From assembly GCA_021838785.1 (NCBI GenBank), contig JAKCCV010000025.1, positions 1 through 42,456 of the forward strand: DNA of 42,456 nucleotides, written 5' to 3'. Numbering within the stretch: the first letter of the stretch is position 1; every line of letters begins with the position of its first letter. The position numbers were made by a program, and so were the translations under genes. Under the pieces are notes generated by a model. It was not told the origin of the DNA. It saw nothing but the letters and a program-made list of their open reading frames with translations, and searched no databases. The stretch is from Acidobacteriota bacterium (GTDB taxonomy: Bacteria; Acidobacteriota; Terriglobia; UBA7540). Positions 1 through 42,456 of this stretch are shown piece by piece.

Positions 1-210
1 CAGCAGGTCAATGAGGATGGCCTGGGTCGCGGTGATCTCGGCCATGATGCCGAATTGAAAAGGCGATGGCTTCGAGCCCGAGGCGAAACTGAGAAGTGCA
101 TCTCTGCACCAGGTGGCAAGCGGTTTGCTGTCACGTGTGGCGAGTGCCTGGAGCTGCTCGTAGTCGGTTTCGGTGAATTTTGGAGTGATACCTTTCGTCA
201 GTTTGCGCAT
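1..210 (-). CDS. MobC-like ribbon-helix-helix protein, partial (runs off left edge)
   Basis: The gene reads right to left from ATG at 208-210 and is still open at base 1, giving 70 residues. The segment ITPKFTETDYEQLQALA followed by KPLATWCRDALL has the pattern of relaxosome or MobC-type ribbon-helix-helix proteins: a short beta strand, then two helices. It is the near-identical partner of the complete gene at 41411-41695, and the upstream DNA is duplicated too. By analogy with the right copy, an excisionase-like gene and an integrase should lie just left of the window. A DNA-binding role in transfer initiation or autoregulation is inference. Confidence 0.7.
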   Translation of the reverse strand, partial: MRKLTKGITPKFTETDYEQLQALATRDSKPLATWCRDALLSFASGSKPSPFQFGIMAEITATQAILIDLL

Positions 211-259
211 TTTCGTCTCTCGCTCGAGTTCGTCTAACCGATTGCTATGCCAGTGGTTC

Positions 260-360
260 CCTGGAGAATCCCGGGGATTCTCCAGGCAATCCCGCGGCGA
301 CGTTTTCGAGGTTATTCGTCGCCGTTTCTTGGGGTTCCCACGGGAATCCGCAGGATTCCC
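260..360. promoter_or_regulatory. Cluster of three dyads upstream of mobC-like gene
   Basis: Three inverted repeats sit in 100 bp. 260-286 has perfect 13-bp arms around a single centre base. About 293-322 has 8-bp arms CGGCGACG/CGTCGCCG separated by 14 bases. 342-360 has arms GGGAATCC/GGATTCCC around GCA. The same series recurs at 41745-41845. They could be operators for the RHH protein, part of an oriT, or an RNA structure; the sequence does not decide. No gene lies in 211-450. Confidence 0.6.
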
Positions 361-450
361 CGCAGAACCCTGCCCAGGGGTGGCGTGTCCGGCGCGGTTC
401 GCTCGCGCCGCTGTTCTGCCGCTGCGAAGCAGCGCTGACACGACAACCCA

Positions 451-792
451 TCACGCACCTCCCAGCGAGTTACGGGAACTAACCTTGCGCTCACCGGGAA
501 CCTCAGCGAGGGATGAAACCGGAGTTGAATGAGCGCCGCTCTGGACAGGCAACGCTCTACTGGCGCGGGCAGGCTTGGCCGCAGGACGAAAATCGGGGTG
601 AGCCTTGAGCCAGTCTTTGTAGCCGGCGTCGGCCTTGAAAACTCTTTCGAGGCTGCACGCAATGATGTGCGAGAAGTTCTTGGTGCCAAGGAAAGCGGCA
701 TACCGGCGCAGCTCGTCGAGGACGCGAACTTCAAGCCGGATGGCCAGGGTCTCTTTCTTTGGGGCTGCCGGGGGTGGTTCGATGATGGGCAT
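451..792 (-). CDS. Small ribbon-helix-helix protein, last gene of the transfer operon
   Basis: A 113-residue protein starting at ATG 790-792. An AAGGAG lies 8 bases upstream and overlaps the TAA that would end trbF at 805; a TTG at 796-798 is too close to that site to be the start. The segment TLAIRLEVRVLDELRRYAAF followed by KNFSHIIACSLERVF resembles a ribbon-helix-helix fold. The C-terminal half is low-complexity and basic (Pro/Ala/Arg/Ser). Its place at the end of the trb operon suggests a transfer-linked DNA-binding or regulatory protein. Function is not established. Confidence 0.6.
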   Translation of the reverse strand: MPIIEPPPAAPKKETLAIRLEVRVLDELRRYAAFLGTKNFSHIIACSLERVFKADAGYKDWLKAHPDFRPAAKPARASRALPVQSGAHSTPVSSLAEVPGERKVSSRNSLGGA

Positions 793-804
793 GGTCAATA
801 CTCC

Positions 805-1494
805 TTACTGGGCGGATTGAGCCGGGGTGAAAGCTTCGTCGGCACGGAAGTCGGTGATGGTAAGGCCCAGCGGGTTAATGGGAATCTAGCGGTTCGGTAC
901 TCGGCTTCTGAACACAAACACGAAACTTGCCGTGTAGAGCGTCCTTCTCAAAACCGAGTGGTCCACGGGCGAATATTCGATATCATAAAAGTCCACGCTG
1001 GCCTTGTAGGGCGGCTTGTCCATCGGCTGGAGGGCGACCTGTTCGACCTCGATGCCGACTTCCGGCGCTGAAGGGTTGTCAAGAAAGCCCTCGATGACTT
1101 TGTTCTTTTTGTAGTTGGCGATGGTGTCGTTCGCCAAATTCCCGTCGAGGAAGTAAAGCGCTTTGGTGAAGTCGTCGTTGAGGGTGTAACGGTTGCGGCG
1201 ATAAAAGAGCTGGCAGAACTGCGTCAAGAAGTATTTGGCCTCAACGGCATGGGGCTTATAAGCAAAGGCGTCATAGTTGACCGCTTCCGCCCGTCCCAGC
1301 TTGTCGATGCGGATGACGAGCGGTTTGAAGTTGCGGAAGGTTTGGATGGTTTTCACATTCAGGACAACAAGACCGACAACGGCGAGTGCGAGCAGGGCGA
1401 TAGCAACCTTGAGGTAATTATTCATCACGATGGCCTCGCCAAACTGCTCCATATAAAGTTGTTTCGCCTGGTTAAAATTCGCGTCTTTGGACAT
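805..1494 (-). CDS. trbF: TrbF/VirB8-family conjugal transfer protein, interrupted by in-frame TAG
   Basis: Bitopic inner-membrane scaffold of the type IV secretion channel. The N-terminus is cytoplasmic, followed by one TM at about residues 27-46 (YLKVAIALLALAVVGLVVLN) and a periplasmic VirB8-like domain. Reading stops at TAG 886-888 after residue 202. The same frame continues without error for 26 codons as IPINPLGLTITDFRADEAF and on to TAA at 805. NPLG...TDF is the usual conserved end of this family, so the natural terminus is 805, where TAA overlaps the next gene's Shine-Dalgarno. The amber therefore removes the conserved C-terminus unless it is read through. The neighbouring upstream gene is trbL. 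Confidence 0.85.
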
Positions 1495-1509
1495 TTCGCG
1501 CTCCTGGTG

Positions 1510-2361
1510 TTAAGCCTTTCGCGAGCCCAAGAAGTTGAGCATTTCGGAAGCGCCCGCTCCTGCGGCGCCGCTGAAGATGTTGCTGGTCAGTGTCGGAACT
1601 TTGATCAGTACGTAAATCGAAGCAACGATCACAATGAAAAGCGGCGCCAATAGAGCACCCTGCTGTCCCACGGGGATGGGCTGGCCGTGATAAAGGTCCA
1701 TAAAACCCGTGAGAGCGTTGCCGATGATATAGACCACGGCGGCGGCAATGACTTGATAGAAGGCATACTGAATAAAAGCCCTGAACCATCCCCAGAAGAG
1801 CCAGTCGAGTTGGGGAACGATGAAAAATGGAATGAATACGGGCCCCACCAGCACGCAGACGGCCGCGGCAATGACGCCGAAGAGGGCGACTACCATGGCG
1901 ACAGCCTGTGCGAGTGAAAGTAAGAGGATGATTGCCCAGTAATCAAAGTATGTCCAAAACTCGAGCGTCGCGCCGGGCGGCTCAATGGTTCCCATGAAGC
2001 TCGAAATCCGAGTCGTAATCGTGTCTAGTATGTCGCGCGAAATGGTGTTTGAAAGGTATTCGGCCTGGTTGATGACGAGGTGATGGAAATCCACGCCGAT
2101 GCCCGGGATGGGAGTGTTGTAATAATTGATCATGGCAAAGCCGAAGGCGATCATCATCACAAGGCTGGCAAAGCGCGCGAACTGCATTCCGGCATAAAAC
2201 TCCCCGGCGCCGAGGGCCATCTTGATGCCGAACCAGGCAAGCATGATGGTGGCGAGCGCGCGAAACATGTTTTCGCCCATGTGGACGAAGATTCCCGTGT
2301 TGGCGGTCAGCATATTGGTGACCGCCGTGAACACCCAGGTGTAGTAGTTCGAACCCCACAT
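1510..2361 (-). CDS. trbL: TrbL/VirB6-family polytopic membrane protein
   Basis: 283 residues with about six hydrophobic segments, the family pattern for the TrbL/VirB6 channel component of the inner-membrane T4SS complex. The central stretch with Trp/Phe-rich loops (LDWLFWGWFRAFIQYAFYQV) and the Gly/Ala-rich C-terminus (FSGAAGAGASEMLNFLG) are typical. It ends at TAA 1510, 15 bases before trbF, and follows trbJ. No internal stops. The TrbL assignment rests on membrane topology and operon order more than on strict motifs. Confidence 0.8.
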   Translation of the reverse strand: MWGSNYYTWVFTAVTNMLTANTGIFVHMGENMFRALATIMLAWFGIKMALGAGEFYAGMQFARFASLVMMIAFGFAMINYYNTPIPGIGVDFHHLVINQAEYLSNTISRDILDTITTRISSFMGTIEPPGATLEFWTYFDYWAIILLLSLAQAVAMVVALFGVIAAAVCVLVGPVFIPFFIVPQLDWLFWGWFRAFIQYAFYQVIAAAVVYIIGNALTGFMDLYHGQPIPVGQQGALLAPLFIVIVASIYVLIKVPTLTSNIFSGAAGAGASEMLNFLGSRKA

Positions 2362-2394
2362 AAAGGAAACCTTCCGCGCGCTCGTTCTAGGTGA

Positions 2395-3216
2395 TTAGGG
2401 GAGCCGATAATTTGCCAACGAAGTGCCCAGACCGTCGGTTACGCGCGAAATCTCAGGAACCATGTTTTCGCGCTGGTAAATGTCGGAGTTGATGGCGGTT
2501 GTCATCGCGTCGCGGCGTTCCTGCGAGGCGAGGACTTGCTGTTCGAGTTGTGAAAGATGGAGGTTGTTCGCGTCTTGAAGCGTGCGAAGGGTCAGGACGT
2601 TTGCGGCGTTGATTTTGTTGAGAACGGCGACCTGGGAATTGAGCCGCGGGTCGTTTGAGAGCGAATCGTTTTCGAGGTTTGCGATCTGGCGTTGAACCTC
2701 AGGGGCATCGGCCCGCAGTGTCCCGATAGTCGCGAGGCTGCTCGTATTGACGCCATCGGCCAGTTCGACGGTGGCATAATTGGCGAGAACCCGCTCTCGC
2801 TCCTCAGGCGGCAAGAAATCGAGCTGGTCTGGACTATAACACTCAAGCTGGTTAGTCGTTTGCCGGTAGCCGTTCTGAACGGTCGAGAGGTTGCCGGAGT
2901 TGGCCCCTTCGACCCAGCCCCTGGTGTTCTGATAAGCGTCGGGCACGTTCGTCAGGTTGCGCCAGTTTGAGAACTGCGCTCGATAGCGTGCCGGCATGTT
3001 TTGAATGCTTCGCGCCATCCGCACGGCCAGCTTGTACTGGTTCACCACTTGGGCATAGGTTTGCTGCAACTGCGCGAGTTGGATTCGAAGCTGGTAGTAG
3101 CGCAAGACAGCATTGTGGAAGTTGGTCGGGTCGTAAACAATTCCGCCGAATTGCGCGCGGCCTATTGCCGGTGAAAGCAAAACAAGCAATGCGACAAAGA
3201 CAAAGGCTTTCTTCAT
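2395..3216 (-). CDS. trbJ: TrbJ/VirB5-like periplasmic conjugal transfer protein
   Basis: 273 residues with a clear Sec signal peptide (MKKAFVFVALLVLLSPAIGRA, cleavage near residue 21). The mature part is helical and Gln-rich (RIQLAQLQQTYAQVVNQYKL), as in TrbJ/VirB5 minor pilus or entry-exclusion-region proteins. It lies between trbI and trbL, the standard position for trbJ. Start ATG at 3214-3216 has GGAGAAAA upstream. It is complete and intact. One Cys remains in the mature protein. Confidence 0.8.
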   Translation of the reverse strand: MKKAFVFVALLVLLSPAIGRAQFGGIVYDPTNFHNAVLRYYQLRIQLAQLQQTYAQVVNQYKLAVRMARSIQNMPARYRAQFSNWRNLTNVPDAYQNTRGWVEGANSGNLSTVQNGYRQTTNQLECYSPDQLDFLPPEERERVLANYATVELADGVNTSSLATIGTLRADAPEVQRQIANLENDSLSNDPRLNSQVAVLNKINAANVLTLRTLQDANNLHLSQLEQQVLASQERRDAMTTAINSDIYQRENMVPEISRVTDGLGTSLANYRLP

Positions 3217-3272
3217 GGTTTTTTCTCCCGTATTGAATTGTGGTCGGTCGTGTTGTGCGCCCGCCTTTCAAA

Positions 3273-4679
3273 TCAAAGATCAGGCGGCATCGTGTGATCG
3301 TTGTAGTCAGGCAAGCGCAAATCGTTCGATAAATAGACGTTTACACGTGTGCCCTCGCGGATGGTGATCGTGGGCAGGATGTTCAGGAAGTGGTCGAGAA
3401 TGCGCTCGCCGGAAGTCGCCATGCTTTCGCCAAAGCCGGCACGAGCGTTATCGAGCGGGGACGCAGTAAATACATTTCCAGTGCCAGATTCGCCGATGCC
3501 GCCAAGGATTCCCACGGCGAGCGAAGCTCCGAAGATCCGTGCATAGTGGTTGTTGACCTTATCGTGGAGCGCGGTTGCGCCTTCCTAATCGAGACCCTTG
3601 AACTGGTCGAGGCTGACGGAGTAGCCATCCGGCATGATGAGCCGGTGGAAGAATACGGCGAGCCGTTCCTGGCCCAAGGCGCTGACTTTTTGCGCTTCTC
3701 CAAGCACTTTGGTTCCCGCCGGAATCAGCACGTGCTGGCGGTCGTGGGAATAAATGTCATCGGTGACAAGGCAGCTCACCGGCCCGGAGAATGAACCGTT
3801 GAGGCGGTTCATCAGGACGGTGGGGATTACGGTCCCTTCAAAAAGGACGTGATCCCTGCCTGTGGAGGAATTGAATTCGCCCGGAGACGCCTCGTTAGGA
3901 TTGCGGTCTTTTGCCTCTGGTGCGTAGGCGGGCTGTTGCGCCCCGGACGCAGGCGGTCGGGATGCGCTGCCTTGCGATCCTGCGTTGGCGGGATACGCCC
4001 ATTGCGGAGGCGGCCCCATCGCAGCCAATGCCTGCGCGTCCCGCAACGCTTGGGCATCGGCATCAGGTCCGGAGCCTTGACCGCCTTCGCGGGGGACCGG
4101 GGAAGCAGAGCTGCCGAACGCACCACCGGACGATCCGGTGAGCTTTTGGGCTGCTGCCCCTTTGCGGTATGTGAGGGCGACGTTGGAGGCGAACAGAGAG
4201 AGATACTCTCGCCTCGCAAGGTCGGTTTTAATTGGGTTGGATTGTGCTTCGACTGTTGGCGCCAGGGCCTGATACGAAACCTCGGCGGGCGGCACGGGTT
4301 GACTATCGTTCTGCTGGCCGAAAGCGTCCTGTTGTGGCGCATCGGAGTAAGTGCCCGCGTTCGATGCGGCGCTATCACCGAGGCGCGGCCCGAAATGCGA
4401 CTGTGGCTCATCTGCCGCCCTCTGCTGGGCCTGAATGTTTTGTTTGAATGCTTGAAGCTGTGAAGCGTCGGTGGGCGTAACGGGCGGGACAGGGTTCGGG
4501 GCCGGGCTTGTATTCGTCGCGGCCTTCTTGCCGCCGCCGGTGAGCCACATAATCACAATCATCAAAACGGCGACGCCGATAATGACCAGCGATTGCGTGT
4601 TCTTCGGAATCACGCCTTTCGGTTTCGGTGCTTTGTCTTCGATTCTATTTGGGGTTCCTTGCGTGGTCTTTTCTTCCAT
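3273..4679 (-). CDS. trbI: TrbI/VirB10-family channel protein, interrupted by in-frame TAG
   Basis: VirB10-family proteins span inner membrane, periplasm and outer membrane and gate the T4SS. Seen here: a cytoplasmic N-terminus, a TM around residues 26-43 (SLVIIGVAVLMIVIMWL), a Pro/Gln/Ala-rich periplasmic linker, then the beta-rich C-terminal domain. Reading stops at TAG 3585-3587 inside a conserved block: SLDQFKGLD-TAG-EGATALHDKVNNHYARIFG. In relatives this position is usually Gln (LDQ). The frame then stays open for about 103 codons to TGA at 3273, carrying the conserved GASLAVGILGG. ATG at 4677-4679 has AAGGAG 8 bases upstream; ATG at 4683-4685 is also possible. Without read-through the outer-membrane domain is lost. 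Confidence 0.85.
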
Positions 4680-4681
4680 GG

Positions 4682-4867
4682 TCATCGCTCCTTGAAAGTT
4701 CGGACTTTTGGTCGCCGCTGGGAGGCCGCCCTTGTTCCGAGCTGCTGCGTGAGCAATTCAGAGAACGCTCTCCGTCGTCGTTTCGCGTAGGGCGGCGCGG
4801 TGATTTGGCGAGTGATCTCGCGCTCCACCCACTCCCATGTCACGGATTGAGTCACTTGGCGTGGCAT
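4682..4867 (-). CDS. Small basic protein between trbG and trbI
   Basis: 61 residues, rich in Arg/Lys, with no signal peptide or membrane segment. It starts 2 bases after the TAG of trbG, and its end overlaps the start region of trbI. Such tight packing supports a real, translationally coupled gene. I do not recognise the family. It occupies the trbH slot of classical trb operons but lacks a lipoprotein signal, so it should not be called TrbH. Confidence 0.5.
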   Translation of the reverse strand: MPRQVTQSVTWEWVEREITRQITAPPYAKRRRRAFSELLTQQLGTRAASQRRPKVRTFKER

Positions 4868-4869
4868 GA

Positions 4870-5691
4870 CTATCCCTTGGGCGAACTGATTTGCCGCTGG
4901 AACCGCGCCTTCTTTTTTCCGATGGCGAGATAGCCCTTGTCCACGATCTCCGGGATGATGTAAACGCCGTTTTCCAGATCGAAGTTAACCAGGCTGGGCT
5001 TTCCGTCTTTGACCTCGTAGATCGTGGGCTTTTCCTGGGCGGCGCATTTGATGTAGGTGAATTTGGCATCGTGGTAGATCGCCGTGACTGAAAACGGCGG
5101 GCGCTTGGCCTTCTTTTTGTACGTGTAGTCAAAATGGAGCTGCGCGGGATAGTTTTCGCGGAACTCGGTTGTCTCAGTGCGGATGCTGGCCTGGGCTCTT
5201 TGGATTGCCTGGGCTGCTTGGGCGCGCGCGGCCTCGGCTTCGCGCCGGTAGAACGCGGCTTCTAAGGCGCGAACATAACTGACCTGGCCTTCGATTCCCG
5301 ACAGGTTCGCGCCGCCTTTTGGTACGACGAATACCTTGAGGTCGGGCTGCTCGTTTGGGTCGCCGCTGATCTCCTTCAGAAGGAAGGAATAGATGTGGCC
5401 GCTTGCCGTCACGAGGTTCAGATCCGTCTCGATGCCGGTCTGGGCTGGGTGAACATAGCAGAGATTGTGGACGCCGTTAATGACCCAGAAATCCTTATCG
5501 CCCGTCGTAAAGTCGAGGATCTCTTCATTCGCCGGAAGGACGATGAGCGTGGAGAATCGAACCTTAGTGTGGATGTTGATGATGTCCGACTCAGAGTAAT
5601 GAACAATTCTGGCAGTCTCCGCCGCGCGGAGTGCAGAACCCGAAACAGTGAAAAGAGACAAGAAGGCGGCAAGCTGAACTGCTTTTTTCAT
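4870..5691 (-). CDS. trbG: TrbG/VirB9-family periplasmic/outer-membrane transfer protein
   Basis: 273 residues from ATG 5689-5691, preceded by AGGAG. The reading frame is open further upstream, but the Shine-Dalgarno and the signal peptide MKKAVQLAAFLSLFTVSGSA fix this start. The mature protein has the VirB9 layout: an N-terminal beta domain with GDKDFWVINGVHNLCYV, an Ala/Gln/Arg-rich coiled linker near residues 135-160, and the C-terminal domain with LHFDYTYKKK, YIKCAAQEKPTIYEV and VYIIPEIVDKGYLAIG. It forms the outer-membrane core with TrbI. Its ATG overlaps the TGA of the upstream small gene. Confidence 0.88.
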   Translation of the reverse strand: MKKAVQLAAFLSLFTVSGSALRAAETARIVHYSESDIINIHTKVRFSTLIVLPANEEILDFTTGDKDFWVINGVHNLCYVHPAQTGIETDLNLVTASGHIYSFLLKEISGDPNEQPDLKVFVVPKGGANLSGIEGQVSYVRALEAAFYRREAEAARAQAAQAIQRAQASIRTETTEFRENYPAQLHFDYTYKKKAKRPPFSVTAIYHDAKFTYIKCAAQEKPTIYEVKDGKPSLVNFDLENGVYIIPEIVDKGYLAIGKKKARFQRQISSPKG

Positions 5692-5897
5692 TTTTGATCT
5701 CCTGGTGAAGTTGAAATTGCAAGAACAATTCCCGACACGGCTAAGGCAAAACCAAGAGCGAAGCCGATGAAGAAAGCTCTGGCCGGGTCTTGCGGGAGCA
5801 ATCCGGCGAATTCGGGCCATGCGCCGTAAAAGCCGATAAGCGGAGGGAAAGTGCAAAAGGACATATTCGTGGCTGCGAAAAGCTGGCGCCTTTTCAT
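5688..5897 (-). CDS. Small membrane protein between trbE and trbG
   Basis: 69 residues with one strong hydrophobic helix near residues 41-61 (ARAFFIGFALGFALAVSGIVLAI). The start overlaps the end of trbE and the stop TGA overlaps the trbG ATG, so it is embedded in the translationally coupled chain. No family recognised. Position and topology suggest an accessory inner-membrane component of the transfer apparatus. Confidence 0.6.
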   Translation of the reverse strand: MKRRQLFAATNMSFCTFPPLIGFYGAWPEFAGLLPQDPARAFFIGFALGFALAVSGIVLAISTSPGDQK

Positions 5898-8347
5898 GCG
5901 CGCTCTCCCGCGAGCTTTTTGAGTCCTTCGTCAAGCCCGTATTTCTGAAAGGCTTCCCGGCGCTTCTGGTTGTCAAAGGGGTCGTTCGTATAAAGCCAGT
6001 AGCTTTTTGGGTCTACGTCGAGGTTGGCGACTTTGGCGATGTCGGGCTTCTTGATCAGCATTTGGCGCTTCGGAATGAGTGTTGAAATGAGCTCGACTTC
6101 GCGGTCGTTCAAGTAAAACTGGCGCTGATAGAGGTCGCGTTCCATGTCCGGATTGGCCAGAAAAATCTTGGTCGCGCAGCTCTCGATGATCACGGCGAGG
6201 ATTTCAGACCTTCGCAGCTCATCAAGCGATTGCGTCGAGAGGATCATGGCGGCGTTCGATTTCCGCCAAGTCTTGAGGGCTTCGACGATGTGGCTCTTGA
6301 TGCTGGAGTTGCGGAAGAAAACCCACGCCTCGTCAATGAAGAAGGCTTTGAAGATGTGGGTGCTCGCGCTGCCGGTGATGACGCCGTTCGCCCGATGCAG
6401 GACGTAGAAAAGCAGCGGCTCCAGGATGTCGGGATAGCTGCTCATCCCCTGGAAATCGAAGCATTGGAATTGAGCGAAGGTTAGCGTGTCCTTGGGGTTG
6501 TCGAAAACGAGACCGAATTGTCCGCCCATCGTCCATTTTTCGAGCCGCTTTGCGAGGTGGCGGTCGAGCGTGTTCGCAAGCGTGCTGAGCGTCCTAAGTT
6601 CTGGCTCGATTTCGTAGAGGTTCTCGATCTGGTGATAAAGCTCCTGGGATTCGTCGCTGGTCAGACGCTCTTCGCCTTTGCCTTCCATGAGAACCTTCAC
6701 GAACAGGGTGAGAAAGTCGAGATTTTGTTTCGTCTGGGGCAGGCAGAATGGATTGATCGTGAATGCCGATGAATTGAGGCCCACGCGAACGTATGCGCCA
6801 CCGAAGAGCCCGGTAAGCGTTTCAAAGCTTCCGCCCAAGTCGAAAATGAACGTGGCGGGTTCGTATTTCTGAAGATTCGTTATCAGGAAATTCAGAAGGA
6901 ACGATTTCCCCGCACCTGTGTGGCCCAAGATCACCGTGTGGGCCACGTCCTGGTAATGGAGGTTCAACTAGTAGGGCGTCTTGTGGTTGGTTTCGAGGAT
7001 TGCAAGGTATTCGCTCTTGAGATGGCTGATGGTCTGATGGCCGGAATGAAGAGTGAAGAGAAACGAGTAGTCGGCGTAATTCGTGTTGAGGATAAGCATC
7101 CGGCGCAAATTGAAGGCATAGTTGCCGGGCACGGTCGCAAGGTAAGCGTTCAGGAGGTTGTAGCTCTCCTCGTAAACCGTGCCGTCGTGCATGCTGAAGA
7201 CTTTGTAGAAGTCTGCGCAAGAGGCTTCGGCCTTCGCCAAATCCAGATCGTAAACCACAATGGCCAGGGAGAACTCGCCAAAGTAATTGCCCTTGAGTTC
7301 GATCTCCTCGAGCGCCCGCCCAAGATCGCGGACTTGAGCCTCTTTCGAGTCGTCAACCAGTACGTCGTGCGGATTTTCCGGCTGGTTCGACATACTCAGG
7401 TGGCTCATGAATGAGCGCTTCGTGTTGTGGTAGTGTCGACGACGGGAATGGATTTGGCTTCGGGTTTTGTCCGGAGCCTGCTTTTTCCATTCGGTCACGA
7501 CGAAGAAATTCGCGGGGACTTCCAGGAGCCGTTGGAAGATGAGCGGGAAGCTTTGGGCCGAAGGCTCTTTGAGGGTCATGACTTTCACGAAATAATCATC
7601 CACCCTCAGAAAACCCCGGTGGCATTCGAGATGCGATTCGCAAAGGCCGCAATCGAGAAACGCATCGCCGTTGAGGCGGGCACCATTGGTCTTCTCGGGG
7701 GAGAAATTGAGAATTGATTTGAGGACTTTGAAGGCCACTTGCTTCGGTAGGATTTCGACCTTTGTGAAATCGCTGACCTGAACGGCGAAGCTACGGACCT
7801 TGGTCAGTAGCGCAACTCTCGCTTTCTCGATCTCGGCGTCAATCAGGACCACCTGCCTTTTTGTTGAGCTGAAAGCGGCGAACTGCCGTAACGCCTGGGC
7901 GGGTTCGGAGGTCAGCTTGCCAAGGGTTGAAAGGAGCCTCTGCCGGTAGCGGAAGCTCTCAAACAGGATGACGTAATAGATCTTGAGAGAATAAATCTCG
8001 TCGGCTTTGCTGCGAAGATAATCAATGCGGCTGCGGATGGCGGCATCCACCACCGGATCACCGTAGGTCTGGGATGGGATCTCGGCCCGGTTGCGCTTGA
8101 AAAGGTACTGATAGACGCGGCATTTCTCGTCGAAAATCTTGAGCGCGGATTCGAGCCGCTTCGTGAGGTTGTCGAGGGTCGCCGAATCGAGGCATTCGTA
8201 ATCCACGCCTTCGATGGCGAGGACCACACCCACGTCACCACTCTTCGTCAGAAACACTTGGTCGTCAATAAAGCCGAACAGGTTGACCTGCTCGTTGAAC
8301 GAGCCGGCCTCGCGGTACGCTTTGTCAATGCGGTCAAGCCTGAACAT
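5894..8347 (-). CDS. trbE: TrbE/VirB4-family T4SS ATPase, interrupted by in-frame TAG
   Basis: Full span is 818 codons, the normal size for TrbE/VirB4 ATPases that power pilus assembly and substrate transfer. The N-terminal half (8347-6971) ends ILETNHKTPY, then TAG at 6968-6970. The same frame continues LNLHYQDVAHTVILGHTGAGKS with Walker A, followed by Walker B FFIDEAWVFF and the C-terminal NDPFDNQKRREAF motif. In relatives the TPY...NLH junction is continuous. The TAG sits just before the nucleotide-binding domain, so termination there gives a protein without ATPase activity. A TTG directly follows the TAG and could in principle re-start translation. The start overlaps trbD by 14 bases; the end overlaps the next small gene. 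Confidence 0.88.
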
Positions 8348-8636
8348 TTTTCAGCCTCTTAACCTCGATAGGCGCGAATTTCAGCGGGTCATATTCGGTT
8401 CGCGCTTTGGCGGAGTTGAGGACAAAACGGGGAATTTGCGGGTCCGTTTTCGTCGCCCACCGCGCAAGGATGTAGAGGGCGAAAAACATGAGAATGCCGC
8501 CAAAGAAGGTTTTGAGAAGGTTGAACACCCCGGCCCCCATCATGGCGGCAAAGAAGAAGAGCTTTCGTTCCGCGCCCAAGATCGTCAGCGGCCGATTTAG
8601 CGTCCGAAAGACCGGGTTGATTCGTTGTTGAGCCAT
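8334..8636 (-). CDS. trbD: TrbD/VirB3-family protein
   Basis: 100 residues: a short N-terminal part with the family motif NPVFRTLNRPLTILGAERK, two adjacent hydrophobic helices (residues 27-60), then a hydrophilic tail. VirB3/TrbD proteins work with VirB4 at the inner membrane. It sits directly between trbC and trbE, as expected, and is separated from trbC by one base. Its stop lies inside the start of trbE. Confidence 0.85.
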   Translation of the reverse strand: MAQQRINPVFRTLNRPLTILGAERKLFFFAAMMGAGVFNLLKTFFGGILMFFALYILARWATKTDPQIPRFVLNSAKARTEYDPLKFAPIEVKRLKNVQA

Positions 8637-8637
8637 G

Positions 8638-8961
8638 TTAGGAAGCCGGGAAGAGCCAAGCCATGAAGTTGACAGCGCCGATAGCCATGCCGACGCCGAA
8701 GACGATGCCGGCTAGAGTTCGTTTGCCGCTGCCTTCGCCGAACGCGAAAACGAGGCCGCCGACCACAATGGCAACAAGCGATAGTCCGGTGGCAATTGGG
8801 CCAGTGAAGGAAGTCTGCAAGACTTGAACTGCGTTCTCCCACGGCGAAAGGCCGGTTTGTTGAGCGAGAGCGTCTTGGGCAATGGCCAGGCAAGCTGCAA
8901 TCGGCAGCACGCCTTTACTCCATGGCCATTTCCTTCGATATTTTGTCGGTTTCGTTTCCAT
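8638..8961 (-). CDS. trbC: TrbC/VirB2-family pilin
   Basis: 107 residues from ATG 8959-8961, preceded by AAGGAGAG at 7 bases. A long basic N-terminus and signal peptide end near ALAQQTG; two hydrophobic helices follow (IATGLSLVAIVVGGLVFAF and GIVFGVGMAIGAVNFMAWLF), the pilin hairpin of VirB2/TrbC. This is the first gene of the transfer operon, so its leader (8962-9290) should carry the operon promoter. The frame stays open upstream, but no start site there is supported. Confidence 0.85.
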   Translation of the reverse strand: METKPTKYRRKWPWSKGVLPIAACLAIAQDALAQQTGLSPWENAVQVLQTSFTGPIATGLSLVAIVVGGLVFAFGEGSGKRTLAGIVFGVGMAIGAVNFMAWLFPAS

Positions 8962-9058
8962 CGTTTGACTCTCCTTCCCCGCGAAGTCTGCGGGAGATTT
9001 AATTGGGGGCGGGGGTCGTAGTGGGACCGACCGCTTAAGTGTCTTCAGTTGCCCCCAA

Positions 9059-9094
9059 TTACAAGAAGGCGAAAAATGACCAAAATGTTGACGA
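9059..9094 (+). repeat. 35-bp dispersed repeat, copy 1
   Basis: Begins ACAAGAAGGCGAAAA and ends AAAATGTTGA. Consensus of the four copies: ACAAGAAGGCTGAAAA, two to three bases, then GG/CC-n-AAAA-n-GTTGAA. Copy 2 is in the opposite orientation about 80 bases away. Confidence 0.65.
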
Positions 9095-9175
9095 CCGGTT
9101 TTCAATGATTCATGGGAGGATGGTATTTGCGTGATTTGTTGGCACTTACGCGACGCGCGAAATAAATTTGAAAGT

Positions 9176-9216
9176 GAGTTCAACATTTTTCCGATTTTCA
9201 GCCTTCTTGTATATAG
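9176..9216 (-). repeat. 35-bp dispersed repeat, copy 2
   Basis: On the minus strand it reads ATACAAGAAGGCTGAAAA, then TCGG, then AAAAATGTTGAACTC. It matches copies 3 and 4 at 42.05 and 42.16 kb better than copy 1. It points away from the ECF sigma start and towards trbC. Confidence 0.65.
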
Positions 9217-9290
9217 AGGGTGCATTTTTGGTATGGCGGGCTTTGTCGCCCGTTGATGGGTGAGGGGAGAGGACTGACTCGAGGCCTTGA

Positions 9291-9890
9291 ATGAAAGGCG
9301 ATAGAGAGGACGACCCAACTCTGTTTATCCAGGCAGTGGACGAGCTTGGGAGGCCCGTGAGCGAAGAATTGCTCGGTGCCGCCCGGCGAAACTGGAAGCG
9401 CATCGCAGCTTACGCGCAGAAACAGGGCCAGGATGAAGCTGTCGCTGCCGAGGCGTTGGAAGCGACGGTACATTCGCTTTCATCGGTCAATGCACGGCAT
9501 CCGCGTTTTAATGACAAAATCAAGAATTTGGAGCAGTACGTATTTGTTGTAGCGGTTCATCGGCTCAGCCGGTTGACTTCAAAGGAAGCCTCTGTCGAAT
9601 ACGTAGGATCGTTGGATGATGTGGATTCGCTTCGGGGCCCCGTTGATTGGGTGTCGCAGCTTGAGGATGCAATCGCTCTTAAAGAAGCGGTTGGGTATTT
9701 GGACAAAACCACACGGCAATTGTTCATGCTGCGACGGTCCGGCTATTCCTGGGAAGAAATTGGCATAATCTTTGACGCTTCGTCGTTGAATGTGCGGTCG
9801 CTGTTCTCGCATGGCTTGGCGAGAGCACGCAGACGCATCTTGGATATAGAGGGCAAGAGCCCCACTCCCGAAAAAGGGAGGGCAAAATAA
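9291..9890 (+). CDS. ECF-type RNA polymerase sigma factor
   Basis: 199 residues. The C-terminal half matches sigma region 4: an acidic stretch, then LDKTTRQLFMLRRSGYSWEEIG, a helix-turn-helix with LNVRSLFSHGLARARRRI. Region 2 is recognisable around residues 40-100 (helical, WKRIAAYAQKQ...QYVFVVAVHRLSR). ATG 9291 has only a weak upstream purine stretch. The stop TAA overlaps the next ATG (TAATG), so it is co-translated with the anti-sigma-like gene. In Acidobacteria-like genomes such pairs often accompany TPR-CHAT genes; one lies at 14.9-17.6 kb. Confidence 0.75.
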   Translation: MKGDREDDPTLFIQAVDELGRPVSEELLGAARRNWKRIAAYAQKQGQDEAVAAEALEATVHSLSSVNARHPRFNDKIKNLEQYVFVVAVHRLSRLTSKEASVEYVGSLDDVDSLRGPVDWVSQLEDAIALKEAVGYLDKTTRQLFMLRRSGYSWEEIGIIFDASSLNVRSLFSHGLARARRRILDIEGKSPTPEKGRAK

Positions 9891-10597
9891 TGGCTCATCC
9901 GCGGCCCGAGGATTTGCTTTCAAAGCGGGATGAAAAGCGGCTTATCAAGGCGGGCCAGCGCGTTTTGCTGGAGGGCGGATATCCGAATCCAGAGCGGGTC
10001 GGGTGTCCTGGAGATAATGTTCTAAAAGCCATCGCGCTTCGGGATATGCCCCTCAAAGACTCGCTCGATTACATTGACCACATGGGGTATTGCTCGCCCT
10101 GCTTCGTCGAGTACACGGCGTTCCGAAGGCAGGCGCATCGGCGTAAGGTGTTTGAATATTCCTTTGCGAGTGCGGCTCTGGTCTTGCTTATCGTGGCCGG
10201 AGTGTGGCTGTGGAAGGCGCACCGATTTCCCGGATTCGGTAGAAAGCCAAGCGTTGTGGCGGTCATTCGGGTCCATCGTGACTTGAAAAACTGGACGGTT
10301 TTTCGAGGCGAGCAACCGCCAGGACCACACAGCGGCCCGGTTCCGCTTCCACGTGGACATCTCGAATTTACTATCTCCCTGTCGTCGCGGTGGAAGCCCG
10401 GAAATTATCAAGTCGCCATCGCAACCGAGACAGGGAAAGTCCTTGTAGAAGCTAAAGGCTCGGCGGTGACTCAAAAGGATGGGTCCACACTCTTGACGGT
10501 CGTGCTCGATGATTCGAGGCTTAAGCCGGGTTCGTACGTGCTGGAAATTGAGGAAATTGGGGGCAGGTCACGTTCTTTCCCCGCGGAAATCAAATAG
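9890..10597 (+). CDS. Putative membrane anti-sigma factor
   Basis: 235 residues. A cytoplasmic N-terminus carries H64-x3-C68-x2-C71 (DHMGYCSPC), the zinc-binding anti-sigma pattern. One TM helix follows at about residues 90-108 and then a periplasmic beta-rich domain that ends with a Pro-Gly-Ser-Tyr strand pattern (KPGSYVLEIEE). The start overlaps the sigma stop. I infer that it holds the ECF factor at the membrane and releases it on an envelope signal. Terminates at TAG, so TAG is used as a normal stop here. Confidence 0.65.
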   Translation: MAHPRPEDLLSKRDEKRLIKAGQRVLLEGGYPNPERVGCPGDNVLKAIALRDMPLKDSLDYIDHMGYCSPCFVEYTAFRRQAHRRKVFEYSFASAALVLLIVAGVWLWKAHRFPGFGRKPSVVAVIRVHRDLKNWTVFRGEQPPGPHSGPVPLPRGHLEFTISLSSRWKPGNYQVAIATETGKVLVEAKGSAVTQKDGSTLLTVVLDDSRLKPGSYVLEIEEIGGRSRSFPAEIK

Positions 10598-10711
10598 CCA
10601 CGATGAGCAAGGATCGAGTTAGGGGCCCATCGTGCGCGAAAGCGAAAGGGCGTGACGGTCAAGAAAGTCCTGACCGCGCCCTGCTCAGGACCGGACCGAG
10701 CGCGGGGGTGG

Positions 10712-12004
10712 TTACGATACGGCGCGAGACGCGGCGCAGCCGACTGGGCACTTGGCGTGAGGCGCAATTGGTAGCCACATGCCCGCGTGGGGGAGGTCTA
10801 ATCTGAGAGGGGTTAACCACAGATGGTGTTTGGAATCGGGCAACGGCCGTCCCAATACCTGGCGGATGAGGCGGACCACCATTACCAACCCAGCCCAGAA
10901 GGATACGAATGACACAGTGGGAATAAGGTCCATATTCGTAGGGTCGTCAAGAGGATGCAGGCACCCGCAACAAGGCTTTCCGGGCGTGTGCTCAGAAGAG
11001 GAAACATTGAAGTGGCTCGTCCCGCTCACTCCTAACCAGCCGTGGGCACTGCGTTGAGCCGCCCATCTGCTCGGGATGTCGTCAACACCAAGAAGCACTT
11101 TGCGAGCCAACGGTGGGGTCTCAGAAAAGGGGACGGCGAACCGGTGAGGGATAGGTCGTAGCGACAATCTGGGCCGACAACGACGAGCTACGATATCAAC
11201 TTTAAGGCCTGTATCAGAAGCGTTGGTAAGCATATTTCTGTTCAGATTTGATGGTCCTGTCTCGTCATCATCGAAGACGCGGCCCCACATCCGAACTCGG
11301 GGCATTCGCATAAGGACGTAGAGAGCCGCCTGGCAAATGGCGCCAGCACTGATGACGTCGACTTCCCCAAGTCGAAGGTCGCTCGACGGAATTGTGACAG
11401 GGTCGAATTTCCATGAACAGGTTGCCGACGGTTCGAAAAAGACTTGGTCCGTCCGCTGCCGGAAGGGGAGGCGGCGCATGACCAGCTTAAACGCCTCACT
11501 CGCGGCTAATGCCGCACTCACCATGGAGCCAATCGGCCACTCGGCAATCCAAGGTTGAGGGATCGTCATCCCATCTGCTGCAATGCAACCGTACCATTCG
11601 TGTCCGGTCATGCGCCAGGAACGAGAGCCGCTGTTGGTGACAGTGTCTCCAAGCACAAAGGTAAGGTCTGCACGGATGCCAGAATCCTCCTGCACGGTAG
11701 CTCCAACAATGTGCGTCTCACTGGACTCAATCAAAGCAGACTGGAGGGCGGGACCCGAAAGAAGAGGATCTGGGACGAGCAGTCGCACTTCCGGGATGTG
11801 AAGCCAAACACGGACGCCCATCCTGGCAAGGAGTGAAACTAATGTGATAAGGGCAGTTTGTCCGCTGTTCGAAGAGAGATTTCGTAAGTCAGAGACACAG
11901 AGGACACGTAGCGACTGAAAGGCGCCACAAATCTCGTCATCGCTGGCAACAATATAGTCGCGGCATAACAGAATCATGCGGTTCAATTGTTGGGTGGCGG
12001 TCAT
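10712..12004 (-). CDS. ThiF/E1-like adenylating enzyme paired with a Ubl-JAB protein
   Basis: 430 residues from ATG 12002-12004, which overlaps the TGA of the Ubl-JAB gene (ATGA). The C-terminal half has the E1/ThiF Rossmann fold: a modified glycine loop (VISAGAICQAA), then FDDDETGPSNLNRNML with the acidic and Arg ATP ligands, followed by the downstream Lys and VLLGVDDIPSR. A Cys cluster (KPCCGCLHP) is a candidate for the thioester or a zinc site. The N-terminal half is divergent. Such E1s adenylate the C-terminus of ubiquitin-like proteins. No E2 gene is adjacent. Related predicted operons are linked to phage defence; that role here is inference. Confidence 0.7.
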   Translation of the reverse strand: MTATQQLNRMILLCRDYIVASDDEICGAFQSLRVLCVSDLRNLSSNSGQTALITLVSLLARMGVRVWLHIPEVRLLVPDPLLSGPALQSALIESSETHIVGATVQEDSGIRADLTFVLGDTVTNSGSRSWRMTGHEWYGCIAADGMTIPQPWIAEWPIGSMVSAALAASEAFKLVMRRLPFRQRTDQVFFEPSATCSWKFDPVTIPSSDLRLGEVDVISAGAICQAALYVLMRMPRVRMWGRVFDDDETGPSNLNRNMLTNASDTGLKVDIVARRCRPRLSLRPIPHRFAVPFSETPPLARKVLLGVDDIPSRWAAQRSAHGWLGVSGTSHFNVSSSEHTPGKPCCGCLHPLDDPTNMDLIPTVSFVSFWAGLVMVVRLIRQVLGRPLPDSKHHLWLTPLRLDLPHAGMWLPIAPHAKCPVGCAASRAVS

Positions 12005-12705
12005 GTAAGGGTGACCGCCTCTGCAGGTGACGGTACGCGGTACCACCGACCATCGGGGAGCATCCGGCCAATCCAAGCTCGTTCCAAAGAGGATTGCTTG
12101 GCTGCGAAATTGGGGACAACAATTGAAATGAAGCCCGGTTGGGAAACTATGGGCCATCGGTCGTCTGTGCCCGAGTGGAACGCGCGGCCGGGATGCGTAT
12201 GTACCTGGGCCTTGATACTTCGACATGACGACGCAAGCCGTCTCCAGAAATCCGTCAGCCAGCCGTCGGCTACCTCGTAACCATAGCGAGATCGAGTGTG
12301 GTCCGGGTGCTCATAATCATTGACGAGGTCATCCCCCGCAGGACCTGTCCAGTAAACTACACATTCAGACTCGCAATTCCCGCACTTGAAGAGCATCGCG
12401 AGTGTTTTCCCGACAACATCCTTCGTCAAACGAAGACGAGCGGCACCGCCCTTAACACTGTTCGGGCGAAGGAGAAGCAATTCACCAGGCGTGAGCCCCG
12501 CCTGCTCTACCGACTTGTTTTCAGGCACGGCGTTCCCGTTTGGGTCAAAGAGAGACAGCAAATGCGGATTTTGCGTTATGCCAAACAATTTGATCGCCCT
12601 CTGAAGGACAGCCGTGACTTGCTCTTCGGGCTGCACGTCGAGGAGCGTTGTAACCCCGTTGTAGGCGATCTCAACAGCGAATTTCTTCTCGGTTGCAACA
12701 TCCAT
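12001..12705 (-). CDS. Ubiquitin-like domain fused to JAB/JAMM metalloprotease
   Basis: 234 residues from ATG 12703-12705, with a strong AAAGGAGG 8 bases upstream. Residues about 8-85 form a beta-grasp, ubiquitin-like domain (FAVEIAYNGVTTLLDV ... LTPGELLLLRP). Residues about 90-230 form a JAB domain: Glu in NCESECVVYWTG, then HTHP with S and D downstream, fitting H-x-H-x10-D. JAB proteases remove or mature ubiquitin-like proteins; a fusion suggests self-processing to expose a C-terminus for the neighbouring E1. Two extra Cys pairs lie near residues 108-115. Divergent from the XRE gene. Confidence 0.75.
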   Translation of the reverse strand: MDVATEKKFAVEIAYNGVTTLLDVQPEEQVTAVLQRAIKLFGITQNPHLLSLFDPNGNAVPENKSVEQAGLTPGELLLLRPNSVKGGAARLRLTKDVVGKTLAMLFKCGNCESECVVYWTGPAGDDLVNDYEHPDHTRSRYGYEVADGWLTDFWRRLASSCRSIKAQVHTHPGRAFHSGTDDRWPIVSQPGFISIVVPNFAAKQSSLERAWIGRMLPDGRWYRVPSPAEAVTLT

Positions 12706-12769
12706 ATGGCGCCCCTCCTTTAAGGGTGTGGACCAAGCCTTCCACAATTTGACCCAAAATGCAAGCCAT

Positions 12770-12836
12770 TAGTTTGCAGAACGTTTGCATAATAAACATT
12801 TGCAAAATATCCTTGACATGAGGTTTAATAGGTGCT
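12770..12836. promoter_or_regulatory. TTTGCA repeat array in front of the XRE/ImmA pair
   Basis: Three TTTGCA half-sites occur at 12773-12778, 12784-12789 and 12799-12804. The last overlaps TGCAAA, so sites 2 and 3 also form inverted pairs around TAATAAA. A TTGACA lies at 12813-12818, but no -10 box fits it before the GTG at 12837. The array lies between two divergent genes and is a likely operator for the XRE protein. Confidence 0.5.
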
Positions 12837-13157
12837 GTGATAAATAAGGACTTGGTTTATCGGGAGTTCGGAATCGCGCTTGCGGCAGAACGCCGCCGCA
12901 GACATTTGACCCAAGCCCAACTCGGCGCGAAGGTCGGTTTGTCGCGAACTTCAGTGACGAATATCGAATGTGGGCGTCAGCCCATTCAAGTGCACCAGTT
13001 GTACCAATTTGCTTCAATCCTTCAGGTAGATGCATCTAAATTATTGCCCAAAGAACAGGCTCTAGTAGAGGTTTCTTCCGCGGCAGACGCCGAAAGCAAG
13101 AAGGCAAGTTACATCGCCGAGGTCAAGAAGGCGGTGGCCAAGGGCGAAAAGCGATAG
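12837..13157 (+). CDS. XRE-family helix-turn-helix regulator
   Basis: 106 residues starting at GTG 12837. Residues about 10-65 are a classic XRE HTH (ERRRRHLTQAQLGAKVGLSR then TSVTNIECGRQPIQVHQLYQ). A charged Lys/Ala-rich tail follows. The ImmA-like gene starts 13 bases after its stop. XRE-ImmA pairs are known in mobile elements, where the protease cleaves the repressor after a DNA-damage or infection cue. This is probably the regulator of the adjacent Ubl-JAB/E1 genes. Confidence 0.8.
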   Translation: MINKDLVYREFGIALAAERRRRHLTQAQLGAKVGLSRTSVTNIECGRQPIQVHQLYQFASILQVDASKLLPKEQALVEVSSAADAESKKASYIAEVKKAVAKGEKR

Positions 13158-13170
13158 CTGGAGGACATCT

Positions 13171-13683
13171 ATGGCCGACACAATTCAGGAAACAGTAAAC
13201 GAGCTGTTAACGAAATTTAAGGTCCATCGCCCGCCGGTGCCGGTGGACAAAATAGCGAAGGGCTTAAAGCTTCAGTTATGTTCATTACCGGCGGAGGATG
13301 AAATTTCAGGAGCCATTATTCGAAAGGGGGACCACGTAATCATTGCGGTCAACCCGGCCCACCACATTAACCGCCGGCGATTCACTATCGCCCACGAACT
13401 AGGACACTATTTTCTACATAAAGGACTGGGGGAGCACGTTGACGAAGACTTTCGCGTTGCTTGGCGTAACGCGGATTCCTCGAAGGCGGTTAACTGGGTC
13501 GAGATTCAAGCTAATAGATTCGCAGCGGAATTGTTAATGCCGACTCGCTTCCTTCAGACCGATCTTGACTCCCTATCGAACATCGACAAGAGAACCGTTG
13601 CGCTTCTCACTGCAAGATATGTTGTCAGTCCAGAAGCTATGAAAATTAGGCTCTCGCAGCTAGGTATCCTCGGTCCATTCTGA
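13171..13683 (+). CDS. ImmA/IrrE-family metallopeptidase
   Basis: 170 residues with the zinc motif HELGH (RFTIAHELGHYFLHKG) and the downstream ANRFAAELLMP segment that supplies the third ligand Glu; both are hallmarks of ImmA/IrrE (DUF955). TGGAGGAC lies 8 bases before ATG 13171. Proteins of this family cleave or inactivate the XRE repressor encoded just upstream. Convergent with the S41 peptidase gene, leaving 7 bases between the stops. Confidence 0.85.
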   Translation: MADTIQETVNELLTKFKVHRPPVPVDKIAKGLKLQLCSLPAEDEISGAIIRKGDHVIIAVNPAHHINRRRFTIAHELGHYFLHKGLGEHVDEDFRVAWRNADSSKAVNWVEIQANRFAAELLMPTRFLQTDLDSLSNIDKRTVALLTARYVVSPEAMKIRLSQLGILGPF

Positions 13684-13690
13684 GCGGTGG

Positions 13691-14926
13691 CTATAAGTTG
13701 GACATCAGATCAGTTGCCAATTCCAACTGACTATCACGCCCTGATCGAAGTGCTTCCCGAGAGAGTTCCATGCCGTGGTCGGGTTCGACCCCTTTCCCTT
13801 CAAGACAGTTTCCATTCCACGTATAAAAGGTCATCACTGGAATGCGCAGAACAAAGCCGTGGCCAACTTTGAAACCTGTCCCGCCCAACACTTGGCCGGC
13901 GGTGCGTGTTCCTACAATCGTGGCGAGTCTGTTTTCGTGCGCGAAGCCGGTGATGGTTTCCGCCGCGCTTGCCGTATGCTCGTTCACTAACAAAACAATC
14001 CTGCCGTGAAATGGCTGAGGTCCGAGGCCTTCCGTAACCATCACGATGGATTTGTCGGCGAACGCATAGCGGAACGCGAGGCCGAAAAGCTCGAGCTTGC
14101 GTGAAGGAATCTTGCCGAAGCGCGGAAGTTTTTCCTTGTCAAAGCCCTTTTCGGCGCGCTTCTTACTCAAACTGTAGCCGACAGGAATTTTGTCGGGCGT
14201 CAGGTAGCCCATCAATCGGAGCCCGCCCGCGCCGCCGCCCGGATTCCCGCGCAAGTCAACGATCAGCCGGTCGCAATCGCGAAGCTCAGAAATCGCGTGG
14301 TCAATCTCACGCGCCACGTCCATTCCGACTTGTCCCGGAAATCCCGCCGCCTTCAGGTACCCGATTCCCGGCTCGGGCTTGGACCATGAAACGAGCCGTG
14401 GCCGATTGATCGGATGCCATTTGGATTTTGGCAGCGGCACCCCAAGGGGCACATGCACTTGCTCGCCGCTGAGCTTCTCGACGGCGATTTGGCAAAAGCC
14501 GCCCATTTTGAACGCCGGCTTTTCAGGTGGGCAGATCGGCTGGCCGTCAATCTCCAAGAGCAGGTCGCCGGGCCGGATTTCGGCAAGCGCGGGCGGGCTG
14601 CCGTCGTGAACGTCCTGGAACATCCACTTGGCGGTGCCGTTGACTTGGCAGGGCTGGAACGTGGCCCCTATCGCGTAATTCGACGCGATCTTTTGCAGGC
14701 TTTGGTGAAAAAATACAATGTGGCTGATTTTAAGTTCGGCAAGCAGGTCGCGGACGGCGCTTTCAAATTCCTCAACCGTCTCGCATTTGAGAATCCTGTC
14801 GCGGTGCGATTCGACGGCCCCAATCCAGTCGGCGCGATTAAACCCCGGCGCGAACAGTCGCTTAGCGGTCAGATCGGCAACCTTGTCGAACACCTCCGTG
14901 CGCTCTTTAAGTCCGATTGGGATCAT
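13691..14926 (-). CDS. S41-family (C-terminal processing) peptidase
   Basis: 411 residues from ATG 14924-14926, two bases after the TGA of the CHAT gene, so coupled to it. A helical N-terminal region is followed by a PDZ-like segment (LAEIRPGDLLLEIDGQ) and the S41 catalytic core: LIVDLRGNPGGGAGG, the nucleophile Ser in NEHTASAAE and the Lys in the GTRTAGQVLGG region. No signal peptide is seen at this start, so a cytoplasmic location is likely. Co-transcription with a CHAT protease gene suggests a joint proteolytic response module. Terminates at TAG. Confidence 0.82.
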   Translation of the reverse strand: MIPIGLKERTEVFDKVADLTAKRLFAPGFNRADWIGAVESHRDRILKCETVEEFESAVRDLLAELKISHIVFFHQSLQKIASNYAIGATFQPCQVNGTAKWMFQDVHDGSPPALAEIRPGDLLLEIDGQPICPPEKPAFKMGGFCQIAVEKLSGEQVHVPLGVPLPKSKWHPINRPRLVSWSKPEPGIGYLKAAGFPGQVGMDVAREIDHAISELRDCDRLIVDLRGNPGGGAGGLRLMGYLTPDKIPVGYSLSKKRAEKGFDKEKLPRFGKIPSRKLELFGLAFRYAFADKSIVMVTEGLGPQPFHGRIVLLVNEHTASAAETITGFAHENRLATIVGTRTAGQVLGGTGFKVGHGFVLRIPVMTFYTWNGNCLEGKGVEPDHGMELSREALRSGRDSQLELATDLMSNL

Positions 14927-14928
14927 GG

Positions 14929-17628
14929 TCAAAAGTTTATCGGTTTTGAGGCGTCGCCGACAACAACGAACGGCGCCCAATAGATTGGCGGCTTCGTGCC
15001 CTTTTGTTTCAAGTAATCAAGCTTTGCGTGGCGCAGGGCCGCAGCTTCATCCTGATGCTGCGCTAAATGGGTATAGAAATGCGCCATCAGGAATTCCGTT
15101 GAAGAATCATCCACTGGCCACAGTGACGCGGCGACGGCCCGCGCGCCGGCGAAGAGAAAAGCCTGAACCAGACCGATCGTTCCTTCCTCGCCTTCGAGCT
15201 TTCCAGTCGCGGTGTCGCAGGCGGAGAGCGTCACCAAGTCCGCGTCGAGGTGAAGCTGCGCGATTTCGCGGACTTGGAGCAATCCGTCGTCTGTTGAATG
15301 CGGATCGCGGCCCAGTACCAAGGCGTCTCTTTCGGGAAAGCTGGGCGTGGATAGTCCATGAACCGCGAAGTGGATGATTTTGAAATCGCAGAGCGGCTCG
15401 GACTTGAATTGCGCCTCGCTAGCATTCGTTCCAAGCAAGAGAACGGTTTGCTTCGGATCGCCCAGCGCCTGGCTGGCGAGCATCAATTCCTGACGGGTTT
15501 CGGGGAGCGCATACAAATGGTCTCCGGAAATGTCGTACATGCCGTGCGCAACGAAGGCCATCAGGGTGTGCTTCGCGCCGGACTGCGCCGGCTGAGGCTC
15601 CATGCCATAGCGCACATCGCCGATTCCCAAGAACGCCATTTGGGGCTGATGCTCGCGGTGGCGATTTCGCAGGTAGCAGAGTACGGTCGCCGAAGGCGCA
15701 TAGCTGATGACGTGAGACCTGATGACGTATTGCCCGTCGGGCCGTTGAAGCGCGTCGAACGGAAGATCGTTAAGGACGCCGTCCGGCACGATCACCAACT
15801 GCCTCAGCCGGAGCAAATTGGGAATCGGCTTGAGAAGCGCCGCATAAAGCGCTGTCGCATCCTGCACGGCAAACCTGCCCGCCATAACCTGGGACTTATA
15901 GCGGGACATTAGTTGCTCAATTTGTTTCTTGCCGGCGGGCAGCCGGACAATCTGCGCGTCACCGTGCGTGATGGCAATGCAATATGAATTCGGGTCGGCG
16001 AGAACGTATTCGAGGACCGCCTCGTCGGGCAGGATTGCGGCCTGGGCAGCTTTAACCGATACGGAATCGGTGGCGTCTTGACTCTGTTCCGGCGTCAGAG
16101 CTTCAGTGTACCAGCGAAGGGTCTCTTCTTCCGCGTCGAGATTTACAAGCAGCTTGCTGCGTTGGGCGGGATCGTTGGTATCGAGCAATTGGTTCTGTAT
16201 TTGCGAGATTTGGCTTTCGGCTTCCCTTTGCGCGGGGGTTCGTGCCGTGGCAACTGCTGGATCGCGCATGTTGTCCAGAACGGTGCGGCCTCGGGCCTGC
16301 TCGATGGCGTCAAACGCGGCGCTGACGTTGTTCTGGCTCGCCGCCAGCTTGAAATCGCCAAGATACGTGTCGCTCATGGCGCTCATAAGCGAACTCTGGC
16401 CATAAGCGCCGGGGTAGCGGACCAACATGCCGTCAATCACGCCCTCGGCCCGCTTGTAAAGCGCGTAAGCTTGGTCGGGCTGGCCCGTTTGAGCTTTAAG
16501 CTCCGCGGGCGCGTCCAAAGCGCGAGGTAGGTAATACGTGTCGCCAGTCGTCTGGCTGATCGCGAGCCCCTGATTGAAGGTGTTCTCAGCGTCTTTCAGG
16601 TCGCCGCTATTCTCCAGCAATTTCGACAGATCGAATCAAGATTGCATGGCGACACGAGGCAGGCCCATCTGCGTTGCCGATTTCATCGCCCCTTCGAAAT
16701 ACTCGCGGGCTTGAGCCTGCTGCCCGGACTGAACAGCGAACTGGCCAAGGATGAGCAAATCCTGGCCCTCGTGTTCAAGCATCTTTTCCTTGCGCGCCTT
16801 GGCGAGAGTGCGCTGCATTAAAGCCTGCGCTTCATCCATCTTGCCTTCCATCGCGAGCGCCTCGGCTTTGCCTTCGTAAGCCATGAACGGCGTGCCGATA
16901 TCGTGATTGCGGTCTGCCATCCCAATAACGTGGTTGAAGAAAACCATCGCCTCGGCGGGGCGATTGAGCGCGTTCCATCCGTTCCCGACAATTTCCAGGT
17001 ATCGAACCTCCGTGCCGGTGTCGGATTCGGCCATTGCAGTCATGAGTGCCCCGCCGACCATGTGCGCGGCTTGCTTGACGTTGCCCTGGAGAAAATTGAT
17101 CAGCCCCAACTCGCCCGTGGCTCGATTGGCCCACTCTTTTTCCCCGAGTTGTTGGGCAAGACTCCGCGCCTGCTCCCAATCCTGCTGCGCGGCCTCGGCA
17201 TTTACTTCATCGTCGGCATCTCCCTTCACGCCCAGACGCCACAGGCGCAGTTCGGGATCGTTTTGGACAAGCGGAGTCTTGAGTTGCATGGCAATGAACG
17301 CGGAAAGTTGCGGAAATGGGACTGCGTCCCCTGACCGCATCGCGCCGATCTTAGCATAGAGCGCGTCACGATCATCGTGGGCTTACGCGGCAAGCTCCTC
17401 GGCGCGTTCGTACAGCGGCGTGGATTTTGAAAGGTTATGAAGCCAGTAGAAGTAATTTGCCTTGGCGATCAGGGCCTTGACACTGTTTGGGTGCGAATGG
17501 CCGACCTTGGCCAGAATCGAGTCCCACGGCGTTCGCGGCGAGCGGTGAACGAGATTCATAACAACAGCCGCTGCGATGATGACCGCGATAATTGAAGCCC
17601 AAAGGACCCTGTGTGGCCAGTTACCCAT
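14929..17628 (-). pseudogene. TPR-CHAT caspase-like protein, broken by in-frame TAA and TGA
   Basis: Read as one frame this is about 899 codons from ATG 17626-17628: a membrane anchor (residues 7-25, VLWASIIAVIIAAAVVMNLV), TPR repeats, then a C-terminal CHAT protease with the His in HFAVHG and the Cys in TLSACDT. The frame is interrupted by TAA 17383-17385 (after EELAA) and TGA 16636-16638 (after RVAMQS). TPR sequence continues in the same frame after both, so these are point nonsense changes (CAA and CGA are the simplest ancestors), not frameshifts. The TGA context has no neighbouring Cys and I found no SECIS-like hairpin. The isolated CHAT half (start 16620) could still be made. Confidence 0.8.
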
Positions 17629-17801
17629 GGGAGGAGCCCCAGAAACTCTAATCGTAAAGCAGCCTTGCTCTTGTTTCAACTTTGCATTTCGAGCTGGCAC
17701 AATCCTGATCCGCGTAAACGGTGCCCGTTCAAACCACCGGACTGGAAACTGAGCTGGCATACTTTACAGGCCCCTCAGCATGAGGTAATCTTCCGTTCCC
17801 G

Positions 17802-18518
17802 GTGGGCAGGCTCAAGAAAAGACGCAGCGCGTTGCTAATAATCGGCGGAGCCGTTTTGACCCTCGTCGACAACATAGGCCGAATTCAAACAGTCGCCGAT
17901 GCGCTTAAGAAACTAAAGGTCTGGATTCCTCTCCTTTCCCGCGTTCCTTGGAGTCATTCGCTCGCTATGGTGGTGGGCTTGGGGCTTGCAGTTTTTGGGT
18001 GTGCCCTCTACCTTTGGCCGGAAAGCATAGCCGAGTCCAGACCGGAAGACGGCCAAGGACCCAATCTGATCGCCACTACATACAGCGCCGATCTTGTGCC
18101 CGGCATAAACAAGAGTGTCTTCGTGGTTCACTTTCGGAATGACGCTACCTCCCCATTGGGCACAGCGAGGAGTGTATTTGCGCACATCGGCTATCGGCGG
18201 CAAGACGGACAGGGAATGCAGGTTGACTATGGAGGTTGGATGGAGAATACGCCGACCATCAACATTGACAGGGGGCAGACGAAGCGCCTAATAGTGGCGC
18301 TTACAGATGAAGGCAAGAATTTTGCAGTTAACTTTACGGGACCGCGAACTAATTTCCTCAGTCCTGAGCTTGTTTCAGTGGCGGAACTAAGTGCCGGGCA
18401 GTGGATGATGGTTATCAAGCTAAACGCCGAAAACTATCAAAAGATGTTTTATTTCTTGTTGACGGTAGAGCAAAACGCCGCCGTGTTGTGTAGGCAGATC
18501 AGCAAGTTATTGTGGTAA
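17802..18518 (+). CDS. Membrane protein of unknown function
   Basis: 238 residues starting at GTG or the following in-frame codons near 17802. Hydrophobic segments lie at about residues 9-23 and 53-73, followed by a hydrophilic beta-rich domain (NKSVFVVHFRNDATSPLGTARSVFAHI). Divergent from the TPR-CHAT gene. The last 20 or so residues look unlike the rest, so a late frameshift is possible. No family recognised. Confidence 0.55.
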   Translation: MGRLKKRRSALLIIGGAVLTLVDNIGRIQTVADALKKLKVWIPLLSRVPWSHSLAMVVGLGLAVFGCALYLWPESIAESRPEDGQGPNLIATTYSADLVPGINKSVFVVHFRNDATSPLGTARSVFAHIGYRRQDGQGMQVDYGGWMENTPTINIDRGQTKRLIVALTDEGKNFAVNFTGPRTNFLSPELVSVAELSAGQWMMVIKLNAENYQKMFYFLLTVEQNAAVLCRQISKLLW

Positions 18519-18709
18519 GCGGGCCAAGGCGGGCCAAGGAGTGGTAGTGAGTTCTGGCTGACCACTTATAACGCCGGCGGGTCCGTCCAGGTAAGAAAAG
18601 ACCTCACTCCCGTTCATGAAGGCGGCATCTTTTCATATAACCGGAGGGAGCGAACACACTCATAGACATGGAACGGACTCGCGATAGGCACTTTCAGGCC
18701 CGAGAGTTT
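18519..18709. other. Non-coding gap with a short tandem repeat
   Basis: Holds two tandem copies of GCGGGCCAAG at 18519-18538 directly after the stop of the membrane protein gene. Otherwise I see nothing coding or clearly regulatory. Confidence 0.4.
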
Positions 18710-19246
18710 CTAGAATCTGCCGTGCGTAATCCAATCCTGCACCTCATCGTGCACTGAGAATTCGTGGGTCGGGCTAGCTTCAAATCGTGATCCAAGAGTG
18801 TAGGCATTTACTTCGAGCGGTATCGCATCGTAGCTCCCGCCATCCAGAAATCCACGCACATAAAGTTCTGCGAAGCGGGGAACGCCGAGCTGCCGATACT
18901 GCTCAACGTGGACAAGTTCGTGAAACAATAGCCCGTCTGTAAAAGCCTGATGCGATACCACAACATCAGAAAAGGTAATCGCTCCCATCGTCGATTGGTC
19001 GGGCAGATTACGAAACCCCAAGCTCCTCAGCATCGGATAGAAGTCCGGATTGGATACTCGCTCTCCCCGCAGCACGACAACGCGCGCGGTATTCAGGAGT
19101 TGCGCCGAAAAGAAGCGGGCCACGGCGTCCCTCTGCTGTGGGGACAACGGGACGGCATTCGGGGCGTACCGGTCGCGCTGATCGGCGATGTATTGCGTTA
19201 CGAACGTGGTTACTTGTGTGACCTGCTCAGGCGTAAGTTGTGACAT
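18710..19246 (-). CDS. DUF4157-like zinc metallopeptidase
   Basis: 178 residues with HELVH (DGLLFHELVHVEQYRQLG) and a downstream Glu in IPLEVNAY, which fits the third ligand of this group. The N-terminus is helical. Related domains are found alone or in secreted effector or toxin contexts. It is probably cytosolic here, since no signal peptide is present. Neighbours give no clear function. Confidence 0.65.
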   Translation of the reverse strand: MSQLTPEQVTQVTTFVTQYIADQRDRYAPNAVPLSPQQRDAVARFFSAQLLNTARVVVLRGERVSNPDFYPMLRSLGFRNLPDQSTMGAITFSDVVVSHQAFTDGLLFHELVHVEQYRQLGVPRFAELYVRGFLDGGSYDAIPLEVNAYTLGSRFEASPTHEFSVHDEVQDWITHGRF

Positions 19247-19332
19247 TCCGATTTTCGGTCCCTTCCGTAGAGTGAAATGGGTGCCGACATGTGCAAGCGC
19301 CTAACGGCGGATACTCCATCTGACCGGGAACC

Positions 19333-20252
19333 TCAGCCGCTCACGATCAGATTCGCGCCTGCCCATATTTGCTCGTAGATTTGCTTCATCCTTGCGGCCG
19401 CTGAGTGCTCGATTATGTAAGTGGGCTTCTTTTTGCGGCATCTTTTATGGATTGGCCGATCACCCAGCATCTTTCGTCTGCGAAAACCGTCCTATCATGT
19501 ACATCAGCGCTTGTCCTCAACTGGAAGTTCCCTCGCGTGGCAAACTTTTGCGCGACGGCGGACAGCGAGTTGCTGGCGCTTGCCGTGAGGACTCTCACGC
19601 CTACCGATGCGGCGACGTTTTCCATATACACGTCAAATATCTGCGTATCGAGATAATTATCGATCACGAAAAGTTCGCGGGAGGCGAAACCCACGATGAT
19701 TCTTAGGTCGTGATAAAAGCTGTATTCTTCCCCTACTTGGTAGGTGCCCACAATTTCGCTATCGGGAAGCATCAGTTCCAACTCGCCGAGGCAAGCCTTT
19801 AGGACTGCGGCGAAGGATTCGATACGCTTCTCGAAGTTTGACTGGAGTTGTACCTCGCCCATATCAATGTAATGCGGGCCAGACCATTCCGCCATTCGAA
19901 AATCTGAAACGTTCTGGCTGGACTCCCCAAAGCCGTGAGCAATAATACTCTCAGTAAGTTGTCGCCACGTGCGCTCGTCGTTCTGAACTTCCCGGTAGCG
20001 GCGGCCCCGAAATCCTTCGAGCAGGGCATGTTGTTTCTTGAGGGCGGCGTGAGCCTTTTCAGGCGGGAAGTCGGGTGGCTTTGGCGGCGGTTGTGTTGTA
20101 CGGCGCGTCATCGAAGGGATTCGAACGACGAAACAATAGTGTTTATACACCTCCGGAAAGGTTAAATTCAAGTGGCGATGGTACCAAGTGCGGGCGCTCG
20201 CTCCAGACATACGCGCCACATTGTTCCAAAGGGCCCGATCTTGCTCGTGCAT
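19333..20252 (-). pseudogene. PLD-like domain protein with frameshift near the C-terminus
   Basis: The frame from 20252 (or from a later Met such as MTRRTTQPPP) runs to TAA at 19413. The C-terminal portion HDRTVFADERCWVIGQSIKDA resembles a phospholipase-D-like domain, although only a partial HKD motif is left. After SIKDAAK the frame breaks in a run of five A. The -1 frame then gives KKKPTYIIEHSAAARMKQIYEQIW and ends at TGA 19333-19335, which looks like the native C-terminus. A one-base deletion is the simplest reading; slippage on the A run is possible. Confidence 0.6.
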
Positions 20253-20280
20253 TGGATTCGCGTATTGGAACGTGTAAAGC

Positions 20281-20305
20281 GGTAGAGCGGGTTGCCCGCT
20301 CTACC
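20281..20305. terminator. Perfect hairpin, probable bidirectional terminator
   Basis: Arms GGTAGAGCGGG and CCCGCTCTACC around TTG give an 11-bp perfect stem. It lies just past the stop of the ParB-like fragment (20315) and upstream of the PLD-like gene. A T-rich stretch (ATTTTATTTC) follows on the plus strand. Confidence 0.6.
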
Positions 20306-20314
20306 CCGTCGATT

Positions 20315-20560
20315 TTATTTCGGTTTTCCCTTGCCATCGGTTTTTGCAGACGTTTGCAATTTGGGCTTGGACTTCGCAGGCTTTGACGTGAGTTTCTCCC
20401 TGACCTCGCGGAGAGTCCGATCACAGTTCACTTTGTAGTGGGCAGCTTCCCTGGACAGCTTGCTATCCTTTGAAGATGTGCTGCCGTAGTAGGTCGGGAA
20501 ATACAGTTCACCAGCCAAGGCGCACACGACAAGAAATTTCCCGATTTCCGCCATCGTCAT
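20315..20560 (-). CDS. ParB-like C-terminal fragment
   Basis: 81 residues: MTMAEIGKFLVVCALAGELY, an SKDSKLSREAAHYKVNCDRTLREVREKL segment and a Lys/Ser/Pro-rich tail. This resembles the C-terminal region of ParB/RepB-type partition proteins carried on related elements. Codons upstream (LKLGSSKSDK) fit the same family but run into the stop of ardC, so the N-terminal ParB domain is missing here. It may be a remnant fused behind ardC or a stand-alone small protein translated from the ardC message. Confidence 0.4.
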   Translation of the reverse strand: MTMAEIGKFLVVCALAGELYFPTYYGSTSSKDSKLSREAAHYKVNCDRTLREVREKLTSKPAKSKPKLQTSAKTDGKGKPK

Positions 20561-20586
20561 TTTGTCGGACTTCGAGCTGCCGAGCT

Positions 20587-21498
20587 TCAGATAGTCTGGG
20601 TATCCGCCGTTGCCCGTCCGGCGCGAAGAATCAGGTCGGCGGCGCGGAAGATTCGCTGCGCAGAGCGTTCATTGATGCCCTGGCCTTGATTCCAGTGCTG
20701 GATGTATCCCCGGCTGAATTCTGCTCCTGGCAAGCCAAGCGATTCGCAGCAAAGCAGGGCTACGGCCTCGGCTTCGACCTCGCGGAGTTCGCGCGGCGTG
20801 TTCTCGGTGTCGGAAAGGTCTTGCTCGGCGCAATGGCCAAGGACAACGTGCGCGGCCTCATGGAAGAAGGTTTTGTGCGGAAGCGCCGCAATCGGGCTGA
20901 CGGTGATCTTGCGGCCTCGCCGGGCGTAACCCTGCGCGTTGCCGTCGAGGGTTGTAAACTCGATGCGCTCGATTTTGAGCGTCTCAAGCGCCTTCGGCTC
21001 GCTCCAGCCGGGAATCGCGGCGGGCTTGAGTTCCTCACCTTCCGTCTGCGCGAGCACAAACCAATGAGCCTTGGAAGTGAAATGCGTGTAAGTGAATTCC
21101 TCGTCCTGCTCGGTGCCGTCCTGTTGGGTCACGGTGCGAGTGCGCTTGCAGTTGACCGGCATGCAGAGCGTCAACGCCTTCTCGCCGCGCTTCACGTACC
21201 GGCCTAGCTCCTTCCATTTCGGCCACGTGGCAAGCGGCCCCGGCGGGATGCATCGCTCAAAGCACTGGAACAAAGCCAAAAGCTGGTTGCCCAGCGAATA
21301 GTTGTGGAAGCGGCTGTACGCCTCGTGAATGAAGCCCGGCTTCTTCACGGCCTCATCAAGCAATGCCGCCCATGAAATCAGCGGCTTTCTCTCAGGCCGT
21401 CCATTAACGGACGCCCCCGCTGTGTTCGCCGTCGTCCGTCGGCTGACGGAGTGACGGCTTGCTTCTGATGTCTGACTTGTTTTGATTTCCTCGGCCAC
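20587..21498 (-). CDS. ardC: ArdC-family antirestriction protein
   Basis: 303 residues from GTG 21496-21498 with AAAGGAG 8-9 bases upstream. An N-terminal ssDNA-binding ArdC domain (FHNYSLGNQLLALFQCF ... WKELGRYVKRGEKAL) is followed by a C-terminal zincin-like domain with HEAAH (TFFHEAAHVVLGH). ArdC proteins protect incoming conjugative DNA from host restriction. The first residues (AEEIKTSQTSEAS) resemble those of the gene starting at 28910, and the two leaders are related. The element also carries its own type III restriction locus. Confidence 0.85.
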   Translation of the reverse strand: MAEEIKTSQTSEASRHSVSRRTTANTAGASVNGRPERKPLISWAALLDEAVKKPGFIHEAYSRFHNYSLGNQLLALFQCFERCIPPGPLATWPKWKELGRYVKRGEKALTLCMPVNCKRTRTVTQQDGTEQDEEFTYTHFTSKAHWFVLAQTEGEELKPAAIPGWSEPKALETLKIERIEFTTLDGNAQGYARRGRKITVSPIAALPHKTFFHEAAHVVLGHCAEQDLSDTENTPRELREVEAEAVALLCCESLGLPGAEFSRGYIQHWNQGQGINERSAQRIFRAADLILRAGRATADTQTI

Positions 21499-21775
21499 GG
21501 TTGTTTCTCCTTTTCTGCCCCGCTTCTCGCGGGGCACCCAAGGGCAGGGGGCGCGCGCTCCTGCGGCGGCTTTTGCGGGGAAGCCGGAAAAATCTCGCTC
21601 GCTTCGCCCGATTTTTTTGACGGGACCGCAACCCGAAGGGCAGCGTTTAGGTGGAAGCCAAGCCTCCGTCCGCCAGGCGCAGGGGTATTTGCCCGTCCCG
21701 CCCCGCGGGATGCCCGCGTGAACAAGGGGCGCTAGAAAAAGTAGAGTGACCGGTGAAGTCAAGGCGGACAACGAG
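21499..21775 (-). promoter_or_regulatory. Long leader of ardC with hairpin next to the Shine-Dalgarno
   Basis: Non-coding, about 280 bases. A 7-bp GC stem with a 5-base loop (21517-21535) lies immediately upstream of AAAAGGAG. A block AACAAGGGGCGCTAGAAAA lies at 21721-21739. Both features recur, in the same order and spacing range, in front of the gene at 28910, which implies shared control of the two genes. Confidence 0.55.
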
Positions 21776-21831
21776 AGGGGTGATAGCCGGAAGCCGTCGT
21801 CAGCCAGTTGGAAGGCCCTGGTTGAAAGGTA

Positions 21832-21862
21832 TTGACTCTGTACCTGGGTATATGGTTTAGCC
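21832..21862 (+). promoter_or_regulatory. MerR-type promoter/operator of merR-merT(Sec)
   Basis: TTGACT (21832-21837), a 19-bp spacer and TTAGCC (21857-21862), with the dyad GTACCTGGGTAT (21840-21851) inside the spacer. The over-long spacer with a central dyad is the signature of MerR-family promoters that are activated by DNA distortion. The dyad is the exact reverse complement of the one at 23491-23502. Confidence 0.8.
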
Positions 21863-21870
21863 TATGAGTT

Positions 21871-22299
21871 ATGCAGATCGGCGAGTTGGCCCGGCGGGCG
21901 GGCGTCAACATTCAGACCGTTCGTTTCTACGAGCGGCAAAGACTGATTCCCCAACCTGCGCGCAAGCCGTCGGGGTATCGCGTGTACGGGGAAGCTGATT
22001 TGCACCGCTTGCTCTTTATTCGCCAGGCGAAGGAGCTTGGCTTTTCGTTAGAGGAAATCCGCGAAATCCTGGGCATGCGACAGCGCGGCACGTGTCCGTG
22101 CAGTCGCGTGGTGAGCCTGGCACAGCGGCACCTGGACAACATTCGGGAGACGATCCGCAATCTTGCGGGATTCGAGAAGGAGCTGAGCCGCGCCGTGAGG
22201 AAATGGAAAAATTCCGGGCAGCCGAGACTCGCGGCGAACGAGTTTTGCACGCTCATTGAGCAAACCATGAAAGATGGGACAAAGAAGGTAAGGCAATGA
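21871..22299 (+). CDS. merR: MerR-family metal-responsive regulator
   Basis: 142 residues: an N-terminal winged HTH (IGELARRAGVNIQTVRFYERQRLI), a long dimerisation helix, then a metal-binding loop. Cys75 and Cys77 (GTCPCSRVVSLAQRHL) align with Cys82 of Tn501 MerR, and Cys126 (FCTLIE) with MerR Cys126. The equivalent of MerR Cys117 is missing, so the ligand set may be C75/C77/C126 and the metal may differ from mercury. ATG 21871 lies just downstream of its own operator, so it is autoregulated. The stop TGA overlaps the ATG of the next gene. Confidence 0.85.
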   Translation: MQIGELARRAGVNIQTVRFYERQRLIPQPARKPSGYRVYGEADLHRLLFIRQAKELGFSLEEIREILGMRQRGTCPCSRVVSLAQRHLDNIRETIRNLAGFEKELSRAVRKWKNSGQPRLAANEFCTLIEQTMKDGTKKVRQ

Positions 22300-22595
22300 T
22301 GACCGGAATCAGGCGGGCCGGGATGCCGGTCCTTGCAGCATTCTTTGGGTTTCTATCGCGCCCCTGCTGAGCTTTGCCGCTCTTGGCGGGGCTTCTCGGT
22401 CTGGGGAGCGCGAGTCTGGCGGCAGTATTGGTGAAATTCCGATGGCTGTTTATCCTCGCGGCGTTCGTGTCCCTGGGTGTCGGGTTCAAGCTGAACGTCA
22501 TTCAGAGATCGAGCCGTTTAGCGCGGCTTTTCTATTGGGCCGGCGCTGTTGTGACCTTCGCGACCATCTTCTGGTGGGGCTGGTGGAGCCTTTGA
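22296..22595 (+). CDS. merT: MerT-like membrane transporter, candidate selenoprotein (UGA = Sec25)
   Basis: 99 residues from ATG 22296, overlapping the merR stop (ATGA). Codon 25 (22368-22370) is TGA directly after Cys24: SRPC-TGA-ALPLLAGLLGLGS. MerT-like proteins carry a vicinal Cys-Cys here in TM1; the second MerT-like gene of this cluster reads LLCCALPSLLVVFGLG. The frame continues through two more TM helices (FRWLFILAAFVSLGVGF and RLFYWAGAVVTFATIFWWGWW) to TGA 22593-22595. A hairpin (stem 22391-22397/22403-22409, loop GGUCU at 22398-22402) lies 27 bases after the UGA. I conclude Cys-Sec replaces Cys-Cys. It probably moves a soft metal ion across the inner membrane. Automated annotation would shorten or miss it. 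Confidence 0.82.
22391..22409 (+). promoter_or_regulatory. Candidate bacterial SECIS hairpin in merT(Sec)
   Basis: Seven contiguous pairs (GCUUCUC with GGGGAGC, two of them G-U) close a 5-base loop GGUCU. The loop starts 27 bases after the UGA at 22368 and begins with GG. Published bacterial SECIS models ask for an apical loop 16-37 bases from UGA with a G among the first two loop bases; GGUCU also occurs in the E. coli fdhF element as I recall it. Confidence 0.75.
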
Positions 22596-22720
22596 CCTTC
22601 GGCTGACCTCCGTGGCCTCCCAAAAGCATCTTTTCCATCACGTCGTTCGTCATTGCGGCATATCCTCGGGTTTCATTATGCCGGCCATCATGTTTTTCAC
22701 CATCTTGCTGATCGGCGAGC
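22596..22720 (-). other. Possible small Met-rich remnant downstream of the methyltransferase
   Basis: On the minus strand two overlapping short frames read MVKNMMAGIMKPEDMPQ and then MTNDVMEKMLLGGHGGQPK, joined by an ATGA overlap. Together they look like one small Met-rich protein broken by a frameshift, or two short peptides. I do not recognise it and give it low weight. Confidence 0.25.
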
Positions 22721-23398
22721 TTACCCCTTCTTCCGAAGGGTCACGCGGAAGAGTTTTCGCGGCAGGCCGCCCTCCTCAAATCCATTAATGCTCACGATTT
22801 CGCATCCTCTGGCAAGCTGCCGAATTTTCTCCGCGCTAAAGAAGTGGACAATGAAACCACCGACTTCGTACATATCCTCTCCCCGGTGGATTCCTGTTCC
22901 GTAGTGAGCGTCTCCGGTGTGTCGCACCGTGTACACGTGGAGGCCGCCAGGTTTGAGAACTCGTCGGACCTCGTCGGAAAGGCGCTCAAGTTCTGTGGTG
23001 GTCAGCGCCATGCAGAACAGCATGTGCGAGTAACAGCAATCAAAGCAGTTCTTCCCAAATGGAAGAGGTTGCCTGACGTCGTGATGAAGTGGCGTGATCC
23101 CTCCGCGCAGGCCCGCCGATTGCGCCTTCGCGCTGATGGCCTCGACTCCAGCCTGAGAATAGTCAACGACGGTGACTTGAAAGCCTTCGTGGGCAAAGAA
23201 CAGCGTGTCTCGTCCCTGTCCTCCGCCGAGTTCAAGCAGGTTGCTCTTGCCCTCCCGTTTGAACAGTTCCACCGCCTCAAGCGCCGGGGCGCTTGCGTCG
23301 CCGCCGAACATATCGGGCTTTCGTGAAAAGTTCACGTCCCAATGTACGCGTTGGGCTTCCAAAACCTCCTTCGCAGGCGGCGATGATTCGATGGTCAT
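22721..23398 (-). CDS. SAM-dependent methyltransferase of the metal cluster
   Basis: 225 residues from ATG 23396-23398 with AAGGAG 8 bases upstream; the frame is open further up but no start there is supported. Motif I is NLLELGGGQGRDTLFFA, with VTVVDYS at motif II and VLKPGGLHVYTVRHTGD after it. This is the class I fold close to TehB and thiopurine methyltransferase types. A Cys pair (FDCCYSHMLFC) could bind a soft ion. It is divergent from the Cys-rich peptide gene and shares its control region. Methylation of a metalloid or thiolate would fit, but the substrate is unknown. Confidence 0.7.
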   Translation of the reverse strand: MTIESSPPAKEVLEAQRVHWDVNFSRKPDMFGGDASAPALEAVELFKREGKSNLLELGGGQGRDTLFFAHEGFQVTVVDYSQAGVEAISAKAQSAGLRGGITPLHHDVRQPLPFGKNCFDCCYSHMLFCMALTTTELERLSDEVRRVLKPGGLHVYTVRHTGDAHYGTGIHRGEDMYEVGGFIVHFFSAEKIRQLARGCEIVSINGFEEGGLPRKLFRVTLRKKG

Positions 23399-23482
23399 GG
23401 TGTGTCTCCTTCGGTGGTCATCTTCAGGATACCTCACGACGCCTAATTGAGTTGAATTTATATGGGCCGGATTAGAAACTAC

Positions 23483-23513
23483 TTGACTCGATACCCAGGT
23501 ACAAGGTTTAGCC
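23483..23513 (+). promoter_or_regulatory. MerR-type promoter/operator of the Cys-rich peptide and MFS genes
   Basis: TTGACT (23483-23488), 19-bp spacer, TTAGCC (23508-23513), dyad ATACCCAGGTAC (23491-23502). The dyad equals the merR dyad read on the other strand. It lies between the divergent methyltransferase and peptide genes, so it may affect both. Confidence 0.8.
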
Positions 23514-23535
23514 TGAAAGTGAAAGGAGGAAAACA

Positions 23536-23679
23536 ATGGCTTTCAAACAAGGCGAAGTTTACCGATGCCCTGATCCAAACTGCGGCTGCGAAATCACAGT
23601 GACGCAAGGGGCGAGTCCAAACTGCAAAGGAAACCAAAGCCCGCGCTGCTGCTGCGGCAAGGAGATGGCGAAGAAGTAG
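23536..23679 (+). CDS. 47-residue Cys-rich (metallothionein-like) peptide
   Basis: Starts at ATG 23536 behind a strong AGGAGGAAAAC and ends at TAG 23677-23679. Of 47 residues seven are Cys: RCPDPNCGC, NC, and RCCCGK near the C-terminus. Pattern C-x4-C-x-C then a C and a CCC run suggests a small metal-thiolate cluster or a zinc/soft-metal scavenger. It is controlled by a MerR-type promoter, so metal-induced. A hairpin follows directly. No named family recognised. Confidence 0.75.
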   Translation: MAFKQGEVYRCPDPNCGCEITVTQGASPNCKGNQSPRCCCGKEMAKK

Positions 23680-23686
23680 CGGATTG

Positions 23687-23713
23687 GGGCGGAGGCAGAA
23701 AATGCCTCCGCCC
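23687..23713. terminator. Perfect 11-bp hairpin after the Cys-rich peptide gene
   Basis: Arms GGGCGGAGGCA (23687-23697) and TGCCTCCGCCC (23703-23713) around GAAAA. No T tract follows, so it may be a partial terminator or an mRNA-stabilising hairpin that makes the peptide more abundant than the downstream MFS protein. Confidence 0.6.
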
Positions 23714-23767
23714 TAAGCAACCATTCGGGGAAGCCGATTTCGGAAACCAGACCCGCGCTGAAATGAT

Positions 23768-24982
23768 ATGAGAACTTCGAGGCGGATCGAAAGTGCGACC
23801 GAGGGGCAAAGAGAGTGCCTGGTGCGCGTCCTTTCGGCAGCGACTTTCCTGATTTTCTTCCAGGCCTACATGATCGCGCCGCTCATTCCCAAGCTGGCAT
23901 CGGTTTTTCACGTTTCGGTCCAGACGATAGGCCTTGCTGTCCCCCTATATATGATCCCTTACGGGGCAGCGACGCTTTTCTACGGCATCGTGTCGGATCG
24001 CGTAGGGCGACGCCCGATCATTCTCGGTTCGCTGGCGCTCTTCGTGGCGCTCACAACACTCACCGCGCTCGCGCGGTCTGGCGGGGAATTGGTCTCTTGG
24101 CGGCTGCTCACAGGCCTCGGCGCGAGTGGGGTTGTCCCGATGGGGCTGGCGCTGATGGGCGATCTATTCCCCTACGAAAAGCGAGGCCGACCGCTCGGCT
24201 GGCTTTTTGGCGCGATGGCGGGAGGGATGGCCTTCGGCTCTACATTGGGCGTTCTGCTCGAGCCGCTCATAGGATGGCGAGGCCTCTTCGTGGGCGTAGG
24301 CGCGTTGGGATTGGGCTGCCTGATTCTCCTCGCGCGGCAAGGGAAATTGCTCGGAAGCGAGCGGCGCGGGGCGCCTGCAACAACGGCTGGCGTTTTCAAG
24401 GCGTACAGCAAGTTGCTGGCGGATTGGCGCGGAACGCGGACTTACACTTATGTGCTCTTCAACGCGATCTTCCATTCCGGGGTTTACACCTGGCTGGGGC
24501 TGTATTTTGCTCAGCGTTATCGCCTGGGAGAGATTGGCATCGGGCTGGCGCTGCTGGGCTATGGCGTTCCGGGATTCATTTTAGGGCCCGTCATTGGAAG
24601 GGCTGCGGACCGCTGGGGCCGGCGATGGCTGATTCCGGCAGGGTTGGCAATTGCAGCGCTTGCGGGCACCGCGCTGATTTTCGATGCGCCGGTTCTGGCG
24701 GCGGCGCTGATGGTGACCGTTCTCTCGCTCGGGTATGACATGACTCAGCCGCTGCTGGCGGGGATTGTAACGACGCTCGACCCCGAGCGAGGCGGGCAGG
24801 CGATGGGGCTTAATGTGTTTGCGTTGTTTACCGGATTTGGGCTGGGAAGCCTCATCTTCGGCGCCTTGCGGGCTCCGGGGTTCTCGCGGGCGCTGTTGAT
24901 TTTTAGCGTGGTACAGCTCTTAGCGGCGCTCGTGGCCATACCGCTTTATCGCTCGGAGAGAAGGCTGCCTGTAGGAGCGTAG
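23768..24982 (+). CDS. MFS (DHA1-type) efflux transporter
   Basis: 404 residues with twelve hydrophobic segments. Motif A is present after TM2 (GIVSDRVGRRPI) and again after TM8 (GRAADRWGRRWL). TM5 has the Gly-rich antiporter-like pattern (GWLFGAMAGGMAFGSTLG). It follows the Cys-rich peptide gene and has no promoter of its own that I can see, so it is probably expressed from the MerR-type promoter at 23483. Efflux of a metal complex or a methylated product from the cytoplasm is inference. Confidence 0.75.
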   Translation: MRTSRRIESATEGQRECLVRVLSAATFLIFFQAYMIAPLIPKLASVFHVSVQTIGLAVPLYMIPYGAATLFYGIVSDRVGRRPIILGSLALFVALTTLTALARSGGELVSWRLLTGLGASGVVPMGLALMGDLFPYEKRGRPLGWLFGAMAGGMAFGSTLGVLLEPLIGWRGLFVGVGALGLGCLILLARQGKLLGSERRGAPATTAGVFKAYSKLLADWRGTRTYTYVLFNAIFHSGVYTWLGLYFAQRYRLGEIGIGLALLGYGVPGFILGPVIGRAADRWGRRWLIPAGLAIAALAGTALIFDAPVLAAALMVTVLSLGYDMTQPLLAGIVTTLDPERGGQAMGLNVFALFTGFGLGSLIFGALRAPGFSRALLIFSVVQLLAALVAIPLYRSERRLPVGA

Positions 24983-25013
24983 CCTGCGCCCTGAGAGCAC
25001 GTCAAAAAAGTGC

Positions 25014-25044
25014 TTGACTCCATACACGAGTCCAAGGTTTAGCG
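25014..25044 (+). promoter_or_regulatory. MerR-type promoter/operator of the outer-membrane protein-merP(Sec)-merT operon
   Basis: TTGACT (25014-25019), 19-bp spacer, TTAGCG (25039-25044), dyad ATACACGAGTCC (25022-25033), which matches the second-operator dyad at 8 of 12 positions. Same geometry as the other two. Confidence 0.7.
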
Positions 25045-25060
25045 TGAAGTCGAGGTCACA

Positions 25061-25918
25061 ATGACGGGATGCCTGCGGACGTTGGTTATGTCGGTTGCGG
25101 CGGCCTTGCTCGCGGCGCTGTCGGCGGTCGCTTCGGGCCACGGGCCAGTCTTCGCTCTGGCGACGCCCACAAACGTGAAGGGCGGGTGGAGTCTTGACCT
25201 TGGCACGATGGGCCGCGTGGGATCGCTCGACAGCGGCGTGATGGAGCGGGCCATGCTGACCTACGGCATCACCCCGGACCTTCAGATTTCAGTTTCCGGG
25301 CCGATCATTTTCAGTTCCGCGCCCCTCGCGCCGGGCCGCGTGACCGCCATGATGCCCGCCACGGGCGACTATGAGGCGATTGGCGCCTGGCGTTTCCAGC
25401 GCCGCGACATCGCGGTCGGCTCGCGCGATGAGACAACGGCCTATGCCGGGATAATTCTTCCGGGCAATCAGAAGCCTCCCGGCTTGCTCGGCCAGTTGCC
25501 TTGGGCGCCGGGCGTGCTGGGCATGATTGTGACCGGCTACGCCTCCCGAGCTAATTACGTGTGGGCCGGGGTGGGCGGAATGCACTTCCATGAGTCGGAC
25601 GGCGACCGCCGGCCTGACATGCTGATGTACAGCCTGGTTTACGGTTACCGCCCGGAGTTTCTGCGAAAGGATTACCCGCATTGGGATGGGAGATTTTTTG
25701 TCGAAATGAATGGCGAGTACTCGAACCGGGTTCTTCACGATGGGGTGCGAGTTCCGGGCACGAACGGAGGGCAGGTGTTCCTGGGGCCGACGACGCTTTG
25801 GATTTACAAGAAATATGGCATCGAGGGCGGAATTCAGTGGCCGGTTTTCCGCAACACCGGGCCCCGGTTCGAACACGAATCCTATCGGTTCGCGATTGAT
25901 TTAAGCTATTTCTTCTAA
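25061..25918 (+). CDS. Outer-membrane beta-barrel protein of the metal operon
   Basis: 285 residues with a signal peptide (LRTLVMSVAAALLAALSAVASG). The mature protein alternates short beta strands and ends in YFF, a terminal Phe as in outer-membrane barrels. It resembles exported transporter-like proteins seen in other heavy-metal operons. It is the first gene behind the third MerR-type promoter; the Sec-containing MerP-like gene follows 17 bases later. It may form a pore for the metal or for its export; function is inferred from location. Confidence 0.6.
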   Translation: MTGCLRTLVMSVAAALLAALSAVASGHGPVFALATPTNVKGGWSLDLGTMGRVGSLDSGVMERAMLTYGITPDLQISVSGPIIFSSAPLAPGRVTAMMPATGDYEAIGAWRFQRRDIAVGSRDETTAYAGIILPGNQKPPGLLGQLPWAPGVLGMIVTGYASRANYVWAGVGGMHFHESDGDRRPDMLMYSLVYGYRPEFLRKDYPHWDGRFFVEMNGEYSNRVLHDGVRVPGTNGGQVFLGPTTLWIYKKYGIEGGIQWPVFRNTGPRFEHESYRFAIDLSYFF

Positions 25919-25935
25919 GGGGAGGAACACGCGAC

Positions 25936-26442
25936 ATGAAGCGCCTTTCTATGTTGGTATGTCTGGCAGCAATTCTGGCGGCCATGCCTGTTAAAGCGGA
26001 ATTCCGGCAAATCAATCTCACGACGTTCGGTATGGATTGAGCGATTTGCGCCCACGCCGTGAGCGTGGCAGTCAAGAAAATTCCGGGGGTCGAAAGCGTG
26101 AATGTGAGCCTCAATGAGGGCTTGGTGAGCATCACGCTTGTTCCGGGAAATGCAGTGAGGTTGGACCAGATCCGGAAAGCCATCCTCAATGACGCCTTTA
26201 CGCCTAAGGACGCAAATGTCGTGGCTGTCGGCAGACTGGCAGCCGAGGGCGGGAAGTTACGGTTCGTGGTCGCGGGAACGAACGAAACATTTCCCGTGGC
26301 CTCGACTGAGCACCCATCCTGGCAGAGGTACATCGGGCGTGAGGCGACCGTGAAAGGATTGCTTGCCGCTCCGGTCAAGGGGACGGAAGGTGGTGCGCTT
26401 CAACTGACCAGCGTCTCGCCTGTCCCACAGACCAAGAATTAG
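25936..26442 (+). CDS. merP: MerP-like exported HMA protein, candidate selenoprotein (UGA = Sec35)
   Basis: 168 residues from ATG 25936 behind GGGGAGGAAC. Signal peptide 1-21 (cleavage near VKA-EF). The HMA domain reads INLTTFGMD-TGA-AICAHAVSVAVKKIPGVESVNV: TGA at 26038-26040 replaces the first Cys of the invariant metal-binding GMxCxxC, giving U-x-x-C. Everything else of the HMA fold is intact. The second half (from about residue 95) is an extra beta-rich domain (LRFVVAGTNETFPVAS) not found in MerP. A SECIS-like hairpin lies at 26052-26068. A plain stop would leave a 34-residue peptide. Expected role: periplasmic capture of a soft metal and transfer to the MerT-like permease encoded next. 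Confidence 0.85.
26052..26068 (+). promoter_or_regulatory. Candidate bacterial SECIS hairpin in merP(Sec)
   Basis: Six Watson-Crick pairs (CCACGC with GCGTGG) close loop CGUGA (26058-26062). The loop starts 17 bases after the UGA and has G in its second position, within the usual limits for bacterial SECIS elements. Confidence 0.65.
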
Positions 26443-26468
26443 CGGCCTAATCCGGGGAGCTTCTTACC

Positions 26469-26903
26469 ATGACAACACAAAGTGTGCGAAACCAGGCGCT
26501 GCAACGCCGTGAGAACCCGTTGTTGGCCTATCTTTCGCTGTTCACCTCTATGGGAACGCTTCTTTGCTGTGCGCTGCCTTCGCTCCTGGTGGTTTTCGGA
26601 TTGGGCGCAACCGTCGCGTCGTTCCTGACCGCCGTCCCGTGGCTGGTGACGCTGGCAAGGCACAAGGTTTGGGTATTCACCGTTTCTGGAGCACTGATCG
26701 CGAGCGACTTCTTTTACATTTATTGGCTGTCGCCCCGGCTCAAGGCCCACGGGGAATCGTGCTCAATCGCCAATGGTCCTACCGCCTGCGACACGGCAAC
26801 GCGCATCAGCCGCGTCGCCTTGTGGGTGGCGGCCGCAATCTATGGCGTCGGATTCTTCACGGCTTATCTCCTCCGTCCAATCCTCGTCCGATTCAACCCC
26901 TGA
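26469..26903 (+). CDS. merT: MerT-like membrane transporter with Cys-Cys
   Basis: 144 residues with four hydrophobic segments. TM1 carries the vicinal pair in LLCCALPSLLVVFGLGATVAS, the MerT hallmark that accepts Hg(II)-type ions. A second thiol pair (ESCSIANGPTACDTA) lies in the loop between later helices, as in longer MerT/MerC relatives. It follows merP(Sec) by 26 bases and is probably co-transcribed from 25014. It is the internal Cys control for the Sec-containing paralogue at 22296. Confidence 0.8.
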   Translation: MTTQSVRNQALQRRENPLLAYLSLFTSMGTLLCCALPSLLVVFGLGATVASFLTAVPWLVTLARHKVWVFTVSGALIASDFFYIYWLSPRLKAHGESCSIANGPTACDTATRISRVALWVAAAIYGVGFFTAYLLRPILVRFNP

Positions 26904-27605
26904 GCGCCGGACACCGCTGTTATCTGCCTCGCTGCCTTTTAAAGGCAACAAGTCAAGGAACCACGTCTGGTCAACCTTTCCAAGATTAATTTCCTGCGCG
27001 TGGGCTTTTATGAAATTAAGAATGTCCTTTTCATGGAAGCGGTGAATATCGTGCCCGTTGCCGTTATGCCGCCGCGTGGCTTGTACACTGTCGCGGAGCC
27101 AGCGCTTGGCAATCCACTTTTTGATTTTGTGGTGATCTTCCCCCAAGCATAATTCAAGGTCGCGGATCGTGTAGCCTTCGGTGACGCGCCTTGAATGGCC
27201 GAGGGCTTTAATTTTCATCACCACGGAAGTTTCGGTGCGTTTCAGGCGTTTCGCAATCGTGCCTGCCGTAACCTTGCCGAGTAGCTTGTCGAGCGTGTCT
27301 AGTTCTTGAGGCGTCCACGCGCGGCGGTTGGGGTGCATTGATAACCCGAGTCGTTGCGCCTGGCGTTTGACGTACCAGCGCGGGAAGCCGGTCTGCCACA
27401 TCAATTCCCTGATGACTCGCCCGCGCTGATGAAGCCCCCCGTGGTAGTGGGCGCGCATGTAGGCGTCGTGCTGAGGCAGCCAATTGTATTTTAGCTTCGC
27501 CCGCCGTCGCCGCTCGGCCCGGCATTTGAGGCAGTATTTGGCTTCAACCGGCGCGCGGTCTCGCCTGCCCTCTTCGATTGCGCCGCCGCAGTTAACGCAA
27601 GTCAT
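26763..27605 (-). CDS. Zinc-ribbon/HTH DNA-binding protein of the element
   Basis: 280 residues from ATG 27603-27605 with AGGAGG upstream. N-terminal CVNCG...CLKC zinc ribbon, then two HTH-like regions (WTPQELDTLDKLLGKVTAGTIAKRL and a MerR/excisionase-like YTIRDLELCLGEDHHKIKKWI). The last 45 or so codons run antisense through the merT gene and look unlike the rest. The native end may have been lost when the metal cluster was inserted. Part of a three-gene operon with the two genes upstream. Confidence 0.6.
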   Translation of the reverse strand: MTCVNCGGAIEEGRRDRAPVEAKYCLKCRAERRRRAKLKYNWLPQHDAYMRAHYHGGLHQRGRVIRELMWQTGFPRWYVKRQAQRLGLSMHPNRRAWTPQELDTLDKLLGKVTAGTIAKRLKRTETSVVMKIKALGHSRRVTEGYTIRDLELCLGEDHHKIKKWIAKRWLRDSVQATRRHNGNGHDIHRFHEKDILNFIKAHAQEINLGKVDQTWFLDLLPLKGSEADNSGVRRSGVESDEDWTEEISREESDAIDCGRHPQGDAADARCRVAGGRTIGD

Positions 27606-28482
27606 GGCCGTCCTCCTGCGTGGCGGAATTGAAACTCGCAAGTTGCGCGCGGAGCCAATTGACCGTTTCCTGAGCGTTCCGCCAGTCGCGCATCCGCTGG
27701 CAGTAACTCAGGCGCTCTTGCCGGATGTGTTCGGGCGTTCGCCATTCCTTGCTGCGATAGCGCTTCGATTGAAAAGCTGCGCCGTACTGCGGGCAGGCGG
27801 CGAGCGAGCATCTGCCGACGTACTCGTACAGGTGCCTTAGATATTCGGCTTCGGTTGGCCTCTCGCTGCGGCTCGTTGTGTGAAGCCCGCCATACTTGGT
27901 GACATCCAGGCCGGTGAGCGCGGAGAGCGATTCGTAGAGCTTGCGCGGCTGGCGAATGATAGCATCCGGGATGTAGCCGTGAATCAGGCCGTGGACTGCG
28001 GCAATCTTGCCGATCTTCCGGCGCATCGGCTTTTGAGCAATCCACGCCGCCCATTGCTCGCGCTCGTAATCGCTCGCCGCATCGCCGAATTCGAGGACGG
28101 GGTTATAGGGTCGGCAGACCCACAGTCTTCGCGCCTTCTGCTCGGCAATGGCGATCTTGCGCAGCAGGTCTGATTTCCGTCGCTCGTCGCGCGAAAGTTT
28201 CGGTGCTGTCTTTTTCGCTCGGTGCCGCGCCGCCCATGAGCGGAGTATTTTGAACGCGGCGGCGTGCCGCTGCATGTCCAGGCAATAGAGGACGTAGTGC
28301 CGAAGGTGGGCTCGGATTTCAAGATGCGAGTTCAAGCCGATTTCGCATTCGGCCAATCCCTCAATCAGTGCCGCGAGCGGCGCCCGCTCGACGGCAAAAG
28401 GCTTCCTGCCCTGTCGCGGAATTCCGACTACGGGTGCTTTCATGCCCGCAAGTTTTTGGAGCGCCGTGAGTGTGATGTCCAT
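27592..28482 (-). CDS. Uncharacterised element protein
   Basis: 296 residues from ATG 28480-28482, which overlaps the TAA of the gene upstream (TAATG). Helical, Arg/Lys-rich, with a Cys-containing segment near the C-terminus (EYVGRCSLAACPQYG). The end overlaps the next gene by 14 bases. I do not recognise a family. The operon setting on a conjugative element suggests a maintenance or transfer accessory protein. Confidence 0.55.
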   Translation of the reverse strand: MDITLTALQKLAGMKAPVVGIPRQGRKPFAVERAPLAALIEGLAECEIGLNSHLEIRAHLRHYVLYCLDMQRHAAAFKILRSWAARHRAKKTAPKLSRDERRKSDLLRKIAIAEQKARRLWVCRPYNPVLEFGDAASDYEREQWAAWIAQKPMRRKIGKIAAVHGLIHGYIPDAIIRQPRKLYESLSALTGLDVTKYGGLHTTSRSERPTEAEYLRHLYEYVGRCSLAACPQYGAAFQSKRYRSKEWRTPEHIRQERLSYCQRMRDWRNAQETVNWLRAQLASFNSATQEDGHDLR

Positions 28483-28910
28483 TAGCAGGCGCTCCTTTCC
28501 GGCGCGGGGTGCGCGATTTCGTAGCAAGAATCGCAAAGCTCGGAATCGGGAGCTGGTAGGTGCGGGCGATTCTCAAGCTCCGCCCCACAGCCATTGCATT
28601 TCGTCCGTGAGGCGCTCGCCACTAAATCGTCAAATTCCGGCTTGAAGGCGTAGAGCAACCGAAGCGCGTAACCCAAACCTTCCGCCTATTGCCACAGCGC
28701 GTGCGCCGCATCGGGAATCGTCTCGCGCACAGCCTTGCGATTCCATGTCTCGATTTGACCCTCGACGTGGCACAAAAGATTCTCGTAAAGGTAGCGGTTG
28801 AATGCGGGCCTCGAACTCTCAGTCCCGTCATTGCGGGACGTCCCGCCTGTGATGTCCGCATGGCCGCTCGTTGCTTCCTCTGTCTGCCTCGCTTTGATTT
28901 CCTCGGTCAC
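28482..28910 (-). CDS. Zinc-ribbon accessory protein, interrupted by in-frame TAG
   Basis: Full frame is 142 residues from GTG 28908-28910. It stops at TAG 28686-28688 after DAAHALWQ, then continues in frame as AEGLGYALRLLYAFKPEFDD and a zinc ribbon (CNGCG ... CDSC) to TAA at 28482, which overlaps the next start. The gap-free continuation into a sensible zinc finger and the coupled stop show the TAG is a single nonsense change; CAG (Gln) is the simplest ancestor. A TTG at 28674-28676 could start a 64-residue fragment. N-terminus (TEEIKARQTEEAT) resembles that of ArdC. Confidence 0.65.
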
Positions 28911-29252
28911 GGTTTGTTCTCCTTTTCTGCCCCGATTCTCGCGGGGCACCCGGAAGCGAGTGGGGCCTGCTCGTCAGGCCAAGGGCTGGTTTTTTGGAGG
29001 GGCTGGAAAATCGCAGGTTGATTTTTGGGAGGAGCCAAAACCCGGAGGGTCACGCGCCAGCGTGAAAGCAGAAGCCCGCCGAGCCGCCAGCGCGCAGGCA
29101 GCATTCCCATCTCGCCGTGCCCGCGAGAACAAGGGGCGCTAGAAAATGAGAGTGACTGGGGGAATCAAGGTAGAGGCCAAGCGAGGATGAGGCCGCGCAA
29201 AAACTGAGGTTTATGGTATGGTCTTAGAGGCAAGACAACAAAAGAAACATGG
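28911..29252 (-). promoter_or_regulatory. Leader region related to the ardC leader
   Basis: No gene. Contains a GC hairpin (28929-28947) next to AAAAGGAG and AACAAGGGGCGCTAGAAAA at 29128-29146, both shared with the ardC leader at 21499-21775. The DNA between them is diverged, so selection seems to hold these two elements. Confidence 0.55.
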
Positions 29253-32243
29253 TCACACTTCGTCTGCTGAGACCGATACAGCGAACGGCACGCCGATAGC
29301 CTCGAAGTGCTTCAGCCCGCATCGAACTTTGTCAGCCTCGCTTGTGCGCAACTTCAAAAAGTCGCGCGTTCCTTTCGTTTCGCGCACTAAGTAAAGCGCC
29401 TGCCCATCGTGTTTGAGGATTGCCCAGTCTGGATTGTAGTTTCCGACCGGCGTTTCGACCTCGAACCAGCCCGGCAGCTTCACAAACAGCTTGATGTCCT
29501 GTCGCTCGTCGAGCCTTTTGGCAAATTCACGTTCCACCTCCGAGTCATAGACGACGTATTCGTAAACTGATTTTTGGACCTGCAATGCTTTCAAATAATT
29601 AATCAGCTCTTCGTTCTTGAAAAGGAGCATTTCCCACTCGGCTTCTGGCCCTGGGCCAGGTATCCGCTCATATTTGATTCCGTCCACCAACAGGCGATGA
29701 AGCTCGTATTTTAGGATCGTCGCCACAGCGTCCATAAACCTCTGTGGATTGTTGAAGAATTCGTCCAGACGGCCACTTTCCTTGAGCACGCGGACAAGCG
29801 TTGACCGGGTTAGCTCGGTTTCGTTTTGCAGATATGCCAAAATGTCGGGCACCGGCCTGCTGCCGTATTCCACCTTTTCTTCCGCCGCGCTTTGGGCGGC
29901 GGCCACAACTCCACCTCTTTGAACGGAAACTTTTCCAGCCGCAATTCGGATAGTCGGCTTCTCAATTCTCTCCATTTGTTTGAGAGCCTGCACCGCGCGC
30001 CGGACTAAAACCTCCGTTTCAAATTCCACCCGGAAGGTCGTCTTGGGCCTGATACGATTCCACAGCGCCTGGAACTCGGGAGTCAATGTCACTTCCTTTT
30101 TCAGCCGGTTTACGCGCTCGTCGCGAGCCTTGCGAATGTGCTGTTCGATCTGGTACGACGCTAGTAAGTCCACAACAGCGGGCGCGATGTCCCTTTGGGC
30201 CTCCGGGAGTTCGAGCTTAAAATCGGCGCGCTTTGGGTCGAAGGCAGGCTGAATACGGCCATCGCTATCAATCATCTTCTGTTCGACCAGAGCGGCATGA
30301 ATCTCTTTGGCAGCTTCAGTCCCAATCGGCTGTTCTTTGCCGTCAACGACGCGAACAAGTTTTGCAAACGCCGTGATGGGAACCTTTCCGAAGGTCACGC
30401 CGCAGTCTTCTTCGTACTCCGTTTGCAGGCTGCGCGCAAAATCTTCGTAACTCTCGTTGGCCATCACGAAAAGTCTGTTGACAGACTCATCGAACACTCG
30501 CGCTCCATTTTGGTCCACAGGCAGGCGAAGGCCGCGCCCGATTTCCTGCCGTTTCTTAATGGCGCTCCGAGTTTCATTGAGAGTGCAAATCTGAAAAACA
30601 TTCGGGTTGTCCCAACCCTCGCGCAAGGCCGAATGGCTGAAGATAAACCGCAGAGGCTCCTCGATGGATAGCAGACGCTCTTTGTCCTTCATGATCAGGT
30701 CGTACACTTCGTCGTCAGCTTGGGTATCGCCGCTCGTGTCCTTGAGCACGCCCTTCCGATCCTGGGCAAAGTACCCATTGTGGAGTTTTTCAACTGGCTC
30801 CTTAAGCCAAGGAATCCCCTTGAATCGCTCGTCTTTCGCCCAATGCGTCAGTTCTTCCTCGAAAACTCTGGCAAATTTTCCTTTGACGGGCTTACCCTGG
30901 GCATCATAATCGCGGTAGTTGGCCACGCGGTCAATGAAGAAGAGCGTCAAAACCTTGACTCCTCTTTCTCCTGCGGCCACCTTAACCTGCAATTCCTTTT
31001 CAAGGTGTTTCTTAACCACCTCTTTGATCTGAACGCGCCAAACGTCTTCGCGCAATCCGCCGATCTCTTCTCCCAGGCGCAGGGTGCGGCCATTGCTGAA
31101 GCGGATGTATTCGTTGCCGGGTTCGGCGTTGATCTCTGTCACCTCGAATCCGGTTTTGTATTCGGCGCGCTCATTTGAGAGCACGAACAGGTCAGCCCCT
31201 TGCTTCACGGTAAATGACTTTTCCTTCGGCCCGCTCGTTCCTTGGGCCAGGATACGGAGCTTTGCCTTTATGCCGTTCTTGTAATCTATCTTTTCGACGC
31301 GCACAAGCGCGTCATTGGCAGCTCCTTCGGCTTTGGCGCTGCCGACCACAATCTGTTTAACGAGCCTGAGTTCGAATGCCCGGATGGGGTCGAGCCGATA
31401 AACCAGATTGTAGGGGTTGCGATGCGTGGCGGAGTAGCGAAGCGTGCAAAGCGGATTCAGCGCCTTGATTGCTTCCTGGGCCTTCTCCGTCGAATCCACG
31501 CTTTGCGGCTCGTCAATGACAACGATGGGCCGCGTCGCCTGCACAAACTCGATAGGCTGGCGGCCGGAGAGCCTGTCGCTCTCCTTGTAAATCACGTTGC
31601 TTTTCTGCTCTTCTTCTGTGCCCGTGAAATTCTTGCGAAAAGCGTCAATGTTAATCACGAGGATTTGCAGTGTATTGCTGGTGGCGAACTGGCGCAGCCG
31701 GTTGATTTTCCTGGCGTCGTAAACGAAGTGCTCGAAGGGAATGTTGTTGAATAGGGCGCGGAAATGTTCGGTCGTAATTTCGATATTTTTCAGCACGCCC
31801 TCGCGGATGGCGACGCTCGGGACGACGATGATGAACTTCTGAAAGCCGTAACGGCGGGAAAGCTCGAAAATGGTGCGCAGATAGACGTACGTCTTGCCCG
31901 TCCCGGTCTCCATTTCAACTGAAAAGTGCGGGCAGCGGCGAGGAACATTGGCGGGAACGTCGAATAGTTCCCACGCCTCAAGAGGAGCATTCGGGTCAGG
32001 AACTTCGATGTCGTTCCGCGCCTGAACCGCTCGGGTGTTGGCAAGCAGCTTTTCTTCGGCAATCAGCAGGCGGTTGCCCACGCCAAGCTCCGTGCGCTCC
32101 TGGCCGGTGAACAACCCTCCCAGGTCGCCCACATGGATGACCGCGTATTCCGGCGGTCCCTGCGGTTGGCCTTCCAGCAAGTCTGTGATGGCGGCCACGG
32201 CGTCAAGCTGAAATGGTTGGTTGGCGTCGAACTGGATTTTCAT
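29253..32243 (-). CDS. res: Type III restriction enzyme Res subunit
   Basis: 996 residues from ATG 32241-32243. Superfamily 2 helicase: Walker A in METGTGKTYVYLRT, motif II VVIDEPQSVDS, then the helicase C-terminal half (FSHSALREGWDNPNVFQI, IGRGLRLPVD). The C-terminus holds the nuclease: NPDW ... LVRETKG fits PD-ExK. Cuts unmethylated DNA with the Mod subunit encoded 13 bases upstream. Intact, unlike the transfer genes. Confidence 0.88.
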   Translation of the reverse strand: MKIQFDANQPFQLDAVAAITDLLEGQPQGPPEYAVIHVGDLGGLFTGQERTELGVGNRLLIAEEKLLANTRAVQARNDIEVPDPNAPLEAWELFDVPANVPRRCPHFSVEMETGTGKTYVYLRTIFELSRRYGFQKFIIVVPSVAIREGVLKNIEITTEHFRALFNNIPFEHFVYDARKINRLRQFATSNTLQILVINIDAFRKNFTGTEEEQKSNVIYKESDRLSGRQPIEFVQATRPIVVIDEPQSVDSTEKAQEAIKALNPLCTLRYSATHRNPYNLVYRLDPIRAFELRLVKQIVVGSAKAEGAANDALVRVEKIDYKNGIKAKLRILAQGTSGPKEKSFTVKQGADLFVLSNERAEYKTGFEVTEINAEPGNEYIRFSNGRTLRLGEEIGGLREDVWRVQIKEVVKKHLEKELQVKVAAGERGVKVLTLFFIDRVANYRDYDAQGKPVKGKFARVFEEELTHWAKDERFKGIPWLKEPVEKLHNGYFAQDRKGVLKDTSGDTQADDEVYDLIMKDKERLLSIEEPLRFIFSHSALREGWDNPNVFQICTLNETRSAIKKRQEIGRGLRLPVDQNGARVFDESVNRLFVMANESYEDFARSLQTEYEEDCGVTFGKVPITAFAKLVRVVDGKEQPIGTEAAKEIHAALVEQKMIDSDGRIQPAFDPKRADFKLELPEAQRDIAPAVVDLLASYQIEQHIRKARDERVNRLKKEVTLTPEFQALWNRIRPKTTFRVEFETEVLVRRAVQALKQMERIEKPTIRIAAGKVSVQRGGVVAAAQSAAEEKVEYGSRPVPDILAYLQNETELTRSTLVRVLKESGRLDEFFNNPQRFMDAVATILKYELHRLLVDGIKYERIPGPGPEAEWEMLLFKNEELINYLKALQVQKSVYEYVVYDSEVEREFAKRLDERQDIKLFVKLPGWFEVETPVGNYNPDWAILKHDGQALYLVRETKGTRDFLKLRTSEADKVRCGLKHFEAIGVPFAVSVSADEV

Positions 32244-32256
32244 GGATTCTGCGCGG

Positions 32257-34179
32257 TCACACGGTCTGGAACTTCGTGACGCCCTTGCTCTTGAAAATCT
32301 GCACGGCGTTGGCTTTAAGCTGGTCGTTGCCGGCAAAGCCTTCGTCGAGGCAGACGACGCGCTCCGGTTTCTCTTCGGCGATGGCGCGGATGGCTTCCAT
32401 GGTCAGCTCCCGGTCCAGGCAGATCAAAAGGGCATTGTCGGCCACACTGTAAACAGTCTTGCCGGCCAACTGGGTCTTCTTGATGGAGGCAGTGAGCGGG
32501 AAGCCGCTTTTCAGAAGGATCTCGTAGAGGATGTCCTCGGTCGTGCGGCCCTCGCGGATATGGTGGACATGCAATTCGAGTTGCTTTTCCAAGGCGGCGC
32601 CCTCGTGCGGAACTTCAGCGTTCCAAGGTTTGAAGCAGGATTCGGCCAATTTGTACACCCGGAAGCCGCGATCTCGCTTCGCTGCATCGGTCAGGGCGAG
32701 CTTCGCGGAGTCCTCATCATTGAGTTTCTTGATGACACGGCGGACGCGCTCCTTGGTGATCTCTGCAATGTTGCGCGGCCTCCCCAGGCGGTCACAGAAA
32801 CCTGCCGCAGCTTTTTGCTCTTTTTGGGTCGCGTCAAGCGACTCGGGTAGCTGAACCAAGATGAACTTTCGCCTCCCATGGTCTTGCGCGTTGCTTTGTA
32901 GCACTGCCTGAGCCGTTGTTCCGGATCCCGCAAAAAAGTCGAGGACGATTGCGGTCGAGTCGTTGAGCAATCCGACGCATCGACTGAGAAGCTCAACAGG
33001 CTTGGGAAAGTCGAAAACGTCCGGTTCTCCCATCAGCTCAAGCAAAGCCTTCCTTGCGGATTCGGTCGTGCCGCTCTGGTCCTCGGTCCACCAGGTGGCG
33101 GTGTTCTGGCCGGTCGTCTCGGAAAGATACCGCTTGATGCGGGGTACGCCGTCGCCGTCCTGGCCGAACCAAAGTCGGCCTTCCGCTTTCAGCCTCTCAT
33201 ACGTGGCATACGCGATACCCCAAGATCGACCGGGCGGAGGCGATACGGTTCGCCCGCTAGGCAGAGTAATTTCAAAGAATTGATCTTTTGTCGCTCGTCC
33301 TTTCATGCCTGTCATGTCAACCGATGCCCATGGCCCCCGCGGGTCGTTGTCGGGGTTCCTGAATGCCCTTTTTCGATCTTCGCTCAGGGGCACCACTCCG
33401 AACGATCCCCCCCTTGCAAGGTCGGCGGCAGACCTCGCATAAATCGTTACGTAATCGTGAGTGGGGTCAATATCCTGCCTTGCGTCTGGCGAAATCTTCT
33501 TTCGCCAAACGAGGGTAGCAACGAAGTTCTCTTCCCCGAAAACTTCGTCGCACAGGCGCCTCAGGCTCGTTAACTCGTTATCGTCAATGCTAACGAAGAT
33601 GACCCCATCGTCGCGGAGTAAGTTCCTTGCCAAATACAATCGCGGATACATCATGTTGAGCCACTTGGAATGAAACCGACCGTCCGCCTCAGTGTTCGTG
33701 CTGAATTTCTTGCCTTCGGCGTCCACTTGTCCGGTGTACTCAAGATAAGTCTGAAGCGATTCGGTGTAGTTGTCAGGGTAAATGAAATCGTTACCCGTGT
33801 TGTAGGGCGGGTCTATGTAAATCATCTTGACCTTGCCAAGATACGACTTCTGAAGGAGCTTCAAGACTTCCAAATTGTCGCCCTCGATAATCAGGTTTTC
33901 CGTGGAATCGAAGTTGACGCTTTCTTCCCGGCACGGAAGGAGCGTGCCAAGGCTCGGCGTCTGAATGGCTTTGAAGCAGTCCGCCTTGCCCGGCCAGTTC
34001 ATGCCGTAGCGTTCCTTGCCCACATCCACCGCTTCGCCCAGCGCGAGCTTCAACCGCTCAAAATCAATCTTTCCGCCCTCCGTCCGAACCTCCGGGAACA
34101 GGCGCAGCAGTTCCTCGCGCTTTTCGGCGCCGATATCCGCGGATTGCAAGTCAAGCTTCTCTGGTTCCGGTGTTTTCAT
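32257..34179 (-). CDS. mod: Type III DNA adenine methyltransferase (Mod)
   Basis: 640 residues from ATG 34177-34179 behind AAGGAACAGC. Catalytic motif DPPYNTGNDF comes before the SAM-binding DFFAGSGTTAQAV, the beta-class order of type III Mod proteins. The target-recognition region lies between them. It also carries a C-terminal extension. Sits between Res and the helicase in one operon. Confidence 0.88.
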   Translation of the reverse strand: MKTPEPEKLDLQSADIGAEKREELLRLFPEVRTEGGKIDFERLKLALGEAVDVGKERYGMNWPGKADCFKAIQTPSLGTLLPCREESVNFDSTENLIIEGDNLEVLKLLQKSYLGKVKMIYIDPPYNTGNDFIYPDNYTESLQTYLEYTGQVDAEGKKFSTNTEADGRFHSKWLNMMYPRLYLARNLLRDDGVIFVSIDDNELTSLRRLCDEVFGEENFVATLVWRKKISPDARQDIDPTHDYVTIYARSAADLARGGSFGVVPLSEDRKRAFRNPDNDPRGPWASVDMTGMKGRATKDQFFEITLPSGRTVSPPPGRSWGIAYATYERLKAEGRLWFGQDGDGVPRIKRYLSETTGQNTATWWTEDQSGTTESARKALLELMGEPDVFDFPKPVELLSRCVGLLNDSTAIVLDFFAGSGTTAQAVLQSNAQDHGRRKFILVQLPESLDATQKEQKAAAGFCDRLGRPRNIAEITKERVRRVIKKLNDEDSAKLALTDAAKRDRGFRVYKLAESCFKPWNAEVPHEGAALEKQLELHVHHIREGRTTEDILYEILLKSGFPLTASIKKTQLAGKTVYSVADNALLICLDRELTMEAIRAIAEEKPERVVCLDEGFAGNDQLKANAVQIFKSKGVTKFQTV

Positions 34180-34232
34180 ATGCTGTTCCTTAGTTCCGCC
34201 AATCCCTCCTCTCCACCATCCTGGCGTGGAGT

Positions 34233-37124
34233 TCAACTGATGCGCCAGCGCAGCGTAAAGAGCTCTTGTTGGTCAATACGCTGGACCAGGCGATGGCTGA
34301 TCTCATCCAGCAACGCGTCCTTTTGCCGGTCAATGTCCCGGCTTGCCTGGTCGTAAGCCCGCCATGCCTCTTCCCGTTTCGCTTCAAGCGCTCGAACCTC
34401 ACGCTGCCGCAGCAGCTTGTCGGGGAGCGTCGGAGCAAGGCGCGCGGCCTTCTTTGCTTCCTTCAACGCTTCGTCTAATTCTTCGAGTTCAGACTTGAGC
34501 GAAGTGCGCCGGTCTTCGGCCCAGCGGTCGAGCTTTTCCATTTCGGAATCAAACCACGCGCCATTCCGCCTGGCTCTCGATTCGATCAATTCTTGGCGAA
34601 GCCGTGTGGCCGTTTCGTTCAGCGATGCGGCTATCGCTGCTGAAACCTCGCACGGCTTGCCCTGCGTTGCCGGCAAATCGAGCAGCCTTCGGCACTGAGC
34701 ATCGTCCAGGGTCATGCCGCCGTCCGTCATGCCAGCGAGTAGAATTACTTCCTCTATTTCAAGGGCGCTGAGCGTCAGCCGCGTGCAAGCGAGCCAACCC
34801 CCTTGGCCGACCAGCGGCGCCAATGCCGCGACGTTTTTGCCGCTGTTAGTATAGTCGAAGACCACTTCTCCGGCATTGGGATTGAGGGCCTTTGCCAAAT
34901 CCAGGACTCGCTGGGCCAGCGGGTGCCCCACGCGGTAGGTGTTAACGTCTTCGACGGCTTTGCCCATGCGGTAAGGCCCTGGATGAATCTTTTCGCCGGG
35001 GAAGGGATTCTTGTGCAGCATGAAGCTATAACCGGTTTCGTCGAAGTGGGCATACTCGCGCAGGACGTGCCCCGTCAGCCGCCAGAGTTGCTCGTTGAAG
35101 CGGTCGAGCACATCCCGGCTTTCGATGCGGACCTTTTCCACGACCTCCTGGTCGAAGTTGTTGAGTAGTTTTTCACGGGCGTCGCGCTGGCCGGCCTCTA
35201 TCTCAGTTTCTAGCTCGCGCTGAAGCTGGTCGAACTCGAACTGAATTTGCTGGGGCGTGCGGCATTTTTGGTAGATCGCAGCGATTCGCTTCTCGAAGTC
35301 CACGCCGGACTCGATGGCGCCGAGGACCTCGTCGCTTGCGCCGAAGATTCCGCTGAAGAGACGGAACTTTTCGGCCAATAGCTGGTAAACGCGCTGATCA
35401 GCGGCATTCTTCTTATTCAAAAAGTTGACCACCACCACATCGAACTTCTGGCCGTACCTGTGGCAACGTCCGATTCTCTGCTCGATGCGCTGTGGATTCC
35501 ACGGTAGGTCGTAATTAACGACCAGGTTGCAGAACTGGAGGTTGATGCCCTCGGCTGCGGCTTCCGTTGCAATGAGGATGGATGCGTGGTCGCGGAAGTT
35601 CTCGACCAGAGCCGCCCGCATATCGGCAGTGGGCGAGCCGGTGATCCTGTCAGTGCCTGCGTGCTTGTCAAGCCACCTCTTGTAGATTGCTTTGGACAGC
35701 GGATCATTATTCGTTCCATTGAAGAGCATCACCTTGCTGGCGAACTCGGTTTGCTCCAGCACGCGGAACAGATACTCTTGGGTGCGCCGCGATTCGGTAA
35801 AGATCACCGCTTTTTGCTGCAAGGTGGGAGCTCCCTGGCTCTTCTGGGCCTCGGCAGCGGCGGCGAAGCCACGCCGAAGAGCGGTAATTAAGACCTCCCC
35901 TTTGGAATTCTTAATAATGGATTTTGCGAGGGCGTGAAACTCCCTCAGTTGGGAAAGTTCGCACCGCATTTCCTGTAGCTGTTCAGGAGAAACCTGAGCC
36001 CGTGCCTGTTCAGGACCAGCGCTTTCCGCTATCTCCTCCTCCCACTCGTCGGCCAGCTCGTCGAGCGATTCCCAATCGTTCGGCAACGATTCAGGTGGGG
36101 ATTCGACCGGTTTTGCGATGGTTGCGGCGGCCTCCAATCTCTTCGCGAGACTATCTAGAGTAGCGGAGATGGCGTAAGTGGACGATGCCAGCAGCTTGCG
36201 AAGGATGAGCGTGACGAGCTGGCGCTGGCTTGCGGGAAGAGCGTAGAGGGTCGGTTGCTGAAGATAATCTGAGACAAGGTCGTAAAGCCTCTGTTCCTCT
36301 TCGGTCGGAACAAATTCCTGCACGAGGGCGTGGCGATTCGTATATTTCACATATTCGAGAACCTGGCGACGAAGCGTCCGTTTGCAGAGGGGTCTGAGGC
36401 GCTCTTTCAACTCGGCGAAGTCGCCGTCGTTTCCCAGTCGCGTGAATCGAGACCGGTAACTCTGCAAGTCGCCAAAAGCGTACTCGTCAATAATGCTGAC
36501 GAGCCCGTACAGTTCAAGCAGTGAGTTCTGAAGAGGCGTGGCCGTGAGAAGAACTTTAGGAAACGGCGCTACGGCCTGTTTGATGGAAGCGGCAATCTTG
36601 CTGGAATTCTTGTAAACGTTGCGCAGCCGGTGGGCTTCGTCAATCACCACGAGGTCCCAAGGCGTTTGCCGGAGGTATGTCTCCTTGCTTCTTGCGAACT
36701 GGTAAGAGCAAAGTATAACGGCATCCTGTTGAAACGGGTTCAGATTGCCGGCGCTGATGGATTCATTGAAGGTGCGAGTCTCAAGGATTGCATATGGTAG
36801 AAAGAATTTGTCGGCAAGTTCCTGTCCCCACTGTTTACGCAGATTGGCCGGTACAATTACGAGCAGGCGGCGCTTTCGCTCCGCCCATTTTTGGGCGAGC
36901 AAGAGGCCAGCTTCAATGGTCTTTCCGAGACCCACTTCATCGGCGAGGATTGCGCCTTTTGAGAATGGGCTTCGGAAAGCGAAAAGTGCAGCCTCGACCT
37001 GGTAAGGGTTCAAATCCACCTGAGCATCAGCAAGGACGGACACCAACTTCTCAATGTTGTCTGATGCGCAGCGTTTCGTGAGGTCGTAGGCGAAATATTT
37101 CGCTTGGTAGTCTGTAACTCTCAT
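34233..37124 (-). CDS. SNF2-family helicase associated with the type III R-M locus
   Basis: 963 residues. Motif I DEVGLGKTIEAGLLLAQKW, motif II VVIDEAHRLRN, motif III LTATPLQNS, then the C-terminal helicase domain with ATEAAAEGINLQFC and QRIGRCHRYGQ. A long coiled region makes up the last third. RapA/DrmD-like helicases are often found upstream of type III-like Mod-Res pairs and in DISARM. No DrmA/B/C genes are present here, so I do not call DISARM. Confidence 0.85.
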   Translation of the reverse strand: MRVTDYQAKYFAYDLTKRCASDNIEKLVSVLADAQVDLNPYQVEAALFAFRSPFSKGAILADEVGLGKTIEAGLLLAQKWAERKRRLLVIVPANLRKQWGQELADKFFLPYAILETRTFNESISAGNLNPFQQDAVILCSYQFARSKETYLRQTPWDLVVIDEAHRLRNVYKNSSKIAASIKQAVAPFPKVLLTATPLQNSLLELYGLVSIIDEYAFGDLQSYRSRFTRLGNDGDFAELKERLRPLCKRTLRRQVLEYVKYTNRHALVQEFVPTEEEQRLYDLVSDYLQQPTLYALPASQRQLVTLILRKLLASSTYAISATLDSLAKRLEAAATIAKPVESPPESLPNDWESLDELADEWEEEIAESAGPEQARAQVSPEQLQEMRCELSQLREFHALAKSIIKNSKGEVLITALRRGFAAAAEAQKSQGAPTLQQKAVIFTESRRTQEYLFRVLEQTEFASKVMLFNGTNNDPLSKAIYKRWLDKHAGTDRITGSPTADMRAALVENFRDHASILIATEAAAEGINLQFCNLVVNYDLPWNPQRIEQRIGRCHRYGQKFDVVVVNFLNKKNAADQRVYQLLAEKFRLFSGIFGASDEVLGAIESGVDFEKRIAAIYQKCRTPQQIQFEFDQLQRELETEIEAGQRDAREKLLNNFDQEVVEKVRIESRDVLDRFNEQLWRLTGHVLREYAHFDETGYSFMLHKNPFPGEKIHPGPYRMGKAVEDVNTYRVGHPLAQRVLDLAKALNPNAGEVVFDYTNSGKNVAALAPLVGQGGWLACTRLTLSALEIEEVILLAGMTDGGMTLDDAQCRRLLDLPATQGKPCEVSAAIAASLNETATRLRQELIESRARRNGAWFDSEMEKLDRWAEDRRTSLKSELEELDEALKEAKKAARLAPTLPDKLLRQREVRALEAKREEAWRAYDQASRDIDRQKDALLDEISHRLVQRIDQQELFTLRWRIS

Positions 37125-37346
37125 GAACTTTCCGGTTCGATCAAGCGCGCCGGGTCTTGCAGGTGATTATAGCCCACGGTGTGTATTAGAGTTTGCAACA
37201 ATTAAGGCGCTGTGTTTAATAGGAGTAAGACGGGGAATTGGTGGCACGGTAGGAGAGACACCTATAAGGGGGAGCCTTAGGCCTCGGGCAGCGGCGCCCG
37301 CAGTCATGAAGAAGCTGCCGGCGTGGGTTACGAATCTGGACCTCAG
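37125..37346. promoter_or_regulatory. Divergent intergenic region
   Basis: About 220 bases between the R-M operon and the DUF429-like gene, with AT-rich patches (GTGTATTAGAGT, GTGTTTAATAGG). These must contain the promoters for both, but I cannot place the boxes. Confidence 0.35.
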
Positions 37347-38138
37347 ATGAGCAAGGGCACAGAGACGTTCAAGCGTTACATCGGCATTGATTATTCAGGC
37401 GCGCAAACTCCTATGTCCAGCTTGAGGGGGTTGCGCGTCTATGTAGCTGATCGGGGGTTTGAGCCGACTGAGGTCTTGCCCTGGCCAAGCCCGCGCAAGT
37501 ATTGGACGCGTCGCGGTATTGCAGAATGGCTGGTGGAGAGGCTTTCGGAAGCACTGCCGACATTGGTCGGAATTGATCACGGTTTCTCATTCCCATTGCG
37601 GTATTTTGAAGAGTACAGGCTTCCGCATGATTGGGCGGCGTTTCTCGACGACTTCCAAAAGCACTGGCCAACTGACGAAAATATATATGTGGATTTTGTA
37701 CGCGACGGAATCGTTGGGAATGGAAAGGCACGCAGCGGCAATCCCCGTTGGAGGCGATTGACTGAGATACGCGCTCGCGGGGCAAAGTCAGTCTTTCAGT
37801 TCGAGGTTCAGGGTGCAGTGGCTAAGTCCACACATGCTGGATTGCCTTGGCTGCGGTATCTCCGACAGCGTGTGGGGGGCCACGTCCATTTCTGGCCGTT
37901 TGATGGCTGGGACTTGCAACCCGGCAAGTCAGTGGTTGCTGAAGTCTATCCATCGCTGTGGAGGCGGAGCTTCGCGCAAGATGGACGAAACGCGCATCAG
38001 CACGACGCTTACTCGGTCGCCGCATGGATGCAACGGTGCGATCTCGACGGTAGCCTGGCACGGTTTTTCAAACCAGGTTTGACGCCAGCCGAACTGGAGG
38101 TCGCCGAAATCGAAGGCTGGATTCTGGGAGTGATGTAA
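37347..38138 (+). CDS. DUF429-like (RNase H-fold) protein
   Basis: 263 residues from ATG 37347. N-terminus YIGIDYSGAQTPMSSLRGLRV has the G-x-D start strand of RNase H-fold nucleases; LVGIDHGFSFP supplies a second acidic residue and HDAYSVAAWM a third near the C-terminus. DUF429 members are predicted nucleases of unknown role. It lies between defence genes (type III R-M and AbiE), so a defence link is possible. Confidence 0.6.
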   Translation: MSKGTETFKRYIGIDYSGAQTPMSSLRGLRVYVADRGFEPTEVLPWPSPRKYWTRRGIAEWLVERLSEALPTLVGIDHGFSFPLRYFEEYRLPHDWAAFLDDFQKHWPTDENIYVDFVRDGIVGNGKARSGNPRWRRLTEIRARGAKSVFQFEVQGAVAKSTHAGLPWLRYLRQRVGGHVHFWPFDGWDLQPGKSVVAEVYPSLWRRSFAQDGRNAHQHDAYSVAAWMQRCDLDGSLARFFKPGLTPAELEVAEIEGWILGVM

Positions 38139-38211
38139 TCACGCTCTGGCGTGTACGGATTCTTGTGGCTCGCCGTAGTTCTCGGTGGAAGGACAGCGCA
38201 CAGCCGTCCTG

Positions 38212-39129
38212 TTAATGTTCGATCCAGGGTCCGGGGGCAGTCCAACTTGCGTTGAATGCTTTTCCTTGGCTCGAAGCCGTTGCTACCGGTTGTAAGAATC
38301 TCGAAACAGCGAGAACCAGTTCTGCGAGATCAGGCGAGGCTTCGAGCCGGCTTCTGCGGATGAAGCCGCGCCACTGCGCTTTCTTTGATGGATCGTTCGC
38401 GAAGGTTGCGGTCAGGCCAACAGGTTCGGGGACGATAGTTGTTCCACGATTGGAGAATGTTTTCGCGATGGCGTCACGAAGTGTTTGGCCATTGAAATCG
38501 AATTGCCGAGAGAGGGTCCAGATGTCGAAGTAGTCTTTCATCCGGCTGTTAAGGATACCTAGGGTGACGAGGGACTCAAATTTCTCAGCGACGGTGCTCT
38601 CTTTGCTGTACCCGCGAAGCTTCGGTGCGGGAAAATCGAGCAAGGTCGGATAATCAATGGGCTGTGGACCCGGAGCAACAACATCCCCGAATCCGATATC
38701 GAGCTGCTGAATTACTCGGGCTCGTCCCAAGTTAGCCCGGAAGCGGATTCGAACGCCTTGATAGTTGGCGTCTTCAGCGATGCTTGTGCCTTTTACGGTA
38801 TTGGGGTTGAAAACGAGGCCATCGGGCTCGACAGGCTGTGAGCATAATTCCTTCACGATTCCAGCCAGAACCTCAACATCGTTCGTTGTCTTGCCGAGAA
38901 GATCGATATCCATCGTCGGCCGATAAGGCTCCAGTTCCCATGCTGTGAACATCAGCGCGCCCTTCAAGATGAACTTGGCAGCATAAGAGGATTTTGAGAG
39001 CCGATAGAGAAACCGCTCCATGGCGAAATATTGCAGGAGTTCGTTGAAAGGGCGGTTGGTCTTGCGGGCCTTGTTCAAAAGCAGTTGATGCACGGAGGCA
39101 GAAAGATTGGCCGGTGCTCGTTTGGTCAC
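38212..39129 (-). CDS. abiEii: AbiEii-type nucleotidyltransferase toxin
   Basis: 305 residues from GTG 39127-39129, overlapping the AbiEi stop (GTGA). KGALMFTAWE and the following PTMDIDLLG give the G...DxD nucleotidyltransferase signature, and KLRGYSKESTVAEKFESLVTLG with RMKDYFDIWTL is typical of AbiEii/AbiGii. These toxins add nucleotides to tRNA and stop growth. Pair member of the type IV system encoded with abiEi. Confidence 0.85.
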   Translation of the reverse strand: MTKRAPANLSASVHQLLLNKARKTNRPFNELLQYFAMERFLYRLSKSSYAAKFILKGALMFTAWELEPYRPTMDIDLLGKTTNDVEVLAGIVKELCSQPVEPDGLVFNPNTVKGTSIAEDANYQGVRIRFRANLGRARVIQQLDIGFGDVVAPGPQPIDYPTLLDFPAPKLRGYSKESTVAEKFESLVTLGILNSRMKDYFDIWTLSRQFDFNGQTLRDAIAKTFSNRGTTIVPEPVGLTATFANDPSKKAQWRGFIRRSRLEASPDLAELVLAVSRFLQPVATASSQGKAFNASWTAPGPWIEH

Positions 39130-39746
39130 ATCAGTGCCTCCAGGTAAGGTCGCATCACCTTCGCTACGCGGCAAACCTCTCCGGCTTCAAGAAGGGCATG
39201 GAGATTCCTTTTCTTCCTCTCAAGGTAAAGCTTTAGCGCCTCGCGAGCCGTGTCCATCCCGATCTTGTTGCGGTATTTGAAACAGTCGGCGACGGTTTTC
39301 TCGGGACTGTAAATTCGGACTCGCATGCCGTCGAGTTTGTGGGATTCCAGACCGAATTCGAAGGCTCTCTTGGTGAACCAAAATACTCGGATGGGAGGGT
39401 GAGCAAGCCGCGGGGGTTCGGCTCCACGTGGCAGGGCAAGATACACCTCGTGCGGAATCTGGGTCGTGAGTTCGTGGAAGGCGAGCGCGGAGATAAGACA
39501 AATCACGGAATCGGGAACCTTCATAGCGACCGTGGCGAGGTCGGGATTCCCAAGAGGGGGTAGATCGGAGACGCGATAAAGCCCGCGAGCAAGGGTTGAG
39601 AGCTTGCCGGAGTCCCGCATTTTGTAAAGCGTTTCGGGGTGAACTCCGAGGTTCATCGCATCCCTTGTCCTAAGCACGCCTCCGTGGCGAAGGAAGACAG
39701 CCTTGGCGCGGGATTCCGAATCTTGCGTATTTTGGCGCTTTCCCAT
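39126..39746 (-). CDS. abiEi: AbiEi-type antitoxin
   Basis: 206 residues: an N-terminal winged HTH (GGVLRTRDAMNLGVHPETLYKMRDSGKLSTLARGLYRV) followed by the AbiEi C-terminal domain (YSPEKTVADCFKYRNKIG, AREALKLYLERK). AbiEi represses its own operon by binding inverted repeats; a matching repeat lies just upstream. Confidence 0.85.
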   Translation of the reverse strand: MGKRQNTQDSESRAKAVFLRHGGVLRTRDAMNLGVHPETLYKMRDSGKLSTLARGLYRVSDLPPLGNPDLATVAMKVPDSVICLISALAFHELTTQIPHEVYLALPRGAEPPRLAHPPIRVFWFTKRAFEFGLESHKLDGMRVRIYSPEKTVADCFKYRNKIGMDTAREALKLYLERKKRNLHALLEAGEVCRVAKVMRPYLEALM

Positions 39747-39756
39747 CTCGATAATA

Positions 39757-39786
39757 TTACCAGCAATTGTAGAAATGTGCTGGTAA
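39757..39786. promoter_or_regulatory. AbiEi operator candidate
   Basis: Perfect 9-bp inverted repeat TTACCAGCA (39757-39765) and TGCTGGTAA (39778-39786) starting 10 bases upstream of the abiEi ATG. Position and symmetry fit the known autoregulation of AbiE systems. Confidence 0.65.
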
Positions 39787-39928
39787 AAGTATCGCTAGGC
39801 AAGTGCCACTCGAGTGGGAACATCTTGGGAACAGAACCGCCCCAAGACCCCCTAAAATCGTGCTTCTTGACCAAAGACAAAGCTAGGCGAGCCAACAAGA
39901 TAGCAATGTTGAGTTAAACTACGAAGCA

Positions 39929-39963
39929 AGGGGTCGGGTGTTCGAATCCCTCCAGGCGTACCA
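39929..39963 (+). other. tRNA 3'-end fragment, probable attachment site
   Basis: The T-loop TTCGAAT with flanking stem bases and a 3' end AGGCGTACCA read as the last 35 bases of a tRNA with encoded CCA. No matching anticodon arm or 5' acceptor strand lies upstream, so this is not a complete tRNA. It is 60 bases from the end of the integrase gene, where an att site should be. Confidence 0.6.
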
Positions 39964-40023
39964 TTGATTCCGAAGGCTTTAAGGTCAACTCAGGATTTCC
40001 GAAAAAGTACAAGTTCGTACAAG

Positions 40024-41127
40024 TCACATCCGCCACAGAACATCTATGACTTTCGAAGCCGCCGCTCGCTTTGCTGGCGTAACAGCTTGGGTGTAAATGT
40101 TCATCGTGGTTTGGATGTCAGCGTGCCGCAAAAGTTCTTTCTGAACGGCAGGAGTAGCGCCCAAAGAGTGCAAGAGAGTCGAGTACGTGTGCCTGAACGT
40201 GTGCCAGCCGATCTTGCCGATCCCCGCCTTTGCCGCCGCCGGCTTGATATGGTCGGACAGCATGATATCAGGCCAACGTGGCTTGCCCGAGGCCCCAGCG
40301 AACACAAAATCCGAACTCCCTCCATAGCCGGATCGGGCTCTATGCGCAAGAAGTGACTCGGCCAGGTCCGGGTCAAGGGGTAATTCGCTTGTGGATACCT
40401 CAGTCTTTGTAGGATAAATCTCGCCCTCTACGAAACTGCGTTGCACCTTCAAGGTGAGGTTTCCAAAATCAATATCGCCCCACTGAAGGCCGAGCAGTTC
40501 GCAAACTTTCAAACCCAAACAGGCAATGGTGATTACCATGGTTCTGTAAGGTTCCGAAAGTTCCGCCAGAAGCGCTTTGAATTCTTCCGGCGTGAGGACT
40601 CGGGGGGTCTTCAACCGCTTTCGAGATTGGCGGACAAGGTCAATCGGGTTTCTTTCCACCAGTTCCCACCGAATTGCGGCTTGATAGAGCGTGTGCATCA
40701 GGTTTCTGACGTGCGACTTGACTTGCCGAGAGGCCGGCTTGTTTTCGAGCCACTCCTCGACAGCAAGCGTTTTGACACTCGTGAGGAGTTCGGTTCCCCA
40801 TTTCGGCCTGATATGTTTTTCAAAGAGGCTGCGATAAACCCTCTGCGTTGGCCGGCGGCAACACTTCGGCGCATACTCCTTGAGAAACCGATCTATCAGC
40901 GCTCCTACTGTGACCGAATGAAAATCCCGCTGCGGATTCTGGGCGTTGATTTCGATTCGGAGATGCTCAACAGTCCTCTCCGCATCCGCACGTGTCGGAA
41001 GTTTCTCGACCGTTCCAATTAACACTGATCGTTGCTTTCCGTGCTCCAGCCAGCGGAATTGCCAAACATCCGGCCCTTGCTTCCGCTTTCGGAGCATCAA
41101 GTTCCCGTACTGATATCGTGCCTGCAT
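40024..41127 (-). CDS. int: Tyrosine recombinase (integrase) with Lys at the Arg I position
   Basis: 367 residues from ATG 41125-41127 with AAGGAGG 4 bases upstream. An AP2-like/SAM-like N-terminal DNA-binding part precedes the catalytic domain. Seen: WHTFRHTYSTLL (HxxR), LLRHADIQTTMNIYTQ (His and Tyr nucleophile). The first catalytic Arg, normally in GLR-x-x-EL, is Lys here (CLGLKVCELLGLQWGDID), which may lower or abolish activity. It points towards the att site at 39929. Confidence 0.85.
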   Translation of the reverse strand: MQARYQYGNLMLRKRKQGPDVWQFRWLEHGKQRSVLIGTVEKLPTRADAERTVEHLRIEINAQNPQRDFHSVTVGALIDRFLKEYAPKCCRRPTQRVYRSLFEKHIRPKWGTELLTSVKTLAVEEWLENKPASRQVKSHVRNLMHTLYQAAIRWELVERNPIDLVRQSRKRLKTPRVLTPEEFKALLAELSEPYRTMVITIACLGLKVCELLGLQWGDIDFGNLTLKVQRSFVEGEIYPTKTEVSTSELPLDPDLAESLLAHRARSGYGGSSDFVFAGASGKPRWPDIMLSDHIKPAAAKAGIGKIGWHTFRHTYSTLLHSLGATPAVQKELLRHADIQTTMNIYTQAVTPAKRAAASKVIDVLWRM

Positions 41128-41139
41128 GTGGCCTCCTTT

Positions 41140-41433
41140 TCAGAATGAGGTTTTCATGCGGCACGGTTGGCGACTCGATTCTAATCTCGAATGAATCCAG
41201 TCGTCCAGCGCCATTGAACTGTATCGCCAGAATTTTCCGACTTTGAGTGCTGGGACTTCGCCCCGCTTGGCCACCCGTTCCAGCACCTTGGGATGGATTT
41301 TCAGGATTTCGGCAGCCTCCCTGCTCGTCAATAGGACTTCGACCCAATGCGATGCGTAGGCAGAACGACTTTGAATCTTCGCCCCGAGCGGCGCTGCGGG
41401 GCTGCTTCTCCTATGTTGGTGACGTTCCTTCAT
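41140..41433 (-). CDS. Excisionase/AlpA-like helix-turn-helix protein
   Basis: 97 residues from ATG 41431-41433, overlapping the end of the mobC-like gene. The core VLLTSREAAEILKIHPKVLERVAKRGEVPALKVGKFWRYSS is the excisionase-family winged HTH. It sits directly upstream of the integrase and probably sets excision direction. A residue-poor N-terminus makes a later start possible. Confidence 0.7.
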   Translation of the reverse strand: MKERHQHRRSSPAAPLGAKIQSRSAYASHWVEVLLTSREAAEILKIHPKVLERVAKRGEVPALKVGKFWRYSSMALDDWIHSRLESSRQPCRMKTSF

Positions 41434-41695
41434 TGCTGGTTCCGGGGATTGGAAAGCTGATTCGGCCATCGCGCCCCAATACGCACAGCAGGTCAATGAG
41501 GATGGCCTGGGTCGCGGTGATTTCGGCCATGATGCCGAATTGAAACGGCGATGGCTGCGAGCCTGAGGCAACACGGAGGAGCACATCCCTGCACCAAGCG
41601 GCCAGCGGCTTGCTGTCGCGCGCGGCGAGCGCTCGGAGCCGCTCGTAGTCGGTTTCGGTGAATTTTGGAGTAATACCTTTCGTCAGTTTGCGCAT
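41411..41695 (-). CDS. MobC-like ribbon-helix-helix protein (complete copy)
   Basis: 94 residues: ITPKFTETDYERLRALAARDSKPLAAWCRDVLL has the RHH pattern. It is the complete counterpart of the truncated gene at 1-210. It heads a mobC-xis-int set read towards the att site. A relaxosome or regulatory role is inferred. Confidence 0.7.
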   Translation of the reverse strand: MRKLTKGITPKFTETDYERLRALAARDSKPLAAWCRDVLLRVASGSQPSPFQFGIMAEITATQAILIDLLCVLGRDGRISFPIPGTSNEGTSPT

Positions 41696-41875
41696 TTTCG
41701 TCTCTCCCTCGAGTTCGTCTAACCGATTGTTATGCCAGTGGTTCCCTGGAGAATCCCGGGGATTCTCCAGGCAATCCCGCGGTGGCGTTTTCGATGTTAT
41801 TCACCGCCGTTTCTTGGGGTTCCCACGGGAATCCGCAGGATTCCCCGCAGAACCCTGCCCAGGGGTGGCGTGTCC
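41486..41875. repeat. Right copy of long direct repeat
   Basis: Same orientation as 1-390. In the second dyad, an A-T pair of the left copy is a G-C pair here and another pair is a G-T wobble; a third is lost. This hints at selection for a folded form, though the sample is tiny. Confidence 0.9.
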
Positions 41876-42051
41876 TACAATCTGCCGCTGCGAAGCAGCG
41901 TCCACGCCACACCTGGCATGCACACGGCGGCGGGCCACGAAGCACCCAACACGAATGCGCCGAAAAGAACGCGCAAAGCAGCACATTCATTGACAAGCAA
42001 TCAGCGGTGGCCAACGCTGAAGTTGCGCAGTGCCTCATAAAGCACCCCTAC

Positions 42052-42084
42052 TTACAAGAAGGCTGAAAACCAGCAGAACGTTGA
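42052..42084 (+). repeat. 35-bp dispersed repeat, copy 3
   Basis: Begins ACAAGAAGGCTGAAAA and ends GAACGTTGAAG; differs from copy 2 at only a few positions. Confidence 0.65.
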
Positions 42085-42161
42085 AGCGCAAAGATCGCTG
42101 ATCGTGAAAACTCTTTGCTCTACCGCGAACCGTGCTCCTCGCGACGGAGGCGATTTTCCCC

Positions 42162-42194
42162 TCCACTAAGAAGAAGGCTGAAAAACGGCAAAAC
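42162..42194 (+). repeat. 35-bp dispersed repeat, copy 4
   Basis: AAGAAGAAGGCTGAAAA then CGGCAAAACC; the GTTGAA end is not kept. Most diverged copy. Confidence 0.55.
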
Positions 42195-42265
42195 CTTTCA
42201 CGGAAAATTCTGAGGCAGCCCAACGACGGCAAAACTCCCTCCACTTAGTAATACTCGGTTAAGTT

Positions 42266-42456
42266 CTACGAGGTGTCCGTGAACTCTGTAAGGCACCACG
42301 CGCAACGTCCACTGAGTCTAATCAGCAGGGCAAGGAGCTGCCGGCGGACGCGGGGCAGGCTCCAGGTCGCACCAGAAGTTTTTTTTAAGGCGTGCCTGCT
42401 CGAAGCGGAGAAAGGCGTAGGCCATCGTCACCAAGCAGACGTGATGATGCCAGCCA
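42266..42456 (-). pseudogene. IS701-like transposase C-terminus, partial, with break at an A8 run
   Basis: On the minus strand GWHHHVCLVTMAYAFLRFEQARLKK is typical of the end of IS701-type transposases. After a run of eight A the reading must shift one frame to give TSGATWSLPRVRRQLLALLI and RLSGRCAWCL, ending at TAG 42266-42268. Either a pseudogene or slippage on the A run. The gene continues beyond the right edge. Confidence 0.65.

Follow-up and report, generated by a model that had tools for sequence, protein, structure and literature searches.

A predicted selenocysteine-containing MerP-like protein with an added OB-like domain, encoded in a MerR-type cassette of an Acidobacteriota contig

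The gene at positions 25936-26442 of a 42,456-nucleotide contig from an Acidobacteriota genome (hereafter the window, meaning this whole stretch) carries an in-frame UGA where its relatives carry the first cysteine of the metal-binding motif GMxCxxC. Is this UGA a nonsense change or a sequencing error, a codon for an ordinary amino acid, or a codon for selenocysteine (Sec), and, if the last, what would a protein with Sec at a metal ligand do? Our overall reading, to which we assign a probability of about 0.85, is that the gene directs a Sec-decoded, secreted, soft-metal-binding MerP-like protein within a MerR-regulated cassette. The features of the window that bear on this reading are listed in Table 1.

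Table 1. Features of the cassette and its surroundings in the window
Start	End	Strand	Feature	Details
21832	21861	+	MerR-type promoter/operator	before merR-merT
21871	22299	+	MerR-family regulator	
22296	22595	+	MerT-like gene, candidate second selenoprotein	in-frame UGA 22368-22370; RPC-U where homologues have RPCC
22392	22410	+	candidate SECIS of the MerT-like gene	stem of 7 bp; GGUCU loop at 28 nt from the UGA
23483	23512	+	MerR-type promoter/operator	before the Cys-rich gene
23536	23679	+	small Cys-rich, metallothionein-like protein	weak match to MymT
25014	25043	+	MerR-type promoter/operator	before the cassette; TTGACT, 20-bp spacer, TAGCGT
25061	25918	+	protein of an unnamed family, first cassette gene	probably exported, predicted outer-membrane-like; adjoins the MerP-like gene
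25936	26442	+	MerP-like gene, predicted selenoprotein, 168 aa	signal peptide, HMA domain with GMDUxxC, C-terminal OB-like domain
26038	26040	+	in-frame UGA of the MerP-like gene	predicted to be read as Sec, position 35
26052	26068	+	predicted bacterial SECIS hairpin	stem 26052-26057/26063-26068 (6 bp); loop 26058-26062, CGUGA
26197	26439	+	C-terminal OB-like domain, coding part	about residue 88 to the end; approximate boundaries
26469	26903	+	MerT-like membrane protein, third cassette gene	intact vicinal CC pair; weak profile matches only

The reading frame and its predicted protein

The MerP-like frame opens with ATG 25936, upstream of which lies the Shine-Dalgarno-like sequence GGGGAGG, and closes with a TAG stop ending at 26442. 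On translation of the frame, the UGA was its sole interruption; the coordinates of the gene and of the UGA, and the location of the latter, where GMD(C)xxC has its first Cys, are correct as given in the first-pass annotation of this DNA. The N-terminus of the protein is signal-peptide-like, the motif GMDUAIC lies within an HMA domain, and about 80 residues follow beyond this domain. The HMA assignment, made earlier from the sequence alone, held in the profile search (PF00403, E 4.4e-10, 40.2 bits against a gathering cut-off of 24.8). Against TIGR02052, the MerP equivalog model, the protein scored 36.7 bits with a cut-off of 92.55, and it is referred to here as MerP-like, not filed as MerP.

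An AlphaFold model of the protein (pLDDT 85) consisted of an HMA fold followed by a small beta domain, and on structure comparison the HMA half matched the structures of CopZ and MerP. Structure prediction of the added C-terminal domain, proposed at the outset as a check, gave a model of this domain alone at pLDDT 77 and a likeness to OB-folds (PriB, SSB, NlpE and SilB/SilF) with Z of 7.7 or lower, none reaching 8 and thus all below the level of kinship. In Pfam, DUF5818 appeared as a weak match to the C-terminal domain in 2 of 23 family members, and no other Pfam family was found for it. By the model, the C-terminal addition is an OB-like domain, and it may serve in the binding of a partner. 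When the MerP-like gene was compared with its closest relative, the substitutions located 3' of the UGA numbered 19, 12 and 51 at codon positions 1, 2 and 3, respectively; this excess at the third position is the pattern expected for a translated sequence under purifying selection.

Conservation of the UGA, the hairpin and the decoding machinery

Searching the class (399 genomes) yielded 66 homologous places, in which internal stops were always TGA and never TAA or TAG. Thirty class loci were read residue by residue, two of them representing the same contig and one (L043) being devoid of the column in question; 11 distinct loci had UGA at exactly the Sec codon of the MerP-like gene, and the remaining ones had Cys. 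The homologue at L043 (G132:C132) lies in two frames and is apparently frameshifted or broken. When 84,980 species genomes were scanned with the pattern (F/Y)GMD-UGA-xx-CA, 65 matches emerged, of which 39 were homologous frames carrying UGA at this codon and 26 were unrelated, the latter number being near the chance expectation by a rough estimate. Random nonsense change had been considered very unlikely from the window alone, and with 39 homologous in-frame UGAs at the same codon chance is excluded. According to database labels and the tree, the UGA members belong to Acidobacteriota, Gemmatimonadota, Myxococcota (labelled 'Deltaproteobacteria' and Polyangium), Planctomycetota and Verrucomicrobiota (Limisphaerales), and one further member is labelled Acidimicrobiia. 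One metagenome-assembled genome (MAG), Centralia_MAG_36, carries two UGA copies of the gene (L058 and L078). In a search of a plasmid collection, just one weak match was obtained, to a P-type ATPase.

The UGA is followed by the hairpin listed in Table 1. Its 6-bp stem and its CGUGA loop were as described in the first-pass annotation; its spacing, described there as a hairpin starting 17 bases after the UGA, needs correction in that it is the loop that begins 17 nt after the UGA, the stem beginning at 11 nt. PMC13188914 gives, as criteria for a bacterial SECIS (bSECIS), a loop of 3-9 nt, an upper stem of 4-16 bp, G in the first two loop positions, a UGA-to-loop distance of 16-37 nt and an MFE of -7.5 kcal/mol or lower. 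The hairpin of the MerP-like gene falls within all of these limits, with a loop of 5 nt, a stem of 6 bp, G at loop position 2 followed by U, a spacing of 17 nt and, when folded alone, -9.0 kcal/mol (z -3.1). A 48-nt piece containing it folded at -11.8 kcal/mol (z -0.4) and was not unusually stable. Folding energy of a single sequence was rejected as proof of a SECIS, pieces of 42-48 nt giving mostly unremarkable z-scores against shuffles, and the case for the SECIS therefore rests on conservation and covariation. An Rfam search of the window gave no match.

Among 11 class sequences, 98.5% of the pair cells were kept and 5 of the 6 pairs were doubly changed. With 35 distinct sequences, pairing was kept in 203 of 210 cells (96.7%), with 25 double-change cells; none of 500 shuffles matched either the percentage paired or the covariation score, and sliding of the register lowered the pairing to 13-65%. 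The loop is CGUGN in 34 of these 35 sequences. The exception, a UGA member of Limisphaerales (L094, 1967-2251), has its stem shifted by one base and may carry an alternative SECIS. In Cys orthologues (n=10), 28 of 60 cells were paired and the loop was without GU. A lack of SECIS support in homologues, named beforehand as an observation that would speak against Sec, is clearly not what was found.

The genome with the window (G000; 3.4 Mb, 98% complete) contains, as identified by profile search, full-length selB (352 bits over cut-off) and full-length selA (570 bits), together with selD (374 bits) and a tRNA-Sec with the anticodon UCA (74.9 bits). The set required for bacterial selenoproteins, SelA, SelB, SelD and tRNA-Sec(UCA), was thus found in full. 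The selD gene of this genome (1501-2427 of L018, G000:C36) likewise encodes a selenoprotein: an in-frame UGA lies in its KAAGUAAK motif, and 3' of this UGA is the hairpin-capable sequence GAGUCCAA-GGAUU-UUGGACUC.

Among the UGA members and their close Cys orthologues, the distribution of selB follows the state of the codon. It was present in 13 of 13 genomes carrying the UGA form; in G210 it is split into two fragments that lie at contig ends and score under cut-off. It was absent from 10 of 10 genomes with close Cys orthologues, all belonging to a single family (f10), and a further two genomes of this family have the UGA gene and possess selB. The distant Cys homologues (family f5) occur in genomes with selB. 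Since related genomes are not independent, this association is taken as support for Sec decoding and not as a test statistic. In a tree of 49 proteins, two Sec/Cys changes were needed and the f10 Cys clade was nested inside the Sec sequences, a placement that suggests Sec-to-Cys conversion together with selB loss.

Homologues with the same UGA, the covarying SECIS and the association with selB bear out the original proposal of Sec in place of the first CxxC cysteine, and on this comparative evidence UGA 26038 is almost certainly decoded as Sec. Reassignment of UGA throughout the genome, or its reading as Trp, Cys or Gly, would let the frame go on past the codon as observed, but it has a negligible chance, because TGA serves as the ordinary stop of merR, of both MerT-like genes and of other genes in the window, so that the code is not reassigned, while the genome holds a complete Sec system with a UCA tRNA-Sec and the UGA stands where relatives have Cys. 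An equally slight chance is left to the view that this is an ordinary MerP gene whose UGA arose by nonsense mutation or sequencing error, with translation perhaps restarting at GTG 26059. The contig coverage is low (cov_4.7), a 127-aa open reading frame does start from this GTG, and another window gene, that for VirB4, is broken by TAG. The product of the GTG frame, however, would be devoid of both the signal peptide and the metal motif, and an error in one assembly leaves unexplained the in-frame UGAs of the 39 homologues, which come from dozens of unrelated assemblies, the absence of TAA and TAG in the class search, the covarying hairpin, the selB association and the protein-like substitutions on both sides of the UGA. 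The homologues refute this explanation; even if only the window copy were erroneous, it would still bear the hairpin of the family.

The cassette, the second UGA and the mobile setting

With Sec decoding as the reading adopted, we turn to the neighbours of the MerP-like gene. The order outer-membrane-like, MerP-like and MerT-like is kept in nearly all sufficiently long loci, Sec and Cys forms alike; no Pfam or NCBIfam family was found for the product of the first gene. The three MerR-type promoters of the window are near-identical and all have 20-bp spacers (0 expected by shuffling). The first-pass annotation had placed two independent UGAs, both on metal-ligand Cys positions, in one operon cluster. 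The second UGA does exist, in the MerT-like gene next to merR, but the two genes lie 3.3 kb apart, are preceded by separate MerR-type promoters and have an opposite-strand gene between them; they probably form one MerR-type regulon rather than one operon.

The candidate SECIS of the MerT-like gene at 22296-22595 also agrees with the bSECIS criteria, and a longer piece prefers another fold. Two homologues of this gene (L070 and L056) have RPCC at the corresponding position. Homologues with the UGA in other genomes, suggested earlier as a check, did not turn up: the 399 genomes of the class and the 396 of the phylum that were searched contained none, the shared contig itself aside, and the UGA at 22368, unique to this contig, is for this reason a plausible candidate rather than a demonstrated case; we consider it likely that it also specifies Sec. 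For the MerT-like gene of the cassette itself, no UGA was present at the Cys positions in 19 homologues inspected. Both proteins missed the MerT family cut-off (17.1 against 130 bits, other matches being weaker), and they are called MerT-like from their CC motif, size and neighbours only.

The remaining genes of the window include those for TrbC/VirB2, VirB4, VirB6, VirB9, a VirB10-like protein, an integrase, a type III restriction system, AbiE and an ArdC-like protein. The VirB4-like gene (5894-8347, minus strand) is interrupted by the in-frame TAG, which may mean that the element is defective or that an error is present; with VirB4 so broken, the window is regarded as an integrative conjugative element or its remnant. 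Genes for a CHAT-domain protein, an S41 peptidase and a TPR protein adjoin one another at 13691-17340 on the minus strand and are possible protease-based defence genes. Both G000 and G079 (L022, G079:C21), MAGs that belong to different genera, contain a contig of 42456 nt with identical sequence over the 3.5 kb compared; either a shared mobile element or double binning may be the cause, and the host of the contig is therefore not certain. The tetranucleotide use of the contig is nearer to G000 (0.80) than to G079 (0.64), and selB is present in both.

Function, metal and relation to known systems

In the classical system, the two cysteines of MerP bind Hg(II) and pass it to MerT. For the window protein we infer a comparable route. 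The SelA, SelB, SelC and SelD of the host would decode the UGA as Sec under the direction of the hairpin, and the secreted two-domain product would bind a soft metal in its HMA domain between the selenolate of Sec35 and the thiolate of Cys38, as MerP does with two cysteines. In the periplasm it would probably pick up Hg(II), or another thiophilic ion like it, and deliver this to the adjoining MerT-like permease, the OB-like domain possibly holding the protein to a partner, and the MerR-type regulator of the same element would switch the cassette on. By analogy with MerP, there is a good likelihood that the MerP-like selenoprotein binds metal.

Another function for the UxxC motif would be redox activity, as the site of a periplasmic selenol/thiol oxidoreductase or metal reductase, not metal transfer. 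According to PMC13188914, a redox function is presumed for most known UxxC selenoproteins. The fold here is HMA, however, and not thioredoxin, and the conserved neighbours, preceded by MerR-type promoters, encode a MerT-like permease and a metallothionein-like protein, so that a redox role appears unlikely.

A choice that is more evenly balanced concerns the metal to be bound by the MerP-like selenoprotein, for which the odds that Hg is the main one fall a little short of even, while Cu(I), Ag(I), Cd(II) or Zn(II) in its place is a lesser possibility, yet one of real weight. The best NCBIfam matches of the protein, all below their cut-offs, are copper chaperones, with CopZ models foremost, and the small Cys-rich protein is similar to MymT, a copper metallothionein. 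Aligned to a reference MerR, the MerR of the window presumably keeps two of the three Hg-ligand Cys and misses the middle one, and the operators have 20-bp spacers. Mercury is favoured, on the other side, by the co-occurrence of MerR, MerT-like and MerP-like genes and by the best profile of the MerR, which is the Hg MerR model (111.6 bits, below the cut-off of 150.85). The genome of the window also contains a MerA over cut-off, flanked by a MerT-like and a merR gene, and in another genome (G280) the cassette adjoins a merR-merP-merA cluster. Against mercury, MerA was over cut-off in just 2 of 16 genomes tested. A MerA-like flavoprotein frame with one internal TGA, in another Sec-decoding genome (G117:C9:1410-2792), is a possible further selenoprotein.

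A wider and speculative reading, rather unlikely as a whole, would be that of a mobile selenium-dependent module for soft-metal (mercury) resistance, in which the MerT-like and MerP-OB selenoproteins pass Hg(II) between selenolate sites and, in lineages without selB, the chaperone has reverted to Cys with loss of the SECIS. If so, the cargo would work only in Sec-decoding hosts.

Sec is mostly known from redox enzymes. In this family it would stand in for a metal ligand of a chaperone domain that is well studied in its Cys form, and the idea that a selenolate traps soft metals better can thus be put to a direct test on a small soluble domain. With about 40 UGA members, a covarying hairpin and a nested Cys clade, the family would also provide a clean case of Sec-to-Cys conversion with selB loss. 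Such genes are likely called truncated by annotation pipelines.

Selenoproteins of this type have precedents. The 2008 Global Ocean Sampling study (PMC2398784) listed among its selenoprotein families 'Mercuric transport protein MerP' and 'Putative mercuric transport protein', with two sequences each, and thus already predicted Sec in MerP-type and MerT-type proteins; these came from one sample, motif and architecture are absent there, and the window family is set against them by description only. In the accessible parts of the 2022 and 2026 reviews, MerP is not in the selenoprotein family tables, and HMA plus OB with UxxC, a conserved cassette, a covarying SECIS and a mobile setting are absent. 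MerP and MerT have therefore counted among the predicted selenoprotein families since 2008, and the HMA-OB family with UxxC is a variant thereof.

Two NCBIfam protein models come close. NF041115, the UxxU metal-binding (seleno)protein, shares with the window protein a single HMA-type domain with Sec at ligand positions; it has UxxU, 74 positions and no OB domain, whereas the window protein has one Sec and scores 32.4 bits against a cut-off of 95. NF045683, the MerT/CopZ fusion-like heavy metal transport selenoprotein, likewise has Sec and joins a MerT-like to an HMA part, but it is a fusion protein, and the scores here were 16 and 15 against a cut-off of 375.

With respect to the SECIS, that of E. 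coli formate dehydrogenase has a small GU-bearing loop at about 17 nt from the UGA, as has the MerP-like hairpin; its stem sequence differs from that of the MerP-like family, in which the CGUGN loop is nearly invariant. The location of the hairpin just 3' of the UGA is common to both and to the bSECIS consensus in PMC13188914. With classical MerP (TIGR02052; PDB 1osd and 1afi), the window protein shares a periplasmic HMA domain, the GMxCxxC motif and the adjoining MerT; it differs in having Sec for the first Cys, an extra OB-like domain and a length greater by about 75 residues.
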